A stretch of DNA of 64,000 nucleotides from Streptantibioticus ferralitis. GTDB lineage: Bacteria > Actinomycetota > Actinomycetes > Streptomycetales > Streptomycetaceae. Under the pieces are notes generated by a model. The model ran no database searches. It was given only the letters and a program-made list of their open reading frames with translations, and had not been told where the DNA came from. Shown here in pieces: positions 1-64,000 of this stretch. The position numbers and the translations under genes are program-made. The stretch is taken from contig NZ_JARHTQ010000002.1 of NCBI RefSeq assembly GCF_029223525.1, forward strand, positions 62,001-126,000, read 5' to 3'. How positions within the stretch are numbered: the first letter of the stretch is position 1; each line of letters opens with the position of its first letter.

Positions 1-440
1 GCACGGAACGCGGCCTGTCAGGGCCCCTCTCCGCTCGCGGGCGGGCCAGGGGGGAAGGGTGCCGCCCGGGCGGCAGGTGTGACCCGGGTGGGGCCCGGAC
101 GTTCAGTAGACAACGGCTCTCGGTCGATCCGCAGCCAGCGGTTCCCAGGTCGGCCCGAAGGGCGTTCCGGTCCCCATCCGCAGTCCACCGCACCCCGCCG
201 CCCGGCGCTCGGCCGTGTTGTGAAGAGCGCTGCTCGCGGCCCGCACGGAAACGCGGAGCGGAACGTTCCACTTGTCGCGGAAAGGGTCGGCAAAACCTGC
301 CGTGCCCAAGGCTTTGCGTACCTGCGGCGACGGCGGGTGCCCAGTCGTTGTACGGTCACTGCACGACCATCGCGACTCAGCGTCCCCGGAAGCACTCCCG
401 CTTCCCCTAGCCGCGGACGTCGCCCGTACGCAGAAGAGGA
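1..440. other. Upstream region of lnt, no gene recognised
   Basis: No open frame here shows a recognisable domain or a good ribosome site. Long frames on both strands are the usual high-GC shadows. The only structure seen is a 10-bp palindrome, GGAACGTTCC, at 260-269. The promoter of lnt must lie in this stretch, but no clear -35/-10 pair was identified. Confidence 0.5.
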
Positions 441-2102
441 ATGGCCGCGACCGTGCCACCGCGACCCGACACCGCCACCGCTCAAACCGTGGATGGTGCC
501 ATTGGCGTGCCCGAGCGGGCCCGCCCGGTGGAGCCGGAGCACCGGCCAGGACGACTGCGGCGGCTGGCCCGGGCGGGCCGCGCGGACTGGCGGCGCAGCG
601 CCCTCGCGGCCGCCAGTGGTCTGGCGCTCACCGCCGCCTTCCCGCCCTACGGCCTGTGGCCGCTGTCGATCGCCGCGGTGGCCGCGCTCGCGCTGCTCAC
701 CCATCGCCGTACCGCACGGCAGGCGGCATGGACCGGTTTCGCCTTCGGGCTGCCGTTCTTCGTCTGGCTGCTGCAGTGGCTGCATGTGGTCGGCTGGGAC
801 GCGGTCATCGGGCTGTCCATCATCGAGGCGGTCTTCTTCGTCCCGCTCGGCGCCGCGCTGGCGCTGACCTCGCGGCTGCCCGGCTGGCCGCTGTGGGGCG
901 GCTGCCTGTGGGTCGCCGAGGAACTGGTCAGGGACCGGCTGCCGTTCGGCGGCTTTCCGTGGGGGCGGCTGGCGTTCGCCAACTCCGCCTCGCCGTTCAC
1001 CCCGCTCGCCGCGCTCGGTGGCGCTCCGCTGGTCAGCTTCGGCGTCGCGCTGACCGGTGGACTGGTGGCGGCGGCCGTACTCGCCGGGTGGCGCTCACGC
1101 GGCCGGGGCAGGCAGGCGCTCATCGGGCTCGGCGCCGCCGTGCTCGCCGCCGCCGTGGCGGCCTGCGGCTACGCGGTGCCCGTGCCGACCAAGGCCGACG
1201 GCCAGCTGAAGGTCGCCGTGGTCCAGGGCAACGTCGCCCAGCCGGGCATGCACTTCCTCGGCCGCCCGATGATGATCCTCAACAACCATGTCGACGCCAC
1301 GCTGCAACTCGCCCGTGACATCAAGGCGGGCCGCGTCGCCAGGCCGGACCTGGTGATCTGGCCGGAGAACTCCTCCGACCTCGACCCGTTCACCTACCCG
1401 CAGGCGTACGACGCGATCACCCGCGCGGTGCGGACGATCGGTGTGCCGGTGCTCGTCGGTGCCCTGGTCGACGGGCCGGACGCCGACCATGTGCAGAACG
1501 AGGGCATCCTGTGGTCCCCGGTGACCGGTCCCGGCGCCTCGTACACCAAGCAGCACCCGGTGCCGTTCGGTGAGTACGTACCGTTCCGCAAGGAGCTCAC
1601 CAAGGTCATCCACCGCCTGGACGAGATCCAGCGCGACTTCTACCCGGGCAATCACACCGGTGTGATGACGATGGGCGGCGCCCGGCTCGGTGATGTGATC
1701 TGCTTCGAGGTCGCCTATGACGGGATCGTCCGCGACACCGTGAACGCGGGGGCCCGCGCCATCGTCGTACAGACCAACAACGCCACTTACGGGCGAACCG
1801 GTCAACCCGAGCAGCAGCTCGCCATGTACCAGCTGCGGGCCGTCGAGCACGGCCGGGCGGTGGTCGCGGCCGCAACCAGCGGTATCAGTGCGCTAGTTGA
1901 ACCCGACGGCACCGTCAAGCGGCAGAGCAAGGAATTCACCCGGGAGGTGCTCAATGTGCACCTGCCGCTACGCGATGGAACCACCGTTGCCGACAAGATC
2001 GGCGCGGTACCTGAGTGGACTCTCGCTATGGTGGGCGTCCTGTCCTGCGCGGTCGCGATCTGGCTCGGCCGGCGGGGACGTATGGAGGATAAGGGGAAGT
2101 AG
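441..2102 (+). CDS. lnt: Apolipoprotein N-acyltransferase
   Basis: Transfers an acyl chain from phospholipid to the N-terminal cysteine of lipoproteins, the last step of lipoprotein maturation at the membrane. The 553-residue protein has a hydrophobic N-terminal part (about residues 45-245, several membrane segments), then a nitrilase-like domain. The expected Glu-Lys-Cys triad is visible: VIWPENSSD, YTKQHPVPFGEYVP and GDVICFEVAYD. One more membrane segment lies at the C terminus. The ATG at 441 follows AGAAGAGG very closely, so a slightly later start is possible. Its TAG stop shares a base with the GTG start of the next gene, so the two are probably translationally coupled. Lnt and Ppm are fused in mycobacteria, which supports both calls. 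Confidence 0.93.
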   Translation: MAATVPPRPDTATAQTVDGAIGVPERARPVEPEHRPGRLRRLARAGRADWRRSALAAASGLALTAAFPPYGLWPLSIAAVAALALLTHRRTARQAAWTGFAFGLPFFVWLLQWLHVVGWDAVIGLSIIEAVFFVPLGAALALTSRLPGWPLWGGCLWVAEELVRDRLPFGGFPWGRLAFANSASPFTPLAALGGAPLVSFGVALTGGLVAAAVLAGWRSRGRGRQALIGLGAAVLAAAVAACGYAVPVPTKADGQLKVAVVQGNVAQPGMHFLGRPMMILNNHVDATLQLARDIKAGRVARPDLVIWPENSSDLDPFTYPQAYDAITRAVRTIGVPVLVGALVDGPDADHVQNEGILWSPVTGPGASYTKQHPVPFGEYVPFRKELTKVIHRLDEIQRDFYPGNHTGVMTMGGARLGDVICFEVAYDGIVRDTVNAGARAIVVQTNNATYGRTGQPEQQLAMYQLRAVEHGRAVVAAATSGISALVEPDGTVKRQSKEFTREVLNVHLPLRDGTTVADKIGAVPEWTLAMVGVLSCAVAIWLGRRGRMEDKGK

Positions 2103-3700
2103 TGAACAACGGCGACGGCGTCACCCAAGGCGGCGCCCAGGGGCGGCAGTTCGGTCCGCTCGGCAAGGTTCTGGTCATCATCCCGACCTATAACGAAGCC
2201 GAGAACATCAAGCCGATCGTCGCCCGGGTGCGGGACTCCGTACCCGAGGCGCACCTGTTGATCGCTGATGACAACAGCCCGGACGGCACCGGCAAGATCG
2301 CCGATGAGCTCGCCTCCGAGGACGACCAGGTCAAGGTGCTGCACCGCAAGGGCAAGGAAGGGCTCGGTGCCGCCTACCTCGCGGGCTTCCACTGGGGCAT
2401 CGAGGAAGGCTACGGCGTCCTGGTGGAAATGGACGCCGACGGCTCGCACCAGCCGGAGGAACTGCCCCGGCTGCTGACCGCGCTGCAGAACGCCGACCTG
2501 GTGCTGGGCTCCCGCTGGGTGCCGGGCGGCCGGGTGGTCAACTGGCCCAAGTCCCGCGAGTTCCTCTCACGTGGCGGAAGCACCTATTCGCGCCTCATGC
2601 TGGGTGTCCCGATCCGCGACGTGACCGGCGGGTACCGGGCCTTCCGCAAGGAGACCCTGGAGGGCCTGGGCATGGACGAGGTGGCCTCGGCGGGCTACTG
2701 CTTCCAGGTCGACATGGCCTGGCGCGCGGTCCAGAAGGGCTTCCACGTCGTCGAGGTGCCGATCACCTTCGTCGAGCGCGAGCGCGGCGACAGCAAGATG
2801 AGCCGCAACATCGTCGTGGAGGCGCTGTGGCGGGTCACCCGGGGGGGCTACTATCCCCCCCACACCCGCGGGGGGGGGCTTTTGTCGCCGCCCCGCCCCC
2901 CGCGCCCCGGCCGGGTGGCGGTGGGGGGGGGGCAAGCCCCCTCCCGCGGCCACGGCGGCAACCACGGCGACGGGGACCGGCGGAACCGTCCCCGCGCGCC
3001 TGGCGGCCGCCGACCGCCGTACATCCCAGGGAGCGGCCCGACGGCCGAGATCCGCACCGCCGGAAGCATTTCGGCGGCGCCAGGCACAATGGGTGTTATG
3101 ACCTTCGGCGCACCTGACCCGTCCCGTCCACCGCAGCCCGCCCGCTCCCGTGTCCGGACCATCGCCCTGCTCGGGGTGGCGGTGTGGGCGGTACTGGAGA
3201 TCTGGCTGCTCACCGTGGTGGCCGGGGCGATCGGTGGCGGCATGGTGCTGCTCCTGCTGCTCGCCGGATTCCTGGTCGGCGGTTACGCGGTCAAGCGGGC
3301 CGGGCGGCGCGCCTGGCAGAGCCTGACCGCTTCGTTCCAGGCCGGTGGCCCGGCGTCGAGCGCGGACGGCGCCGGAACGGAGATGCTCGGCGGCCTGCTG
3401 ATCATGGTGCCGGGCTTCATATCGGATGCGGCCGGGCTGCTGTGCCTGTTCCCGCCCACCCGCAAGGCGCTGGGCGCGGCGGCGGTCAGGCTGCTGGGAC
3501 GGTCCGGTCGACCCGCCCCCGGTTCCTTCGGCGAGACCTTCCAGCAGGCGCGCAGCGCGGGGGAGCAGATGCGGATGCGCTGGCCGGACGGCAAGGTCGT
3601 CCAGGGCGAGGTGATCCGGGACGGTGCCCAGGACGGCGGCTCGCCGGACTCCGGGCCGCGCGGCCCGCAGGACGCGCCCCGTCCGCCGCTGGCCCCCTGA
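2102..3700 (+). CDS. ppm: Polyprenol monophosphomannose synthase; frame runs on into fxsA
   Basis: Residues 1 to about 248 are a family-2 glycosyltransferase of the dolichol-phosphate-mannose synthase type, making polyprenyl-phosphate-mannose for protein mannosylation. Visible motifs are VIIPTYNEAENI, IADDNSPDGTG and the metal-binding EMDADGSH. The domain should end near 2845, shortly after ALWRVTR. Instead the frame continues through a G/C-homopolymer stretch (2841-2935) with no stop in any forward frame and joins fxsA in phase. The linker is low-complexity and contains a terminator-like hairpin, so I read two genes whose boundary is obscured rather than a real fusion. The GTG start at 2102 overlaps the lnt stop. 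Confidence 0.85.
   Translation: MNNGDGVTQGGAQGRQFGPLGKVLVIIPTYNEAENIKPIVARVRDSVPEAHLLIADDNSPDGTGKIADELASEDDQVKVLHRKGKEGLGAAYLAGFHWGIEEGYGVLVEMDADGSHQPEELPRLLTALQNADLVLGSRWVPGGRVVNWPKSREFLSRGGSTYSRLMLGVPIRDVTGGYRAFRKETLEGLGMDEVASAGYCFQVDMAWRAVQKGFHVVEVPITFVERERGDSKMSRNIVVEALWRVTRGGYYPPHTRGGGLLSPPRPPRPGRVAVGGGQAPSRGHGGNHGDGDRRNRPRAPGGRRPPYIPGSGPTAEIRTAGSISAAPGTMGVMTFGAPDPSRPPQPARSRVRTIALLGVAVWAVLEIWLLTVVAGAIGGGMVLLLLLAGFLVGGYAVKRAGRRAWQSLTASFQAGGPASSADGAGTEMLGGLLIMVPGFISDAAGLLCLFPPTRKALGAAAVRLLGRSGRPAPGSFGETFQQARSAGEQMRMRWPDGKVVQGEVIRDGAQDGGSPDSGPRGPQDAPRPPLAP
2841..2884 (+). terminator. Terminator-like C7/G9 hairpin after ppm domain
   Basis: A run of seven C (2855-2861) is followed by an eight-base loop and a run of nine G (2870-2878), then CTTTTG. 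An alternative pairing uses the G7 at 2841-2847 with the same C7. This resembles an intrinsic terminator and is hard to reconcile with the region being translated. Homopolymers of this kind are also prone to sequencing error. Confidence 0.45.
3098..3700 (+). CDS. fxsA: FxsA family membrane protein
   Basis: A 200-residue cytoplasmic-membrane protein of the FxsA family, named for suppressing phage T7 exclusion in E. coli; its physiological role is poorly defined. Hydrophobic segments lie at about residues 18-65, and the family signature GGLLIMVPGFISDAAGLL follows near residue 100. The C-terminal 60 residues are hydrophilic and proline-rich. The ATG at 3098 is preferred over the ATG at 3089. CACAAT just upstream could be a -10 box for a near-leaderless transcript. 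The gene lies between ppm and rbpA, its usual Streptomyces neighbours. Confidence 0.85.
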   Translation: MTFGAPDPSRPPQPARSRVRTIALLGVAVWAVLEIWLLTVVAGAIGGGMVLLLLLAGFLVGGYAVKRAGRRAWQSLTASFQAGGPASSADGAGTEMLGGLLIMVPGFISDAAGLLCLFPPTRKALGAAAVRLLGRSGRPAPGSFGETFQQARSAGEQMRMRWPDGKVVQGEVIRDGAQDGGSPDSGPRGPQDAPRPPLAP

Positions 3701-3726
3701 GCGCGGCGGAAACCTGACGCAGACGG

Positions 3727-3776
3727 ATACGACCCGGGCGGCGGCACAGATTGATGTGCCGCCGCCCGGGTCGTAT
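3727..3776. terminator. Bidirectional terminator between fxsA and rbpA
   Basis: A perfect 22-bp inverted repeat (3727-3748 and 3755-3776) with loop GATTGA lies exactly between two convergent genes. It can serve both strands. There is no long T-run, as is common in streptomycetes. Confidence 0.85.
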
Positions 3777-3792
3777 TCGGTGTTAAGCCTGG

Positions 3793-4167
3793 TCAGGCGG
3801 ACTTGCGGTTGTCGCGCGGATGCACCGCGATGTTCATGCCGCCGGATCGAAGGACCGCCAGCCGCTCGGCCAGCACCTCTTCGAGCTCCTCACGGGTACG
3901 GCGCTCCATGAGCATGTCCCAGTGTGTGCGCGCGGGCTTGGTCTTCTTCTCTTCGGGGCCCTCTCCATCCACCAAAAGCGCTTGGGCACCGCAAGCACGG
4001 CACTCCCACTCCGGAGGAATCTCGGCCTCCATAGAGAACGGCATCTCAAATCGATGTCCGTTCTGACATGCGTACTCCACCGTCTGGCGCGGGGCCAGAT
4101 CGATGCCGCGGTCGGTCTCGTAGCTGGTCGCCCCGAGTCGCGTGCCGCGGAGAGCTCGCTCACTCAT
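3793..4167 (-). CDS. rbpA: RNA polymerase-binding protein RbpA
   Basis: Binds RNA polymerase and principal sigma factors and stimulates open-complex formation in actinobacteria; it is also linked to basal rifampicin tolerance. The 124-residue length fits the family. The central domain has VEYACQNGHRF and WECRACGA, giving the Cys/His set expected of the zinc-binding Streptomyces protein. The helical C-terminal part (RTHWDMLMERRTREELEE) corresponds to the sigma-interaction domain. A SigR-type promoter lies 62-87 bp upstream, consistent with induction by thiol oxidation. It faces fxsA across a long hairpin terminator. Confidence 0.97.
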   Translation of the reverse strand: MSERALRGTRLGATSYETDRGIDLAPRQTVEYACQNGHRFEMPFSMEAEIPPEWECRACGAQALLVDGEGPEEKKTKPARTHWDMLMERRTREELEEVLAERLAVLRSGGMNIAVHPRDNRKSA

Positions 4168-4228
4168 GAATCGTGCCTCCCGGGCTTGTCGCCCACAGGA
4201 CAGGTGTCGCTGTCGTCGTCATCCGGTC

Positions 4229-4254
4229 AACGTCCGGTCGGCGGTGAAGATTCC
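4229..4254 (-). promoter_or_regulatory. SigR (thiol-oxidative stress) promoter of rbpA
   Basis: On the reverse strand GGAAT (4254-4250) is followed by exactly 18 bases and then GTT (4231-4229), which matches the SigR consensus GGAAT-N18-GTT. It lies upstream of rbpA, an established SigR target in S. coelicolor. The sequence match is direct; the regulation is inferred from the homologue. Confidence 0.85.
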
Positions 4255-4276
4255 CGATTCGGACATGCGCCCACCC

Positions 4277-4548
4277 GTCACCCACCGCCACCCTCAAGGG
4301 AGGCGCTACGCGCCGCACAGTTGCCTCTGCGTCACCCACCGCCACCCTCAAGGGAGGCGCTACGCGCCGCACAGTTGCCTCTGCGTCACCCACCGCCACC
4401 CTCAAGGGAGGCGCTACGCGCCGCACAGATGCTCTCTCCGTCACCTACCGCCCCCCGCAACGGAGGCGCTAGGCGCCGTAGAGACGTCCTCTTCGTCGCC
4501 CATCGCCGCCCTCGCCGGAGGCGCTACGCGCCGCAGCACCGCCTGTTC
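4277..4548. repeat. Five tandem 54/55-bp repeats
   Basis: Five head-to-tail copies start at 4277, 4331, 4385, 4440 and 4495. The first three are nearly identical at 54 bp; copies four and five have diverged and the spacing becomes 55. Every copy carries the core GGAGGCGCTACGCGCCG or a close variant, which contains the inverted repeat GGCGC-TAC-GCGCC. The array fills the space between the divergent rbpA and MFS-gene regions. The change to 55 bp breaks any reading frame, so the array looks non-coding. Confidence 0.9.
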
Positions 4549-4691
4549 GTGCCGCCCTTTGTTGTACCCGCCGCCGCCCGTTTTGTCACATCTGACAGGA
4601 GATATCACCCGTCGTCTTTGTATCGTTAGCGCGCAGTAACGGTCCATCCGGCTGGTCAACCGCGTACACTACCCCCCTTCTGCCTCAAGGG

Positions 4692-6089
4692 CTAAATCAG
4701 GCCAGGCTCCGAACGGCCCACCGCGGCCACCGCACGCTCCACCGGAACCCGTACGAGCAGGGCGAATCCGACAGCGAAGAACACCACGAGCGAGATGATC
4801 GCGTACCGGTAGTCCCCGGTCAGCTGGTAGGCGAGACCGAACAGCAAGGGCCCCAGCCAGCTCGTGCCGCGGTCGCTCACCTGGTACACGGCGAAGTACT
4901 CCGCTTCCTTGCCCACCGGCACCAGGTGCGAGAACAGCGATCGGGACAGCGCCTGACTGCCGCCCATCACCATGCCGATCGCGGCCGCCAGCACGAAGAA
5001 CCAGGCCGGGCGGCCGGGTGGCAGGAAGAAGCCCGCGGAGACGGTCGCCGTCCACGCGACCAACGACCCCAGCAGCGTCCGCTTCGCCCCGTACCGCCGG
5101 GCCAGTCGGCCCAGGAGCAGTGCCCCCGCCACCGCCAGCACCTGCACCAGGAGCACCGCCGCGATCAAGGTGGTCTGGCTCAGTCCCAGTTGCTGTGACC
5201 CGTACAGCGAGGCCTGCGAAATCACCGTCTGGACACCGTCGTTGTAGACCAGGTAGGCCACCAGGAAGCTCAACGTCAGCGGGTAGTGGCGCAACTCGCG
5301 CGCGGTGGCGACCAGTTGCCGCCAGCCCTGGCCGATCGACGCCGAGCCGTCCGTGCCCACCAGCGGTCGGTCCCGCAGCCGCAGCAGCGGCACGATCGCG
5401 AACACCGCCCACCACAACCCGGCCGAGGCCATGCAGATCCGTACCGCCGCGCCCTTCGAGACGCCGAAGGAGTCATGGTTGAGGAACAGCGCCAGATTCG
5501 CCACCAGCACCAGCGACCCGGCCACATAGCCCGCGGCCCAGCCGCGCGAAGACACCGTGTCGCGTTCCTCGGGCTCGGCGATCTGCGGCAGGAAGGCGTT
5601 GTAGACCACCACCGAGGAGCCGTAGCTCACATTGGCCACGATCAGCAGCGCGCCGCCCAGCAGATAGCGATCGCCGTTCAGGAAGAACAGACCCGTCGTC
5701 GCCGCCGCGCCCAGGTACGCGAACAGTGCCAGCACCGGCTTCTTGCGCCCGGTACGGTCCGCCACGGCCGCCGCCAGCGGCATCACCAGCACCGACAGCA
5801 ACACGGACGCCGACACCGCGTACGAGAAGAAGGATCCCGCGCGCACCGGGATGCCCAGCGGATGCACATAGCCGTGGGCATCGGCCGCGGCCCTGGCGAC
5901 CTCGGTCAGATACGGCCCGAGGAACACGGTCAGCACACTGGTGGAGAAGACCGTGATGGCGAAGTCGTAAACGTACCAACCCCGTTGCTCGCGCCGCCGT
6001 TCCTCGGGCGTACGGTCGGTGGGCGGCGGCTGGCCGCTCCCGCCGCCCGCCGCCGTCCCGATGGAGCCCTGTGTCCCGTGCCCGCCCAC
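4692..6089 (-). CDS. MFS transporter, UMF1/Atg22-like family
   Basis: A 465-residue polytopic membrane protein with about 12 hydrophobic segments. It resembles the UMF1 (unknown major facilitator) group, to which fungal Atg22 amino-acid effluxers belong; the substrate here is unknown. The N-terminal cytoplasmic tail is followed by RGWYVYDFAITVFSTSV, typical of the group, and cytoplasmic loops carry DRTGRKKPVLA and RRYGAKRTLLG. The GTG at 6089 is chosen because GAGGGG lies about six bases upstream; the open frame to 6701 only reflects overlap with the neighbour. It lies downstream of the phosphodiesterase gene on the same strand with a 68-bp gap. Confidence 0.85.
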   Translation of the reverse strand: MGGHGTQGSIGTAAGGGSGQPPPTDRTPEERRREQRGWYVYDFAITVFSTSVLTVFLGPYLTEVARAAADAHGYVHPLGIPVRAGSFFSYAVSASVLLSVLVMPLAAAVADRTGRKKPVLALFAYLGAAATTGLFFLNGDRYLLGGALLIVANVSYGSSVVVYNAFLPQIAEPEERDTVSSRGWAAGYVAGSLVLVANLALFLNHDSFGVSKGAAVRICMASAGLWWAVFAIVPLLRLRDRPLVGTDGSASIGQGWRQLVATARELRHYPLTLSFLVAYLVYNDGVQTVISQASLYGSQQLGLSQTTLIAAVLLVQVLAVAGALLLGRLARRYGAKRTLLGSLVAWTATVSAGFFLPPGRPAWFFVLAAAIGMVMGGSQALSRSLFSHLVPVGKEAEYFAVYQVSDRGTSWLGPLLFGLAYQLTGDYRYAIISLVVFFAVGFALLVRVPVERAVAAVGRSEPGLI

Positions 6090-6157
6090 GCCGTCCCCTC
6101 GTCGTCCCCCGTGGTCCTCGACCCCGTGGTCCCAGCCGTTGTCCCAGACCGCGGGAC

Positions 6158-6931
6158 TCAGCTCTGCGGCCAAGCCCCCCGCTCGGCCAGTACGGCGCGC
6201 AGCGTCTCGATCTGGTCGGTCATGATGCCATCCACACCGAGGTCGAGGAGCATGCCCATCCGCTCCCGGTCGTTCACGGTCCACACATGCACCTGGAGAC
6301 CCCGGCGGTGGGCGGCGCGCAGGAACCTCCGGTCCACGATCCGCAGGCCCGCATGGTGCTCGGGTACCTGGACGCAGACGGCGGCCTCGACAGCGGCGGA
6401 GGCCGGGAACCGCCCGGTGTAGCTCTGCAGCCGCAGCGCCGCGACGCCTCTGGTGCCCAGCGAGGTCGCCAGCCGCGGACCGGCGAGCGCACGTACCCGG
6501 TCCACCCTGGCCTGGGAGAACGAGCCCACGCAGACCCGGTCCCATGCGTTGGCCCGGTCTATGGCTGCGACCAGCGGGTGCACCGCCGCCGAGGTCTTGA
6601 CGTCCACGTTGAACCGGGCCTCGGGAAAGGCGTCGAGCAGTTCCTCGAACAGCGGGACCGGTTCCTGACCCGCCACCCGGGCGGCGCGGACCTCGCGCCA
6701 CGGCAGTTCCGCGATGGCGCCGCGAGCGTCGGTCACCCGGTCGAGCGTCGCGTCATGGAAGGCGACGAGCCGGCCGTCGGCGGTGGCGTGTACATCGGTC
6801 TCCAGATAGCGGTAGCCGAGGGCGACCGCGCGCCCGAAGGCGGTCAGGGTGTTCTCCAGGCCGTCCGCCGCCCCGCCCCGATGGGCGAAGGCAAGCGGTC
6901 CCGGCTGGTCGAGGAAGGGATGACGGGACAC
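6158..6931 (-). CDS. Glycerophosphodiester phosphodiesterase
   Basis: Hydrolyses glycerophosphodiesters to glycerol 3-phosphate and an alcohol. The 257-residue protein covers one complete GDPD TIM-barrel domain. Conserved elements are AFAHRGGA with ENTLTAF, YLETDVHATADG, the catalytic-His segment AFHDATLDR, NVDVK, and a C-terminal VWTVNDRERMGMLLDLG-type motif. There is no signal peptide, so it is probably cytoplasmic. The GTG at 6931 gives the expected N terminus; the longer open frame upstream is a shadow of the membrane-protein gene. It probably forms a run with the MFS gene. Confidence 0.92.
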   Translation of the reverse strand: MSRHPFLDQPGPLAFAHRGGAADGLENTLTAFGRAVALGYRYLETDVHATADGRLVAFHDATLDRVTDARGAIAELPWREVRAARVAGQEPVPLFEELLDAFPEARFNVDVKTSAAVHPLVAAIDRANAWDRVCVGSFSQARVDRVRALAGPRLATSLGTRGVAALRLQSYTGRFPASAAVEAAVCVQVPEHHAGLRIVDRRFLRAAHRRGLQVHVWTVNDRERMGMLLDLGVDGIMTDQIETLRAVLAERGAWPQS

Positions 6932-6948
6932 CCCCGCAGTATGGCGGG

Positions 6949-7659
6949 CTAGACGCCGGCCGGAGCCGACGACCCCGCAGCGGCGGTGGCCACCGTCCGC
7001 GAGCCCGGCCCGGGGAGGGCGAAGACCCTGAGGAACACCTGGGCGAGCGGGCCGATGGCCAGCGCGTACGCGACCGTGCCGGCGCCCACCGAACCACCGA
7101 GCAGGAATCCCGTGACCAGCACCGCGACTTCGATCGCGGTGCGCACCAGGCGTATCGAACGTCCGGTGCGCCGGTGCAGCCCGGTCATCAGCCCGTCGCG
7201 CGGTCCCGGGCCGAGGCGGGCCGAGATGTAAAGCCCGGTCGCGACGGCGTTGAGGACGATCGCGGTGGCGAGCAGCGGCACCCGCACCGCCATGGAGTGC
7301 AGTACCGGGACCACGCGCAGTGTCGCGTCCAACGAGAGCCCGATGAGCAGGACGTTGGAGACCGTGCCGAGACCGGGCCGTTGCCGCAGCGGCCACCACA
7401 GCAGCAGCACCAGCGCACCGGCGATGATCGACACGGTGCCGATGCTCAGTCCGGTGCGCCGTGTGACGCCCTGATGGAGGACGTCCCACGGGTCGAGGCC
7501 GAGCCCGGCCCGGACGAGCAGAGCGTCGCTCGCGCCGTACAGCACGAGTCCCCCATAAAGGTGGACAAGACGGCGGCAGACGCGCGATCCCCTTGGCGGA
7601 AGGGGCCCTGGAAGGCGAAGACGGGGAAAGCGCGGACGGGAAACTGGCAAAGCGGACAC
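6949..7659 (-). CDS. YczE/YyaS/YitT-type integral membrane protein
   Basis: A 236-residue protein with about five hydrophobic segments after a basic 25-residue N terminus. Motifs such as GLGLDPWDVLHQG and ARLGPGPRDGLMTGL are typical of the YczE group, whose biochemical role is unknown. It is transcribed divergently from a MocR-type regulator. YczE genes are commonly paired with such a regulator (YczR in Bacillus), so the neighbour probably controls it. Start at 7659 is not settled by a strong ribosome site. Confidence 0.8.
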   Translation of the reverse strand: MSALPVSRPRFPRLRLPGPLPPRGSRVCRRLVHLYGGLVLYGASDALLVRAGLGLDPWDVLHQGVTRRTGLSIGTVSIIAGALVLLLWWPLRQRPGLGTVSNVLLIGLSLDATLRVVPVLHSMAVRVPLLATAIVLNAVATGLYISARLGPGPRDGLMTGLHRRTGRSIRLVRTAIEVAVLVTGFLLGGSVGAGTVAYALAIGPLAQVFLRVFALPGPGSRTVATAAAGSSAPAGV

Positions 7660-7709
7660 CCCCCTGGTGAAGTGGCTGGCTCCGTGTCACTCTGAAGTAC
7701 GGCCATGGT

Positions 7710-7744
7710 CCAATTCCACGGCCAATCCAGGGAAGGTGGACTGG
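7710..7744. promoter_or_regulatory. Possible MocR operator repeats
   Basis: The divergent intergenic region holds three related octamers: CCAATTCCA (7710-7718), CCAATCCA (7722-7729) and, in the opposite sense, TGGACTGG (7737-7744). MocR/PdxR regulators bind repeated half-sites near their own promoter, so this is a plausible operator. The last copy overlaps the region just before the regulator start. This rests only on sequence repetition and position. Confidence 0.35.
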
Positions 7745-7749
7745 TTCTG

Positions 7750-9258
7750 ATGGCGCAGTGGACTGCCGCGGTGAGCGCCGCCCATCTGGCACGGCTACTG
7801 GCTCCGCACGGTGAACGCGGCGAACGGGCCGGGCGAGGCGACGGCCGCCGGGTTCCGGCATACCGCGGGCTCGCGGAGGGCGTTCGACTCCTGGTGCTCG
7901 AAGGCCGGGTGCCGGTCGCCGCACGGCTGCCCGCTGAGCGGGAACTGGCGGTGGCGCTCGGCGTCAGCCGCACCACGGTGGCCGCCGCGTACGAGGCGCT
8001 GCGTGTCGACGGATTCGTCAAGTCCCGTCGGGGAGCGGGGAGTTGGACCGCCGTACCGGACGGCCGCCCGGTGCCCGCCGGAGGCCTGGAGCCGCTGCCG
8101 CCGGAGGCCGCCGCATCGGTGATCGACCTCGGCTGCGCGGCACTTCCGGCGCCGGAACCATGGCTCACCCGTGGCATCGAGGGCGCGCTCGCCGAACTGC
8201 CCGCCTACGCCGCCACCCACGGCGACTACCCGGCCGGACTTCCGTCGCTGCGGGAGGCGATCGCCGACCGCTACACCGAGCGCGGTGTACCCACCATGCC
8301 CGAGCAGATCATGGTGACCACCGGCGCCATGGGAGCGGTCGCCGCCGCCGCCCGGCTGTTCGCCGGGCGCGGGGAGCGGATCGCGGTCGAGGCCCCCAGC
8401 TATGCCAACGTGCTGCAACTGTTCCGTGAGAACGGCGCCCGCCTGGTCCCGGTGGCGATGGCGGACGGGCTGGCGGGCTGGGACCTTGGCGCATGGCGCC
8501 GGGTGATGCGCGATGTCGCGCCGCGCATGGCGTATGTGATCCCTGACTTCCACAACCCCACGGGAGCGCTGGTCAGCGATGACCAGCGCCGCGAACTGGT
8601 CGAGACGGCCCGTGCCGCGGGCGTCGCCGTGGTCGCCGACGAGACGATGGCGGAACTCTCCATCGACCCCGAGGGCGGTATGCCGCGGCCACTCGCCGCG
8701 TACGACCGGGGTGGCGGCACCGTGGTGACGGTCGGCTCGGCGAGTAAGGCGTTCTGGGCGGGCATGCGCATCGGCTGGGTACGGGCGGCACCCGAGCTGG
8801 TGCGCCGTATGGCGGCCGCCCGTGCCTATCTGGACCTGGGCTCGCCGGTGGTCGAACAGCTCGCGGTGGTGTGGCTGATGCGCGGCGAGGGCTGGACGGA
8901 GGCGGTGGCGCTGCGCCGCGCACTGGCCCGTGCCAACCGCGACGCGTTGGTCGACGCACTGCGCAGGCACGCGCCCGACTGGGAGTTCGAGGTCCCGGCG
9001 GGCGGTCTGACCATGTGGGTCCGTACCGGCGATGTGTCCGGCTCCCGGCTTGCCGTGACGGGGGAGCAGTACGGGGTGCGGGTGCCGTCCGGCCCGCGCT
9101 TCGGGGTGGACGGCGCGTTCGAGGGGTACATCCGTCTGCCGTTCTCGGCTTCCGCCTCGGTCGCGGATGAGGCGGTGTCCCGTCTGGCCGCTGCCGCGGA
9201 GGCGGTGCGGTCCGGGGGGCCGATCGACTTGCAGTCGGCGGGGTCTTTGGTGGCGTAG
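7750..9258 (+). CDS. MocR family (GntR-HTH plus aminotransferase-like) regulator
   Basis: A 502-residue fusion typical of MocR/PdxR regulators. The N-terminal winged helix (about residues 30-100) has RLPAERELAVALGVSRTTV and RVDGFVKSRRGAGSWTAV. The larger C-terminal part is an aminotransferase class I/II fold with the pyridoxal-phosphate lysine in VGSASKAFWAGMRIGW. These regulators sense PLP or PLP-amino-acid adducts. The target is probably the divergent YczE gene and possibly itself. An ATG at 7750 is preferred, but one at 7705 is also in frame and neither has an ideal ribosome site. Confidence 0.88.
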   Translation: MAQWTAAVSAAHLARLLAPHGERGERAGRGDGRRVPAYRGLAEGVRLLVLEGRVPVAARLPAERELAVALGVSRTTVAAAYEALRVDGFVKSRRGAGSWTAVPDGRPVPAGGLEPLPPEAAASVIDLGCAALPAPEPWLTRGIEGALAELPAYAATHGDYPAGLPSLREAIADRYTERGVPTMPEQIMVTTGAMGAVAAAARLFAGRGERIAVEAPSYANVLQLFRENGARLVPVAMADGLAGWDLGAWRRVMRDVAPRMAYVIPDFHNPTGALVSDDQRRELVETARAAGVAVVADETMAELSIDPEGGMPRPLAAYDRGGGTVVTVGSASKAFWAGMRIGWVRAAPELVRRMAAARAYLDLGSPVVEQLAVVWLMRGEGWTEAVALRRALARANRDALVDALRRHAPDWEFEVPAGGLTMWVRTGDVSGSRLAVTGEQYGVRVPSGPRFGVDGAFEGYIRLPFSASASVADEAVSRLAAAAEAVRSGGPIDLQSAGSLVA

Positions 9259-9346
9259 GCCTGCCCGGCGGGGTCGCGGGTTGGGGGTTGCGATTGGTTC
9301 GGCATCGCCGGGCAACAAATGTCCGGCGCAGCCGTCGGACCGGCAA

Positions 9347-10888
9347 CTACCCGCCCCGTTCGGGGGACTTGACCATCGAGACCGGCTGCGGGGCCGTGGT
9401 GGGAAGCAGCGCCAGGACCGCCTGCCGGTGGAAGTCCGCGGTGTCCTCGTCGTACGGGTCCGGGGTGGCCGGTACCTGGAGGCGGTGGACGGGGCCGTCG
9501 CCGAGCCGGGCGTAGCCGCGGCCCGGTGGGGTGTGGGCCGCGGGCGTGGTGTGCGGGAGCGTGCCCAGTACAGCCCGGGTCTGCGCCGCGGTCATGGCCC
9601 CGAGCACCACCCGGGCACGGGTGTGCTGCGGTACGGCCGGGCCCAGCGCGTCCAGGCACTCGGCCTGCTCGCCGATAGCCACCGCGACGCCCGCCGCGCG
9701 ACCGTGCCGTAGCGGCACCTCCAGCAGGTGCTGCGGATCCGAACGCCCCTCCGCGTGGGCGAGTTGGGACAGTCCTGTTGGCCGGTCAACGATGATCCAC
9801 AGCGGCCGACGGGTGTCCTGCGGCGCGGGCCGCCCTGCCTGCCGGGCCCGGCTGACGGCGATCAGCCGCCGCTCGGTCTCGTGCGCCGCCCACTCCAGTG
9901 TGGCGAGTGCGCCCGCCAGTCCGCTCTCCACCGCGAGTACCCCCGGCCGTCCGGACAGGAACAGGTACTCGCCGGTGCCGCCGCCGTCGATGGCGAGCAG
10001 GTCCCCGTGGTACAGGGCCTGCAGGGCGATCGAGCGCAGCAGCGTCGTGGTGCCGCTGCCGGGGCGGCCGATCGCCAGCAGGTGCGGTTCGGTCGAGCGC
10101 GGCCCGGTGCGCCAGGCCACCGGTGGCGCGTCCCGCACCGTGTCGCCCACCCGGACCGGGATGGTGCGCTGGACGGTGGCCGCGTCGGTGAAGCCGAGGA
10201 TCGTCTCACCGGGCGCGGTGACGAACCGCTGGGCGGTGATGGTGGTGGGGAGCGGCGGCAGCGCGGTGAGGGTGAGGTGGTTCTCCTCCTCGTTCCAGTC
10301 GAACCGGTACTCGCGCCCGCGCCCGGCCTTCGCGTGCAGCAACTGCTCGATGCGCGTCCGGGCTTCGGGCTCGCCGTCGGTGAAGTACGCCGGGTAGCGC
10401 AGCCGCAGCGAGACCAGCCGCCCGTGCTCGAAGTCGTACGAGACGAAGGCGTGCCGCCAGTCGCCCTCGTGCCGGTACAGCGGACGCGGGTCACCCTCGG
10501 CCGACAGATACGGCACCAGGGCCTCGTACACGCTGCGCAGCCTGATGGTCTCGGCCGCGCCGGGCCCGTCCGGCCTGCCTGCGCGGTCCCGTCCGGCCCA
10601 GGCGGCGGAGCCCATCAGGCTGACGCCCACCAGGATCGGCCCGAGGGGCAGCAGTGCGAGGAGGAAGAGCGCGGTGGCGGTGATGAACAGGGTGGTGTTG
10701 CGGCGGTCCTTGGGCGCGGTACGCCACCAGCGGTGCAGCCAGGCCGCCTGGCGCCGCAGCCCGCGGGTGATGGTGATGACGGGGTGCAGGACGTCCGTGG
10801 CGCTGTCGGCGGCGAACCGTGCGAGTTCGCGGCCGCGGTGCAGGGCGGGCCGGTTGCTCAGAATGCCGGGGAGAGGGCGCCGGGCCAC
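9347..10888 (-). CDS. sffA: SffA-like SpoIIIE/FtsK-family sporulation protein
   Basis: A 513-residue membrane-anchored ATPase-like protein. A hydrophobic segment lies at about residues 67-100. A P-loop region follows at about 275-290 (IGRPGSGTTTLLRSI, with Thr replacing the usual Lys-Ser/Thr), and a Walker B-like LWIIVDRP near 370. In S. coelicolor, SffA is targeted to sporulation septa by the small protein SmeA and affects DNA segregation into spores. The same pairing is seen here, with smeA 102 bp upstream on the same strand. The GTG start at 10888 follows GGAG. The altered P-loop leaves its catalytic competence open. Confidence 0.87.
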   Translation of the reverse strand: MARRPLPGILSNRPALHRGRELARFAADSATDVLHPVITITRGLRRQAAWLHRWWRTAPKDRRNTTLFITATALFLLALLPLGPILVGVSLMGSAAWAGRDRAGRPDGPGAAETIRLRSVYEALVPYLSAEGDPRPLYRHEGDWRHAFVSYDFEHGRLVSLRLRYPAYFTDGEPEARTRIEQLLHAKAGRGREYRFDWNEEENHLTLTALPPLPTTITAQRFVTAPGETILGFTDAATVQRTIPVRVGDTVRDAPPVAWRTGPRSTEPHLLAIGRPGSGTTTLLRSIALQALYHGDLLAIDGGGTGEYLFLSGRPGVLAVESGLAGALATLEWAAHETERRLIAVSRARQAGRPAPQDTRRPLWIIVDRPTGLSQLAHAEGRSDPQHLLEVPLRHGRAAGVAVAIGEQAECLDALGPAVPQHTRARVVLGAMTAAQTRAVLGTLPHTTPAAHTPPGRGYARLGDGPVHRLQVPATPDPYDEDTADFHRQAVLALLPTTAPQPVSMVKSPERGG

Positions 10889-10926
10889 GTGGACTCCAAA
10901 GCGGCTGGAAGTGGGATGCGGTGAGC

Positions 10927-10959
10927 GGGCCCGGAGCGGGGCAGAACCGCTCCGGGCCC
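10927..10959 (-). terminator. Hairpin between smeA and sffA
   Basis: A perfect 13-bp GC-rich stem (10927-10939 with 10947-10959) and a seven-base loop lies in the gap between the two co-directional genes. It could partly terminate smeA transcription or stabilise the upstream mRNA, giving more SmeA than SffA. There is no T-run, so readthrough is expected. Confidence 0.65.
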
Positions 10960-10990
10960 GGCGGGAGGCGTGGCCGTCCGTGTGGTCCGG

Positions 10991-11185
10991 CTAGATCTTG
11001 ATCCCTCCAATGAGGCTGGCGAGGCTCGCCCCGCCGGCCTTGATGCTCGGCGCGATGGCGGAACTCGCGAGATAGAAGCCGAAGAGTGCGCAGACGAGGG
11101 CGTGGGACACCTTCAGGCCGTCCTTGCGGAAGAACAGGAAGACGATGACACCGAGCAGTAGCACGCCCGACATGGTCAGGATCAT
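10991..11185 (-). CDS. smeA: SmeA-like small membrane protein
   Basis: A 64-residue protein with two hydrophobic stretches (about residues 3-20 and 27-48) separated by a short basic turn, FFRKDGLKVS. Its size, topology and position directly before the SpoIIIE/FtsK-like gene match SmeA of S. coelicolor, which brings SffA to sporulation septa. The ATG at 11185 has GGAG eight bases upstream. The region beyond it (11220-11290) is unusually AT-rich for this genome and contains ATTAC-A5-GTAAT at 11233-11247, a possible regulatory site. Confidence 0.85.
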   Translation of the reverse strand: MILTMSGVLLLGVIVFLFFRKDGLKVSHALVCALFGFYLASSAIAPSIKAGGASLASLIGGIKI

Positions 11186-11457
11186 GGGGTTTCTCCAGTG
11201 GGGTGGGGACGGTCACCATGAGTTCTTCCAGGATTACAAAAAGTAATAAGCGATTAAAGATGCCGTTCGGGTGAATTATTTGTTTTTTCACCGCTATGGC
11301 CCACTCCGTGGAAGGCCGCACATCGCGAGCATTACCGGGTTCACGGTGGACCATGTACCGGCTGGGTATCGCAACAGAAAAGCCGCCCATCCGGGTGAAC
11401 CAGCCATCGAAGGTGCGGTCATGGCTCCTCGCGCAGTGACGTCCCGCCCCGGTTCAC

Positions 11458-11702
11458 CGCGAGCTGCTGCGCCGCCGCCGTGAGTGGTTCGAGTGGGTAC
11501 GGGAATCCGTCACCGCGCTGTGGTGGGTGCCACCGGGCACCGGCCGTCCGTCGCCGAGGCCGAGGAGCGCCTGCCGCACCTGCGGGCCAACGGGCCGTCC
11601 CCGTACGTCTTCTCGCTGCGCGAGCCGCACCCGGCCCGGCCCCCGGCGCGGCCCGGGCCGCGCTGGGCGCCGCGGCGTGTGCGACGGGGTGACGATACAT
11701 AG
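11458..11702 (+). pseudogene. DUF3291-type protein remnant, truncated and frameshifted
   Basis: Frame 2 (from about 11459) reads RELLRRRREWFEWV then ALWWVP. The continuation expected for DUF3291 proteins, GHRPSVAEAEERLPHLRANG, is in another frame from about 11530 and runs to a stop at 11702. So the C-terminal half of such a gene is present with one frameshift near 11528, and no N-terminal half is recognisable upstream. The family match is from memory of its conserved ending; function is unknown. Confidence 0.55.
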
Positions 11703-11771
11703 GGTGAAGCGGCACGGAATTCCGCACGCGGACCTCCGTACCCGTGACAAGCGACCCAGGAGCCGGTACAG

Positions 11772-12191
11772 ATGACGCAACCCACACCTGAGAACGGGAC
11801 CGAGCCCGCGCACGACCCCGAGGTCATCCAACTCGCGGCCAAGGTCTTCGACCTCGCCCGACAGGGCGCCACCGACACCCTGGCCGCCTATGTGGACGCG
11901 GGCGTTCCGGCGAACCTCTCCAACGACAGGGGCGACACCCTGGTGATGCTCGCCGCCTACCACGGCCACCCGAAGACCGTCGCCGCGCTGCTCGCCCGGG
12001 GCGCCGACCCCGACCGCTCCAACGACCGGGGCCAGACGCCGCTGGCGGGAGCGGTCTTCAAGGGCGAGGAGGAGGTGGTCCGGGAACTGTTCGACGCGGG
12101 CGCCGATCCGACCGCGGGCACTCCGTCCGCCATCGAGACCGCCCGGATGTTCGGCAAGAGCGATCTCGTCGCGCTGTTCGAAGGACGATGA
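11772..12191 (+). CDS. Ankyrin-repeat protein
   Basis: A 139-residue cytoplasmic protein made mostly of ankyrin repeats. Repeat-like segments are seen at about residues 35-60 (AAYVDAGVPANLSNDRGDT), 62-95 (AAYHGHPKTVAALLARGAD) and 96-128 (GAVFKGEEEVVRELFDAGAD). Ankyrin repeats mediate protein-protein contacts; the partner is unknown. It stands alone and converges on the exonuclease III gene. Confidence 0.88.
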   Translation: MTQPTPENGTEPAHDPEVIQLAAKVFDLARQGATDTLAAYVDAGVPANLSNDRGDTLVMLAAYHGHPKTVAALLARGADPDRSNDRGQTPLAGAVFKGEEEVVRELFDAGADPTAGTPSAIETARMFGKSDLVALFEGR

Positions 12192-12267
12192 CCGCTGCCT
12201 TCCGCCGCGCACGGAGATCCCCGGGCGCGGCGGGGCGCGGGTCGGCGTCCGATGCGGAAACCGCGTG

Positions 12268-13065
12268 TCAGACGCGGAACGCGACGGTCACCGGAGCGTG
12301 GTCCGACCAACGCAGCGTGTAGTCCGTGGCCCGCTCCACCACCGCGGACTCGGCCCGGGCCGCGATACCCGGGGTGGCGACCACGTAGTCGATCCGCCAG
12401 CCGGCGTCGTTGTCGAACGCCTTTCCGCGGTAGGACCACCACGAGTAGGGGCCCGTGGCGTCCGGATGCAGCGAGCGCACCACGTCCACGTACCCCGCCT
12501 CGTCGAAGACCCGGGACAGCCAGGCCCGCTCCTCCGGAAGGAAGCCGGAGTTCTTGGTGTTCGACTTCCAGTTCTTCAGATCCGCCTCGCGGTGCGCGAT
12601 GTTCCAGTCACCGCACACCAGCACCTCGCGCCCCTCGACGGCGGCGCGGGCCAGTAGCTCGACCAGGTAGGCGAGGAACTCCTTCATGAAGCGTTCCTTC
12701 TCCGCCTGCCGCTCGGTGCCCACCTCGCCCGACGGCAGATAGAGGCTGGCCACCGTCACGCCCGGCAGATCGACCTCGACATAGCGGCCCGAGGCGTCGA
12801 ACTCGTCGGAGCCGAAGCCCACCCGCACTCGTTCCGGCTCCTGCCGTGAGTACACCGAGACGCCCGCGCGCCCCTTCGCCGAGGACGGTGCGTGTACCGT
12901 GTGCCAGCCCGCCGGCTCACGTACCTCCTCGGGCAGCTGAGCCGGTTCCGCGCGCACCTCCTGCAGGCACACCACATCGGCGCCGGTCGCCTCCAGCCAG
13001 AGCACGAAGCCCTTCTTCGCTGCGGCGCGCAGCCCGTTGACGTTCACGGTGGTCACGGTGAACAA
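12268..13065 (-). CDS. xthA: Exodeoxyribonuclease III (AP endonuclease)
   Basis: Removes nucleotides from 3' ends and cleaves at abasic sites in base-excision repair. The 265-residue protein spans the whole exonuclease-endonuclease-phosphatase domain: VNVNGLRAA, the metal-binding Glu in VCLQEVRAE, CGDWNIAHREADL, WRIDYVVATP and the terminal SDHAPV. The start is set by the ribosome site: CAGGAG lies six bases before a TTG at 13065, so the in-frame TTG at 13089 is rejected. It converges on the ankyrin gene and is divergent from an acetyltransferase. Confidence 0.93.
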   Translation of the reverse strand: MFTVTTVNVNGLRAAAKKGFVLWLEATGADVVCLQEVRAEPAQLPEEVREPAGWHTVHAPSSAKGRAGVSVYSRQEPERVRVGFGSDEFDASGRYVEVDLPGVTVASLYLPSGEVGTERQAEKERFMKEFLAYLVELLARAAVEGREVLVCGDWNIAHREADLKNWKSNTKNSGFLPEERAWLSRVFDEAGYVDVVRSLHPDATGPYSWWSYRGKAFDNDAGWRIDYVVATPGIAARAESAVVERATDYTLRWSDHAPVTVAFRV

Positions 13066-13139
13066 AAGACGCTCCTGAGTCGCGGACAACGCCGCGACAG
13101 CCTACTCGACCGCCGATTCGGCACCCGTACCATGCCCAG

Positions 13140-13673
13140 GTGGACATACGAGTGGAGATACGCACCGTGCGCTACGACCACCCGGACGCGGTGGCCTTGA
13201 CCGAGCGGGTGCAGCAGGAGTATGTGCAGCGCTACGGCGAGCCGGACGCGACGCCGATGGACCCGGCGCAGTTCGACCCGCCGGGCGGGCTGTTCCTGAT
13301 CTGCTATCTCGACGGCCAACCGGTGGCGACCGGCGGCTGGCGTGCCCAGGATGCCGCGCCCGAGGGCCATGCGGACGGTGACGCGGAGCTCAAGCGCATG
13401 TACGTGGTTCCGGAAGCCCGCGGCCGTGGACTGGCGCGCCGGGTGCTGGCCGAGCTGGAGGCCAGTGCGAGCGCCGCGGGACGCCTGCGGATGGTGCTGG
13501 AGACCGGTGAGCTGCAGCCCGAGGCGATCTCCCTGTACAGCTCGTGCGGCTACACGCCGGTGACCAAGTTCGGTGTGTACCGAGACTCACCACTGAGCGT
13601 GCACCTGGGGCGTTCGCTGACGGTCGCAGATGATGGCGTACGGGCCTTGCCGCGGCGGTCCGAGGCCCGTTAG
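13140..13673 (+). CDS. GNAT family N-acetyltransferase
   Basis: A 177-residue single-domain acetyltransferase. The acetyl-CoA binding core is clear at about residues 85-115: ELKRMYVVPEARGRGLARRV matches the R/Q-x-x-G-x-G/A motif. It is followed by ARRVLAELEASA and a C-terminal strand ISLYSSCGYTPV. The substrate is unknown. GTG at 13140 or 13152 could be the start. A second, two-domain acetyltransferase begins 14 bp downstream, so they may be co-transcribed. Confidence 0.85.
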   Translation: MDIRVEIRTVRYDHPDAVALTERVQQEYVQRYGEPDATPMDPAQFDPPGGLFLICYLDGQPVATGGWRAQDAAPEGHADGDAELKRMYVVPEARGRGLARRVLAELEASASAAGRLRMVLETGELQPEAISLYSSCGYTPVTKFGVYRDSPLSVHLGRSLTVADDGVRALPRRSEAR

Positions 13674-13687
13674 CGTCCGGTCGCACC

Positions 13688-14698
13688 ATGACCTTCGCCA
13701 TCGCGCCGATGACGGCCGAGCACGTTCCCGAGTCCGCCGCACTCCTCGACCGCTGGTACGCCAGGGCCCGTAGACCGCGCGCGCTGCCCGCCGGTGGCCA
13801 GGCCGAAAGTCCTTACACGTACGAGGAGTTGGTGGCCAAGCTGCTGGCCGGGCCGGGAACCGAGGCGGTGGCGGCCCGCGGCAGCCGGGGCAGGCTCAGC
13901 GGCTATCTCGTCGTCTCCCCGGACGAGCCGGGCTCCGGCGACCGGCTGGACGAACACAGCCATCCGCGCTCGGCGCTCGTCGCCCACGGCGGGCATGCGC
14001 TGCACCCGGGCCGGGAGCCCGAGGTGCTGCGCGAGATGTACGCGGCGGTGGCCGAGCGGTTCGTGGCGCGCGGCCGACTGGTCCATCATGTCGATCTTCC
14101 GGCCGATGACAGCGTGGCGATGGCCTGGTTCCGGCTCGGGTTCGGTCTGGAGCGGATACGCGGGCTGATGCCGGTCAAGGCCAGCGGCCGTCAGCCGCGC
14201 GGGGTGGACGGGCTGGCCATCCGCCGCGCGAGCCCGGCCGATCTGGGACCGGTAGGGCGGATGGCGGCGGAGTCGGCCGGGTACCGGCAGCACGCGGCGA
14301 TCTTCCAGCCGCAGCCGCAGGAGGTCCTCCAGCAGCTGCGCACCCGGTACACCGAGGCGCTCGCCGACCCGCACAGCGCGGCCTGGCTCGCGGTGCGGCG
14401 CGGCGAGGAGGCCGGGATGGTGGTGCTCACTCCGGTGCCGCCCGGCCCCTTCACCCCGGAGTCGGCGGTGGAGCTGGTCGAGGCGTACGTCGAGCCGAAC
14501 GCCCGCGGCGAAGGGGTGAGCCGGGTCCTGCTGGCCACCGCGCTGGCCTGGGCGTACGACCGCGGGTACCGCCACATCACGGCGAACTGGCCCACCGGTT
14601 CGCCACTGGCGGCGGGGCACTGGCCGGCCCTCGGCTTCACCCCGGTCTCCTACCGGCTGTGCCGGGTGATCGATTCCCGTCTGTCGCAGGGCACTTGA
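13688..14698 (+). CDS. GNAT family N-acetyltransferase, two-domain
   Basis: A 336-residue protein with two tandem GNAT-like halves. The first half (to about residue 165) has FRLGFGLERIRG but a weak acetyl-CoA motif. The second half (about 180-325) has AYVEPNARGEGVSRVLLATA and HWPALGFTPVSYRLCR, typical of an active domain. Such tandem proteins often keep only one catalytic half. Substrate unknown. It closely follows another GNAT gene and its stop lies immediately beside the stop of a convergent third GNAT gene. Confidence 0.82.
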   Translation: MTFAIAPMTAEHVPESAALLDRWYARARRPRALPAGGQAESPYTYEELVAKLLAGPGTEAVAARGSRGRLSGYLVVSPDEPGSGDRLDEHSHPRSALVAHGGHALHPGREPEVLREMYAAVAERFVARGRLVHHVDLPADDSVAMAWFRLGFGLERIRGLMPVKASGRQPRGVDGLAIRRASPADLGPVGRMAAESAGYRQHAAIFQPQPQEVLQQLRTRYTEALADPHSAAWLAVRRGEEAGMVVLTPVPPGPFTPESAVELVEAYVEPNARGEGVSRVLLATALAWAYDRGYRHITANWPTGSPLAAGHWPALGFTPVSYRLCRVIDSRLSQGT

Positions 14699-15545
14699 TC
14701 AGGCTTCGAAGCGCGCCATGGTGAAGTCCGTCACCGGGCGGAAGCCAAGGCGCTGGTAGAGCGCGTTGCTGGTGGGGTTCGCCAGATCGGCGAAGAGCAG
14801 CACCTCGCGCGCCCGCCTCCAGCGCCTGGCGGCAGACCAGCGCGGTCACCTGGGACGCGTACCCGCGACCGCGCAGTGCCTCGGGCGTGAACACCGGGGC
14901 GATCCGCACCGTGCCGGCCACCAGCCGGGTGGCGCCGGCAAGCGACACCGGCTGTTCGCCGTCCGCCCATAGCGACGCTCCGCCGTAGGCGAGCGGGTCG
15001 TCCACGGCGCGGCCCGCGTGGTACGGCCGTGGCCCCCCGATCACCTGAGCGAACCGGGTCCACCAGTCGACCAGCAGCTCGCGGTCGTCGGAGCCGGCCA
15101 CTCGGCCGCGCTGCCCGGCCGCCGGTGCCGGCGGCGCCAACTCGCCCAACCGGTAGAGGCGTTCGCTGCGCGAGGCCTTCGGGCGGGCGCCCGTCGTCCG
15201 CTGCCAGGCGGCGCCGAAGGCCACCGAGGGGGTCGGACCACTGACGCCAGGCAGGGCCGGATCCGCGGCCGGGTGGATGTCAGCAAGCGGTTGCGCGGCG
15301 TCCGCGGGAAAGCCGGTCAGCAGCAGGTTGTAGGGCGGTGTACGCAGGTAAGCGGCGGTGACCGCGCCGTCCCTTCCGGTCCACCAACCGAACTCCGGTC
15401 TCCGGTCGCCGGAGGCGCCCGGCCCCTGAATCCGCAGCCGGGCGGTGACCGTCAGAAACACCGCGTGCTCGACGGGCCTTGAGCGCGGGAAGTCTCGTGC
15501 CGTCGCGTCATACGTCGTCAAATCATGTGTCGTTGTCCAACCCAT
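14699..15545 (-). pseudogene. GNAT acetyltransferase gene, frameshifted near its 3' end
   Basis: From the start at 15545 the frame codes a GNAT protein up to about 14812, including TPEALRGRGYASQVTALVC (acetyl-CoA motif). The expected ending, EVLLFADLANPTSNALYQ then LGFRPVTDFTMARFEA and a stop at 14699, is present but in another frame. The switch lies in the GC-repeat 14806-14814, where two missing bases or one extra base would explain it. Without correction the frame reads on to 14637 and overlaps the opposite gene. It may be a sequencing indel or a recent mutation. Confidence 0.75.
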
Positions 15546-15784
15546 GGTGCACGTGTCGGATACAGGGAGTTATCCGCAGCCGATTTTCCGGGCGTCCCCG
15601 GGGTATAGCCCCCGGGCCCCGGCCCAAACCGCAGGCCAGCCACCGAACCGAAGCGGCGTCAGCGAGGGAAGCCTCGGTAAACGGCCGCATCTGAGAGTTG
15701 TCGCACAGTCATCTGCACGGGCCTCTGCAAGTGCATCGCGCTATCATTCCGGCCGGTGAGAACCGCACGTCCCAGGAGGTATCT

Positions 15785-16030
15785 GTGCGCCGCACATACA
15801 ACGGCATGGCAGCTAGTGAACTCCATGGGGCTGTCTGGCAGAAAAGCCGGCACAGCAACTCCCAAGGGACCTGCGTGGAGTTGGCCCGGCTGCCCGACGG
15901 CGATGTGGCGGTGCGCAACTCCCGTTTTCCCGAGGGGCCCGCGCTGATATACACGCGCGCGGAGATCGAGGCGTTGCTTCTCGGCGTGAAGGACGGGGAG
16001 TTCGACCACCTGGTCCAGGGCACCCAGTAG
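15785..16030 (+). CDS. DUF397 domain protein
   Basis: An 81-residue protein dominated by one DUF397 domain: WQKSRHSNSQGTCVELARL, then VAVRNSRFPEGPAL and a terminal acidic helix. DUF397 proteins are common small partners of DUF5753 helix-turn-helix regulators in streptomycetes and affect development and antibiotic production. AGGAGG lies six bases before the GTG at 15785, which fixes the start. An ATPase gene on the opposite strand and a DUF5753 regulator follow, the usual grouping. Confidence 0.9.
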   Translation: MRRTYNGMAASELHGAVWQKSRHSNSQGTCVELARLPDGDVAVRNSRFPEGPALIYTRAEIEALLLGVKDGEFDHLVQGTQ

Positions 16031-16088
16031 AATCCCGCATTCCGCGGAAGCGGAGCCCGGCGGGAGGGCGAAGCGGAAGCGGAGCCAA

Positions 16089-16580
16089 TCAATTCGGCGG
16101 TGCGGGGAAGAGGGCCCAGACGACCTTTCCCGCACCGGTGAGGGGATGCCATCCCCAGGTTTCACAGCACGACGAGACCAGGTGCAGCCCCCGGCCCGAC
16201 TCCGCCACGAAGTCGGGGGTCCTGGGCACCGGGCCCTGGCTGCTGGGATCGCGTACCGAACACACCACCCGCGAGGACCAGCGAGCCAGGCTCAGCCGGA
16301 CCACGGGGGGCGGTGAAGTCTGCGCGGCCGTCGGGTGCGGCCCCGTGTCCGTCCCGACGCCGTGCCGCAGCGCGTTGGTGACGAGTTCCGAAGCCACCAG
16401 CGCGACGTTGTCGAACAGCTCGCACAGCCCCCACCGTTGCAGGGTGGAGATCGTGAAGTGCCGTGCCTCCCGGACCGATTCGTAGGCGGCGGCCAGCTCG
16501 CAGGCCGACGACGCCAGTCTCTCGGACGGGAGCACCACGTCCCACAAGGGCGCGAGCGCCACCGAGCCCTCACTCCTCAT
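16089..16580 (-). CDS. Anti-sigma-factor-like ATP-binding protein (RsbW/HATPase_c)
   Basis: A 163-residue protein with a GHKL-type ATPase domain as in RsbW/SpoIIAB-like serine kinases. The N-box is ELVTNALRHG at about residue 65, and the glycine segments are VRDPSSQ and ESGRGLHLVSSC near 120-140. No sensor or membrane part is present. Such stand-alone proteins often act with the DUF397/DUF5753 pair, which flanks it here. ATG 16580 is preferred because GAGGTG precedes it at good spacing; GTG 16589 is the alternative. Confidence 0.85.
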   Translation of the reverse strand: MRSEGSVALAPLWDVVLPSERLASSACELAAAYESVREARHFTISTLQRWGLCELFDNVALVASELVTNALRHGVGTDTGPHPTAAQTSPPPVVRLSLARWSSRVVCSVRDPSSQGPVPRTPDFVAESGRGLHLVSSCCETWGWHPLTGAGKVVWALFPAPPN

Positions 16581-16606
16581 GTCCGACACCTCGGGCTGTC
16601 GTGGGC

Positions 16607-16720
16607 CTGGTCGACAAGTGCACGGTTCACATCGTCCCCAACCCGCGGGCAGGATGCAAGAGCGAATGCACGTGCAGCTGCAGAGTTGGCATATGCACGC
16701 GCAGACTCACGTGCACCGTT
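16607..16720. promoter_or_regulatory. Divergent regulatory region with repeated GTGCA/TGCAC motifs
   Basis: The gap between the ATPase gene and the helix-turn-helix gene contains repeated GTGCA/TGCAC words, including palindrome TGCACGTGCA (16667-16676), GCATATGC (16689-16696), GTGCACGGTT near 16617 and GTGCACCGTT near 16711. Position between divergent regulatory genes suggests operator half-sites. No consensus promoter was assigned. Confidence 0.35.
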
Positions 16721-16805
16721 CGGTCACGGGGTGGCGGGAAGCGGAGTCCGCCGCGCCCCGGAGGTGACACACTTCGCCTGTTCCATGGATGGAGGGGCCA
16801 ATCAG

Positions 16806-17672
16806 ATGACGACAGATCAGCCGGGAAGCGGGTCGGTGGTCCGCCGGATACTTCTCGGCTCCCAGCTGCGCCGATTGCGGGAGTCGAAGGGCGTCACCCG
16901 CGAGGACGCCGGGTACTCGATCCGTGCGTCCGAGTCCAAGATCAGTCGCATGGAACTGGGGCGGGTGAGCTTCAAGGAGCGCGATGTCGCGGACCTGCTC
17001 ACGCTCTACGGGGTCACCGAACAGTCCGACCGCGACGCACTGCTGGCGCTGGCCCGGGAGGCCAACGTCGCGGGCTGGTGGCACTCCTACGGTGATGTGC
17101 TGCCCGGTTGGTTCCAGACATATGTGGGCCTGGAGGAGTCCGCGTCGCACATCCTGACCTTTGAAGTGCAGTTCATCCACGGCTTGTTGCAAACCGACGA
17201 GTACGCCCGCGCGGTCGTGCGGCTCGGGCAGCCCAACGCCTCGGAGGACGAGGTCGAACGCCGTGTCGACCTGCGGATGCGCCGGCAGAAGATCCTCTCC
17301 GGTGATCGCTCGCCGCACCTGGTGGTGGTGCAGGACGAGGCCGCGCTGCGCAGGCCGTTCGGCGGGTCCGAGGTGATGCGCGGGCAGATGCGGCGGCTGC
17401 TGGAGCTGTCCGACCACCCCGATGTCTCGCTGCACGTGGTGCCGTTCGAGTTCGGCGGCCATGCGGCGGAGTGCGGAGCATTCACCATGCTGCGTTTCCC
17501 GGAGAGCGATCTGCCGGACGTGGTGTACCTGGAGCAGTTGACCAGCGCGCTGTACCTCGACAAGCGCGACGAGGTGGCGCAGTATGCCCGGCTGATGGAC
17601 CGGTTGCGGACCGAGGGACTGACCCAGGCGGGCACCCGCGATCTGCTGCGGACCATTCTCCGCAAAGCCTGA
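16806..17672 (+). CDS. Helix-turn-helix (XRE) regulator with DUF5753
   Basis: A 288-residue regulator. The N-terminal helix-turn-helix (about residues 15-75) reads LGSQLRRLRESKGVTREDAG and ESKISRMELGRVSF. The rest is a DUF5753 domain with the characteristic GWFQTYVGLEESA, EVQFIHGLLQTDEYARAV, RRQKIL and a C-terminal LDKRDEVAQYARLMDRL. Regulators of this type (the WhiJ/AbaA group) work with DUF397 proteins. The ATG at 16806 follows GGAGGGG by eight bases. The ATPase gene is divergent from it. Confidence 0.9.
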   Translation: MTTDQPGSGSVVRRILLGSQLRRLRESKGVTREDAGYSIRASESKISRMELGRVSFKERDVADLLTLYGVTEQSDRDALLALAREANVAGWWHSYGDVLPGWFQTYVGLEESASHILTFEVQFIHGLLQTDEYARAVVRLGQPNASEDEVERRVDLRMRRQKILSGDRSPHLVVVQDEAALRRPFGGSEVMRGQMRRLLELSDHPDVSLHVVPFEFGGHAAECGAFTMLRFPESDLPDVVYLEQLTSALYLDKRDEVAQYARLMDRLRTEGLTQAGTRDLLRTILRKA

Positions 17673-17771
17673 TACGCCGACAGTGATCCGCAACCGACTT
17701 GTGCGGTAAGTAGTATGAGGCCGCATCAGGTTTCGAAGTTGTGTCCACCGGGCCCGCGTGAAAGGGATGGC

Positions 17772-19229
17772 ATGTCCTATTCTTCCGAGTTGGCGCTCCA
17801 GTACATTGACGGGCAGTGGAAACCCGGTAGCGGCTCCTGGGAGATCATCGATTTCAACCCGTACAACGGGGAGAAGATCGCGTCCATTACCGTCGCCACC
17901 GTGGACGAGGTCGACCAGGCCTACCGTGCCGCCGAGCGCGCGCAAAAGGAGTGGGCACAGGTCAATCCGTACGCCCGCAGACTGGTCTTCGAGCGGGCGC
18001 TGCGCGTTGTCGAGGACCGTGAGCGCGAGATCACCGAAATCATCATCGAGGAGCTCGGCGGCACCCATGTCAAAGCCGGTTTCGAACTCGCGCTGACCAA
18101 GGACATGTTCCGCGAGGCGATGCAGCTCTCGCTGCGCCCCGAGGGACGGATCCTGCCGTCACCGGTGGACGGCAAGGAAAACCGGCTCTACCGGCTGCCG
18201 GTCGGGGTCATCGGGGTCATCAGCCCGTTCAACTTCCCGCTGTTCCTGTCGCTGAAGTCCGTCGCCCCGGCCCTGGCGCTGGGCAACGGCGTGGTGCTCA
18301 AGCCGCACCAGAACACCCCGATCGTCGGAGGCACGCTGATCGCCAGGATCCTGGAGGAGGCGGGGCTCCCGGCGGGTCTGCTCAACGTCGTGATCACCGA
18401 CATCGCGGAGATCGGTGACGCGCTCATCGAGCACCCGGTGCCGAAGGTCATCTCCTTCACCGGATCGGACAAGGTCGGCCGGCATGTCGCCCAGGTCGCG
18501 GCGGGCCACTTCAAGCGCACCGTGCTGGAGCTCGGCGGGAACAGCGCGCTCATCGTGCTGGACGACGCGGATCTCGACTACGCCGTGGACGCCGCGGTCT
18601 TCAGCCGCTTCGCCCACCAGGGCCAGGTGTGCATGGCGGCCAACCGGGTGCTGGTGGACCGCAAGGTGGAGAAGGAGTTCACCGAGCGGTTCGTCGCCAA
18701 GATCCGCAGCCTGCGAGTCGGCGACCCCCAGGACCCGACGACGCACATCGGCCCGCTGATCAACCCCAACCAGGCCGATGCCATCGAGGCACAGATCACC
18801 CAGGCGATCGACGACGGCGCCACGGCGCTGCTGCGCGGCCGCACCGAGGGCACGCTGATGGAGCCCTCGGTGCTGACCGGGGTGCCAGAGGACGCGCCCA
18901 TCCTGTCGACGGAGATCTTCGGCCCGGTGGTGCTGGTCATCCCGTTCGACGGTGAGGACGAGGCGGTGCGGATCGCCAACGACACGCCCTTCGGGCTCAG
19001 CGGCGCCGTGCACACCGGTGATGTCGAGCGTGGCGTCCGGGTGGCGCAGCGGATCGACACCGGAATGATCCACATCAACGACGGGACCATCGCCGACGAG
19101 CCGATCGTGGCCTTCGGCGGGGAGAAGGCCTCCGGCGTGGGACGTCTGGGGGGTGAGTCGACCATCGAGGCGTTCACCACGCTCAAGTGGATCTCCGTCC
19201 AGCACGGGCGAAGTGCCTTCCCGTTCTGA
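17772..19229 (+). CDS. NAD(P)-dependent aldehyde dehydrogenase
   Basis: Oxidises an aldehyde to the acid. The 485-residue protein has the full family pattern: SPFNFPLFLS with the catalytic-site Asn, FTGSDKVG, the general base in LELGGN, the nucleophile in HQGQVCMAANR, and EIFGPVVLV. Its resemblance is strongest to the benzaldehyde/vanillin dehydrogenase branch, but substrate cannot be read from sequence. The ATG at 17772 lies a few bases after AAAGGGATGG. It is transcribed toward the glutamate decarboxylase gene. Confidence 0.9.
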   Translation: MSYSSELALQYIDGQWKPGSGSWEIIDFNPYNGEKIASITVATVDEVDQAYRAAERAQKEWAQVNPYARRLVFERALRVVEDREREITEIIIEELGGTHVKAGFELALTKDMFREAMQLSLRPEGRILPSPVDGKENRLYRLPVGVIGVISPFNFPLFLSLKSVAPALALGNGVVLKPHQNTPIVGGTLIARILEEAGLPAGLLNVVITDIAEIGDALIEHPVPKVISFTGSDKVGRHVAQVAAGHFKRTVLELGGNSALIVLDDADLDYAVDAAVFSRFAHQGQVCMAANRVLVDRKVEKEFTERFVAKIRSLRVGDPQDPTTHIGPLINPNQADAIEAQITQAIDDGATALLRGRTEGTLMEPSVLTGVPEDAPILSTEIFGPVVLVIPFDGEDEAVRIANDTPFGLSGAVHTGDVERGVRVAQRIDTGMIHINDGTIADEPIVAFGGEKASGVGRLGGESTIEAFTTLKWISVQHGRSAFPF

Positions 19230-19247
19230 GGCCGATTCCCGCGAGGT

Positions 19248-20639
19248 TCAGTGATGGAAGCCCGGCTGCTGCTCGGCGCCGGACAGATGGCGGCGCCGGA
19301 TGTCGGTGAGCGCTGCCTTCAGGTCGTCGAGCAGCAGTTCCGCCAGGTCGCGGCTGACCCCGTGCCGTACCACCACGCGCTGTACCGCGACGTCCGACCG
19401 GTCGGCGGGCAGCGGATAGGTCGGCACCTGCCAGCCGCGCAGCCGCAGCCGCTCGGACAGGTCGTACAGCGTCCAGTCGTCGCTGTCCGGGCGCGGCTGC
19501 CGGGTGAGCGTCCAGCACACCGCCGGCAGGCCCGATCTGCCGTCGTGCAGCACGCTGAACGGGCCCAACTCGGCGATGGCGTCGGCGAGTCGGGCCGCGA
19601 CCTTCGCGCAGGCCTCCTGTACGGCGGTGAAGCCGTCGCGGCCGAGCCGGACCAGGTTGTAGTACTGGGCGATCACCTCGCCGCCGGGTCGGCTGAAGTT
19701 GAGGGCGAAGGTCGGCATGTCGCCGCCGAGGTAGTCGACATGGAAGACCAGCTCCTCGGGAAGATAGGCCGCCTCGCGCCAGATCGCCCAGCCGACGCCG
19801 AGCGGCGACAGGCCGAACTTGTGCCCCGAGGCGTTGATGGACTTCACCCGCTCCAACCGGAAGTCCCACTCCAGGTCGGGCTGCAGGAAGGGGGCGACGA
19901 AGCCGCCGCTTGCCGCGTCCACGTGTACCGGGATGTCGAAGCCGGTGCGCTGCTGCAACTCGTCCAGGGCGCCGGCGATCTCAGCGACCGGTTCGTACTC
20001 GCCGTTGAAGGTCACGCCCAGGGTGGCCACCACGCCGATGGTGTTCTCGTCGCAGTAGTCGGCGAGTTGCTCCGGCCGCATGGTGAGGCTGTCCGGCAGC
20101 AGCGGGATCTGCCGCAGTTCCACGTCGAAGTAGCGGCCGAACTTCTCCCAGCACACCTGGACCGGGCCGCACACCAGGTTCGGCCGCTCGGTGGACTGCC
20201 CGGCGGCGCGGCGCCGGGCGCGCCACCGGCGCTGCATCGCCAGGCCTGCCAGCATGGCCGCCTCGCTGGAGCCAGTGGTGGAGCAGCCCACCGCCGAGGA
20301 GCCGTCCGGTGCGTGCCACAGGTCCGCCAGGATGTGCACGCACCGCGACTCGATCTCCGCCGTCTGCGGGTACTCGTCCTTGTCGATCAGGTTCTTGTCC
20401 AGGGCCTCGGCCATGATGGTCTGCACCTCGGGCTCGGCCCAGGTGGTGCAGAACGTCGCGAGGTTCTGCCGGGAGTTGCCGTCCAGCAGGAGTTCGTCGT
20501 GGACCAGTTGGTACGCCGCCCGCGCGGGCATGGTCCCCTCGGGGATGCGGTAGCGGGGGAGCGGTTCGAACGATCCGGGCAGTGCGTACAGGTCGTCGGG
20601 CGCGTATTGCCGCGCTTGGTCGACGCGGTGCAGTGGCAT
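19248..20639 (-). CDS. gad: Glutamate decarboxylase
   Basis: PLP-dependent decarboxylation of glutamate to GABA, consuming a proton. The 463-residue length fits bacterial GadB-type enzymes. Visible are [17 protein letters not shown], the PLP-contacting aspartate in [14 protein letters not shown], the Schiff-base lysine in [16 protein letters not shown], and [20 protein letters not shown] eight bases before the ATG at 20639 fixes the start. No antiporter gene is adjacent, but a succinate-semialdehyde dehydrogenase gene 7 kb away would complete GABA breakdown. Confidence 0.95.
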
Positions 20640-21007
20640 GGCACAACCTCCTGACGGTGGAATCCATCCTGCCCGGGGCGGGTGGAAGTCATCCGCGCGC
20701 AATGCCGGGTGTGGACCCTTCTGGGCCGTTCGGGGGCGGGGGCGCGCGACCTCTTGACATGTCCGCGGTGGCGCCGCACCGGGGCCGCCCCGCCAACTGG
20801 GCATCATTTAGCGGAAGTTCATATTCCGCGCCGGTTTCCGCTGCCCCGCGGATACCGCGGTCGGCGGCGGAGACCGGCAAGCTCAGATCTTCCTCAAGGA
20901 ATCATGAACAACATTTGCCGCCGAAGGCCCCGGGGTACCTTCAGAATGGGTCACTGAATTTCCCAGGACTTCACTCAAATAGCCCCTGCCAAGGAGACCT
21001 TGACGGC
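20640..21007. other. Divergent promoter region of gad and the oxygenase gene
   Basis: 368 bp without a convincing gene. TTGACA at 20754-20759 could be a -35 box, but no matching -10 was recognised. The part nearest the oxygenase gene (20810-21000) is less GC-rich than average, as promoters often are here. Confidence 0.4.
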
Positions 21008-21982
21008 ATGCACGACGTTCTTCGGGAAGCGGTCCGCGTCACCGACACCGTAAAGGTGTCGATTTCCGCGGATCTGCGTGCGCACCCAGGCCTCGGAGAC
21101 GTCACCCCGGATTCCGACCCGCGCGCCTACGCCGAGACCGGCGCCAAGCACCTGCGGAATCATCTGCCCGCCGCCGTACTGGAACAGTTGACCGCATGGC
21201 GGCGGGACCCGGCGCCCTGGCTGACGGTGTCGAATCTGCCGGAAGCGGAGGAATGGATTCCGACTCCGGACAAGGGATTCTGCGATGAATCCACCCTCAT
21301 CGTCCCGAACCTGGTCCACTTCGGCGTGCTCCACCTGCTGGGGCTGATTCCGGTCGCCTACCGCTGGGAAAACGACGGCCGACTGATCCGGAACGTCGCA
21401 CCACGCCCCGACTCGGGCCGTGCACTCACCTCCTGGGGCTACTCCGCGCCACTCGACTGGCACACCGACGACTCGGTCCTGGACCACACGGAGACCGCGG
21501 AGTCGTCGATAGCGATCCCGCAGTACCTCTCCTTCTACGGCATGCGCAACGAAGAGGAGGTCCCCACCGATCTGCTCCCGCTCAGCGAGGTGCTCTCCAC
21601 CCTGCCGCAGTGGGTCATCGACGACCTGCGGCTGCCCGAATTCCTGGTGACCGCTCCCGAGTCCTATGCGTCGGGCTCCGATGACGGTCCGCTGGCGCGC
21701 GAGGGCGTCCCCGTGCTGTGGACACTGCCGGACGGACAGGACGCAGTACGGTACGGGCCGGACAGGATCACCGGCCTCACGCTGCGCGCCACCCGGGCGC
21801 TGACCCAATTCGAACGGCGGTTGGGCGAGTTGGACGGCACCGCGGTGCTGATCGGCGCCGGGGACTTCCACATCTTCGACAACCGCCGAGTGCTGCATCG
21901 CCGAGTCCCGTTCCAGCCTGCCGCACAGGGGACGGCACGCTGGCTGCGGCGTTGTTACGCGCAGACCCGCGGGGGACACTGA
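21008..21982 (+). CDS. Fe(II)/2-oxoglutarate-dependent oxygenase (TauD/clavaminate synthase-like)
   Basis: A 324-residue non-haem iron oxygenase. The iron-binding HxD is seen in LDWHTDDSV and the distal histidine in FDNRRVLHRR, followed by ARWLRRCY, whose arginine would bind 2-oxoglutarate. The layout resembles the clavaminate synthase / asparagine and arginine hydroxylase branch, which acts on free or carrier-bound amino acids, so an amino-acid-related substrate is plausible but unproven. The ATG at 21008 has AAGGAG 11 bases upstream. It is divergent from gad and followed by a hairpin. Confidence 0.82.
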   Translation: MHDVLREAVRVTDTVKVSISADLRAHPGLGDVTPDSDPRAYAETGAKHLRNHLPAAVLEQLTAWRRDPAPWLTVSNLPEAEEWIPTPDKGFCDESTLIVPNLVHFGVLHLLGLIPVAYRWENDGRLIRNVAPRPDSGRALTSWGYSAPLDWHTDDSVLDHTETAESSIAIPQYLSFYGMRNEEEVPTDLLPLSEVLSTLPQWVIDDLRLPEFLVTAPESYASGSDDGPLAREGVPVLWTLPDGQDAVRYGPDRITGLTLRATRALTQFERRLGELDGTAVLIGAGDFHIFDNRRVLHRRVPFQPAAQGTARWLRRCYAQTRGGH

Positions 21983-21997
21983 CGCGGTGTGGTGCCG

Positions 21998-22029
21998 GGC
22001 GGCCGTCGGCGCGGGTGCCGACGGCCGCC
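21998..22029 (+). terminator. Terminator after the oxygenase gene
   Basis: A perfect 13-bp GC-rich stem (21998-22010 with 22017-22029), loop GCGGGT, followed by TTCC. It lies 15 bp after the stop codon. Confidence 0.75.
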
Positions 22030-22255
22030 TTCCATCGTTCGCCGGGCAGCGACCGTGAGAAGGCGGCCGGGCCCGGCCGCCGCGGAGGTCGGGCCCGAGT
22101 GCGCTCCGCCAGACAGGTCCCATCCGCTGAATCCCGCGGAATACCGCACCGAATGTGCCGTGCGAAGTGGCCCGCACGTGGATACCGTGACGTGTGGTGG
22201 TGACCTGTGACCGGACCGACAGCACGATGTCCGGCCGGATGACACCTGGAGGGCC

Positions 22256-25200
22256 ATGAGCGGCGGTGATCAACGGACCCGGCCCGGCCTGCTGCAACGT
22301 GTGGCGAAGCGCGTGCCCGCCTGGTTCGGCGGGTTCCTCGGGCTGCTCGGCACCGCCTGCGCGCTCGCCGCGCTGGTCAGTCCGCTGCGCTGGCTGCTCT
22401 CCCCGGTGCTGGAACTGATCGACGACTGGATCGTCCCGGCCTCACCCAACCTCGCCTACGCGGTCTTCCTGCTGCTGCTCGCCGGGGCGCTGCTCGCCCG
22501 CAAGCGGGCCGCGTGGTGGGTGGTCACCTTCTACACCGGTCTGGTGCTGGTCGCCGAGATCCTCACCATCGACCTGGTCAGTCCGGTGGAGGCCGCCGTC
22601 TCCCTGCTCATCACCAGCCTGATCATGACCGCGCTGCTGCTGTCCAGGTCGCAGTTCGCGGCGCGGGTGCGGCGCGGCGCCTTCTGGCGGGCCCTGGGCG
22701 TACTGGCGCTGGGCCTCGCCGTCGCGGTGCTGCTCGGCTGGGGGCTCGTCGAGCTCTTCCACGGCGGACTGCCCGCCGACCAACGGCTGCCCTGGGCCGC
22801 GAACCGGGTCTTCGGCGGACTGATCAGCGGCCGCCGCTTCCCCCGGCACCCGCCGATGGCGGTGAGCTTCCTGCTCGGCCTGTTCGGCGCCCTGGCACTG
22901 CTCAACGCGGCGGCCGTGCTGTTCCGTTCGCAGCGGGCGCTGGCCGCGCTGCACGGTGACGAGGAGGCACGTATCCGCGCGCTGCTCGCCCGACACGGCG
23001 CACACGACTCCCTCGGCTACTTCGCCACCCGCCGTGACAAGGCCGTGGTCTTCGCGCCCAGCGGCGACGCCGCCGTCACCTACCGGGTGGAGGCGGGCGT
23101 CTGCCTGGCGAGCTCGGACCCGGTGGGGGACCGCGGGGCGTGGGACGCGGCCATCGAGGCATGGCTGGACCTGGCCCGTAAGTACGCCTGGGTCCCGGCC
23201 GTCATGGGCGCCAGCGAGGAAGGCGCCAAGGCCTACGCACGGGCCGGGCTCAGCGCACTGCAACTCGGCGACGAGGCGGTGTTGGAGACCGCCCGCTTCG
23301 ACCTGGCCGGACGCGACATGCGGGTCACCCGGCAGGCGGTGAACAGGGTCCGCCGCACCGGGATGACCTGCCGGATCCGCCGCCACGGCGACCTGGCGCC
23401 GGAGGAGATGGAGCGGGTCATCGCCCTGGCCGACGCCTGGCGGGACACCGAGGTCGAGCGCGGCTTCTCGATGGCGCTCGGCCGACTCGGCGACCCGGCG
23501 GACGATGACTGCCTGCTCGCCGAGGCGGTAGACCCCGAGGGGCAGACCATGGCGCTGCTGTCCTTCGCGCCCTGGGGGCCGGACGGCATCTCGCTGGACG
23601 TCATGCGCCGGGACCGCGGCGCACCCAACGGAGTCATGGAGTTCCTGGTCGCCGAGATCGCCGAGCGGGCGCCGCGGCTCGGCATCAAACGGGTGTCGCT
23701 GAACTTCGCGGTGTTCCGGGCGGTCTTCGAGGAGGGTGCGCGGATCGGCGCGGGCCCGGTGCTGCGACTGTGGCGCAGGATGCTGCTGTTCTTCTCCAAG
23801 TGGTGGCAGCTGGAGGCGTTGTACCGGTCGAACGTGAAGTACAAGCCGGACTGGTATCCGCGCTTCCTGTGCTTCGCCGAAGGCCGGCAGGTGGCCCGGA
23901 TCGGCCTGGCGGCGGGCATCGCCGAGGGGTTCGTGGACTTCCCGCGCCTCGGCATGCGCTGGCACAAGGGGGTACGGCCGCCGGTCAGCGCCGCGCCGCT
24001 GCCGCCGCTCACCGAGCTGGTGCCCACCGAGCCGGACGAGACGGCCGCCCTGGCCGCCGACGACCTGGCGGCGCTGCCCGAACAGGTACGGGTGCGCCGC
24101 CACAAGCTGGACCGCCTGGTCGAGGACGGCGTCGAGCCGTACCCGGTGGATGCCGCCAGGACCCATACGCTCGCCGAGATCCGGGCCGCCCACCCGGGCC
24201 TGGTGCCCGGATCCCGTACCGGAGAGCGGGTGGTCGTCACCGGTCGGCTCATGATGCGGCGCGACTTCGGCGGAGTGGTGTTCGCGGTACTGCGGGACTG
24301 GTCGGCGGATCTGCAAGTCGCCTTCGCCCGCGCCGACTTGGGGCCCGGCGAGCTGGCGCGCTTCACCACCCGCACCGACCTCGGCGACCACATCGAGGTC
24401 GAGGGTGAGATCGGCACCAGTGAGAAGGGCGAGCTGTCCGTCTTCGCCACCTCCTGGCGGCTCACCGCAAAGTGCCTGCGCCCGCTGCCGGACAAGCGCC
24501 GCGGTCTGACCGACCCCGAGGCCCGAGTGCGCCAGCGCTACGTGGACCTGGTCATCCGCCCCGAAGCCCGCGAGGTCGTACGGGCCCGCAGCGCCGCCGT
24601 CCAGGCGCTGCGCCAGGGTCTGCTGGACCGGGGCTTCCTGGAGGTGGAGACCCCGATGCTGCAGCAGATCCACGGCGGCGCCAACGCCCGTCCGTTCACC
24701 ACCCACATCAACGCCTACGGCCTCGACCTGTATCTGCGGATCGCACCCGAGCTCTACCTCAAGCGGCTGTGCGTGGGCGGCGTGGAGAAGGTCTTCGAGC
24801 TGGGCCGCACCTTCCGCAACGAGGGCACCTCGTACAAGCACAACCCCGAATTCACCATGCTGGAGGCCTATCAGGCGTTCGCCGACTACAACGTGATGCT
24901 GGACCTCACCCGGGAACTGGTGCAGGCCGCCGCCACCGCGGCCAACGGCGCGCAGATCGCCCGTAGGACCGATGCGGACGGCACGGTGGCCGAGTACGAC
25001 ATCTCCGGCGACTGGCCGGTCAAGACGGTGTACGGGGCGATCTCCGAGGCGCTCGGCGAGGAGATCGGACCGGACACCGGCACCATCGAGCTGATGCGGC
25101 TGTGCGACCGGGCCGGGGTGCCGTACGCACCGGGCATGGGCCGCGGCGATCTGGTGCTGGAGATGTACGAGCGGCTGGTCGAGGAGCGCACCACGCTGCC

Positions 25201-25552
25201 GACCTTCTACAAGGACTTCCCGACCGAGGTCTCCCCGCTCACCCGCCAGCACCGGAGCGACCCGAGGCTCGCCGAGCGCTGGGACCTGGTCGCCTTCGGT
25301 ACCGAACTGGGCACCGCCTACTCGGAGTTGATCAACCCGGTGGAGCAGCGCAAGCGGCTCACCGAGCAGTCACTGCGGGCGGCCGGCGGTGACCTGGAGG
25401 CGATGGAGGTCGATGACGACTTCCTGACCGCGCTGGAGTACGGCATGCCGCCGACCGGCGGCCTGGGCATCGGGGTTGACCGGCTGGTGATGTTCCTGAC
25501 CGGTCTGACGATCCGGGAGACCCTGCCCTTCCCGCTGGTACGGCGCCGCTGA
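22256..25552 (+). CDS. lysX: Bifunctional lysylphosphatidylglycerol synthase / lysyl-tRNA synthetase
   Basis: A 1098-residue LysX-type fusion. Residues 1 to about 230 hold membrane segments, about 230-590 the DUF2156 transferase domain that puts lysine on phosphatidylglycerol, and about 610-1098 a class II lysyl-tRNA synthetase (OB-fold, then VETPMLQQIHGGANARPF, motif 2 FRNEGTSYKHNPEFTM and motif 3 GLGIGVDRLVMFL). The synthetase domain supplies Lys-tRNA to the transferase, reducing net negative membrane charge and sensitivity to cationic peptides. The ATG at 22256 follows GGAGGG. It is probably additional to the housekeeping LysS. Confidence 0.95.
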   Translation: MSGGDQRTRPGLLQRVAKRVPAWFGGFLGLLGTACALAALVSPLRWLLSPVLELIDDWIVPASPNLAYAVFLLLLAGALLARKRAAWWVVTFYTGLVLVAEILTIDLVSPVEAAVSLLITSLIMTALLLSRSQFAARVRRGAFWRALGVLALGLAVAVLLGWGLVELFHGGLPADQRLPWAANRVFGGLISGRRFPRHPPMAVSFLLGLFGALALLNAAAVLFRSQRALAALHGDEEARIRALLARHGAHDSLGYFATRRDKAVVFAPSGDAAVTYRVEAGVCLASSDPVGDRGAWDAAIEAWLDLARKYAWVPAVMGASEEGAKAYARAGLSALQLGDEAVLETARFDLAGRDMRVTRQAVNRVRRTGMTCRIRRHGDLAPEEMERVIALADAWRDTEVERGFSMALGRLGDPADDDCLLAEAVDPEGQTMALLSFAPWGPDGISLDVMRRDRGAPNGVMEFLVAEIAERAPRLGIKRVSLNFAVFRAVFEEGARIGAGPVLRLWRRMLLFFSKWWQLEALYRSNVKYKPDWYPRFLCFAEGRQVARIGLAAGIAEGFVDFPRLGMRWHKGVRPPVSAAPLPPLTELVPTEPDETAALAADDLAALPEQVRVRRHKLDRLVEDGVEPYPVDAARTHTLAEIRAAHPGLVPGSRTGERVVVTGRLMMRRDFGGVVFAVLRDWSADLQVAFARADLGPGELARFTTRTDLGDHIEVEGEIGTSEKGELSVFATSWRLTAKCLRPLPDKRRGLTDPEARVRQRYVDLVIRPEAREVVRARSAAVQALRQGLLDRGFLEVETPMLQQIHGGANARPFTTHINAYGLDLYLRIAPELYLKRLCVGGVEKVFELGRTFRNEGTSYKHNPEFTMLEAYQAFADYNVMLDLTRELVQAAATAANGAQIARRTDADGTVAEYDISGDWPVKTVYGAISEALGEEIGPDTGTIELMRLCDRAGVPYAPGMGRGDLVLEMYERLVEERTTLPTFYKDFPTEVSPLTRQHRSDPRLAERWDLVAFGTELGTAYSELINPVEQRKRLTEQSLRAAGGDLEAMEVDDDFLTALEYGMPPTGGLGIGVDRLVMFLTGLTIRETLPFPLVRRR

Positions 25553-25572
25553 CCGCGACCCCGCGGGAGGAT

Positions 25573-26469
25573 CTATCCCAGGGCGACGGCGCTCTCGTAC
25601 AGGTCCTGGACCCGTTCGCCGAACACGCTGCTGTAGGACACGTCGGGGGTCGTGCCGCCGTTCCGGTAGCCGCCGATCACCCCGACCACGGAGCCGCCGC
25701 CCGCCGGGTTCGGGTCGGCGAGCCATGGGCTGCCGCTGGTGCCGGAGGTGAACCCGGGGCAGAAGACGCGCAGTTGGTCCACCCCGCGTCGCTGCGCGGG
25801 CTGCGCCGTGCCTTCGCAGGAGATCGCGTCATTGGCGTTCCGCGGATAGCCGACCAGACGGATCGGACCGCGGTCATGGCCGGTGCTCAGCCGGTTGCCG
25901 CCCACCACGTCCTGGATGTTGCGGCCGTCCAGCGGTTCGACGACGAGGAAGGCGACATCGGCCGAGGAGTCGGTGGAGTTGGCCCACTCGGGCGCCACCA
26001 GGGTGGTGCGCACCCGCCACAGACCGGCCGGACTGCGGCCGTCCCGATATCCGGGCGCGAAGCCGAGTCCGGTGCGGTAGCCGCTGCCCGCGCCGCCGTG
26101 CACGCAGTGCGCCGCCGTGATGACCAGATCGCGGTGCGGGCTGTCGACCACGCTGCCGGTGCAGTAGTGGTGCGGTTGGCCGGCGAGGGAGAAGACCGCG
26201 CCCACCCGGTAGTCGGGCGGGAAGGTGGCGGTGGGTGCGGGGGTGGCCGCCCGCAGCGTCGCCACCCGGCCGACCGGCGACGGGGTGCGGCTGGGGGCCG
26301 GGCCCGGACGGTGCTTCGCGCCCGGGCGCTGTGCGGTGTGCGCTGCGGTGCGTTTCGCTGCGGGTCTGTCGGCGGGGCTGAGGGCGGCGGATGACAGGAC
26401 GGCCGCGGCCAGGCAGGCGAGTACGACGCCTCCCGCGCGCGCAGCCGCAGCTGTGCCGATCCGCTCCAC
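25573..26469 (-). CDS. Secreted trypsin-like serine protease
   Basis: A 298-residue exported S1-family protease. The N terminus has a signal peptide (about residues 1-30, core GGVVLACLAAAVLSSAAL) and then a Pro/Ala-rich linker to about residue 80. The triad is visible: His in VITAAHCVHG, Asp in SADVAFLVVEP, and Ser in GFTSGTSGSPW. Cysteines near His and before Ser suggest disulfides. It converges on lysX with only 20 bp between stops. Substrate unknown. Confidence 0.9.
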   Translation of the reverse strand: MERIGTAAAARAGGVVLACLAAAVLSSAALSPADRPAAKRTAAHTAQRPGAKHRPGPAPSRTPSPVGRVATLRAATPAPTATFPPDYRVGAVFSLAGQPHHYCTGSVVDSPHRDLVITAAHCVHGGAGSGYRTGLGFAPGYRDGRSPAGLWRVRTTLVAPEWANSTDSSADVAFLVVEPLDGRNIQDVVGGNRLSTGHDRGPIRLVGYPRNANDAISCEGTAQPAQRRGVDQLRVFCPGFTSGTSGSPWLADPNPAGGGSVVGVIGGYRNGGTTPDVSYSSVFGERVQDLYESAVALG

Positions 26470-26744
26470 CGCTGGCCCTCCCGTGACCTCTGGTTAAGGC
26501 AGATGATCCGACGGGATGCGGTGCGGTCGGCACCTGACACTCCACGGGTCACCCATACGGCGTCGCTCGCCCTGGCGTTCGGGGCAATCGCCCACCTGCC
26601 CCGCCCTGACCGCCCCCTCGGGCACCGGTGACGCGGTACTACCGACGGGCTAGGCCTCCGCGCGCGCCGCCTGAGGCTGTGGCCAGGGTGTGAGGGGTAC
26701 GCCAACGCATCCCGGGCAGAAGCGGGGCGCAAGGAGCCGCGCCG

Positions 26745-27071
26745 GTGAGCACACCGGCGCAGACCCGCAAGGTGCTGGAGGACGTCATGAAGCAGCACAC
26801 CGCACGGCAGTCCCTGGCCACCGTGCACCGTCCGGACCTGAGGGACCCCGCCCCGCGGCCCGATCCGGTGCCGCCCACGCCGACGCCGCCACCCGGTCCA
26901 GGGCCCAGGCCGGGCCCGGTCCCGCCCGGACCCGCGCCCGATCCCATCCCGGCACCCCCGCCCGAGCCCGTGCCGGGCCCGGCGCCGGAACCGGTCCCGC
27001 CCGCCCCGCCGCCCGGCCCCGCGCCTGGGCCGGCGCCCAGCCCGGTGCCCGATCCCGGGCCGCTGCGGTAG
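26745..27071 (+). CDS. Proline-rich small protein
   Basis: A 108-residue protein: about 38 ordinary residues (STPAQTRKVLEDVMKQHTA) followed by some 70 residues of P-x-P repeats rich in Pro, Gly and Ala. The GTG start at 26745 has AAGGAG eight bases upstream, and the frame ends 9 bp before the next gene, which supports real translation. There is no signal peptide or membrane segment. Function is not recognised; the tail might act as a spacer or binding segment. Confidence 0.55.
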   Translation: MSTPAQTRKVLEDVMKQHTARQSLATVHRPDLRDPAPRPDPVPPTPTPPPGPGPRPGPVPPGPAPDPIPAPPPEPVPGPAPEPVPPAPPPGPAPGPAPSPVPDPGPLR

Positions 27072-27080
27072 CCGCCGCCG

Positions 27081-27800
27081 TTGCCCGGCGCGCAGGGACT
27101 CGGTCCCGGCACCGCGGATCATGTCGCTCTGGTGCTGCTCGCCGCGGCGTCCGGGGCGGTGGACGCGTTGGCGTTCACCGTCCTCGGCCATGTCTTCGCC
27201 GGAGTGATGACTGGCAATCTGGCGCTGCTCGGCATCGCCTTCGCCTCGGGGCACCCGATCGATCTGACGGCGCCGCTGGTCGCGCTGGCCGGGTTCGTCG
27301 CGGGCATCTGGGCCACCGCGCTGACCTGCCGCGGCTGCGCCGCCGACACCCGGCCGGGGTGGCCGACCCGGGCGCTGCTCTGCCTCGCGGCCGAGACCGG
27401 GCTGCTGACCGTACACGCGTCCATCTGGGCGGGCAGCGGAGGCGTGCCGGGCAGGACGCTGCGCGAAGTGCTGCTCTGCGTGGCCGCCGTGGCGATGGGC
27501 GGGCAGTCCGCCGCGATGCTTGTGGCGGGTCGCGTCGCACGGCCCTCCACCTACTTCACCGGCAGCCTCGCCACCTACGTCGCCCGCAACGCCGGTGTGC
27601 TGAGCGGCGCGAGCGACCGGTGGGTGCCGGTACGGCTCGCGGCACTGGTGGCGGGCGCGGCCGTGGCCGCCGTGCTGCACCGGTGGGCTCCGGCCTGGGC
27701 GGCCGTTCCCCCGCCCGTACTGGTCCTGGCGGCGGTCCTGATCACGACGTACCGCCACACCCGGCCGCGCCCGGCTGCGATCCCGCTCCACAAGGGGTAA
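27081..27800 (+). CDS. DUF1275 (YoaK-like) membrane protein
   Basis: A 239-residue integral membrane protein with about six hydrophobic segments. The family motifs are visible: ASGAVDALAFTVLGHVFAG, VMTGNLALLG and, near residue 160, RPSTYFTGSLATYVAR. The function of this widespread family is not established. A TTG start at 27081 follows the proline-rich gene by 9 bp and lacks a clear ribosome site, so translation may be coupled. Confidence 0.85.
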   Translation: MPGAQGLGPGTADHVALVLLAAASGAVDALAFTVLGHVFAGVMTGNLALLGIAFASGHPIDLTAPLVALAGFVAGIWATALTCRGCAADTRPGWPTRALLCLAAETGLLTVHASIWAGSGGVPGRTLREVLLCVAAVAMGGQSAAMLVAGRVARPSTYFTGSLATYVARNAGVLSGASDRWVPVRLAALVAGAAVAAVLHRWAPAWAAVPPPVLVLAAVLITTYRHTRPRPAAIPLHKG

Positions 27801-27858
27801 ATGCATACGTAGTGGGCACATGATCAGAGGCACCGTCCCGGTCCGAGGAGGAACCGCC

Positions 27859-29250
27859 ATGGCCATCGCAACCGTCAACCCGTCGACCGGGGAGACCCTG
27901 AAGACCTTCGAGGCCCACGGCCCGGACGAGATCGAGCAACGCCTGGCCCGAGCGGCGGCCGCCTTCCGCGACTACCGCACCACCGACCTGGACACCCGGG
28001 CCGAACTGGTACGCGCCGCCGCCGACTTGCTGGGGCGGGAGCAGGACGAGATCGCCAGGACCATGACCACCGAGATGGGCAAGACCCTGGTCGCCGCCCG
28101 CGCCGAAGCCGCCAAGTGCGCCAAGGCACTGCGCTGGTACGCGCAGCACGGCGAACGGCTGCTCGCCGACGAACACCCCTCCGCCGCCGACATCCAGGAC
28201 TCCGGTGCCCGTACCGCGTACGTCCGCTATCGGCCGCTCGGTGTGGTGCTCGCCGTCATGCCGTGGAACTTCCCGCTGTGGCAGGTGATCCGCTTCGCGG
28301 CGCCCGCCTTGATGGCGGGCAACGTCGGGCTGCTCAAGCACGCCTCCAACGTCCCCCAGACCGCGCTGTACCTGGGCGACCTCTTCCATCGTGCGGGCTT
28401 CCCCGAAGGGTGCTTCCAGACCCTGCTGGTCGGCTCGGACGCCATCGAGAAGATCCTGCGCGACCCCCGGATCGCCGCCGCCACGCTCACCGGAAGCGAG
28501 CCCGCGGGGCGGTCGGTGGCCGCGATCGCCGGTGACGAGGTCAAGAAGACCGTGCTGGAGCTCGGCGGCAGTGACCCGTACGTCGTGATGCCGTCCGCCG
28601 ACATCGCCCGCGCCGCCAGCACCGCGGTCACCGCCCGGGTGCAGAACAACGGGCAGTCCTGTATCGCCGCCAAGCGCTTCATCGTGCACACCGACGTGTA
28701 CGACGAGTTCGCCGAGCGGTTCACCGCGGCCATGGCGGCGCTGACCGTCGGCGACCCGATGCTGGAGACCACCGACGTCGGCCCGCTGTCCAGCGAACGC
28801 GGCCGCGCCGACCTGGAACAACTCGTGGACGACGCCACCGCGCAGGGCGCCACCGTACTGTGCGGCGGACGGCGCCCGCCGGGCCGCGGCACGGGCTGGT
28901 TCTACGAGCCGACCGTGCTCACCGGAATCACCCCGACCATGCGCATCCACCGGGAGGAGGCCTTCGGACCGGTGGCCACCCTGTACCGGGTGGATGACCT
29001 GGACGCGGCCGTGGAACTGGCCAACGACGTGCCGTTCGGCCTCAGTTCCAATGTTTGGACCAGCGACGAGGCAGAACAGCGGCGTTTCGAACGGGACATG
29101 GAGGCGGGCGGCGTCTACTTCAACGGCATGACCGCTTCACATCCCGCCATGCCGTTCGGCGGAGTGAAGCGTTCGGGGTACGGGCGCGAACTGTCAGGGC
29201 ACGGGATGCACGAGTTCTGCAACATCACCACGGTCTGGTACGGCGTCTGA
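27859..29250 (+). CDS. gabD: Succinate-semialdehyde dehydrogenase (NADP-type)
   Basis: Oxidises succinate semialdehyde to succinate, the last step of GABA breakdown. The 463-residue protein has all family elements: VMPWNFPLWQ, TLTGSEPAGRS, LELGGSDPYVVM, the nucleophile in NNGQSCIAAKRF, and EEAFGPVATLY. The close fit to the GabD/Sad group and the SCIAAKR context support the substrate. The ATG at 27859 has GAGGAGG nine bases upstream. A glutamate decarboxylase gene lies 7 kb to the left; no GABA aminotransferase gene is in the window. Confidence 0.9.
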   Translation: MAIATVNPSTGETLKTFEAHGPDEIEQRLARAAAAFRDYRTTDLDTRAELVRAAADLLGREQDEIARTMTTEMGKTLVAARAEAAKCAKALRWYAQHGERLLADEHPSAADIQDSGARTAYVRYRPLGVVLAVMPWNFPLWQVIRFAAPALMAGNVGLLKHASNVPQTALYLGDLFHRAGFPEGCFQTLLVGSDAIEKILRDPRIAAATLTGSEPAGRSVAAIAGDEVKKTVLELGGSDPYVVMPSADIARAASTAVTARVQNNGQSCIAAKRFIVHTDVYDEFAERFTAAMAALTVGDPMLETTDVGPLSSERGRADLEQLVDDATAQGATVLCGGRRPPGRGTGWFYEPTVLTGITPTMRIHREEAFGPVATLYRVDDLDAAVELANDVPFGLSSNVWTSDEAEQRRFERDMEAGGVYFNGMTASHPAMPFGGVKRSGYGRELSGHGMHEFCNITTVWYGV

Positions 29251-29473
29251 CGTGGCGGCCGAAACCAGCAGACGCACCGTGCGCGCCGGTCGCCGCGCCC
29301 ATCGACCGGTCGGAGCTGAAGGACCCGGAACCGCACGGCCGCCGCCGGACGCCGGCGAGCATCACCGAGCGCCTCACGGACGACCCCTGGCAGCATGTGC
29401 TACGCCGGGGCCGCTCCCCGAGCGCGGCACGCGACGGCTTCGCGGGGCCCCCGGGGGGGCAGCAGACGGACCC

Positions 29474-30100
29474 TCAGTCCGCGTGGTGCTCCGGCGGCGT
29501 GATGTTCCAGGCCGTCATGACCGGGCGGCCGTGCTCCATGCCGATACGGCTGACCGTGGCCGTGTCCAGCCGGAACCGCGCCCCGCCGGACACCGGAAGG
29601 CCAAGCCGCCGGGCGGTGAGCACACGCAGGAAATGGGCGTGCGCCACCAGTGCCACGTCCCCGCCCTCCCCGCTGTCCTCCGCGTCCCTCAACGCCGCCT
29701 CGACGGCCTTGAGCACCCGGTCGGCGCGCTCGCCGACCTGCGTGGGCGACTCACCGGGATGGTCGACGGGGCCCGGAGCCACTCCGTCGGTCCACAGGTC
29801 CCAACCGGGGCGGGTCCGGTGGATCTCCTCGGTGGTGATGCCCTCGTAGCCGCCGTAGTCCCATTCCCGCATGTCGGGCTCGATGACCGGACCGCCGAGA
29901 CCGGCGAGTTCGGCGGTGCGCAGCGCGCGTGCCATCGGGCTGCTGAACGTGACGGCGATCCGGCGGGCGGCCAGCAGCGGCGCGAGCGAACGGGCCTGCT
30001 CCTCACCCCGGGCGGTCAGCGGCAGGTCCGTCCAGCTGGTGTGCTTCAGGTCCCGGCTCCACTCGGTCTCGCCATGCCGGATGAGGATCAGCTCGCCCAT
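29474..30100 (-). CDS. Histidine phosphatase (phosphoglycerate mutase-like)
   Basis: A 208-residue member of the histidine phosphatase superfamily. The phospho-accepting RHG motif is in ELILIRHGETEWS. It is followed by SSPMARALRTAE, the catalytic acid region REWDYGGYEG, and the second histidine in VALVAHAHFLRVL. This group includes acid phosphatases, mutases and nucleoside phosphatases; the substrate cannot be assigned. The ATG at 30100 follows AAGGA. The opposite strand shows a long open frame that is only its shadow. Confidence 0.87.
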   Translation of the reverse strand: MGELILIRHGETEWSRDLKHTSWTDLPLTARGEEQARSLAPLLAARRIAVTFSSPMARALRTAELAGLGGPVIEPDMREWDYGGYEGITTEEIHRTRPGWDLWTDGVAPGPVDHPGESPTQVGERADRVLKAVEAALRDAEDSGEGGDVALVAHAHFLRVLTARRLGLPVSGGARFRLDTATVSRIGMEHGRPVMTAWNITPPEHHAD

Positions 30101-30285
30101 ATGCGTCCTTCTTACGTCGTGGCTTCGGTGCGTCTTCGGCCTTCGTCTTCCCGTACCGGCCATCTTCGTCGATCATCAGGGGTGGCCGGTCACCCGGGTG
30201 GACGGGGACACAGGCAGGAGGCCGCCGATGGCCGGAGGATGAGGCCACGGCACCGTACGAACTACGCAGACCGGGAGGCCGGAAC

Positions 30286-31722
30286 GTGACCACCGAGACC
30301 CAGGAGTACGACGTCGTCGTGCTCGGCGCGGGACCCACCGGGGAGAACCTCGCGGATCGTGCCCGCGCCGCAGGACTGACCGTCGCCCTCGTGGAGAGCG
30401 AACTGGTCGGTGGCGAGTGCTCGTACTGGGCGTGCATGCCGAGCAAGGCCCTGCTGCGACCGCCGACCGCGCTCGCCGACGCACGCCGGTCGCCGGGCGC
30501 CCGTGAGGCCGCGACTGGGTCGCTCGACGTGACGGCGGTGCTGGAGCACCGCGACAAGTACGCCTCGTACTGGAAGGACGACGGGCAGGTCGCCTGGGTG
30601 GACAGTGCGGGCATCGACCTGGTCCGCGGTCATGGGCGGCTCGACGGGGTGCGGCGGGTCGTGGTCGAGACCCCGGGCGGCGAGCTACGGACGCTCACCG
30701 CCCGGCACGCGGTCGCCGTGTGCACCGGAAGCCGGGCGGCGCTGCCCGACCTGCCGGGGCTGGCCGAGGCCCGTCCCTGGACCAGCCGGGAGGCGACCAG
30801 CGGGCAGGAGGTGCCCGGTCGGCTGGCGGTGGTCGGCGGCGGCGTGGTGGCAACGGAGATGGCCACGGCCTGGCAGGCCCTCGGCTCGCGGGTGACCCTG
30901 CTGGTACGCGGTACGGGACTGCTGCCCCGCATGGAGCCGTTCGCCGGTGAACTGGTGGCGGAGGGGCTCGCGGAGGCCGGGGTGGAGATCCGCACCGGGA
31001 CGAACGTCGCGAGCGTACGACGGCCGGATCCCTCCGGTCCGGTGACCGTCGTGCTGGCGGATTGCGGTGAACTCGTCGTGGACGAGGTGCTGTTCGCCAC
31101 CGGGCGCGCGCCGCGCACCGACGATCTCGGCCTGGAGACGGTGGGGCTGCGGCCGGGGCAGTGGCTGCCGGTTGACGACACCTGCCGGGTCACCGATGTG
31201 CCGGACGGCTGGCTGTACGCGGCGGGCGATGTCAACCACCGTGCGCTGCTGACCCATCAGGGCAAGTACCAGGGGCGGATCGCGGGCGCGGTGATCGGCG
31301 CGCGGGCGGGCGGCCTGCCGGTGGACACCGCTCCCTGGGGCCGCCATGTGGCCACCGCCGACACCGCCGCGGTACCGCAGGTGGTCTTCACCGATCCGGA
31401 GGCCGCCGCGGTCGGAGTCACCGCCGAACAGGCCGAGCGTGCGGGCCACCGGATCCGCACCGTGGACTACGACCTGAGCCAGGTCGCCGGCGCGGGGCTC
31501 TACGCGGACGGCTACCGGGGCCGGGCGCGCATGGTCGTCGACCTCGACCGGGGGCTGCTGCTCGGTGTGACGTTCGTCGGATACGGCGTCGGCGAACTGC
31601 TGCACTCCGCCACGGTCGCGGTGGCCGGCGAGGTTCCCGTCGACCGCCTCTGGCACGCGGTGCCCTCCTACCCGACGATCAGCGAGGTGTGGCTGCGGTT
31701 GCTGGAGGCGTACCGCGAGTAG
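30286..31722 (+). CDS. FAD/NAD(P)-dependent disulfide oxidoreductase family protein
   Basis: A 478-residue flavoprotein of the class I pyridine nucleotide-disulfide oxidoreductase group. The FAD-binding motif is VVLGAGPTGENLA, the redox pair is in GGECSYWACMPSK (two Cys four apart), the NAD(P) motif is VVGGGVVATEMA, and LYAAGDVNHRALLTHQGKYQ ends the FAD fold. The dimerisation domain lacks the usual HxxxxHPT ending and has HAVPSYPTISE instead, so lipoamide or mercury reductase activity is doubtful. Substrate unknown. Confidence 0.85.
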   Translation: MTTETQEYDVVVLGAGPTGENLADRARAAGLTVALVESELVGGECSYWACMPSKALLRPPTALADARRSPGAREAATGSLDVTAVLEHRDKYASYWKDDGQVAWVDSAGIDLVRGHGRLDGVRRVVVETPGGELRTLTARHAVAVCTGSRAALPDLPGLAEARPWTSREATSGQEVPGRLAVVGGGVVATEMATAWQALGSRVTLLVRGTGLLPRMEPFAGELVAEGLAEAGVEIRTGTNVASVRRPDPSGPVTVVLADCGELVVDEVLFATGRAPRTDDLGLETVGLRPGQWLPVDDTCRVTDVPDGWLYAAGDVNHRALLTHQGKYQGRIAGAVIGARAGGLPVDTAPWGRHVATADTAAVPQVVFTDPEAAAVGVTAEQAERAGHRIRTVDYDLSQVAGAGLYADGYRGRARMVVDLDRGLLLGVTFVGYGVGELLHSATVAVAGEVPVDRLWHAVPSYPTISEVWLRLLEAYRE

Positions 31723-31905
31723 GCCATGCCCGTACGGTTCCCGGCAGTTCGCCGACTCACGGCTGGGCATCCCAACTCCCATGCCCCGCAAGGGACAACA
31801 GCTGCCGTGCCGTACGTACGGCGGGTAGCATGGGGGTGCGGAGCCCACCCCGGCGTCAGCGTGACCGGGCCCTGGGCCGAACAGGGGGAGAAGGGTGCGT
31901 GCCCG

Positions 31906-32181
31906 ATGAATCTCGGGCTCCTGTCCGCGGCGGCAGCTGTTGTCTACGCTGTTACGGTTTCGCTGCTCGCCATCACCGCGACCTTCGCGCGACGCGCCGT
32001 ACGGCGCCGTGAGGCGCGGGCCACCTTGGTACTACTCGTCCCACGACGGCACGCCGACTGCCCGGCTGGCGTTCACCGCGCCAGCCGGGCAGACCGGGGA
32101 CTTGACGTGCGGGCAGCCGCCGCCGACTTCAGCCCCTCGGCCAGGTCGGAAGCGCCGGACGCCGCCAGGTCGCGTTGGTGA
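31906..32181 (+). CDS. Small membrane protein, C-terminal end doubtful
   Basis: The frame from ATG 31906 (after GGGGAGAAGGG) codes one membrane segment (about residues 5-25, LLSAAAAVVYAVTVSLLAIT) followed by RRAVRRREA. That part looks genuine. After about residue 45 the frame becomes low-quality, crosses the hairpin at 32058-32092 and overlaps the end of the opposite acetate-transporter gene. The true stop may therefore be earlier if an indel is present. Function unknown. Confidence 0.4.
   Translation: MNLGLLSAAAAVVYAVTVSLLAITATFARRAVRRREARATLVLLVPRRHADCPAGVHRASRADRGLDVRAAAADFSPSARSEAPDAARSRW
32058..32092 (-). terminator. Terminator of the acetate-transporter gene
   Basis: A perfect 14-bp stem (32058-32071 with 32079-32092) and a seven-base loop begins 37 bp beyond the stop of the reverse-strand gene. 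It also lies inside the doubtful end of the small forward ORF. Confidence 0.75.
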
Positions 32182-32752
32182 CCGCCGCGAACGACGCATA
32201 CCACGCGAGCACCGCGGTGACCAGACCGAACCAGCCACCCACCTTGGTGATCCCGGTGGACTGCGCGAACTCTCCCACGGCCAGCAGGATGAAGGTCAGC
32301 GAGAGGAAGACGAAGACACCGAGCACCGCCCCGCTCGTCTTCAGCGCCGCCACCGTCATGTACACCGTGAAGATGGCCCAGGCCAGCAGGAACAGGCCGG
32401 TCGCCTGGTGCGCGTCGGCCGGGGGCAGATGCGGTGCGATGGACCTGACGTATCCGGCGAAGGACAGCCAGAAGGCGCCGAAGGAGCTGAACGCCGTCGC
32501 GCCGAAGGTGTTGCCTTTGCGGAACTCCCACATTCCGGCGAGGAGTTGGCCGAGGCCGCCGTAGAAGAGGGCCAGCGGCAGGACGACGGCGGACAGGCTC
32601 GCGTCGACCAGATTGGCGTTGAAGCAGCTGAGGACGAAGGTCGTGCTGGCGAACGCGGCCAGCCCGAGTGGGCCGGGATCGGCGATCGAGTCGCCCGTGA
32701 GCTGCCGCGGTTCATCGAGCTGCGCGGTGGAGCTTGGGTTGGCTTCGGCCAT
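32129..32752 (-). CDS. Acetate/succinate transporter, GPR1/FUN34/YaaH (SatP) family
   Basis: A 207-residue protein with six hydrophobic segments in the cytoplasmic membrane. The family signature near the N terminus is DPGPLGLAAFASTTFVLS (usually NPxPLGL), and there is a conserved YGGLGQLLAGMWEFRKGNTFG segment. Members carry acetate and related small acids. The ATG at 32752 has AAGGAG seven bases upstream. A perfect palindrome (GAACTGGCCAGTTC, 32872-32885) lies 120 bp upstream and could be an operator. Confidence 0.9.
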   Translation of the reverse strand: MAEANPSSTAQLDEPRQLTGDSIADPGPLGLAAFASTTFVLSCFNANLVDASLSAVVLPLALFYGGLGQLLAGMWEFRKGNTFGATAFSSFGAFWLSFAGYVRSIAPHLPPADAHQATGLFLLAWAIFTVYMTVAALKTSGAVLGVFVFLSLTFILLAVGEFAQSTGITKVGGWFGLVTAVLAWYASFAAVTNATWRRPALPTWPRG

Positions 32753-33128
32753 GGTCGTACTCCTTGCTCTCAAATGGCCGGGCATGCCGGGATGCCGCGG
32801 ATGCGAGGGTTTGGCCCTGCGTACCAGATACGTGCGCCGACGACCGGAAGACTCGCCTCCAGACTTCCCGGGAACTGGCCAGTTCACCCCTCCCGGTAGC
32901 CGGAGAACCGCACTTGGTGGTGATCGAACGCATACACCCGGCGCACAGCTGCCGCCGTGCGCTGCGGTGGCGGATTCCGGCCGGTAACGACGTGGCATTG
33001 GCGGGGAGTTGGCGTACCGCTGATCGTGGGGAGCGGACGGGCTCGGCCAACTGTTCTGCCCACCGGACTGGTTGCGCTGGGACGCCGCGTTGCGATCCTG
33101 TGCCCCGCCCCTCGCGAAGGACCCGAAC
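32753..33128. other. Divergent intergenic region of the transporter and FhuF-like genes
   Basis: 376 bp with no convincing gene. It contains the perfect 14-bp palindrome GAACTGGCCAGTTC at 32872-32885. Promoters for both flanking genes must lie here, but none was clearly recognised. Confidence 0.4.
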
Positions 33129-33894
33129 GTGCCCCGACCGCCCGATGAGCCGTCGCCGGCGGGCGATCTGCGACGGGTCGCCGCGGTCGGCCCGTTCTTC
33201 GGCCTACGGACCGAGGCGTCCGCGGACGGGCCGGGCGGTGAGGGATATCGGCCGCTTGCCGACTGCCACGGTCCGCGCGATCCGGCGGCGCCGCTTGCGG
33301 GGCGGGTGACCGCGGTGGCCGAGCGGCTGGGTACCGAAGAGCGGAGGGTGGCGGGGGCGCTGGTCTTCCAGGGGCTGGCCGCCCGGTTGTGGTCGATCGC
33401 GCTCGGCTCGGCCGTGCTGTGCGGCCGGATGCCATCGCTGGCCCCGGAGCGGGTGTGGTGGCATCCGGACCGGATGGCACCGGATGACCTGTGGCTGCCG
33501 GAGCCGGTGGCGCCCCCGGTAGCGGATCCCGAGTCGGCGGGGCAGTCGGAGGCGGCGGTGGATGACGGCCGCCTGGCGCCGTTGCACGGGGCGATCCGCT
33601 CGCTCTGCCATGTCTCGCAGCGGCTGCTGTGCGGGAAGGCGGGCTCGGCACTGGCCGGGTCGCTGCGCCTGCCGCACGGCTGGTGCCGTACCCACGGCCG
33701 TCCCGACCCGGCCCACCGAGCCCTGGAGCTGGCGGAACGGCTGCTCATCCGTCGGCCGCTGCACGGCACCGGGACGGTGCGGGCGGCGTCCGGCGATCCG
33801 GACCCCGCCTTCACACGCCGCGGCTGCTGCCTGTACTACCGGGTGCCCGGGGGCGGGGCCGTGCGGCGACTGCGTGCCCCCGCGGCGGGGATAG
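33129..33894 (+). pseudogene. FhuF-like (2Fe-2S) ferric reductase gene, frameshifted at its 3' end
   Basis: The frame from GTG 33129 (GAAGGA eight bases upstream) codes an FhuF-type protein of about 255 residues that would reduce siderophore-bound iron. The cluster-binding end should read CC...CxxC. RRGCCLYYRVPGGG is in the main frame, but CGDCVPPRRG and a stop at 33894 are in another. One extra G in the run at 33854-33857 explains this. As read, the main frame runs on to 34010 without the last two cysteines. Sequencing error is likely, because the last motif is perfectly kept. Confidence 0.78.
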
Positions 33895-33901
33895 CGCCGG
33901 C

Positions 33902-34552
33902 TCAGGCCCCGCTCGGCACCGAGGGGGCGGACAGCCCGGCCAGCAGCCGGTCCAGTACCAGTCCGGCCTCCTGGCGGGCCCGCTCATGGTCCTCCGCGCG
34001 GGCGATGTAGAGGCTGGCCTCGGAGATCAGCGCGGCGAGCATCCGGGTCAGCGGTGCGAGCGGGAGTTCCTCGATCTGGTTGTCCCGGATGGCCTCGGTG
34101 AGCGCCTCGGCCAGCAGCAGATAGCCGTGCTCCTCGACCAGCGCGTCCCAGGCGCTGTGTCCCAGCACCGCGGGCCCCTCGATCAGCACGATCCGCTGGA
34201 AGTCGGGGTCCGTACAGGCGTCGAGGAAGGACTGGAAGCCGGTGCGCAGCAACTGCCAGGCGTCTCCGGGCTCCCGTTCGGCCCTGCGGGTCTCCTGTTC
34301 GACCAGCCGCTCGGCCATCTCCTGGGCGCACTCGGCCATCACCGCGCGGAACAGGTCTGCCTTGTCCCGGAAGTGGTGGTAGAGCGCGCCTCGGGTGACC
34401 CGCGCCGCGCCGACGATGTCCTCGGTTCCGGTGGCGGCGTAGCCGCGCTCGGCGAACAGCCTTCTGGCCGCCTCCACCAGGGCGCGCCGGGTGTCGCTGA
34501 CGTGTTCCGCACGGCGGCTGCCGCGGCCGGCGGAAAATCGGGGGCCTTTCAT
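33902..34552 (-). CDS. TetR family transcriptional regulator
   Basis: A 216-residue repressor. The helix-turn-helix (about residues 20-65) reads ALVEAARRLFAERGYAATG, EDIVGAARVTRGALYHHFRDK. The C-terminal ligand-binding domain is helical with no specific hint of its ligand. It is divergent from hpnH, and a perfect CATACAG-A-CTGTATG palindrome lies 15 bp upstream of its start, so control of hpnH and itself is likely. ATG 34552 is preferred; ATG 34570 is in frame but lies inside the palindrome. Confidence 0.88.
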   Translation of the reverse strand: MKGPRFSAGRGSRRAEHVSDTRRALVEAARRLFAERGYAATGTEDIVGAARVTRGALYHHFRDKADLFRAVMAECAQEMAERLVEQETRRAEREPGDAWQLLRTGFQSFLDACTDPDFQRIVLIEGPAVLGHSAWDALVEEHGYLLLAEALTEAIRDNQIEELPLAPLTRMLAALISEASLYIARAEDHERARQEAGLVLDRLLAGLSAPSVPSGA

Positions 34553-34567
34553 ACGTACATCCTGTTC

Positions 34568-34582
34568 CATACAGACTGTATG
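34568..34582. promoter_or_regulatory. TetR operator palindrome between tetR and hpnH
   Basis: A perfect inverted repeat CATACAG-A-CTGTATG lies 80 bp before hpnH and 15 bp before the regulator start. Length and placement are typical of a TetR operator. Binding is inferred. Confidence 0.7.
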
Positions 34583-34661
34583 TTGGAAGGGGGCCGGGCT
34601 CCTGGATCGCCGGTCCCGGCTCAGGGTCAGCAGTAGAGGCTCGGGAACGGAGACATGGATC

Positions 34662-35666
34662 ATGGCACTCCCGCTCAACCTCACCGTCAAGATGGGCAGT
34701 TACCTGGTCAGGCAGAAGCTGCGGCGGCGTGAGAAGTTCCCGCTCATCGTGGAGGTGGAACCGCTTTTCGCCTGCAACCTGAAGTGCAACGGCTGCGGCA
34801 AGATCCAGCACCCGGCGGGTGTGCTCAAGCAGCGCATGCCGGTCGCCCAGGTGATCGGCGCGGTGGAGGAGTGCGGCGCGCCCATGGTCTCGCTGGCCGG
34901 TGGTGAGCCGCTGATGCATCCGCATATCGATCTGATGACCCGCGAGCTGATCAAACGCGGCAAGTTCGTGGTGTTGTGCACCAACGCCGTGCTGCTCCCC
35001 AAGCACCTCCACAAGTTCACCCCGCACCGCGATTTCGCGTGGATGGTGCACATCGACGGCCTGCGCGAGCGGCATGACGAGTCGGTGAGCAAGGAGGGCG
35101 TGTTCGACCAGGCCATCGAGGCGATCCGGCAGGCCAAGGCGGCCGGATTCGCGGTCTACACCAACTCCACGTTCTTCAACAACGACAGCCCGCAGGACAT
35201 CATCGAGGTGCTCGACTACCTCAATGACGACCTGAAAGTCGACCGGATGGAGATCTCGCCCGGCTACGCCTACGAGAAGGCACCCGACCAGAACCGTTTC
35301 CTCGGCGTCGAGCAGACGCGGCAACTGTTCAGGAAGGCGTTCGCCGACGGCAGGCGCCGCAAGTGGCGGCTCAACCACTCGGAGCTGTACCTGGACTTCC
35401 TGGAGGGCCGCACCGACTTCGAGTGCACGCCGTGGGCGATCCCCTCGTACTCGCTGTTCGGCTGGCAGAAGCCCTGCTACCTGATGTCGGACGGCTACGC
35501 GGCGACGTACCAGGAACTGCTGGACACCACCGACTGGGACAGGTACGGCCGTGGCAAGGACCCGCGGTGCGACAACTGCATGGCGCACTGCGGATACGAG
35601 CCCACCGCGGTACTGGCCACCATGGGCTCGCTCAAGGAGTCGCTGCGGGCGATCACCGCGGGCTGA
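34662..35666 (+). CDS. hpnH: Radical SAM protein HpnH (adenosyl-hopene transferase)
   Basis: HpnH attaches an adenosyl group to hopene, the first step in making side-chain-extended hopanoids. The 334-residue protein has the radical-SAM cluster motif in FACNLKCNGCGK, VSLAGGEPLMHP for SAM binding, and a C-terminal cysteine-rich region with RCDNCMAHCGYEP. The ATG at 34662 gives the usual N terminus. No other hopanoid gene is in the window, so it is detached from a hopanoid cluster or a paralogue. A divergent TetR gene and operator-like palindrome suggest dedicated repression. Confidence 0.9.
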   Translation: MALPLNLTVKMGSYLVRQKLRRREKFPLIVEVEPLFACNLKCNGCGKIQHPAGVLKQRMPVAQVIGAVEECGAPMVSLAGGEPLMHPHIDLMTRELIKRGKFVVLCTNAVLLPKHLHKFTPHRDFAWMVHIDGLRERHDESVSKEGVFDQAIEAIRQAKAAGFAVYTNSTFFNNDSPQDIIEVLDYLNDDLKVDRMEISPGYAYEKAPDQNRFLGVEQTRQLFRKAFADGRRRKWRLNHSELYLDFLEGRTDFECTPWAIPSYSLFGWQKPCYLMSDGYAATYQELLDTTDWDRYGRGKDPRCDNCMAHCGYEPTAVLATMGSLKESLRAITAG

Positions 35667-35670
35667 CCCG

Positions 35671-36201
35671 CTAGGCGGCGAGCAGATCGCCGAAGCCCTC
35701 GCTGGCGAGGCGTTCGAGTTCGTCGAGAGCTTGCCGGGCGCGATCACAGGCCGCAGGGTCGCGCCCGGCGAGGCCGCTGGCGAGGAACTCCTCCTCGTCG
35801 AGCCGCAGCACCGTGCACCGATCGGCGGACAGCCACAGGTCCAGGTCCAGGTCCTCGACGACAACCGAACCCGTCGCCACCCGTGCGGGCCGGGCGACAT
35901 CGCAGTACCAGCCCTTCAGCGCACCCGACGCGGTGCGCACCTCCTTGACCGAGTACCAGCGGTCCCGCCAGTAGTGCTCGGTGAAGACATCGCCGCGTTC
36001 GAACGCCACGTACCCGAAGTCCCGGACCGCCGGTCCGGCCCATGGCGCACGCACCACCAGATGCGTACCGTCGTCGGACATCACCACCGCGGGATAGCGG
36101 ACATCCGGGCGCGGATGCTTGACCAGCCGCACCGTCACCTCGCTGCCCGGCGTGAGCGGTACGGACGGTACGGGCGTGCCGGAGCTGTCCTCGGCGGTCA
36201 T
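35671..36201 (-). CDS. DUF402 domain protein
   Basis: A 176-residue cytoplasmic protein whose core matches DUF402: HPRPDVRYPAVVMSDDG, FERGDVFTEHYWRDRWYSV, GWYCDVARPARV, and acidic VVEDLDLDLWLS. Characterised relatives (FomD, Ntdp) hydrolyse nucleotides or nucleotidyl-phosphonates, so a phosphohydrolase role is possible. The stop lies 5 bp from that of the convergent hpnH. Confidence 0.85.
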   Translation of the reverse strand: MTAEDSSGTPVPSVPLTPGSEVTVRLVKHPRPDVRYPAVVMSDDGTHLVVRAPWAGPAVRDFGYVAFERGDVFTEHYWRDRWYSVKEVRTASGALKGWYCDVARPARVATGSVVVEDLDLDLWLSADRCTVLRLDEEEFLASGLAGRDPAACDRARQALDELERLASEGFGDLLAA

Positions 36202-36322
36202 CGGTTCCTCACTTCGACGCGGTGCGCGGATGGCCCCGAGCCTCGCGCAGTGCACGGGCGATGACCACCGAATTTCCGGCCGCGGGAGGTCCGGCGCGGG
36301 CGCCAGGGGGCGGGACACGGAG

Positions 36323-36350
36323 GAGGGGCCCGCCGTACAGCGGGCCCCTC
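36323..36350 (-). terminator. Terminator of the TetR / VC0807-like operon
   Basis: A perfect 11-bp stem (36323-36333 with 36340-36350) with loop CGTACA lies 24 bp beyond the stop of the reverse-strand unit ending at 36374. Confidence 0.75.
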
Positions 36351-36373
36351 ACTCGTCCGACACACCGCGGTGG

Positions 36374-36541
36374 TTACTTGTTCTCGGGCTTGTCCCTGAG
36401 GTCCTGCGTCTTGTTGGGCAGGTCCTCTTCGGTCTGCGCGGCGCTCTCCCGGGCCTTGCCGGCGCGCTGGGCTTCGCGCTGCGCCCTGGCCTTCTCCGCC
36501 ATTTCCTTGGCCTTGCGCTTGAAGTCGTCCGTCACGCCCAT
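36374..36541 (-). CDS. Small charged protein, nested in frame with the VC0807-like gene
   Basis: A 55-residue hydrophilic peptide beginning MGVTDDFKRKAKEMAEKARA and ending in an acidic, Asn/Lys-rich tail; a helical N-terminal half is likely. AGGAGG lies seven bases before the ATG at 36541, an ideal start. It uses the same frame and stop as the membrane-protein ORF, so it is either a separate product or the tail of the larger protein. It is followed by a terminator. Confidence 0.6.
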   Translation of the reverse strand: MGVTDDFKRKAKEMAEKARAQREAQRAGKARESAAQTEEDLPNKTQDLRDKPENK

Positions 36542-37282
36542 GTCCGCACCTCCTGTGGATCTCTGGGTGCTCCCCAGGCTGGCACGAGGCGCGCGAGTGT
36601 GCATGTCGGGCGATCCGTGCGCCCGACCGCCGTCGCGGGGCAACCCGCCGGTTATCCGCCACAGGCCCGCGACCTCGTAGTAGACCCCGTTCACCACCTG
36701 GAGCAGCAGCAGCGTGGCGGGCCACAGTGCGGCACCCAGCGCGGGCACGGTGTCGACCGGCAGCGTGTACGCCATGACCACGCGTACGGCGGCGTCGGCC
36801 AGCATCGCCACCGCCCAGATGACGGTCGAGACCCGCCAGATGCGGCGGAAGGCGGGCTCCCGCTCCCACAGCACGTCCCAGGAGGTCCCATCGGAGCGGA
36901 ACCGGCCCTCAAGCAGCGGGCGCGCACCGTGGAAGAGCAGTGGTTGACGGGCCCACGCCGAGGCCAGGAACCACAGACCGGCGACAGCCGACACCCAGCC
37001 GTCCTTGGCCAGCATGAACCGGGTGCTCCCGGAGATCAGGGACGCCGCGAGGCCGAGCAGCATGATCGCCGCGATGAAGACGGCCATGCCGTCGAGCCTG
37101 CGATCGCGCAGCAACTGCAGGGCCGCGCTGGCCGCAGGAGCGATGGCCGCCGCCACCAGCGCCGGGTGGATGCCCACGTCGGCGGCGCGCAGCCCGTAGT
37201 ACAGGAGCAGCGGAAGCCCGATGTCGGCCAGCAGGGTCATGGCGGTCCGCCGGCCGCTCGGCCGGGAGGCCGGTGTGGTCAT
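36374..37282 (-). CDS. VC0807-like integral membrane protein, C terminus continuous with a small ORF
   Basis: A 302-residue frame. Residues 1 to about 220 carry about six hydrophobic segments and resemble the VC0807 family, whose function is unknown. The last 55 residues (MGVTDDFKRKAKEMAEKARA onward) are highly charged and have their own strong ribosome site, so they may be a separate gene that has lost its upstream stop. The start ATG overlaps the TetR stop as ATGA (37279-37282), so translation is coupled to the regulator, which probably controls it. Confidence 0.75.
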   Translation of the reverse strand: MTTPASRPSGRRTAMTLLADIGLPLLLYYGLRAADVGIHPALVAAAIAPAASAALQLLRDRRLDGMAVFIAAIMLLGLAASLISGSTRFMLAKDGWVSAVAGLWFLASAWARQPLLFHGARPLLEGRFRSDGTSWDVLWEREPAFRRIWRVSTVIWAVAMLADAAVRVVMAYTLPVDTVPALGAALWPATLLLLQVVNGVYYEVAGLWRITGGLPRDGGRAHGSPDMHTRAPRASLGSTQRSTGGADMGVTDDFKRKAKEMAEKARAQREAQRAGKARESAAQTEEDLPNKTQDLRDKPENK

Positions 37283-37923
37283 GGCTCCTGCCGGGTGGCG
37301 AGCGCGACCATGGTGGTGATCTCACGGACGCACTCCTCGACGCTCAGACACGGCGGCTGCCACATCCGTACGATCGCCGCGTCGATCGCCGACTTGATGG
37401 TGAGCGCCATCAGCTCGGTGTCGAACGCCCGGAACTCCCCGCGATCCTGCCCTTCGCGCAGGATCGGCCCCAGGGCGCCGACGTTGGCGCGCGCCGAAGC
37501 GGCCATGCCGTAGCGCAGCGAACCGTCCGTTCCGCGGGCGTTCATGGAGATCTCGTACAGCGCCCGCACCTGCGCCGGACAGCGCGCGATCCAGTGCAAC
37601 TGCGCCTCGATCCGGGCGTGCAGCGCACCGGCGGAGGTCGTCTGCGATGCCACCTGTTCGGCGATCATCCGGTCCGCGCCGATGGCGATCTCGGCGACGA
37701 TCTGGTCCATCAGCTCGTCTTTGGTGCCGAAGTGGTAGGAGATCAGTCGAGTGCTGGAGATGCCCGCCCGCTCGGCGATCCGGGCGAACGACGCCTGGGC
37801 GTAACCGAGTTCGGCGATGGTCTCGATCGCCGCCGTCACGATCTGCGTCCGCCGGGCGGCCGCGGCGGGTGAATGCTGTGCTGGTGCCGGTGTGTCCCCG
37901 GCGTCCCCCCTGGTTACTCGCAT
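37279..37923 (-). CDS. TetR family transcriptional regulator
   Basis: A 214-residue repressor. After an Ala/Pro-rich leader, the helix-turn-helix reads IVTAAIETIAELGYAQASF, RIAERAGISSTRLISYHFG. The ligand-binding half is helical. Its stop overlaps the start of the membrane-protein gene, so that protein is the likely target and may export an inducer. Two 16-bp palindromes (37914-37929 and 37934-37949) lie over and just upstream of its start codon, so autoregulation is expected. Confidence 0.9.
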   Translation of the reverse strand: MRVTRGDAGDTPAPAQHSPAAAARRTQIVTAAIETIAELGYAQASFARIAERAGISSTRLISYHFGTKDELMDQIVAEIAIGADRMIAEQVASQTTSAGALHARIEAQLHWIARCPAQVRALYEISMNARGTDGSLRYGMAASARANVGALGPILREGQDRGEFRAFDTELMALTIKSAIDAAIVRMWQPPCLSVEECVREITTMVALATRQEP

Positions 37924-37950
37924 GAGTAACTAATTCCTCGGCCGAGTAAT
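37913..37950. promoter_or_regulatory. Tandem TetR operators over the regulator start codon
   Basis: GTTACTC-GCAT-GAGTAAC (37913-37930) is a perfect palindrome that includes the ATG. ATTCCTCGG-CCGAGTAAT (37933-37950) is a second copy with one mismatch. Their 16-bp cores are 20 bp apart centre to centre, two helical turns, as expected for two repressor dimers on one face of DNA. Confidence 0.75.
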
Positions 37951-37969
37951 GCTCAAACGTGCGGCGTTG

Positions 37970-38302
37970 TCAGGGCTGCGTTGCCTCGGCGGTGTCGTCG
38001 TCCAGGTGTTTGAGCGCCGCACGGGCCGCGATGCGGTCGGTGTCGAGAGTCGACCAGAAGGGGTGCACCGTCACCGCGTGCGCCAGTTGCCGTTGCCGGA
38101 CCCACAGGGCGTCCACCGTGCGTCGCTCCTCGTCGGTCCAGGCGCGGGTCGCCAGGTGTTCGACACCGTCCTCGTCGACGTGCGCCTCGGTGCCCGCCGG
38201 GTGTGGCGGCAGCTGGGCGTGCAGGGCGGTGAGCTCGTTGCGCACGGCGTGGAGCTCGCGTTGCAGGGCGCGCAGGTCGTCGGGGAAGGAAAAGGATGCC
38301 AC
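37970..38302 (-). CDS. Conserved hypothetical coiled-coil-like protein
   Basis: A 110-residue cytoplasmic protein. Residues 8-30 (LRALQRELHAVRNELTALHA) look like a short coiled coil, and a second helix region ERRTVDALWVRQRQLAHAV follows. No family with known function is recognised. GTG 38302 is chosen because a -10-like TACTAT sits six bases upstream, which would make the transcript leaderless; an in-frame ATG at 38347 is the alternative. It is divergent from the S4-domain gene. Confidence 0.6.
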   Translation of the reverse strand: MASFSFPDDLRALQRELHAVRNELTALHAQLPPHPAGTEAHVDEDGVEHLATRAWTDEERRTVDALWVRQRQLAHAVTVHPFWSTLDTDRIAARAALKHLDDDTAEATQP

Positions 38303-38350
38303 CCTTGAATAGTACCTCTGTTCGATTACCGTTCGCCGTAAGGTCATGGC

Positions 38351-38734
38351 ATGGCTTCAGGCGAGGGGACCGTACGGGTCGACAGCTGGATCTGGTCGGT
38401 ACGGCTCACCAAGACGCGTTCGCTGGCCGCCTCGGCGTGTAAGGGTGGACACGTCCGCGTCAACGGCGAACGCGTCAAGCCCGCCCACGCGGTGCGGCTC
38501 GGCGACGAGGTGCGGCTGCATCACGCCGGTCGGGAGAGGATCGTCGTCGTCACGCGTGTTGTGCGAAAGCGCGTCGGAGCGCCCGTCGCCGCGGAGTGCT
38601 TCATCGATAACAGCCCCCCGCCACCGCCGCGCGAGGATGTCGCCGCGGTCGCCCAGCGCGACCGCGGGACCGGCCGTCCGACGAAGCGCGATCGCCGCGA
38701 TATGGAACGCCTGCGCGGCCGCCCGGCGCCGTAA
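38351..38734 (+). CDS. RNA-binding S4 domain protein (Hsp15-like)
   Basis: A 127-residue protein. The S4 domain (about residues 8-65) reads VDSWIWSVRLTKTRSLAASA, CKGGHVRVNGERVKPAHAVR. Hsp15 of E. coli binds free 50S subunits carrying nascent chains, but the function in actinobacteria is not established. The tail is basic and arginine-rich. TAAGGT six bases before the ATG suggests a leaderless transcript. A clear terminator follows. Confidence 0.9.
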   Translation: MASGEGTVRVDSWIWSVRLTKTRSLAASACKGGHVRVNGERVKPAHAVRLGDEVRLHHAGRERIVVVTRVVRKRVGAPVAAECFIDNSPPPPPREDVAAVAQRDRGTGRPTKRDRRDMERLRGRPAP

Positions 38735-38741
38735 CGCGACT

Positions 38742-38769
38742 GCCCCGACGCCGCTATCGGCGTCGGGGC
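38742..38769 (+). terminator. Terminator after the S4-domain gene
   Basis: A perfect 12-bp GC-rich stem (38742-38753 with 38758-38769) with a CTAT loop begins 7 bp after the stop. Confidence 0.8.
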
Positions 38770-38833
38770 GGCGCGAGTCGGCCACCATGTGGGCGGCCAA
38801 ACGATTTACCCGGCGGGGTTCGCTGGACGAGCG

Positions 38834-39256
38834 TCAGCGGACCGTCACGTTGAACACGGCCGAGGCGGTGCTGCCGTTGACGATGCGCAGGTCGTTCTTG
38901 CCCTTCAGGCCGAGCTTGACGCCCAGCGAGTAGCTGCCGCTCCGTGAGATGGGTGCGGAGGCGGGCAGTGTCACCCACTTGCCGTGCTGCTTCTGCTGCA
39001 GGGTCACATTGCTGCCCGCCTTGAGGCCGGTCGTCTTGCCGGTGACCCGGAACAGCTGCCACGCGCGGACCGACGACACCGACGGCTTCGCGGTGATGCT
39101 GGCCTTGGTCGCGGCGGCCTGCTGTGTGACGGCGGCCGAGGGGGCGGTGTGCGCGGCCGGGGTGGCCGCCATGGCGGTGCCCGCCAGGGCGACGGAGGCC
39201 GCGCCGATGGCGCCGACCGCGGCGATGCGCAGGGAGTGCCGCTTGGTAGCGATCAT
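38834..39256 (-). CDS. Secreted hypothetical protein
   Basis: A 140-residue exported protein. The signal peptide covers about residues 1-30 (IATKRHSLRIAAVGAIGAAS, then AMAA cleavage). The mature part is an Ala/Thr-rich linker followed by about 80 residues that read like a beta-sandwich (RVTGKTTGLKAGSNVTLQQK, WVTLPASAPISRSGSY). No catalytic motif is seen and there are no cysteines. ATG 39256 is preferred over upstream starts because AAAGGA precedes it and it gives a normal signal peptide. Confidence 0.75.
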   Translation of the reverse strand: MIATKRHSLRIAAVGAIGAASVALAGTAMAATPAAHTAPSAAVTQQAAATKASITAKPSVSSVRAWQLFRVTGKTTGLKAGSNVTLQQKQHGKWVTLPASAPISRSGSYSLGVKLGLKGKNDLRIVNGSTASAVFNVTVR

Positions 39257-39505
39257 GGATATGTTCCTTTCAGTGTGGAACATCAGTCTTTGCGTCAAAG
39301 GCGAGGAATTCGCCATTGGTGTGGTCTCACCTGAAAAGACGTTCCATCACACGAATGCGTTGTAGGCGCATTGTCACCGTCTTGCAACAGCCGCACCGGG
39401 CGCCGCCCAGTGGGTGGGTATCGAACTGGCGTGAGGCGGCGTCCCGTCCGGGTGAACGCCCGCGGCGCGCTGTGACCGCCTGCCGAAAACGGGCGTTGTC
39501 CGTAT

Positions 39506-39796
39506 ATGACGACGGTGACAACGCACTGGGGGCTTCTCGGCGGCCTCTCCGCGCGGCACGTGGACTCGCGCCGCGAAGAATCGATTCCGCGTCACGCTGG
39601 CGCGCTGATCTCCGAGGTGCCGATCTATGAGGCGCTGGCGCGGGGCTGGGTTCGCGCCGGGCGCAGCGTGCCGGGCCAGCACGACAGGGAGTGGGCGGCG
39701 TTGGCGGAGCAGCCGCCATGGCCCAGCGGTATCCGGCGGCGCGCGCTGGTGCCACTGGTCGGACGGCGTAACTACGCGGTGCCGCCCAGGCGTTGA
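39506..39796 (+). CDS. Hypothetical protein
   Basis: A 96-residue frame. The middle (EVPIYEALARGWVRAGRSVP, then REWAALAEQPPWP) looks like a normal globular sequence and resembles short proteins common in streptomycetes, but no named family is recognised. The ribosome site before ATG 39506 is weak. It stands alone in an otherwise empty kilobase. Confidence 0.4.
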   Translation: MTTVTTHWGLLGGLSARHVDSRREESIPRHAGALISEVPIYEALARGWVRAGRSVPGQHDREWAALAEQPPWPSGIRRRALVPLVGRRNYAVPPRR

Positions 39797-40285
39797 CATC
39801 CTTCCTCGGCCTGCCGTGTCCCTTCCACCGGCGCCCCACCGTCCCGTCCGCGCACAACGGCACGTCGGTAAGGCTCGGACAACTCTTCGTACCCTGCGGT
39901 CAAGTGGGCTTGGACGTCGCCCCGGAGGCGTGACGCTTGCGCGAACGCGGCGTTGGTGCGGGGCGGAGGTCACCCCTGTGTTGGACGATGCCCGGCAGTG
40001 GCATCGGCGAGGCTGTCGCGGAGGCCTCCCGTAGTCGGGCTTCGTCGAGGCCCTGGCACTTCATGGCGAGGGTGGTCCGGTGGAAGTCGAGTCAACTCCC
40101 CGGCGTGGTGCGCTCATCGGGGTTGAGTGGCGGGATGGGTCGTTCGGGTGTCGACATCATGGTCGCCATCCTGTCACCGGGGTCTGACAGTGCCGCGGCA
40201 ACGTGCTGCGGCCTGTGCCCAACCAGTCTATGGCGGCGAGGTACTTGGCGATCGTTGGTGATGGTGCTTCAATGCCCGGCAATAC
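39797..40285. other. Non-coding stretch upstream of the chitosanase gene
   Basis: About 490 bp in which no frame gives a recognisable protein. The right end carries the chitosanase promoter region and operator. Nothing else was recognised. Confidence 0.45.
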
Positions 40286-40304
40286 GTTAGGAAACTTTCC
40301 TAAC
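40286..40304. promoter_or_regulatory. CsnR-type operator of the chitosanase gene
   Basis: GTTAGGAAA-C-TTTCCTAAC is a perfect 19-bp palindrome eight bases before the start codon, just upstream of the CGGAG ribosome site. It matches the TTAGGAAA-S-TTTCCTAA operator described for CsnR, the ROK-family repressor of chitosanase genes in Streptomyces. Binding here is inferred; no csnR is in the window. Confidence 0.85.
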
Positions 40305-40311
40305 GGAGCCG

Positions 40312-41202
40312 ATGGAAACGGAGAGACACGTGCGCCATCACCCCGCAGGACGATCCCGTAAGCACCTCACGCTACTTGTCTCGGCCGGTGTGCTCGTCGC
40401 GGGAGCCATCCCACTGGCCGTGGCCGCCGCCGGGAACGCGACCGAGCCGGTCCCGGCCGCGAGCCACAGTGTCACCCAGAAGGCGTCAGGGGCAGGTCTG
40501 GACGATCCCCGCAAGAAGGAGATCGCGATGGAGCTGGTCTCCAGCGCGGAGAACTCCACGCTGGACTGGAAGGCCCAGTACAAGTACATCGAGGACATAG
40601 GCGACGGCCGTGGCTACACGGCCGGCATCATCGGATTCTGTTCGGGCACCGGCGACATGTTGGACCTGGTCAACGCGTACACCCGGACGAAGCCGGGCAA
40701 CATCCTCGCCAAGTACCTGCCCGCGCTGCGCAAGGTCAACGGGACGGCCTCGCACGCGGGCCTGGACCCGAACTTCACCAGTGACTGGAAGAAGGCCGCC
40801 GCCGATCCGGTCTTCCAGCAGGCCCAGAACGCCGAGCGCGACCGCGTCTACTTCAACCCCGCGGTGTCCCAGGCGAAATCCGACGGCCTGGGCACGCTCG
40901 GCCAGTTCATCTACTACGACGCGATCGTGATGCACGGCCCCGGCAACGACAAGTACAGCTTCGGCTGGATCCGGGCGACCGCGATGCGGAAGGCGAAGAC
41001 GCCCGCGCAGGGCGGTGACGAGACCGCGTACCTCAACGCCTACCTCGACGCCCGCAAGGTCGCCATGAAGTCGGAGGAGGCGCACAGCGACACCAGCCGC
41101 GTGGACACCGAGCAGCGGGTCTTCGTCAGGAACGGCAACCTGGACCTGAACCCGCCGCTGCACTGGAAGGTGTACGGCGACAGCTACAGCATCGACCACT
41201 AG
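40312..41202 (+). CDS. csn: Secreted chitosanase, glycoside hydrolase family 46
   Basis: Cleaves beta-1,4 links in chitosan outside the cell. The 296-residue precursor has a signal peptide (basic HHPAGRSRKHL, then a hydrophobic core to about residue 40) and a GH46 domain. The catalytic Glu lies in ELVSSAENSTLDW and the catalytic Asp in YIEDIGDGRGYTAG, about 18 residues later, as in the Streptomyces N174 enzyme. The fold-typical GQFIYYDAIVMHGPG follows. ATG 40312 is preceded by CGGAG. Induction by chitosan oligosaccharides is expected from the operator upstream. Confidence 0.95.
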   Translation: METERHVRHHPAGRSRKHLTLLVSAGVLVAGAIPLAVAAAGNATEPVPAASHSVTQKASGAGLDDPRKKEIAMELVSSAENSTLDWKAQYKYIEDIGDGRGYTAGIIGFCSGTGDMLDLVNAYTRTKPGNILAKYLPALRKVNGTASHAGLDPNFTSDWKKAAADPVFQQAQNAERDRVYFNPAVSQAKSDGLGTLGQFIYYDAIVMHGPGNDKYSFGWIRATAMRKAKTPAQGGDETAYLNAYLDARKVAMKSEEAHSDTSRVDTEQRVFVRNGNLDLNPPLHWKVYGDSYSIDH

Positions 41203-42194
41203 CGCCGGACCGGCAGATCCCCGCCCGGTTCCGCCGGCCGCGTGCGCCGCACCGCGATCGCCGCGGCGGCGTCGTCCAACGGCCCGGCGACGTACGCCCG
41301 CAGGTCGTCCGTGATGTGGCTCAGCAACTGCTCCGGTTCGCACTTCGTCCAGCCGGTGACACGGGAGGCGAGCGGATAGAAGACGCCGTCGCGGTTCCTG
41401 GCCCCGGTCACGCCGTCGGTGTACAGGAGCAGCAGATCGCCTTGCACGAAGGCGAAGGTGACCACGTCGTACTCCGCCGCGGACAGGTCTCCAAGCCCCA
41501 ACGGCGGTGCGGGGTACGGCACGTTGAGCGGGGGCACCCGCCCGTCGGGTAGCAGCGGCGGCGTCGGGTGCCCGCAACTGATCACAAGGACCTCCGGCCG
41601 GTCGTCGGGGATGTCGAGCAGGGCGGCGGTGACGAAGCGCTCCCCGACCTCCTGCTCGGCTTCCCCGCCCGCGCCGCCGGTTTCCGCGAGTTCGGCCAGC
41701 GCCCAGCAGACACTGCCCTCCAGATGGGCCATCAGCTCGGGAAGCGGTGCCTGGCGGTGTGCCGCCGCGCGAAACGCCCCCGGCAGCAGTGCGGTGTCAT
41801 TGATCGACGCCAGGCCCTTGCCCCGGACGTCTCCGATGATCAGCCGGTACTGCTGCTGGTGCGGGCGACCGCGTACAGATCACTCCCGATGTGCGACTCC
41901 GCCTCGGCGGCGCGATGGCGCGAGGCGATCCGCAGCGGCCCGAGCTGGGTGGGCAGCGGGCGCAGCACCACGCGGTGGGTGGCCTCGGAGACCGAGTGAG
42001 CGCCGTGGGCCGGGGCCCGCGAAGGAGGCCGTGAGCGCGGGGGCGACGACCAGCAGCGGTCCGAGATGGATGTCGGGCGGTGACAGGATGTCGGCAGCGG
42101 CGATCACGGCCATCAGCGCCACCGGGACCGTGACCAGCGCTGGGCCCGGCTGCCAGGAGCTCCACAACGCGGCCAAGCGGTACCGGAAGCGCAT
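41199..42194 (-). pseudogene. SpoIIE/PP2C-type phosphatase gene, internally deleted and frameshifted
   Basis: The N-terminal start (MRFRYRLAALWSSWQPG from 42194) leads into membrane segments that stop abruptly after TASFAGP near 42010. Coding then resumes in a second frame at HSVSEATHRVVLRPLP, and again in a third at RLIIGDVRGKGLASIN after an apparent one-base loss near 41847. From 41732 the PP2C domain reads normally (VISCGHPTPPLLPDG, LLLLYTDGVTGARN). Compared with usual membrane-bound SpoIIE-like phosphatases, several membrane segments are missing. The protein is probably not made intact. Confidence 0.78.
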
Positions 42195-42509
42195 GAGTCC
42201 TGCTGACACCCCCTGACCGGCACCGCACACGTCCGCACCCCTTGTCCGCCGCGGCCCACGCCCCCGGTGGTCGAGAACCGCGGGGCGGGACTCAGTGCCG
42301 CCCGGCAGGTCAAACCTGGTCAGCCGCGATGCCCGCCTATCGCGTGAATCTACTCGGCGTGTCCGCCTAGCCCACGCTTCTCGTGGACAGGCTGGATCGC
42401 GGGGCGAGCAGGGCCACCTCGCGGCCAGGGGGACGCGAGGGCCCGCTCGCCGGGGGAGTGGCGCGGAAACCGTTCCGCGTCTGGGGACGGCGGTGAGGGG
42501 GCGGGGCCC
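42195..42509. other. Intergenic region, no gene recognised
   Basis: 315 bp between the decayed phosphatase gene and the next forward gene. No frame has a recognisable product and no clear hairpin or palindrome was seen. Confidence 0.4.
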
Positions 42510-43352
42510 ATGTTCGCGTGGGACGAGATGGGGCGGCGCGGTGCGATGACGGGCGGGGGCGTGCGGTGGGTGGCACCGTGCTCGCCCCACCGGTGGGGCG
42601 TCGGCCGCCTGGTCGCGGTTGCCGTAGGACTGCTGCTCGGGGGAGCGCTGGTCGTGGCGGGCGGCGGGGTCGGGTACGCGATGAGCTGGCCGGGGGCGCC
42701 CGGATCAGGGACCGGGGGAGCCGCGATGTCCGGCTGGGGTGTCCGCCCTCCGCCAGTTCCAGGGCTGCCGGGCTTCGGACGATCCGCCTTCCGGCACTCC
42801 TGGTCGCCGACCGCGCCGGGCCTGGGCCGTCCGCTGCGCTGCCCGCACGGTCTGGGCCGCGCGATGGCGCTGCCCGCACTGGGCCCGAGGGCATGTGAGT
42901 CGTCCGTGCGGGCCGCCGCCTGTGGCCCGCTGCGCTCGGTCGATGTCTCGGGCAGCATCGCCACCGTACGCAACTCGGACAGCGCGCCGGTACTGCGGCG
43001 GCTCACCGGGATGGCTGACCGCAGCTGCGGTGTGCCCGAACAGCGGATGCCGGATCCGCCGAGTCAGGATCAGCCTAGGCAGGATCCGCCGAGGCGGGAT
43101 CCGCCTGCCGCGCAACCATCAAATCCGCCCAGCCCACCGCCGGTCTCCGGGCCGCCGCCCGGTATCGCTCACGCCGCGCCGTCCCCGAGGGTGGTCGTGC
43201 CTCATCCGGTGGTGTTCCCGCGGCGCGCGCCGCGGGCCGCGGTGGCGGCACCGGCGGGGTTGTCCACCGCCGGAGCGCTCTTCCTCGTTCTGCTTCCGGC
43301 CGTGGTGGCCGGGGTCGCGGCGGGTGCCCGTTCCGCCTCGCGGGCTCGGTGA
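42510..43352 (+). CDS. Hypothetical membrane protein with Pro-rich middle
   Basis: A 280-residue frame with one membrane segment at about residues 33-55 (GRLVAVAVGLLLGGALVVAG) and a second near the C terminus (STAGALFLVLLPAVVAGVAA). The long middle is Pro/Gly-rich; a Q/R/D-rich stretch at about residue 180-200 is coded by short direct repeats of GGATCCGCC-like units (43053-43110). No family is recognised. GGGGGCGGGG precedes the ATG. The topology would place the middle on one side of the membrane. Confidence 0.5.
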   Translation: MFAWDEMGRRGAMTGGGVRWVAPCSPHRWGVGRLVAVAVGLLLGGALVVAGGGVGYAMSWPGAPGSGTGGAAMSGWGVRPPPVPGLPGFGRSAFRHSWSPTAPGLGRPLRCPHGLGRAMALPALGPRACESSVRAAACGPLRSVDVSGSIATVRNSDSAPVLRRLTGMADRSCGVPEQRMPDPPSQDQPRQDPPRRDPPAAQPSNPPSPPPVSGPPPGIAHAAPSPRVVVPHPVVFPRRAPRAAVAAPAGLSTAGALFLVLLPAVVAGVAAGARSASRAR

Positions 43353-43451
43353 CCAGGTCCACGGTGGCGCCGCCGCCCGCCGCGCCGCCGGATCCGGTGC
43401 CACGGCAGCCGCACAAGGACGGCTGCGTGGCGAACAGTTGGGGAGGTTCGT

Positions 43452-44207
43452 TTGTTCGCTCTGCTCAGCATCCTGGGCATCGTCCTCGGCGGTGGCCTGG
43501 TCGCGGTCGCCTGTGTCGTGGTCAAGCACCGCGTCTTCCCGCCCAAACCCGATGAGGAGCCGCGTGAGGCCGTTGCCGAGTACATCTCCATGATGATCGG
43601 CGTGATCTACGCGCTGGTCCTCGGGCTCGCGCTGGTATCGGTGTGGGACACCCACTCCAGCGCGGAGGCGCATGTGCAGGCCGAGGCGGGCGCCCTGCAC
43701 CAGGTCTATCTGCTCGCCGACGCGCTGCCGCCCGCCGCGGAACAGCAGGCCAGGGCGACCGCCCGCTCCTACGCGCACGAGGTGACCAGCGGCGAATGGG
43801 TCGAGATGACCCGGCGCCAGCCGCTCAGCCCCTCGGGCTGGCAGCTCCTCGACCGGCTCCGGGACACCTACGAGACGGCGCAACCCACCGGCGCCGCCCA
43901 GCAGAACGCCGGACAGGAGGCGATGGCCCAGTTGTCGGTGCTGGACGAGGCACGCCGTGGACGGGAGTCGGACGCACAGAGTCGGCTGTCGAACGTGTTG
44001 TGGGCCGGACTGTTCATCGGCGGCGGACTGACCGTGGGCTTCATGTTCCTGTTCGGGGTCCAGCGCCGGGCCAGCCATCTGGTGATGGTGATGGGCCTGA
44101 CCTGCTTCATCGTCTTTCTGATCGTGCTCATCCACCAGCTCGACATACCGTTCGGCGGTGCGCTCGGCGTCGACGCGGAGGCCTTCACCCGGTACTTCCC
44201 GAGCTAG
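43452..44207 (+). CDS. DUF4239 (bestrophin-like) membrane protein
   Basis: A 251-residue protein with hydrophobic segments at about residues 3-24, 45-65, 185-205 and 212-232, the usual DUF4239 layout. ISMMIGVIYALVLGLALVSV and the terminal PFGGALGVDAEAF are family features. The soluble middle is helical. Role unknown; relatives are annotated as bestrophin-like, suggesting a possible channel. TTG 43452 is preceded by GGGAGG at five bases. The stop overlaps the convergent VOC gene by 4 bp. Confidence 0.82.
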   Translation: MFALLSILGIVLGGGLVAVACVVVKHRVFPPKPDEEPREAVAEYISMMIGVIYALVLGLALVSVWDTHSSAEAHVQAEAGALHQVYLLADALPPAAEQQARATARSYAHEVTSGEWVEMTRRQPLSPSGWQLLDRLRDTYETAQPTGAAQQNAGQEAMAQLSVLDEARRGRESDAQSRLSNVLWAGLFIGGGLTVGFMFLFGVQRRASHLVMVMGLTCFIVFLIVLIHQLDIPFGGALGVDAEAFTRYFPS

Positions 44208-44989
44208 CGGTGCTTGCTGATCACGGAGAACAGCCCGCCCTCGGCGTCGCGCAGTCCGGCGACCCGGCCGTAGGCGGAGTCCTGCGGCTCGCCGGTGATC
44301 TCGCCGCCCAGCTTCACGGCCCGCTCAACCGTGGCGTCGACATCGGCCACCGAGAAGTACACATGCCAGCGGGGGCGGACCCGGGGGTCCATGGCCGCCT
44401 CCATACCGCCACCGCGTAGGGCCGCCACGCTGTGCCCGTCCACCCGCAGCACCACCCGGTCGTGCTCGTAGCGCACCTCGTAGCGCTCGGGGTCCTCCTG
44501 GTCCCAGCCGAACACCTGGCCGTAGAAGAGAGCCGAGTCGAAGGCGTCCCGGGTGCGCAGCTCGATCCACACGGGGGATCCGATCGGCTGCTCCCGAGTG
44601 CGGGAGCTGCGTTTCCCCTCCCAGACGCCGAAGGAGGCGCCCGCCGGGTCGGAGGCCAGTGCCAGCCGCCCGGCGTCGAACTCCAGCGGGCCGACGGCCA
44701 CGGTGCCGCCGCGCTCCCTGATCGAGGCGGCGGTGGCGTTGGCGTCCTCGGTGCCGAAGTACGTGGTCCAGGTGACGGCGAGCTCCCAGCGCTTGGCCAC
44801 CTCACCGATTCCGGCGACCTCCCAGCCGTCGGAGTACACCCGCAGATACGGCCCCCACCGCTCCGGCCCGGGCTCGAAGCGCCAGCCGAGCAGTGGTCCG
44901 TAGAAGCCGGTGGCCGCACCCAGGTCGCGGGCCATGAGGCCGACCCAGCAGGGAGCGCCGTACACGCAGCCTTTCCGCATTACGGACAC
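44204..44989 (-). CDS. VOC family protein with two glyoxalase-like domains
   Basis: A 261-residue protein built from two vicinal-oxygen-chelate modules. The first (about 10-125) contains GAPCWVGLMARDLGAATGFY and GLLGWRFEPG-type features. The second (about 138-258) contains PVWIELRTRDAFDSALFYGQ and DAEGGLFSVI. Streptomyces has many such proteins in the glyoxalase / bleomycin-resistance superfamily; substrate and metal are not assignable. GTG 44989 or ATG 44980 may be the start. Confidence 0.83.
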   Translation of the reverse strand: MSVMRKGCVYGAPCWVGLMARDLGAATGFYGPLLGWRFEPGPERWGPYLRVYSDGWEVAGIGEVAKRWELAVTWTTYFGTEDANATAASIRERGGTVAVGPLEFDAGRLALASDPAGASFGVWEGKRSSRTREQPIGSPVWIELRTRDAFDSALFYGQVFGWDQEDPERYEVRYEHDRVVLRVDGHSVAALRGGGMEAAMDPRVRPRWHVYFSVADVDATVERAVKLGGEITGEPQDSAYGRVAGLRDAEGGLFSVISKHR

Positions 44990-45094
44990 GTCTGATCTCC
45001 CGTCCGCGGGGCAGCAACACCTGTCCGGCCCTCGCGGACCTCACTCAGCTTATGCCGGGCGATGCGATGTCGCTCGTTGTCCGGAGGGACGGGT

Positions 45095-46099
45095 TCAGGG
45101 CCGCTGCGCCGGTGTCTGCTCGTAGGTCCTGACCGGGTCGGTGACGGCGACCGGTGCCGTGATCTCGCTGATCCGCGCCATCAGGTCCGGCTCCAGCCGG
45201 ACGCCCGAAGCCTTGGCGTTCTCCCCGACCTGTGCCGGGCGGGAGGCGCCAACGATCGCGGCCGACACATTCGGGTTCTGCAGCACCCAGGCGACCGCGA
45301 GCTGGGCGAGGGTGAGCCCGGCCTCGGCGGCGAGCGGGCGCAGCAGCTGCACCCGCTCCAGCACCTCGTCGCGCAGGAACCGGCTGATGACGTCCGCGCC
45401 GCCCTTGTCGTCCGTGGCACGCGAGCCGTCCGGCGGCGGCTGCCCCGGCTGGTACTTCCCGGTGAGCACCCCTTGGGCGATCGGCGACCAGACGATCTGG
45501 CCGATGCCGAGTTCCGCGCACGCCGGGACCACCTCGGCCTCGATGACCCGCCACAGCATGGAGTACTGCGGCTGGCTGGAGACCAGCGGGACGCGCAGTT
45601 CGCGGGCGAGCGCATGTGCGTGGCGGATCTGGGCGGCGGTCCACTCCGACACACCGATGTAGTGCGCCTTACCGGCGTGGACGATGTCCGCGCAGGCCTC
45701 CATCGTCTCCTCGAGCGGGGTGAACCGGTCGAAGCGGTGCGCCTGGTAGAGGTCGACGTACTCCGTCTGCAGCCTACGCAGCGAGTTGTCGATGGACTCC
45801 ATGAGGTGCTTGCGGGACAGGCCACGGTCGTTCGGGCCGGGACCGGTGGGCCAGTAGACCTTGGTGAAGATCTCCAGTCCTTCGCGCCGCTCGCCCTTCA
45901 GCGCGCGGCCCAGGACGGATTCCGCGCGAGTGTCCGCATAGACGTCCGCGGTGTCGAAGGTGGTGATACCGGCGTCGAGGGCCGCGTGCACGCAGTCGGT
46001 CGCGGTGTCCTCCTCGACCTGGGAACCATGGGTGAGCCAGTTGCCGTAGGCGATCTCGCTGATGAGCATGCCGCCTCGGCCGAGATGACGGTGTTCCAC
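45095..46099 (-). CDS. Aldo/keto reductase
   Basis: A 334-residue NADPH-dependent oxidoreductase of the voltage-gated K-channel beta-subunit-like group. The catalytic tetrad is visible: Asp and Tyr in TFDTADVYADTRAES, Lys in EIFTKVYWP, and His in YVDLYQAHRFD. The C-terminal coenzyme-binding segment AIVGASRPAQVGENAKASG is intact. The physiological substrate is unknown. It lies alone on the reverse strand. Confidence 0.9.
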   Translation of the reverse strand: MEHRHLGRGGMLISEIAYGNWLTHGSQVEEDTATDCVHAALDAGITTFDTADVYADTRAESVLGRALKGERREGLEIFTKVYWPTGPGPNDRGLSRKHLMESIDNSLRRLQTEYVDLYQAHRFDRFTPLEETMEACADIVHAGKAHYIGVSEWTAAQIRHAHALARELRVPLVSSQPQYSMLWRVIEAEVVPACAELGIGQIVWSPIAQGVLTGKYQPGQPPPDGSRATDDKGGADVISRFLRDEVLERVQLLRPLAAEAGLTLAQLAVAWVLQNPNVSAAIVGASRPAQVGENAKASGVRLEPDLMARISEITAPVAVTDPVRTYEQTPAQRP

Positions 46100-46291
46100 G
46101 AAGGTTCAATCTAGTTGGACCGCCCATCAGAAGGCGAGCAGGCGCACAATGCCGTCATGACGCCTTCGCAGCGCCCGCCGCTGGACGGGCGGGCAGCGCT
46201 GCTCTGGCGCGTCGTCTCACCCGGATCCGACGTCGCCGGCATGACCCAGCGGCGGTCGGAGCCACCGCTGTCGGCCCTGGCTGTCGTGCCG

Positions 46292-47311
46292 TCAGACCTC
46301 CGCCCCGAACGGCATTTCCTGGACCGAGCCGTCGATGAGGACGACCAACTTGCCGACCGCGCGGTTGTGTTCCATGTCATCGTGGGCCTGCCGGATCTCG
46401 TCCAGCGCATAGACGCGTGGTTCGCCGAGGCTGAGTTCCCCGGCCGCGATCCTGTCCAGGCACGCCTGCAGTACGTCCGCGGGCAGGTCCGAGCTCTCGC
46501 CCCCGTACGCGGTCAGCCGCACCCCCTTGGGCAGGTAGCCGACGGGGTAGAAGTCCGGCACGATCCACTCGTTGGAGAGCATCCCGGTGAAGCACACCGT
46601 TCCGTGGACACGGGTGGCGGCCAGGGTGTCCGGCAGCGTCGGTGTGCCGACGAGTTCCAGGGCCGCGTCCACACCGCCCGGCACCAGGGACCGCACCTGT
46701 TCGGCGATCCGGCCGTCGTCGACCACGACATGGTCCACCCCGTGCCGGAGCAGCGACTCCGTGCGCTCGGGGCGGCGCGTCGTGGCGAGTACGGTCGCCC
46801 CGACATCCTTGGCCAGCGCCGCCGCAGCGAGCCCCACGGAGGACGTGCCGCCCCGGATGAGCAGGGTCTGCCCCGCCCGCAGATCCAGACCGGTGGCCAG
46901 CGACCCGTACGCGGTCTGCAGCGACTCCGGTACCGCGCCGATGACATGCCAGGGCAGCTCCGAACGGAACGGGATCACCGACGAGCGCGGCACCACGGTG
47001 TACTCGGCATAGCCGCCGTCGAAGGTCCGCCCCATTCCACCCATCATGGCGACCACCTGCTGGCCGGGCGCCAGGCCGCCGTCCGGCGCTTGGTCCACGA
47101 CGCCAACGCATTCGATGCCCAGCACCCTGGGGAACGTGACACCTTCCGCGAGACCGAGCCGGGTGTGCAACTCCGAACGGTTGAGGCCGAACGCGCGCAC
47201 CGCGATCCTCACCCAACCCGGTCCGGGCTCGGGAAGCGGCAGGTTCGTCACCCTCAGGTTCTCCACACCGCCGGGCTGGCTGAGCACCACCGCGCGCATG
47301 GTCTCGGACAT
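46292..47311 (-). CDS. Zinc-independent alcohol dehydrogenase / quinone oxidoreductase family protein
   Basis: A 339-residue medium-chain dehydrogenase. The GroES-like half reads LPLPEPGPGWVRIAVRAFGL and VLGIECVGVVDQAP; it lacks the zinc-ligand pattern, as in quinone oxidoreductases. The NADPH-binding half has LIRGGTSSVGLAAAALAK. ATG 47311 is the natural start; the open frame upstream to 48223 is the shadow of the hydrolase gene. It is divergent from the hydrolase with a 94-bp gap. Substrate unknown. Confidence 0.88.
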   Translation of the reverse strand: MSETMRAVVLSQPGGVENLRVTNLPLPEPGPGWVRIAVRAFGLNRSELHTRLGLAEGVTFPRVLGIECVGVVDQAPDGGLAPGQQVVAMMGGMGRTFDGGYAEYTVVPRSSVIPFRSELPWHVIGAVPESLQTAYGSLATGLDLRAGQTLLIRGGTSSVGLAAAALAKDVGATVLATTRRPERTESLLRHGVDHVVVDDGRIAEQVRSLVPGGVDAALELVGTPTLPDTLAATRVHGTVCFTGMLSNEWIVPDFYPVGYLPKGVRLTAYGGESSDLPADVLQACLDRIAAGELSLGEPRVYALDEIRQAHDDMEHNRAVGKLVVLIDGSVQEMPFGAEV

Positions 47312-47405
47312 GCCACCCCCGTACCACCAGTCGTCCTCACCCAAACGTTCGGCACAAGGCGGCACCACCGTGCTGACCCGGCGAGTATTCCCCCCAGGAG
47401 GAGCC

Positions 47406-48290
47406 ATGGAGACCGTGCGGAAGCCCGTCGAGCTGGACGTCCCGGTCGACGGCGGTACCCTGCACGCGCTGCGGTTCGGTGCCGGGCCGCGACTGGCCCT
47501 CGCCGCGCACGGCATCACCGCGTCCGCCATGGCCTTCCGCGCCGTCGCTCGCCAACTGCCCGAGCAGTGGAGCCTGATAGCCCTGGACCTGCGCGGCCGG
47601 GGCGGCAGCGCGGACCTGCCGGGACCGTACGGCCTCGACCGGCACGCCCGTGATCTGCACCGGGCGGCCGAACACCTCGGCACCACGGGCCCGTTGACGC
47701 TCACCGGCCACTCCATGGGCGCGTACGTCGCGCTGCACGCCGCGGCCGAACGCCCGGAACTGTTCGACCGGCTGCTGCTGGTGGACGGCGGGCTGCCGCT
47801 GCCGGTTCCGCCGGGCGCGGATCCGGACCGGGTGATGGACGAGTCGCTGGGCCCGGTGGTCGCCCGCCTCAGCCGGACCTTCGGGAGCGCCGCGGCGTAT
47901 GTCGACTTCTTCCGCGCCCACCCCGCCCTGGGACCGTACTGGAACGAGGACATCGAGGCGTACGTCCGCGCCGACCTCACCGGCCCCGACGGTGCGCTGC
48001 GCTCCCGGGTCAGGGAGGACGCGGTACGCGCGGACGGCCGGGACCTGCTGGCCTCGGCGCCCTCGCTCGCCGCGGACCTCGAACGGCTGCCGGTTCCCGC
48101 GTTGTTGGTGTACGCGCCGTTGGGCATGTTCGACCAGGCGCCGGGGCTGCTGCCGGTCGAGTTGGTGGCACGGTGGCGCGACCGTGTCCCGTCGCTGCGC
48201 ACCGAACTGCTGCCGGACAGCAACCACTACACCATTGTGCTGGGCGATCAGGCGCGGCTGGTCGCACGGCGGCTCACCGAGGGGTGGTGA
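47406..48290 (+). CDS. Alpha/beta hydrolase
   Basis: A 294-residue hydrolase of the alpha/beta fold. The nucleophile elbow is LTGHSMGAYVAL (GHSMG), the oxyanion region AAHGITASAMAFRAVARQL, and the catalytic His lies in LPDSNHYTIVLG. LIALDLRGRGGSADLPGPYG before the elbow is typical of esterase and haloperoxidase-like members. Substrate unknown. The ATG at 47406 follows AGGAGGAGCC. It is divergent from the quinone-oxidoreductase-like gene. Confidence 0.9.
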   Translation: METVRKPVELDVPVDGGTLHALRFGAGPRLALAAHGITASAMAFRAVARQLPEQWSLIALDLRGRGGSADLPGPYGLDRHARDLHRAAEHLGTTGPLTLTGHSMGAYVALHAAAERPELFDRLLLVDGGLPLPVPPGADPDRVMDESLGPVVARLSRTFGSAAAYVDFFRAHPALGPYWNEDIEAYVRADLTGPDGALRSRVREDAVRADGRDLLASAPSLAADLERLPVPALLVYAPLGMFDQAPGLLPVELVARWRDRVPSLRTELLPDSNHYTIVLGDQARLVARRLTEGW

Positions 48291-48418
48291 CCGCCCGCAA
48301 GCCGGTGGCGGGACGGTGACTCGCCCTCGTAACGGTGACAATGAAGGCGTCCTGGGCCCCGGTCCACTACCACTGGCGGCATGACCACTTTCCGATGCGG
48401 AACCGGGGCGGGCGCCAC

Positions 48419-48691
48419 GTGACCGGCGGCGAGCCGACGCGGTTGGTCGACGAGGTCACCGCGGGTCCGAGCGGCGCGATGACCCGTGAGGGCGTCACTC
48501 TCACCGGCGTCCTGACCGTCGTCACCACGGCACTTCCCGCCAAGCGCGCCCAGGTGACCGTACGGGAGGTCGGCGCGGCGGAGTGGCACACGCTCGCGGG
48601 CAGTCCGTTCCCCGTACCGCCAGAGGGCATTGAGGCGCTGCACACCATCGTGGTCGCCGCCATCGGCGCCGGATCACGGCCGCCGGGCTGA
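48419..48691 (+). CDS. Conserved hypothetical protein
   Basis: A 90-residue frame with normal globular composition (VTTALPAKRAQVTVREVGAA, EWHTLAGSPFPVPPEGIEA). No family is recognised. The start is uncertain: GTG 48419 after GGGGCGGG is preferred, while ATG 48341 and GTG 48335 are in frame but add an atypical His-rich leader. It converges on the LURP-one gene. Confidence 0.5.
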   Translation: MTGGEPTRLVDEVTAGPSGAMTREGVTLTGVLTVVTTALPAKRAQVTVREVGAAEWHTLAGSPFPVPPEGIEALHTIVVAAIGAGSRPPG

Positions 48692-48731
48692 CGTTCCCGC
48701 CGACCGGGCGGCCGTGTTCGGCCTGACCGGG

Positions 48732-49358
48732 TCAGTCGTCGAGGACCATGGCCTCGACGCAGGCGGCGATGGTGAGCAGTAGTGCGTCGTCCTGGCCGGG
48801 GATGATGGTGACACCGTAGTGCTCGCTCAGCAGCGACCACTTGCGGTCGATGTGCGCGACCTCCTGCTGGCCATAGGTGATGGCGTACTGGTGGTCGGTG
48901 ATGTTGCCGGTGACGTGGAGTTCCGCACCGTTCTCGAAGGTGACGGTGAACTTGTACACCAGCGGCGAGAACAGGGCCTTGTGCACGGTGGCGATGCGCT
49001 GCTCGCCGCGGTGTATGTAGCGGATGTCGCGCAGCGTGACGATCTTCTCGGAGATGCGGTACAGCTCGTTGCCGTGCGCGTCCTGCAGGGCGATGGCGCC
49101 GCTGAAACTGAACAGCTTGTCGTCGACCTGGAAGACCTTCTGGCCGGCCGAGTTCTTGATCCAGAAGTCATGGGTGGGCGAGAAGAACTTCTCGTCGATC
49201 TCGTACGTCACACCGTTGTGGACCGGCTCGTGACCGCTCAGCAGCCGCTGGCTGAGGTCCTGAAGGAAGTTGTCGTGCTGCGGCCCGTGGCCGCTCTGCT
49301 GCTGGTTGCCGAGCAGTTGCTGGGCGATCCCCAGAAAGTTGCCGAGTCCGTCGGACAC
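48732..49358 (-). CDS. LURP-one-related (Tubby C-terminal-like) protein
   Basis: A 208-residue protein. After a Gln/Gly/His-rich 40-residue leader, about 165 residues match the LURP-one/DUF567 fold: YEIDEKFFSPTHDFWIKNSA, KVFQVDDKLFSFSGAIALQD, ISEKIVTLRDIRYI and EVAHIDRKWSLLSEHYGVTI. Related Tubby-like and scramblase folds bind membrane lipids, but the bacterial role is not known. GTG 49358 is preferred over TTG 49373. No signal peptide. Confidence 0.87.
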   Translation of the reverse strand: MSDGLGNFLGIAQQLLGNQQQSGHGPQHDNFLQDLSQRLLSGHEPVHNGVTYEIDEKFFSPTHDFWIKNSAGQKVFQVDDKLFSFSGAIALQDAHGNELYRISEKIVTLRDIRYIHRGEQRIATVHKALFSPLVYKFTVTFENGAELHVTGNITDHQYAITYGQQEVAHIDRKWSLLSEHYGVTIIPGQDDALLLTIAACVEAMVLDD

Positions 49359-49517
49359 CGAATGTCTCCTCAAGCAGGCGGGGGAGGCCGGGCGTTGTGA
49401 GACCGGCCGCGCCAGATCCGCACCAGGCCCCCGAGTACATGGCGTCGGCGATGATACGGACGTCGGCTGTGCGCTCGTCGACCGGGTGGCAGGCGTCGGC
49501 GCAGGTCGGTCCCCTGA

Positions 49518-50180
49518 TCATCCAGCCTGCTCGGCGAGGGTGTTCCAGAACATCAGCTCGTACGCCTGCAACAGCCGTCCGTGGCGGTGTGCCAGCGGCG
49601 TGATCCGTCCGGCGTCGAGACCGGCCTGTACCGCGGCCAGTGCCTGCTGTTCGAGCTGCGGCGCGGGTTCGGCGAAGAAGTCGAAGAAGCCGCACGCCTC
49701 GTCGCTGAATCCGTACCGCTCGCGCAGCGCCCGGCCCACGGTTCGGCAGTAGCCGCCCCACGCGGCGAAGTTGGCGGTCAGCGCGACGATGACGTCGACG
49801 GGCTCGGCACCCAGCGCCAGCCAGGCCGCGTATGCCGGATATGCCTGGCAGCCCGCATTCGGCTCGTAGCCGTCCACGGACTCGTCGTCCAGACCGAGGG
49901 CGTCGGCGAGTGGGTCGAGCTTGTCCAGGGCGAGGTTCTCGCCGTGCGCCAGGCTGGTGAAGTAGGTGGCGGCGGCCGGATCGGATGCCGAACGATCCGC
50001 CAGATGCAGGAAGCTGCGGCGGTCGCTGGAGATGAGGTGGCGCTGCTCCATCGCGAACGCCGCCAGAACCTCGACCGGCGCCTGTCCGGAGGCGATGCGC
50101 GGGACGAGCCGATTGGCGCCGGTATCCGGGGCCAGTTCGCGGACGGCGTCGGCCAGGACGTCCTGTGCGGTACGTGTCAT
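49518..50180 (-). CDS. TenA/PqqC-like (haem-oxygenase fold) protein
   Basis: A 220-residue all-helical protein resembling the TenA/THI-4 and PqqC-like superfamily. Recognisable parts are the FAMEQRHLISSDRRSFLHLA region, NLALDKLDPLADALGL and NFAAWGGYCRTVGRALRERY. Active TenA enzymes degrade thiamine products with a catalytic Cys, but the Cys context here (GGYCRTVG, DEACGFF) is not a clear match, so another role is possible. AGGAGG before the ATG at 50180 fixes the start. It shares orientation with the VIT1-like gene 34 bp upstream. Confidence 0.78.
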   Translation of the reverse strand: MTRTAQDVLADAVRELAPDTGANRLVPRIASGQAPVEVLAAFAMEQRHLISSDRRSFLHLADRSASDPAAATYFTSLAHGENLALDKLDPLADALGLDDESVDGYEPNAGCQAYPAYAAWLALGAEPVDVIVALTANFAAWGGYCRTVGRALRERYGFSDEACGFFDFFAEPAPQLEQQALAAVQAGLDAGRITPLAHRHGRLLQAYELMFWNTLAEQAG

Positions 50181-50214
50181 GTTCGATCCCTCCTGCCGGG
50201 TGGGTGCGCGGTGG

Positions 50215-50949
50215 TCAGGCGCCGAGCGCGCCGAGCAGAGTGCCTGCCGTGTAGGTTACGGCCATCGCCACGGCGCCGCCCGCCGCGTTGCGCAGTACGG
50301 CCGGACGGACCGGAGCGCTGCCGAGTCGGGCGCTGGCCCAACCGCACAGTACGAGCGCGCCCAGGACCGCGACCACCGTGACGGCCAGCCGCACCGACGC
50401 CGGTGGCAGGACGATCGCCAGCAGCGGAAGCAGCGCACCGCAGGTGAACGCGGCGAAGCTGGCCCAGGCGGCGTGCCAGGGGTTGGTCAACTCCTCCGGA
50501 TCGATACCGAGTTCCACCCGTGCGTGCGCGGCGAGGGCGTCGCGTTCGGTGAGTTGCCTCGCCACCTCGCGGGCGAGTTCGGGGCTGATGCCGCGGCCCG
50601 CCAACAGGTCGGTGAGCTCGTCGAGTTCGGCCTGTGGAGCGGCGGCCAGCTCCTCGCGCTCCTGGGCGAGCGCGGCCTTCTCGGAGTCGCGCTGGGTGCT
50701 CACCGACACGTACTCGCCCGCCGCCATCGACAGCGAGCCCGCCAGCAGCCCGGCCAGACCTGCCGTCAGCAGGGTCTCGCGGGACGTGGTCGCCCCGGCG
50801 ACGCCGACCACGAGTCCAGCGGTGGACACCACGCCGTCGTTGACGCCGAGGACGGCCGCACGCAGCCAGTTGAGCCGGGCACCGAGGCCGCCGGTGTGCG
50901 GCTCGTGGTGCGAGGGGTCGTCACTGCCTGGCGAATTGTCCTTGTTCAC
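50215..50949 (-). CDS. VIT1/CCC1 family metal transporter
   Basis: A 244-residue membrane protein of the vacuolar iron / manganese transporter family. The N-terminal signature LRAAVLGVNDGVVSTAGLVV and GLLAGSLSMAAGEYVSVSTQ are well kept. An acidic, metal-binding cytoplasmic helix pair (about residues 85-150, EKAALAQEREEL) separates the two N-terminal membrane segments from three C-terminal ones. It probably moves Fe(II) or Mn(II) out of the cytoplasm. It lies just upstream of the TenA-like gene. Confidence 0.9.
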   Translation of the reverse strand: MNKDNSPGSDDPSHHEPHTGGLGARLNWLRAAVLGVNDGVVSTAGLVVGVAGATTSRETLLTAGLAGLLAGSLSMAAGEYVSVSTQRDSEKAALAQEREELAAAPQAELDELTDLLAGRGISPELAREVARQLTERDALAAHARVELGIDPEELTNPWHAAWASFAAFTCGALLPLLAIVLPPASVRLAVTVVAVLGALVLCGWASARLGSAPVRPAVLRNAAGGAVAMAVTYTAGTLLGALGA

Positions 50950-51066
50950 TCCGCGAGCATCTCACCCAGCGGTCGCCGGGACGCGGTTTTCCCGCCCGGG
51001 CTGGCGGTGGCAGCTCGGGAGGTCGGGCCTGAGCCGTGGTGAACCTAGAGGTGTAGTGTCCTGGTT

Positions 51067-51546
51067 ATGCGGATGGGTGAAGGGGTCGAGTGGGGGCTGC
51101 ACTGCTGTCTGACGCTCGCTTGGCTCGGCGGACAGGAACCGGTGCCGACGGCCAAGCTCGCGGCGCGCTTCGAACTGCCTCAGGCGTATCTGAACAAGCG
51201 GCTGCAGGCACTGGTCCGGGCGGGCATCCTCACCTCCACGCCCGGCATCCGCGGTGGGTTCCGGCTGGGCAGGCCCCCGGAGAAGATCACGCTGATGGAT
51301 GTCGTCGTCGCCATCGAAGGCCCTGACGACGCCTTCCGCTGTACCGAGATCCGCCAGCGCGGCGACGGTGCGGACATCCCGCTGCGGGAGTTCCGCACGC
51401 CATGCGGGGTCGCCACAGCCATGCGACGGGCCGAACTGGCCTGGCGGCGGGAGCTCGCCGCCCAGACGCTCGCCGACATCATGGCCGCGTCGCCACCGGT
51501 GGCGGCGGAACGGGCCCGACGATGGTACGAGCGCGTAAGCGGCTGA
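51067..51546 (+). CDS. Rrf2 family transcriptional regulator
   Basis: A 159-residue winged-helix regulator. The DNA-binding part reads GVEWGLHCCLTLAWLGGQE, PTAKLAARFELPQAYLNKRL and GILTSTPGIRGGFRLGRPP. Many Rrf2 proteins (NsrR, IscR, RsrR) hold an iron-sulfur cluster with three clustered Cys. Here only Cys in AFRCTEIRQRG and TPCGVATAM remain in the usual region, so the sensing mode is uncertain. It lies near a truncated haemoglobin gene. The start at 51067 is typical for the family. Confidence 0.87.
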   Translation: MRMGEGVEWGLHCCLTLAWLGGQEPVPTAKLAARFELPQAYLNKRLQALVRAGILTSTPGIRGGFRLGRPPEKITLMDVVVAIEGPDDAFRCTEIRQRGDGADIPLREFRTPCGVATAMRRAELAWRRELAAQTLADIMAASPPVAAERARRWYERVSG

Positions 51547-52223
51547 GCGCCGCTTTCGCGGTGGCGCCCGTGCGGCGACGCCGCGTCTGGTGGGGAGGGC
51601 GGCGCCGCGGCTGCGGTGTTCGGCGGCTGCTGCGCCGCGTGCACGCTGTCGAGCCAGGGGCGGCCGAGGGATCTTTATCGGGTTGCGGTGAGGCTTGCTT
51701 ACCGCCGGGCTGCGCCGTGGGGGGTGCTCGCGGTTGCGGCAGAGGAAGACTGTGCTGTCGTGGCGGGGGTTCGGCGTGATGGCGGCTGTTCGCCGGGGCG
51801 GCCGGGGGTTCCTTGCCGGGGTGCGGTGGGGCTTGGTACCGCCGGGCTGCGCCGTGGGGGGTGCTCGCGGTTGCGGCGGGGGAAGATTGTGTCGCCATAG
51901 CCGTTGCGGAGGAGAGGCGGCTTCCGCCGTCGTGGCGCGTGGTCGCTCTGGGGCGCGCCTCTGCGGCCCGGAGGGGGCCTTCGCCGTCGTGGCGGGTGCG
52001 CGCCGTGAGCCCGCCGTTTGCGGCGGGTGAGGCCTTTCGTGGGGCGGCCGGGTGGGGGTAGCCGTCTGGCCGGGGGGGCGTGCGGTGGCGTCTCGGTGGC
52101 TGGGGCGGCCGCGGCGCAGCTGCAGGCCGCACCGCTCGGGATGCCGTGACGGCCGATCCTGGGTCCAATGGCAGTACCGGATCCGGCCCGGCGGCGGGCG
52201 TTCAGGCGAGGAGGCCTACGGCT
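51547..52223. other. Non-coding, repeat-containing region
   Basis: About 680 bp after the Rrf2 gene. Reading frames on both strands are Pro/Arg/Ala-rich shadows without recognisable domains. It contains a direct repeat of about 100 bp (51657-51757 and 51795-51892) and further GCCGTCGTGGCG-type short repeats at 51920-52000. Confidence 0.5.
51657..51892. repeat. Two imperfect 100-bp direct repeats
   Basis: Copies at 51657-51757 and 51795-51892 share a 40-bp identical core (51701-51740 and 51838-51877) and diverge toward their ends. They are offset by 137-138 bp. Nothing identifies them as an insertion sequence or coding repeat. Confidence 0.8.
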
Positions 52224-52682
52224 ATGACTGCTGCGACGCGCCTGCTCAGAGCCCTTCCGGCGGTGCACCGCGACCGGTTGATGGAGCTGGCCAGCGAGGT
52301 CTCCTTCGCGCAGGACGCCCGGATCTTCGAGGAGCAGGGCCCCGCCGACCGGTTCTGGGTCATCCGCTCCGGTGCGGTCACCCTCGACCTGCGGATACCC
52401 GGTCGCCGGGCGGCCACCGTCGCAACGCTGGGCCCCGGCGACCTGCTGGGCTGGTCATGGATGTTTCCGCCCTACACCTGGGATTTCGGAGCGGAGGCGC
52501 TGAGCCCGGTGCGCGCCTACGAATTCGACGGCGCTCAGGTGCGTGCCCTGTGCGAGGAGGATCCGGTCCTCGGCTACGCCCTGGTCCGGGCCGTCGCGGA
52601 GGTCCTCGCCCACCGGCTCCAGATCGCACGCTCGCGGTTGATGGATCTGCAGGCACAGCGCGGCGGCATAGCGAACTGGTGA
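52224..52682 (+). CDS. Cyclic nucleotide-binding domain protein (no DNA-binding domain)
   Basis: A 152-residue protein that is almost entirely a CNB beta-roll (about residues 10-120): FEEQGPADRFWVIRSGAVTL, VATLGPGDLLGWSWMFPPY. The phosphate-binding cassette is atypical, lacking the RTA signature, so cAMP binding is doubtful. The C-terminal helix ends without a helix-turn-helix, unlike Crp/Fnr. Its regulatory partner is unknown. GAGGAGG precedes the ATG at 52224. Confidence 0.83.
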   Translation: MTAATRLLRALPAVHRDRLMELASEVSFAQDARIFEEQGPADRFWVIRSGAVTLDLRIPGRRAATVATLGPGDLLGWSWMFPPYTWDFGAEALSPVRAYEFDGAQVRALCEEDPVLGYALVRAVAEVLAHRLQIARSRLMDLQAQRGGIANW

Positions 52683-52745
52683 AACCGTCAACCATCACTC
52701 GTTCGGCGGATAACGCTGACCATCGCACCCGAAGGGAAGCCGTGC

Positions 52746-53066
52746 GTGATCACCACCGACCAGCTCTCGAACCCCGCGGTACGCACCCTGGTCGATGCCG
52801 TCAACTCGGGTGACCAGCGGGCGTTCTTCCAGGCCCTCACGCAGGACGCGACCATGTCCGACGACGGGACCGACAGAGACCTGGAGCGGTGGGCCGAAAG
52901 CGAGATCTTCTCCTCGGACGGCCGTATGGACGTCGAGTCGCAGACCGACGACGGGCTGTCGCTGATCGCCCGCTTCCGCAACAACACCTGGGGCGAGATG
53001 CGGACCGCCTGGAAGTTCACCGTGACCGACGGGAAGGTCAGCCGGTTCGACACCGGACAGGCTTGA
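52746..53066 (+). CDS. NTF2-like (SnoaL-type) protein
   Basis: A 106-residue protein resembling the NTF2/SnoaL fold: an N-terminal helix with VDAVNSGDQRAFFQAL, then strands TMSDDGTDRDLERWAESEIF and TWGEMRTAWKFTVTDGKVSR. Members range from isomerases to structural proteins; no catalytic set can be named here. GTG 52746 after GAAGGGAAG is used. It follows the cyclic nucleotide-binding gene by 63 bp and may share its transcript. Confidence 0.75.
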   Translation: MITTDQLSNPAVRTLVDAVNSGDQRAFFQALTQDATMSDDGTDRDLERWAESEIFSSDGRMDVESQTDDGLSLIARFRNNTWGEMRTAWKFTVTDGKVSRFDTGQA

Positions 53067-53154
53067 GGCACCCCGCAGCGCCTCAGCCGCCCTTCACGCG
53101 CCGCTACAGTGGGGGGTCCTAGGGCCCTCGTTGTGACTTCGTGGTGGTGGAGTG

Positions 53155-53784
53155 ATGGCAGAACCGCCCGCCGTCCGTCCTGCGGGCCGCCGGGACCTGG
53201 CAGATCGCGACGATGTGCTCGCGTTGCTGGACGACTTCTACCGCGACGTCCTGACGGACGAGGTACTGGCCCCGGCGTTCGAGGCGGTCGGCGCCGACGT
53301 CCCCGCGCAGCTGCCGATCATCGCGGACTTCTGGGCGGGCCAGCTGTTCGGCCACAGCGCCTACCGGGGCGGACTGCTCCGCGCCCATCAGCGCGTCCAC
53401 ACCGAACACCCGCTGACCGAGGCGCACTTCACCCGTTGGGTGCTGCTGTGGAACCGTGCCGTCGACGCACGGTGGTCCGGCCCGGTCGCGGAGCGGGCCA
53501 AGGCGCAGGCAGCACGGATCGCCACCGCGATGCGCGACCGTCTGGACGGCCAGCGGCAGGCCGCCGCCGTGGATCCGGCAGATCCTTCGGCACCGCTGCT
53601 TCCCGTGCTCGCCGAACAGCCGGAGAGTGAGCCGGAGTTGGCGGAGAACGGCGCCGGTTCCGCGGGAGCGGAAGGCGGAGATCCCGCGTGCTGGCTGGCC
53701 CGCGTCTGCCCGCGGTGCGATGCCGTCGCGGACCGGGATCCGCCCACCCGCTGTGCCCGCTGCGGTGCGATGCTGTCACGCTGA
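53155..53784 (+). CDS. Truncated haemoglobin (group III-like) with C-terminal zinc ribbon
   Basis: A 209-residue two-part protein. Residues about 15-130 match group III truncated haemoglobins: LALLDDFYRDVLTDEVLAP, FWAGQLFGHSAYRGG, and the proximal-His helix HFTRWVLLWNRAVDARWSG. After a Pro/Glu-rich linker, residues about 183-207 form a zinc ribbon: CPRCDAVADRD, then CARCGAML (two CxxC pairs). Haemoglobins of this type handle O2 or NO. A TACAGT -10-like box lies at 53102-53107. The ribbon is not usual for the group. Confidence 0.85.
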   Translation: MAEPPAVRPAGRRDLADRDDVLALLDDFYRDVLTDEVLAPAFEAVGADVPAQLPIIADFWAGQLFGHSAYRGGLLRAHQRVHTEHPLTEAHFTRWVLLWNRAVDARWSGPVAERAKAQAARIATAMRDRLDGQRQAAAVDPADPSAPLLPVLAEQPESEPELAENGAGSAGAEGGDPACWLARVCPRCDAVADRDPPTRCARCGAMLSR

Positions 53785-53908
53785 CGGGTCGACGGCGAGC
53801 CAACGCCGGTATGGCTGGCGGCCGTTGGCCACGCCCGTCGGCCGCCCGCCCGCTGGCCGCCCGCCCGCTGCGGACAACTCCGCCCCGCCACCGGCCTGTC
53901 CGGTGGCG

Positions 53909-54550
53909 CTACCCGGCAGTGACCCCCGAGACGACGCGCTTGTCGAGGGCGGCACGGACCAGCGCGGCGGCGAACACGTCGTACTCGTCGGCGCCCACCA
54001 GCCGGGCCAGTGCCTCGGCGGACTCCGGCAGGCCCAGCTTGTGCGCGCCCTGGACCGCCTTGCCGTCGAAGTACGGTGCCACCTCAGGCCAGGTCGTCTG
54101 GACCTCGCGGAGGAAGATGTCGGCGCCCACCGGGCCCAGCCCCGGCAGCTTGCGCAGCAGGCGGCGCAGCGTCTGCACATCGCCGTCGGCCTCCGCGCGC
54201 AGCCGTCGCAGATCGCCCCCGTACGTGTCGAGCAGATAGCGCGCGCCGTCCCCGAGCTGGGTCGCGGTGCGCTCGTCGTAGCGCCGATAGCCGCCCTCGC
54301 CCAGGACATCGACGCGCTGTTGCCACGACGCGTCGGCCATCCGCTGCGGATCCCGCAGTCCCGCCTCGAACAGCGCCCGGGCCGTGGCGGTGCCCACCGA
54401 GGCCCGGATACGGGCACTGAGCAGGCACGCCAGCACCAGCAACTGGTAGAGCGGCTGCGGGGTGTTCCGGACGCGGATGCCCGCGTCGGCGGCGAAGGTG
54501 CGCCCGTGGTCATGGAGCAGTGATCGGGTGGTGCTGGTGTTCGTCGGCAT
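53909..54550 (-). CDS. HhH-GPD family DNA glycosylase/endonuclease III-like protein
   Basis: A 213-residue helical protein. The helix-hairpin-helix lies in LRKLPGLGPVGADIFLREVQ at about residues 140-160, preceded by YQLLVLACLLSARIRASVGT, the segment that holds the SAR(I) pattern of this superfamily. The usual catalytic Lys region and the C-terminal 4-Cys iron-sulfur loop of Nth are absent, so activity on damaged DNA is not certain. ATG 54550 is the natural start. It is followed upstream by a DUF3040 gene on the same strand. Confidence 0.82.
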   Translation of the reverse strand: MPTNTSTTRSLLHDHGRTFAADAGIRVRNTPQPLYQLLVLACLLSARIRASVGTATARALFEAGLRDPQRMADASWQQRVDVLGEGGYRRYDERTATQLGDGARYLLDTYGGDLRRLRAEADGDVQTLRRLLRKLPGLGPVGADIFLREVQTTWPEVAPYFDGKAVQGAHKLGLPESAEALARLVGADEYDVFAAALVRAALDKRVVSGVTAG

Positions 54551-54596
54551 GGCTGATCGCCGCCTTGTCCAAGAGCGTTCGTTGCCCCCGCCGCGG

Positions 54597-54935
54597 TCAG
54601 TTCTCCCGGATCCGGTCCCGCCGCACCCGGCGCCAGGCGCGGACCATGTCCACGGTGAGGACGACCGCGAGCAGCCAGGTCGCGGCGACGGCCGCGATGA
54701 CACCGGGGGCCAGCGTGGAGACGGCCACGACCATCAGCGCGGTGGACGCCACCAGGACCAGGGCCACCAGCAGTGGCCGCCAGTGCCGCACGTAGCGCAG
54801 GCAGACCGCGGCGTTCGGGATCCGCCGCAGACGCATCGTCCGCAGTCGGCGGTCCAGACCGTCGTCCTGCCGCAGCATCGTCTCGATCTGCTCCAGAGCC
54901 CGGCGCTCCTCGTCGGAGAGTCGATGTCCGTCCAT
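54597..54935 (-). CDS. DUF3040 membrane protein
   Basis: A 112-residue protein typical of DUF3040: an N-terminal acidic helix (HRLSDEERRALEQIETMLRQ) and two membrane segments at about residues 48-68 and 70-92. Function is unknown; it is common in actinobacteria. ATG 54935 is preferred because GGAGG lies nine bases upstream; the longer frame to 54971 lacks such a site. It lies 46 bp upstream of the HhH-GPD gene. Confidence 0.88.
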   Translation of the reverse strand: MDGHRLSDEERRALEQIETMLRQDDGLDRRLRTMRLRRIPNAAVCLRYVRHWRPLLVALVLVASTALMVVAVSTLAPGVIAAVAATWLLAVVLTVDMVRAWRRVRRDRIREN

Positions 54936-55180
54936 CGCCGACACCTCCGTGACCGCTCCCGAAGGGGCCATTCCTTCCCACTTTCTACGGTAGCCGCAGC
55001 AGCGCCGATGAGCGCTGGAGTTTCACGGTTGATCTGCTCCGGATCCGGGTGGAAGTGCCCCCGGCGGCCACGGCCGTTGCGCCATCCGTAGGCCGGGCCG
55101 TGTCGGGCGCCGCCCCATCGGGGACGTATGTGGCTTCCACGGCGCCGACCGGTGCGCACAGAAGACGAACGGAGCGCGTG

Positions 55181-56038
55181 ATGGTACGTACCCGGGCTTG
55201 GGCTTCCGCGGTAGCGGCCGGGCTGGTCATGGCCGGTGGAATCGCCGGTTACGCCGGCGCGGAGGACCCGAGTCCCGCAGCGAACGAACCCAGCGCGTCA
55301 AGTGCGCCCGGCCCTTCGGACAGTCCCAGCCCTGCAGACAGTCCCAGCGCCTCCGGTAGTCAGAGCGCCCCAAGCAGCCCCAGCCCCTCGGACGGCAGCG
55401 CCAGCCCCTCGGACAGCGCCACCTCCACCGTGGGGCCCGGGGACGCCGCCTTCCTCAGCGCGCTTCACCAGGGAGATCTCGCCGAGATCGGCGCGGGCCG
55501 GGACGCCCTGCCCCGCGCCGCGGCCGCGTGCGTCATGCGTGTGGGCGAGGCGCTGCTGCGCGACCGCGCCGCGGTGGACTCGGCCGTCACCACGCTCGGC
55601 GGGCAGTTGAGGATCGGGCTTCCGCAGGGCCCCAACCCCGCCCAGAACGACCAGCTCGCCCGGATCAGCAGGAGCGCGGGCACGCCGGGCTATGACACGC
55701 AATGGCTGCAGGCGCAGTCGGCGGCGAACACCGACGCCTTGAGACTGCTCGATCAGGAGATCGCCTCGGGCGGACCAGGTGATCACGCGAAGGTGGTCAC
55801 GGCAGCCCAGGCCGCGCGGCGGGTCGTGGCACATCACCTCGCGATGGTGCGCGCCTGCCACCCCCTCGCGGGCGCCACCGCGGGCAGCCCGGGGCCGACC
55901 GCCCAGAGCGCGGCGTGGAAGGCGCCGAACGGCAGATGGAGCGCCACCGACGCCTCGGTGGTCGTGGTGGGTTCGCTGCTGGTGATCGCCGGATCGGCGT
56001 GGGCCACCCGCCGATGGCACCGCTCGCTGTCCCGCTGA
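55181..56038 (+). CDS. Exported DUF4142-like protein with C-terminal membrane anchor
   Basis: A 285-residue protein with a signal peptide (VRTRAWASAVAAGLVMAGGI) and a long Ser/Pro-rich linker (about 30-85). A DUF4142-type helical domain follows (about 85-225): FLSALHQGDLAEIGAGRDAL, then TQWLQAQSAANTDALRLLD. A C-terminal membrane segment (ASVVVVGSLLVIAGSAWA) precedes RRWHRSLSR. The domain function is unknown. The linker would span the cell wall. ATG 55181 follows CGGAG. Confidence 0.82.
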   Translation: MVRTRAWASAVAAGLVMAGGIAGYAGAEDPSPAANEPSASSAPGPSDSPSPADSPSASGSQSAPSSPSPSDGSASPSDSATSTVGPGDAAFLSALHQGDLAEIGAGRDALPRAAAACVMRVGEALLRDRAAVDSAVTTLGGQLRIGLPQGPNPAQNDQLARISRSAGTPGYDTQWLQAQSAANTDALRLLDQEIASGGPGDHAKVVTAAQAARRVVAHHLAMVRACHPLAGATAGSPGPTAQSAAWKAPNGRWSATDASVVVVGSLLVIAGSAWATRRWHRSLSR

Positions 56039-56081
56039 CGGCGGCGGGACCGGTGCGCCGCGGGCTGCTCGCCGCCGGAAC

Positions 56082-56468
56082 TCAGCCCCCGCTGCCGTAG
56101 GGGCGGGTGAGGATCTCCAGCCGGTGCCCGTCGGGATCGTCGAAGTACGCGCCCCGGCCGCCGTCGTTGTGGTTGATACGGCCTTCCTGGTGGTGCCGGG
56201 GATCGGCGTAGTAGGTGAGGCCCGCACGCTGGATGCGCTCGAAGATGGCGTCGAACTCGTCCTCCGACACCAGGAACGCGTAGTGCTGCGGGGTGATCGG
56301 CTCCGTACCGCTGTCGGCGAAGTCCAACGTGACGCCGTTCGCGGCCGTGACCGGGATGAACGGACCGTAGGGCGCGCCGACTTCAAGGCCGAGCAGGCCT
56401 GCCAGGAAACGTGCGGACGCCGCCTTGTCGCGGGCGGCGACGATGGTGTGGTTGAGCTGGATCGACAT
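56082..56468 (-). CDS. VOC family protein (glyoxalase-like)
   Basis: A 128-residue single VOC domain: QLNHTIVAARDKAASARFLA, LLGLEVGAPYGPFIPV, HYAFLVSEDEFDAIFERI, and the terminal GGRGAYFDDPDGHRLEI with metal-ligand His and Glu. It fits the glyoxalase / extradiol dioxygenase-like superfamily; substrate unknown. It converges on the DUF4142 gene and is divergent from the threonyl-tRNA synthetase leader. Confidence 0.87.
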   Translation of the reverse strand: MSIQLNHTIVAARDKAASARFLAGLLGLEVGAPYGPFIPVTAANGVTLDFADSGTEPITPQHYAFLVSEDEFDAIFERIQRAGLTYYADPRHHQEGRINHNDGGRGAYFDDPDGHRLEILTRPYGSGG

Positions 56469-56603
56469 GGCGGAATGCCTCCAAGCATGGGCTGGAAGGT
56501 GTCCTGAGGGAAATCCTAGGCCCGGTCGGCGGGGACCTGGGGGGCTCGGCCGCGGAAATCGATCGCCGGAGAAAAAACGATCCCGGACTCCGTCACCGGC
56601 GGC

Positions 56604-56609
56604 TATGCT
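56604..56609 (+). promoter_or_regulatory. Likely -10 box of the thrS leader transcript
   Basis: TATGCT lies seven bases before the leader-peptide ATG at 56617, so the leader may be translated from a leaderless transcript. No good -35 match is seen 17-18 bp upstream. Confidence 0.5.
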
Positions 56610-56616
56610 CGGGATC

Positions 56617-56667
56617 ATGAAGCGCGCTGCTGTGACGACGACGCCGGACCCAGTCCCGGCGCGCTGA
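56617..56667 (+). CDS. Threonine-rich leader peptide (putative attenuator)
   Basis: A 16-residue ORF reading MKRAAVTTTPDPVPAR, with three consecutive ACG (Thr) codons at 56635-56643. It ends 14 bp before a perfect terminator hairpin and lies upstream of a threonyl-tRNA synthetase gene. This is the arrangement of ribosome-mediated attenuation: stalling at Thr codons when charged tRNA-Thr is short would prevent terminator formation. CGCCGG (56642-56647) can pair with CCGGCG (56656-56661), and CCCGG (56655-56659) with the terminator arm. Confidence 0.75.
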   Translation: MKRAAVTTTPDPVPAR

Positions 56668-56680
56668 CAGCTGTCATCGA

Positions 56681-56712
56681 GAAGCCCCGGGGCGAGTGCC
56701 CCGGGGCTTCTT
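56681..56712 (+). terminator. Attenuator terminator before thrS
   Basis: A perfect 13-bp stem (56681-56693 with 56698-56710), loop GAGT, followed by TTGTC. It lies between the leader-peptide stop and the thrS ribosome site, so transcription must pass it to express thrS. Confidence 0.82.
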
Positions 56713-56750
56713 GTCGCGGTCACTCGCACCGGCACGACGAGGAGACCGTG

Positions 56751-57980
56751 ATGCGAACCCCCGTACACGACCACCGCAAGCTCGGCCGCGAGCTGGACCT
56801 TTTCGACACCGACCCGCTGATCGGCGCCGGGCTGCCGTACTGGCTGCCGGGCGGCGCCGCGGTGCGGCACGCCCTGGAGGAGTACATCAGGGAGGCAGAA
56901 CGGCGGGCGGGCTACCGCCATGTCTACTCGCCCGTACTGGCAAAGCGCGAGTTGTACGAGATCTCCGGGCACTGGGCGCACTACAGCGAGGACATGTTCC
57001 CCGCGATGGAACTGGGCGGTGAACAGTTCGTGCTGCGGCCCAGCCTGTGTCCGCATCACGCGCTGATCTACCGTTCCCGTGAGCACAGCTATCGCGAACT
57101 TCCGCTGAAGATCGCCGAGTTGGGCGGAATGTATCGCTCGGAACTGTCCGGCGTCCTGGGCGGGCTCACCCGGGTGCGGGCGATCCAGCTCAATGACGCC
57201 CATATCTTCTGCACCCTCGACCAGGTCGCCGACGAGGCCCGAGCGGCGCTGGAACTCATCGACCGCGCTTACCAGGCCCTCGGCATCCGCGCGGCGCGCT
57301 ACCGCCTCTCGCTGCCCGGGCCGGGCGGGAAGTACGTGTCCGATCCGGCGATGTGGCAACGTGCCGGTGCCCTGCTGACCGGGGTACTGGAGTCCATCGG
57401 GGCGCCGTACCAGGCCGAGGAGGGGGAGGCCGCCTTCTACGGACCGAAGATCGATGTGCAGATCGCCGACGCCAGCGGCCGTGAGTCGACCCTGTCCACC
57501 GTTCAGGTCGACCTCCACCAGCCGCGCCAGTTCGACCTGCACTACACCGGGTCCGACGGGGCGGCGCACCGGCCGGTGATGGTGCATCGCAGCGTCATCG
57601 GCAGCGTCGAGCGGGCGGTCGCCCATCTCATCGACACCCATGGTGGGGCGTTTCCCGGCTGGCTCGCGCCGGTTCAGGTGGTGGTGCTGCCGATCTCCGA
57701 CGCCGAACTGCCCTACGCCGAGGCGCTGGTGCGGCGATGCGTCGGGCTCGGCCTGCGCGCCGAGTTGTCCGCCCCGGAACGCGGCTCGCTCGGGGCGCGG
57801 GTGCGCGCCGCGCGGCTGGTGCCGTACCAGGCCGTCGTCGGCGCGAAGGAGGCCGCCGACGACCTGGTGGCACTGCGGCTGCGCGATGGCCGCCGGATCG
57901 ACGCGCTGCCGGTGTCCGAAGCGGTCGCCCGGATCGCGGCGCTGGTCGGCCGCAACTGCGTTGACCTGTGGGACGAGTGA
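56751..57980 (+). CDS. Short threonyl-tRNA synthetase (catalytic and anticodon domains only)
   Basis: A 409-residue ThrRS lacking the N-terminal TGS and editing domains found in the usual enzymes of about 650 residues. The catalytic core (about 15-305) keeps the three zinc ligands: Cys in LRPSLCPHHALIYRS, His in QLNDAHIFC and His in MVHRSVIGSVERAV. Motif 2 is YRSELSGVLGGLTRVRAI. The anticodon domain (about 310-405) begins APVQVVVLPISDAE. GAGGAG six bases before ATG 56751 fixes the start. It is probably a paralogue, either an emergency enzyme or one insensitive to a ThrRS inhibitor such as borrelidin. Confidence 0.88.
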   Translation: MRTPVHDHRKLGRELDLFDTDPLIGAGLPYWLPGGAAVRHALEEYIREAERRAGYRHVYSPVLAKRELYEISGHWAHYSEDMFPAMELGGEQFVLRPSLCPHHALIYRSREHSYRELPLKIAELGGMYRSELSGVLGGLTRVRAIQLNDAHIFCTLDQVADEARAALELIDRAYQALGIRAARYRLSLPGPGGKYVSDPAMWQRAGALLTGVLESIGAPYQAEEGEAAFYGPKIDVQIADASGRESTLSTVQVDLHQPRQFDLHYTGSDGAAHRPVMVHRSVIGSVERAVAHLIDTHGGAFPGWLAPVQVVVLPISDAELPYAEALVRRCVGLGLRAELSAPERGSLGARVRAARLVPYQAVVGAKEAADDLVALRLRDGRRIDALPVSEAVARIAALVGRNCVDLWDE

Positions 57981-57984
57981 CCGG

Positions 57985-59004
57985 TCAGTCCGGCAACAGC
58001 ACCGCCACGCCGTTGACCTGGCCGGTGGCCAGGTCGGTGAGCGCCCGGTCGGCCTGCCCCATGCCGTACCGCTGGACGTGCACCCGCGGTCGGATCCGGG
58101 CGGCCTCCGCGAGGTAGGCGCGGCCGTCCGCACGGGTGTTGGCGGTGACGGAGCGGACGGTGCGCTCCTGGAACAGGTGCCGTGCGTAGTTCAGCGTCGG
58201 GATGTCGGACAGGTGGATCCCCGCGATGGACAGCGTGCCGCCCCGGTCGAGTGCGGCCAGGGCGACCGGCACCAGCTCGCCGGCCGGTGCGAACAGGATC
58301 GCGGCGTCCAGCGGTTCCGGCGGGCTCGCGGTCGCCGGGCCCGCCGACGCGGCGCCGAGTTCCAGGGCGAGCCGCCGTGCGTTCTCGCCGCGGGTGAGGA
58401 CATGCACGGTGGCGCCCTGGGCGATGGCGAGTTGTGCCGTCAGATGTGCGGAGGCGCCGAATCCGTACAGGCCCAGACGTCCGCCCGGCGGCAGGTCGGC
58501 GCGGAGCAGTGCCCGGTACCCGATGATGCCCGCGCACAGCAGGGGCGCGAGTTCGTCTTCCGGCCAGTCTTCGGGAAGCCGGTAGACGTACCGCGCGTCG
58601 ACCACCGTATGGCCCGCGTATCCGCCGTCGATGTCCCAGCCGGTGTACCGGGACTTCGGGCAGAGGTTCTCGTGCCCTGAGCGGCAGTACCGGCAGACAC
58701 CGCAGGTGCCCGCCAGCCAGGCGGCGCCCACCCGGTCACCCGGCTGGAAGTCCCGCACGGCGGCTCCGACGGCCAGTACCCGGCCGACGATCTCATGGCC
58801 GGGGGTGCACTGCGGGCGGCGTGGCGGCAGATCGCCCTCGGCGAGATGCAGATCGGTCCGGCAGACACCGCACGCGAGGACCTCCACCAGGATCTCCTCG
58901 GCGGTCGGGCTCGGTACGGTCCGCCGTACCCGGCGCAACGGCGACGTCGCCATCGGCCCGGGGGTGTCCACGACCCAGGCCTGGGTCACGAGGTCATCGG
59001 TCAT
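57985..59004 (-). CDS. Zinc-dependent alcohol dehydrogenase
   Basis: A 339-residue medium-chain dehydrogenase. The catalytic zinc ligands are in [16 protein letters not shown] and [15 protein letters not shown], and the structural zinc site is [15 protein letters not shown] (four Cys). The NAD(P)-binding half has [20 protein letters not shown]. The pattern fits the AdhA-like group with broad aldehyde/alcohol range. ATG 59004 lies inside the aconitase gene, overlapping its last 11 bases, so the two are translated together. Its stop is 4 bp from that of the convergent thrS-like gene. Confidence 0.9.
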
Positions 59005-60997
59005 CCGACGAGTCCTCTCGCGCGAGGGCGGGAATGATGCCGCCCGCGAGCACCGCGTTCCGTCGGCGCGCCGAGAGATGGTGGTGGACCCCGTACTCCT
59101 CGTCGCGGGTGGTGTTGCGTACCCGCAGCTTCGGCTCCGCGTCCGGGGCGAGTGCCGCGTGCAGACCGTCCAATCGCAGCCGGTCGCCCTGCCTGATGCG
59201 GTCGTAGTCGGCCGGGTCGTCGAACTCAAGGGCAAGTACCCCGAAGTTGGCCAGATTCTGCCAGTGGATCCGCGCGAAGGACTTGGCGATGACGGCCCGC
59301 AACCCCAGATACCGCGGGGTGATCGCGGCGTGCTCACGGGAGGATCCCTGGCCGTAGTTGTCACCGGCCACGATCAGATGGCCGCCGTCCTGCCGGGTCC
59401 GGGCCGCGCGCTCGGGGTACTCCGGTTCGATCCGGGTGAGCGTGAACTGCGCGAGCTTGGGGATGTTGGACCGGTACGGGAGCGCCCTCGCACCGGCGGG
59501 CGAGATCTCATCGGTGGACACGTCGTCGCCCACCTTCAGCAGCACCGGTCCCTCGATGGTGTCCGGCAGTGGATCGAAGTCCGGCAGCGCGGAGATGTTC
59601 GGACCGCGCTCCAGCTTGACCCGGGCCGCCTCGGCGGGCGGTGGCGGCGGCTCCAGCATGGCCGTGTTCACCGAGGCGCACTCCGGCAGCCGCGGCGCCG
59701 CGTAGTCGACACCGCGGTCCTCGGCCCAGTCGCGGGGGTCGGTGATCACGCCGGTGAGCGCCGAGGCCGCCGCGGTCTCCGGCGAGCACAGCCACACCGC
59801 GTCGTCCTCGGTGCCCGAGCGGCCTGGGAAGTTGCGCGGGAAGGTACGCAGGGAATTGCGCCCGGCCGCCGGGGCCTGGCCCATGCCGATACAGCCCAGA
59901 CAGCCCGCCTGGTGGATCCGGGCGCCCGCCGCGATCAGGTCGAACGTGGCCCCCGAGCGGGTCAGGTCCTGCAGGATCTCGCGCGAGGTGGGATTGACGT
60001 CGAAGCTGACACCCGGCGCGGTCTGCCGCCCCTTGACCATCGCGGCGGCCATCGCGAAGTCGCGCAGCCCCGGATTGGCCGAGGAGCCGATGACCGCCTG
60101 GCTGATCATCTCGCCCGCGGCCTCCCGCACCGGTACGACATTCCCCGGTGAGGTGGGTTTGGCGATCAGCGGCACAAGAGAGCCGAGGTCGATCTCCTCT
60201 TCCAGGTCGTAGCGCGCGCCCGGCTCCGCCGTGACCTCGGTGAAGTCCTCCTCGCGGCCCTCGGCCCGAAGGAAGTCGCGTACGGCGGCATCGGACGGGA
60301 ACACGCTGGCGGTGGCACCGAGCTCGGCGCCCATGTTGGCGATGACATGCCGGTCCATAGCGGTGAGCGACGCGAGTCCGGGGCCGTGGTACTCCAGAAC
60401 GCGGTTGACGCCGCCGTGCACTCCATGGCGACGCAGCATCTCCAGGATGACGTCCTTGGCGCTCACCCACGGCGGCAGTTCGCCGGTGAGCCGGATGCCC
60501 CAGATCCGCGGCATGGTCACGTACAGCGGACGGCCCGCCATGGCCAGCGCGACCTCCAGGCCACCGGTGCCGATCGCCAGCATGCCCAGCGAACCGCCCG
60601 CGCAGGTGTGGGAGTCGGAGCCGATCAGCGTCCTGCCCGGGATACCGAAGCGCTGCATATGGGTGGGGTGCGATACGCCGTTACCCGGCTTGGAGTACCA
60701 GATGCCGAACCGGCGGGCCGCGGACCGTAGGAAGTGATGGTCCTCCGCGTTGCGCTCGTCGGCCTGCAGCAGGTTGTGGTCGACGTACTGCACGCTGACC
60801 TCGGTGCGCACCCGGTCCAGGCCCAGCGCCTCCAACTCCTGCATCACCAGGGTGCCGGTCGCGTCCTGGGTGAGGGTCTGGTCGACCCGCAGGGCGATCT
60901 CCTCGCCCGGCGCCATCCGCCCGGACACCAGATGGGCGGCGATGAGCTGGTGGGCGACCGTGCCCCCGGCGGCCGCTGCTCGTGTGGGGGTGTCCAT
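58994..60997 (-). CDS. Aconitate hydratase, short form
   Basis: A 667-residue member of the aconitase superfamily, shorter than the usual AcnA of about 900 residues, resembling the short mitochondrial-like or isopropylmalate-type forms. Substrate- and cluster-binding segments are present: [19 protein letters not shown], the two cluster cysteines in [20 protein letters not shown], and swivel-domain [15 protein letters not shown]. It may convert citrate/isocitrate or a related acid. GGAAGGGAG precedes ATG 60997. It is the first gene of a pair with the alcohol dehydrogenase; a main aconitase is expected elsewhere in the genome. Confidence 0.88.
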
Positions 60998-61151
60998 CGG
61001 CTCCCTTCCTGTCCAGCGGGGTGTCCATCGGGCGTACATCCGTGTCCAGCCTGGCGTGTCCCGGCGTGTCCCGCATGTGCGGAAGCGCCGTATCGGACGG
61101 CGCCGGACGGGTACCCGTACCGGTGAGGACTGATAGAGCGAGGTGACCGTG

Positions 61152-61499
61152 ATGCTCCTGTTGGGGATGCTGCTGGTGGGCGTGGCCGCGGCGTTCACCG
61201 CCCTGGCGATCGCTGAGAACTTCGCCGGTGGGCCTGGTTACGGGGTGACCATGCTCGGCCAGCACGTGGCTACGCTCAGCACACTCGACGTGTTCCTGGC
61301 CGGGCTCGCGCTGGCGCTGGTGTTCTGCCTCGGCCTGGCGATGATGCGGGGCGGTGCCAGGCATGCCCGGCACCGCAGGGACAAGCGGCGGGTCGCGCGC
61401 CGGGCGGCGGAGCCCGACGCGACGCCCGTGCGGGGCGACGAAGGCGCCGCGGAGGGCAGGCCCCGGCACCGGCACGGGCTACACCTCTTCGGCCACTGA
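61152..61499 (+). CDS. Small integral membrane protein
   Basis: A 115-residue protein with two membrane segments at about residues 2-21 and 46-66, then a basic tail (RHARHRRDKRRVARRAAEP) and a His-rich end. No named family is certain. GCGAGG eight bases upstream supports ATG 61152; GTG 61143 is an in-frame alternative. It is divergent from the aconitase gene and converges on a small secreted-protein gene. Confidence 0.7.
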   Translation: MLLLGMLLVGVAAAFTALAIAENFAGGPGYGVTMLGQHVATLSTLDVFLAGLALALVFCLGLAMMRGGARHARHRRDKRRVARRAAEPDATPVRGDEGAAEGRPRHRHGLHLFGH

Positions 61500-61508
61500 G
61501 GCACCCGC

Positions 61509-61733
61509 TCAGGAGGTGCCGTTGGTGTGGATGGCCTCGCAGAGCCCGGTCAACGAGTCCCGGGACACGATGCTGCCGCTCAGCGCCTGATGGGCCAACG
61601 GAAGTCCGCAGTGCCGCCCGTCCGTGGATCCGGTGCCCAGCGGCCCGGCCGCCGACGCCGGGCTCACGGCGGTCAGCACCAGGCCGACGCCGAGCACTGC
61701 GGTGGCCGCGGACCAGTGGGGCTTGCTGACCAT
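61509..61733 (-). CDS. Small secreted protein with two cysteines
   Basis: A 74-residue precursor. The signal peptide (about residues 1-28: KPHWSAATAVLGVGLVLTA, cleavage after SASA) leaves a mature peptide of about 45 residues with two Cys (HCGLPLAHQ and TGLCEAIHT), possibly one disulfide. Size and placement recall small exported morphogenetic peptides, but it does not match chaplins or rodlins. GAGGAG precedes ATG 61733, which makes translation very likely. Confidence 0.7.
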   Translation of the reverse strand: MVSKPHWSAATAVLGVGLVLTAVSPASAAGPLGTGSTDGRHCGLPLAHQALSGSIVSRDSLTGLCEAIHTNGTS

Positions 61734-61760
61734 GGGCGCTCCTCTACATCGCTTCCGTGC

Positions 61761-61785
61761 GCCTTACGGACACTCGCCGTAAGGC
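61761..61785 (-). terminator. Inverted repeat between the monooxygenase and secreted-protein genes
   Basis: GCCTTACGG (61761-61769) pairs perfectly with CCGTAAGGC (61777-61785) around a seven-base loop. It lies 54 bp after the monooxygenase stop and 28 bp before the secreted-peptide start, so it could be a weak terminator or an operator. Confidence 0.5.
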
Positions 61786-61838
61786 CTTCTGCCCGGAAGA
61801 ACGGAAAAGTCCGCGATGGGTCACTCACGACGGGTCAT

Positions 61839-62162
61839 TCAGGAGGGCAGCCCGGGACCGCTGAGCGGAGTGAACTCGACGACTTCCGGACTGCCGGAGA
61901 GCATGTTCAGCACATCCTCGACGGTGAACTCGGCCTCCGGCGTCACGGCGGCCAGGGCGGCGGTGACACTGTCCTGGTCAGCCCACATCTCGACGACCCG
62001 GACCGTGTCCGGATCGTTCTTGTCCTCGCAGATGACGTACATCTGGCAGCCAGGTGCCGCCGCCAGCGCCGCCGCGACCCTCGACAGGATGTCAGCCAAC
62101 TCGCCTCCCCTGCCGGGTTGAGCGCGCATGGTGACGAAACGGCCGATCGTAGGTGTGGACAT
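61839..62162 (-). CDS. Antibiotic biosynthesis monooxygenase (ABM) domain protein
   Basis: A 107-residue single ABM domain of the dimeric ferredoxin-like fold: GRFVTMRAQPGRGGELADIL, GCQMYVICEDKNDPDTVRVV and EMWADQDSVTAALAAVTPEA. Such proteins range from quinone-forming monooxygenases to haem-degrading enzymes and often lack a cofactor. The substrate is unknown. It stands alone at the edge of the remnant-rich patch to its right. Confidence 0.85.
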   Translation of the reverse strand: MSTPTIGRFVTMRAQPGRGGELADILSRVAAALAAAPGCQMYVICEDKNDPDTVRVVEMWADQDSVTAALAAVTPEAEFTVEDVLNMLSGSPEVVEFTPLSGPGLPS

Positions 62163-62287
62163 AGCGGGAGATTACCCAATGGGCCGGACGGTGTGTTCCG
62201 CTACCGTACGTGTCGGCAGGCCGCCCTGGCTCGCGGGCGTGAGCCACCGCGCCGTCCCCTGTGCAGGCGTCGGGCGCTCCTCTCGTC

Positions 62288-62410
62288 CTACGAGGTCAGC
62301 ACCAAGGTGGTCAACGCCACCGTGGCCCATCCATGTCGCAGGTCGTGCGGGCTGTACTGGGGGAGCTGAGCTGCTCGCCGCTGCCGCTCCCGTAGCGTCG
62401 AGCAGGTCAC
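62288..62410 (-). pseudogene. Tyrosine integrase C-terminal fragment
   Basis: In one reverse frame the sequence reads LRERQRRAAQLPQYSPHDLRH then GWATVALTTLVLTS and a stop at 62288. The HDLRH box is the conserved His-x-x-Arg region of tyrosine recombinases, in its usual context. The preceding Arg and following Tyr parts are missing. It directly abuts the truncated phzF fragment at 62407, which suggests a past integration or deletion junction. Confidence 0.55.
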
Positions 62411-62844
62411 CCGGCCTTCTGCCACACGCTTTGGAGCCGGACGATTCGCTCAATGGTTGCGGTGCCACCGACGTGGACCAGTGGACCGGCCTCGCGCTGC
62501 CAAGCGGAAGCGGTAATGGTGGCGGGGATACCGAGCGCATCGCCCATGTCGACGGTGATGTCGGTCATGCCCTCACGGGCCAGACGGGCGGCAAGGCAAG
62601 CGGTGCTGTTGGCGTTGGCGATGTCCTCTGGGACGCCGATCGACGGGGCGAACATTCGGGCCATGGCGCGGCCGTAAGCCGTCGGTGTGCAGTACACGTA
62701 GCAGCCCAGCAGCCCAAGGCGGTCGCAGGCATCACGAAGCCGGTCGAGGTTCGGGGCCAAGGCGGCGAGAACGGACCGTGTGGACACCGGAACCAGCATG
62801 CGCGGCCGCCCCAGGGAGGCGATGCAGGCGCCGCGAGCGGGCAT
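62407..62844 (-). pseudogene. PhzF family isomerase gene, N-terminally truncated
   Basis: The fragment reads MPARGACIASLGRPRMLV, GCYVYCTPTAYGRAMARMFA, GVPEDIANANSTACLAARLA, TVDMGDALGIPATITA and VHVGGTATIERIVRLQ. This is the C-terminal half of a PhzF-type epimerase/isomerase. The N-terminal half with its catalytic region is not found upstream. An in-frame ATG at 62844 could make a 145-residue product, but a functional enzyme is unlikely. Confidence 0.65.
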
Positions 62845-62861
62845 GTCCGACGTGAGGCCCA

Positions 62862-63080
62862 ATGCGTGGCCTCGTGGGCCTGCTCGCCGCGCCGCTGGGC
62901 GCCCGCACGACGCTCTGGCCGGCGGCGGTGTGGTCGGCCGTGAGTAGCGCGGCGGTGCTGGGCACTCCAAGGGTCCGCGCGATACGCGGACCCCAGCCGG
63001 TGCGATGGCCGCCCCTCACATCATGTCGGTGGCGCGCCGTTCCCCCGCGGTGGACGCCGAGGCCACTTCCGTGCACATGA
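62862..63080 (+). pseudogene. Possible MFS transporter C-terminal remnant
   Basis: A forward frame reads RGLVGLLAAPLGARTTLWPA, AVWSAVSSAAVLGTPRVRAI. This resembles the last membrane segments and basic end of drug-efflux MFS proteins. No upstream part is present and the remainder is degenerate. The identification rests on pattern only. Confidence 0.35.
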
Positions 63081-63114
63081 CCACGCTCGGCGATCACCGG
63101 TACGACGCCGATCG

Positions 63115-63146
63115 GCTGCCCTGCCACCTGTCCGTGGCAGGGCAGC
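63115..63146 (-). terminator. Terminator of the ohr gene
   Basis: A perfect 13-bp stem (63115-63127 with 63134-63146), loop CTGTCC, begins 29 bp beyond the stop of the reverse-strand gene. Confidence 0.8.
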
Positions 63147-63174
63147 CGCAGTGTCGTCAGGGGAGACGCCTGGC

Positions 63175-63597
63175 TCAGATGGTCGTCTTGAGCGCCACCT
63201 CGATATTGCCGCGGGTGACATTGGAGTACGGGCAGACTTGGTGCGTGGCCTGCACGAGTTCGTCGGCGGTGGTCTGGTCCAGGCCCGGCAGGTGCGCGTG
63301 CAGCTCGACCGCGAGGGTGAAGCGTGCGTCGTCAAGGGCGAGCAGGCTCACCGTTGACGTGACGGTCGAGTCGGCCACGCGGACCTTGCGCTCGCTGGCG
63401 ATCAGGCGCAGCCCGTTGTGGAAGCAGGCGGCATAACCGGCGGCGAACAACTGCTCGGGGTTGGTCTTCTCGCCGCCGGGACCTCCCATCTCCTTCGGAA
63501 CCGCGAGGAGTTCGTCGAGGACTCCGTCGGTGGAACGGACCTCGCCGTTGCGGCCGTCGCCGGACGAGACGGCCTCGGTGGTGTAGAGCACGGGCAT
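63175..63597 (-). CDS. ohr: Organic hydroperoxide resistance protein (Ohr/OsmC)
   Basis: Reduces organic hydroperoxides with a Cys pair. The 140-residue protein has the Ohr signatures: TNPEQLFAAGYAACFHNGLR with the peroxidatic Cys, and HQVCPYSNVTRGN with the resolving Cys. The start PVLYTTEAVSSGDGRNG is typical. AGGAG precedes ATG 63597. No OhrR-type regulator is adjacent in the window. A strong hairpin follows the stop. Confidence 0.93.
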   Translation of the reverse strand: MPVLYTTEAVSSGDGRNGEVRSTDGVLDELLAVPKEMGGPGGEKTNPEQLFAAGYAACFHNGLRLIASERKVRVADSTVTSTVSLLALDDARFTLAVELHAHLPGLDQTTADELVQATHQVCPYSNVTRGNIEVALKTTI

Positions 63598-63694
63598 GGT
63601 GACTCCTATCAGGGTTGCTGTGGGTATGTGGACGGTGCGGGCCGACACGACGTGGCGCTGCCGGGCGTTGTCTTTCGGCCGGCACACCGAGCGG

Positions 63695-64000
63695 CTATGG
63701 GGCCGGTTCGGTGGCCAAAGGGGCGCGCGGCGGCGTGGAGTCCGCAGGACGGGCGTGCCCGTCTGCGGCTGCGGCGGCCTGGGCGAGCAATGTCAGTGCG
63801 GCCTGCGAGGCCGACCCGGCTTCGGCGGTGACGGCGACGATGCGCTGCCCCGGCTTCGCAGGGACGGACAGGGCTTGTTGGGTGACGTCAAGGGATCCGA
63901 CAAGCGGGTGGTGCATGCGGTAGGCGGCGATGTCCCAGGCACGGACCCGGTGCTGGGACCACAAGGTGGTGAACTCCTGGCTGTGCATGGCCAGTTCGCC
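63695..64000 (-). CDS. XRE/MmyB-like regulator, C-terminal part (cut by window end)
   Basis: The reverse frame entering from the right edge carries the C-terminal end of an MmyB-like ligand-binding domain: EFTTLWSQHRVRAWDIAAYR, HHPLVGSLDVTQQALSVPAK, PGQRIVAVTAEAGSASQAAL. Such regulators have an N-terminal helix-turn-helix, which would lie beyond 64000. It often sits next to a reductase or dehydrogenase gene that it controls. The ATG at 63988 is internal, not the start. Confidence 0.7.
   Translation of the reverse strand, partial: GELAMHSQEFTTLWSQHRVRAWDIAAYRMHHPLVGSLDVTQQALSVPAKPGQRIVAVTAEAGSASQAALTLLAQAAAAADGHARPADSTPPRAPLATEPAP

Follow-up and report, generated by a model that had tools for sequence, protein, structure and literature searches.

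A short threonyl-tRNA synthetase (ThrRS) gene in Streptantibioticus ferralitis follows a small ORF with a run of threonine codons and a strong hairpin, which raises the question of whether threonine attenuation governs a second ThrRS, as an earlier note on this DNA had proposed, and what such an enzyme might be for. We analysed the locus within a stretch of 64,000 nucleotides (NZ_JARHTQ010000002.1, positions 62,001 to 126,000; hereafter the window, to which all coordinates refer), together with its orthologues. Alignment of these loci indicates that the element is a genuine and conserved leader-peptide attenuator, specific for Thr and with an orthologue already published, and Thr-codon attenuation is, on sequence grounds, very probably how the leader acts. 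We further consider it likely that this ribosome-mediated attenuator responds to a shortage of ACG-reading Thr-tRNA by switching on a backup ThrRS that is induced by stress, with control probably acting at both transcription and translation.

The synthetase gene runs from GTG 56748 or ATG 56751 to 57980 (+), giving 409-410 aa depending on the start, and scores above the cut-off of TIGR00418 (thrS). In a domain search the protein proved to consist of a class II core plus an anticodon-binding domain, with the TGS and editing domains missing, in line with the editing-less enzyme that had been described from the sequence. A full-length ThrRS is also encoded in the same genome (44% identity), which makes the short copy an accessory paralogue. 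The catalytic Zn ligands of E. coli ThrRS (Cys and His positions) are presumably retained, as they appear to be in the short-ThrRS alignment. Among the primary enzymes, two (L204, L211) have N-termini unlike those of the other ten, possibly a second full-length ThrRS lineage.

The leader ORF spans 56617-56667 (+), 16 codons from ATG 56617 to TGA 56665-56667 (ATG AAG CGC GCT GCT GTG ACG ACG ACG CCG GAC CCA GTC CCG GCG CGC TGA; peptide MKRAAVTTTPDPVPAR, then stop), with the three consecutive, putatively regulatory ACG codons that the earlier note had picked out at 56635-56643 (+); every leader read carries at least two Thr codons. A -10 element, TATGCT (56604-56609, +), lies 7 nt 5' of the leader ATG, and the TAnnnT spacing is 7 nt in 75/79 orthologous leaders, 6 nt in 4/79, and 6-7 nt in 91/95 whole-genome loci. 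Because the -10 ends exactly 7 nt before the ATG, as in those 75 leaders, the transcript is predicted to be leaderless, a start previously held to be possible. The orthologous thrL of S. lividans TK24 (SLIV_19412/19410; MKRVRPFLETTPGFVPAR, then stop), located before thrS, is leaderless by RNA-seq (PMC8079986), and this start at the leader ATG contradicts the idea that transcription begins downstream of the hairpin. The same report gives the peptide, the transcription start and one hairpin, and calls termination unclear (PMC8079986). In one of the genomes compared, the identical thrL peptide (MKRVRPFLETTPGFVPAR) is encoded ahead of a ThrRS that shares 75% identity with that of the window, with the same hairpin, the same -10 spacing and a GAAATC box. 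Since the published thrL peptide precedes an orthologous short ThrRS, the attenuator in its basic form has already been described for one species.

Of 174 orthologous loci from several actinobacterial families, 173 have the Thr codons, the hairpin and the two pairing segments, and all 173 keep the core ACNACGCCGG...CCGGCGC; the single exception sits at a contig end, and two core-less loci (one contig-truncated, one with its leader replaced near a contig start) were excluded from the 174. This conservation supports the earlier note's reading of the leader as a threonine attenuator, which had hinged on it. Among 79 near orthologues, ACG ACG ACG CCG NNN NNN GTC CCG GCG CGC TGA is nearly fixed, wobble positions included, the variable codons being the two inside the loop of the A:B helix described below. 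The first Thr codon is ACG in 76 leaders and ACT in 3, and the second and third are ACG, figures that are partly conditioned by the search pattern, whose regex required those two. In two loci (L144, L153), a 1-nt loss that shifts the frame after the Thr codons alters the peptide C-terminus and spares the RNA segments, which suggests that selection acts on the RNA and not on the peptide. An NCBIfam search assigned the leader peptide, extended in frame, to no family, and an Rfam scan at gathering thresholds found no match in the window, T-box included. The element is absent 5' of 12 primary thrS genes, where only weak, chance-level matches occurred. About 77 nt 5' of the primary thrS ORF stretch of S. 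ferralitis itself (L212) lies a 4-codon ORF (ATG ACC ACG GCT TAG; MTTA, then stop), rejected as a thrS leader, being not conserved and missing from the 11 other primaries. At two loci (L130, L137; G130, G011) 209-259 nt separate the hairpin from the aligned ThrRS start, a distance that suggests an N-terminal extension or a longer leader.

Between the ORF and the synthetase gene lies a perfect 13-bp hairpin, as the earlier note had it (GAAGCCCCGGGGC-GAGT-GCCCCGGGGCTTC, 56681-56710, -30.3 kcal/mol), beginning 13 nt after the leader stop. Perfect inverted repeats of at least 13 bp with loops of 3-8 gave 9 overlapping counts in the window and 0 in 8 Markov controls, and the leader RNA folds with z = -6.0 relative to dinucleotide shuffles. 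The 5' arm, segment C (56681-56693, +), contains the core CCGGGGC at 56687-56693; the loop GAGT occupies 56694-56697 (+) and the 3' arm, segment D, 56698-56710 (+). Across orthologues, the core that pairs with segment B stays constant and the outer pairs vary with compensating changes, among them one-base losses on one arm that are matched on the other. Upstream, segment A (CGCCGG, 56642-56647, +; invariant in alignment A2) would pair, when no ribosome sits on it, with CCGGCG (56656-56661; -10.8 kcal/mol) in segment B (GTCCCGGCG, 56653-56661, +; retained in alignment A2), a pairing proposed before. The alternative partner of B, the terminator arm, had also been named correctly, but this antiterminator helix (B:C, GUCCCGG/CCGGGGC, -16.7 kcal/mol including a nested stem) comprises 7 bp, not 5. 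The A:B, B:C and C:D helices are mutually exclusive.

Ribosome stalling, termination, Shine-Dalgarno opening and induction would, we infer, follow from this arrangement. A WblC-type promoter would start transcription at the leader ATG. Were the ACG codons read freely, a ribosome at the leader stop would cover B, ending just before the terminator arm and leaving C:D possible, or A:B would form; in both cases C:D would follow and transcription would end. A ribosome stalled on ACG would instead cover A and leave B free, so that B:C, the fold predicted for RNA ending at the end of the 5' arm, would form and block the terminator. As B:C is weaker than C:D, antitermination must be kinetic. The putative terminator hairpin is strong and conserved, and its U-tract is weak (CUUGUCGC). 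That most orthologues have fewer U still at this place could be taken to indicate a mainly translational attenuator, in which the GC hairpin seldom terminates and chiefly hides the loop segment C', with Thr limitation governing Shine-Dalgarno access; several actinobacterial cis-elements do act on translation, for example ileS T-boxes (PMC1262725). We nevertheless find this improbable, given a hairpin of 12-15 bp, very GC-rich and at -30 kcal/mol. Actinobacteria, moreover, are generally known to be able to terminate without long U-tracts. With U-tracts this weak, intrinsic termination is at most putative, a reservation that the S. lividans authors shared (PMC8079986).

Read-through RNA contains a further hairpin. 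The ThrRS Shine-Dalgarno sequence (GAGGAG, 56740-56745, +), within segment F (56738-56748), is enclosed in a stem at 56717-56748 (+; CGGTC.CTCG ... CGAG.GACCG), and the aligned pairing CGGUC.CUCGC ... GCGAG.GACCG is kept in 91.9% of cells, with 21 double-change cells versus 10.5 in shuffles. Segment E (CACTCGC, 56721-56727, +) may pair either with F or with C' (GCGAGTG, 56692-56698), which contains the terminator loop: C':E (GCGAGUG with CACUCGC) is paired in 96.7% of cells, with 14 double-change cells versus 2.5 in shuffles (0/500 shuffles). A covarying Shine-Dalgarno hairpin is thus accompanied by an alternative pairing that would free the Shine-Dalgarno sequence. A first pairing scan around this site was ambiguous, CUUCGC also pairing there, and was superseded by alignment A3. 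Loops GAGU, GGGU, AAGU and GAGC tend to match strands ACUC, ACCC/AUCC, ACUU and GCUC; loop position 12 changes together with strand position 45, including where this disrupts Shine-Dalgarno pairing, and strand position 43, which has no partner in the Shine-Dalgarno hairpin, changes together with loop position 14. At GGGU loci, E tracks the loop and forfeits its match to the fixed Shine-Dalgarno A. These loci and the 43/14 tracking argue that C':E does not simply follow from Shine-Dalgarno pairing. On the ThrRS tree, supported independent contrasts were concordant in about 3/3, 3.6/6 and 1/1 cases and almost never opposite; the C':E covariation is backed by only some 7-8 supported independent contrasts, with p < 0.05 at no single site. 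One locus (L142) has a divergent loop and strand, GCGCAC and GUGCGU, which remain complementary and tied to the Shine-Dalgarno hairpin.

Partial-transcript folding is consistent with such a switch: with B:C formed and the RNA ending past E, the mean P(C':E) was 0.91 (above 0.5 in 105/111 loci), and it dropped to 0.00 if the terminator was formed, as it did (0.00) if the loop was complemented. Should polymerase read through without stalling on ACG, E would pair with the Shine-Dalgarno strand and ThrRS would be poorly translated; once B:C has formed, the freed loop C' would pair with E beside it, and the emerging Shine-Dalgarno would be usable. That antitermination could also open ThrRS translation via C':E is an even bet. 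A classical transcription attenuator alone, with the Shine-Dalgarno hairpin and the loop-strand complementarity playing no regulatory role, would draw on the complete A/B/C/D anatomy and on equilibrium folding, which predicts that the Shine-Dalgarno hairpin forms whichever state is taken (mean accessibility 0.31 and 0.32); shuffled tails often pair the Shine-Dalgarno too, and its pairing is barely above that of GC-rich shuffles (148/151 vs 133-142). We judge this account rather unlikely, as C':E covaries at positions that the Shine-Dalgarno hairpin cannot explain, and because E is present in read-through RNA alone, selection for C':E pairing would mean that it acts once antitermination has occurred. 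The proposed relay from terminator loop to Shine-Dalgarno rests on covariation and partial-transcript folding, because equilibrium accessibility and Shine-Dalgarno pairing by themselves failed to discriminate; and as equilibrium keeps the Shine-Dalgarno closed in both states, the relay needs cotranscriptional kinetics or near-equal energies. In the full-length RNA of the window's locus, the two alternatives are near-equal (-56.1 vs -56.2 kcal/mol).

The synthetase gene itself bears a mark of the same codon. Across 176 short ThrRS ORFs, 1.3% of the Thr codons are ACG, versus 34.1% in neighbouring ORFs (p about 1e-257); 154 of the 176 contain none, and in the window all nine Thr codons of the gene are ACC (9/9). 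Primary thrS genes are lowered too, to a lesser degree (17%). The shares of GCG, CCG and GTG in the short ThrRS ORFs approximate those of neighbours, GGG is near and TCG moderately lower; with most other NNG codons normal, general codon bias does not account for the scarcity of ACG. Thr content is 2.7% in the short ThrRS and 3.8% in the primary core. Since the gene is almost free of ACG, the short ThrRS could be made during the very shortage that would induce it, which lends indirect support to a rise in expression as the cognate charged tRNA falls. The pattern fits selective-charging theory (PMC1183508), with a leader that would read a charging-sensitive isoacceptor and a gene that uses another.

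The promoter offers a second candidate input. A WblC/WhiB7-like box, GAAAAA (56571-56576, +), lies 33 nt 5' of the -10 element, one mismatch away from the published consensus GAAAWY. The published WblC promoter layout (PMC7157823) is GAAAWY, 3 nt, -35, 16-19 nt, -10 and a start 7-8 nt on; at the short-ThrRS leader a GAAAWY-type box stands 3 nt 5' of the -35 at this spacing, with GAAA there in about half of the loci. Counted at about 33 nt 5' of the -10, GAAA occurs in 42/77 orthologues (1.4 in shuffles) and 49/91 whole-genome loci (0.8 in shuffles), and a clear WblC-type box is missing from several loci. That report lists S. coelicolor thrS2 among WblC-activated genes, and we infer thrS2 to be an orthologue of the short ThrRS gene. 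With a box present and WblC activation published there, the gene might be constitutive or under WblC alone, the hairpin an mRNA stabiliser and the small ORF incidental; that the Thr codons, the identity of the codons and the alternative helices hardly vary from family to family, and that ACG has been removed from the downstream gene, makes this extremely improbable. The full proposal, in which a helix chain couples antitermination to Shine-Dalgarno opening before an ACG-purged gene, yielding a backup synthetase with two inputs (the ribosome-stress regulator WblC, and ACG-tRNA), we put forward tentatively, at a little under even confidence.

How, then, does this element compare with known systems? 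S. lividans thrL-thrS shares the orthologous leader peptide and gene, the hairpin, the -10 spacing and the leaderless transcript, and the published report is without the alternative helices, Shine-Dalgarno hairpin, C':E pairing, WblC box and ACG purge. The Streptomyces leuS, trpS and trpE attenuators (PMC1262725) likewise combine a leader peptide of cognate codons with an antiterminator and a terminator, whereas in the short-ThrRS element covariation adds a tie to a Shine-Dalgarno hairpin; that 2005 survey found no threonine-related structure (PMC1262725). S. coelicolor thrS2, in the WblC/WhiB7 regulon, shares the GAAAWY box 3 nt 5' of the -35 and the TAnnnT -10, and the accessible part of its account (PMC7157823) describes no attenuator. 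Anabaena thrS2 (PMC4787780), too, supplements a constitutive ThrRS with a conditional one that proofreads weakly, but it is zinc-controlled by Zur, encodes a protein of about 75 kDa and has no described leader peptide. T-box leaders of Firmicute thrS respond to uncharged tRNA-Thr too, whereas here a leader ORF would do the sensing. As far as the literature consulted shows, a 2010 survey aside (Lopatovskaya et al., cited in PMC4833913), sequence comparison points to several new features: the WblC-like GAAA box at this leader (relative to the published thrL account), the C':E link from terminator loop to Shine-Dalgarno hairpin, and the purging from the gene of the codon that its own leader reads. 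These, the Shine-Dalgarno hairpin itself and the published thrL go beyond the earlier note. They suggest a route by which a soil actinobacterium might keep charging threonine tRNA while translation is under attack: a spare synthetase under an antibiotic-stress regulator and a codon-level sensor, whose own synthesis would escape the shortage. An ACG sensor in front of an ACG-free gene offers a direct test of selective-charging theory in a GC-rich organism and, if true, a terminator loop acting as anti-sequestor would be an unusual coupling of transcription and translation within one leader.

The earlier note had also raised resistance. The short ThrRS could be a borrelidin- or obafluorin-tolerant copy, comparable to the immunity ThrRS enzymes BorO and ObaO and induced when the main enzyme is inhibited, and an inhibited ThrRS would indeed produce the signal sensed. 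At the position equivalent to E. coli L489, nearly all short copies carry Gln whereas 10/12 primaries carry Leu, and the equivalent of M332 is Ser; Leu489 changes in E. coli ThrRS raise the borrelidin Ki 300- to 1000-fold (PMC4389257). Gln, however, also occurs in 2/12 primaries, and Gly463, the obafluorin determinant at which G463S is the resistance substitution (PMC11252418), is unchanged in the short ThrRS. Conserved gene neighbours are lacking beyond the closest relatives. The gene occurs, by count from the listing, in 82/150 Streptomycetaceae genomes, and in 60/395 genomes and 17/138 genera of the class; about half of the sampled Streptomycetaceae is far more than the plausible inhibitor producers. 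We regard a resistance device as unlikely, and a backup role fits the published WblC regulon better than the borrelidin idea, which is plausible but unproven. Where checked, strong matches to a CM derived from a MAFFT alignment and containing few pairs precede short ThrRS genes or their decayed remnants. At three loci (L191, L192, L194), a broken leader ORF or hairpin stands before a truncated or absent ThrRS; these decayed copies reveal repeated gene loss. Another (L178, G096 C1) has two short ThrRS genes with equal scores on opposite strands, at 27.0 kb and 51.5 kb, near the chromosome end.
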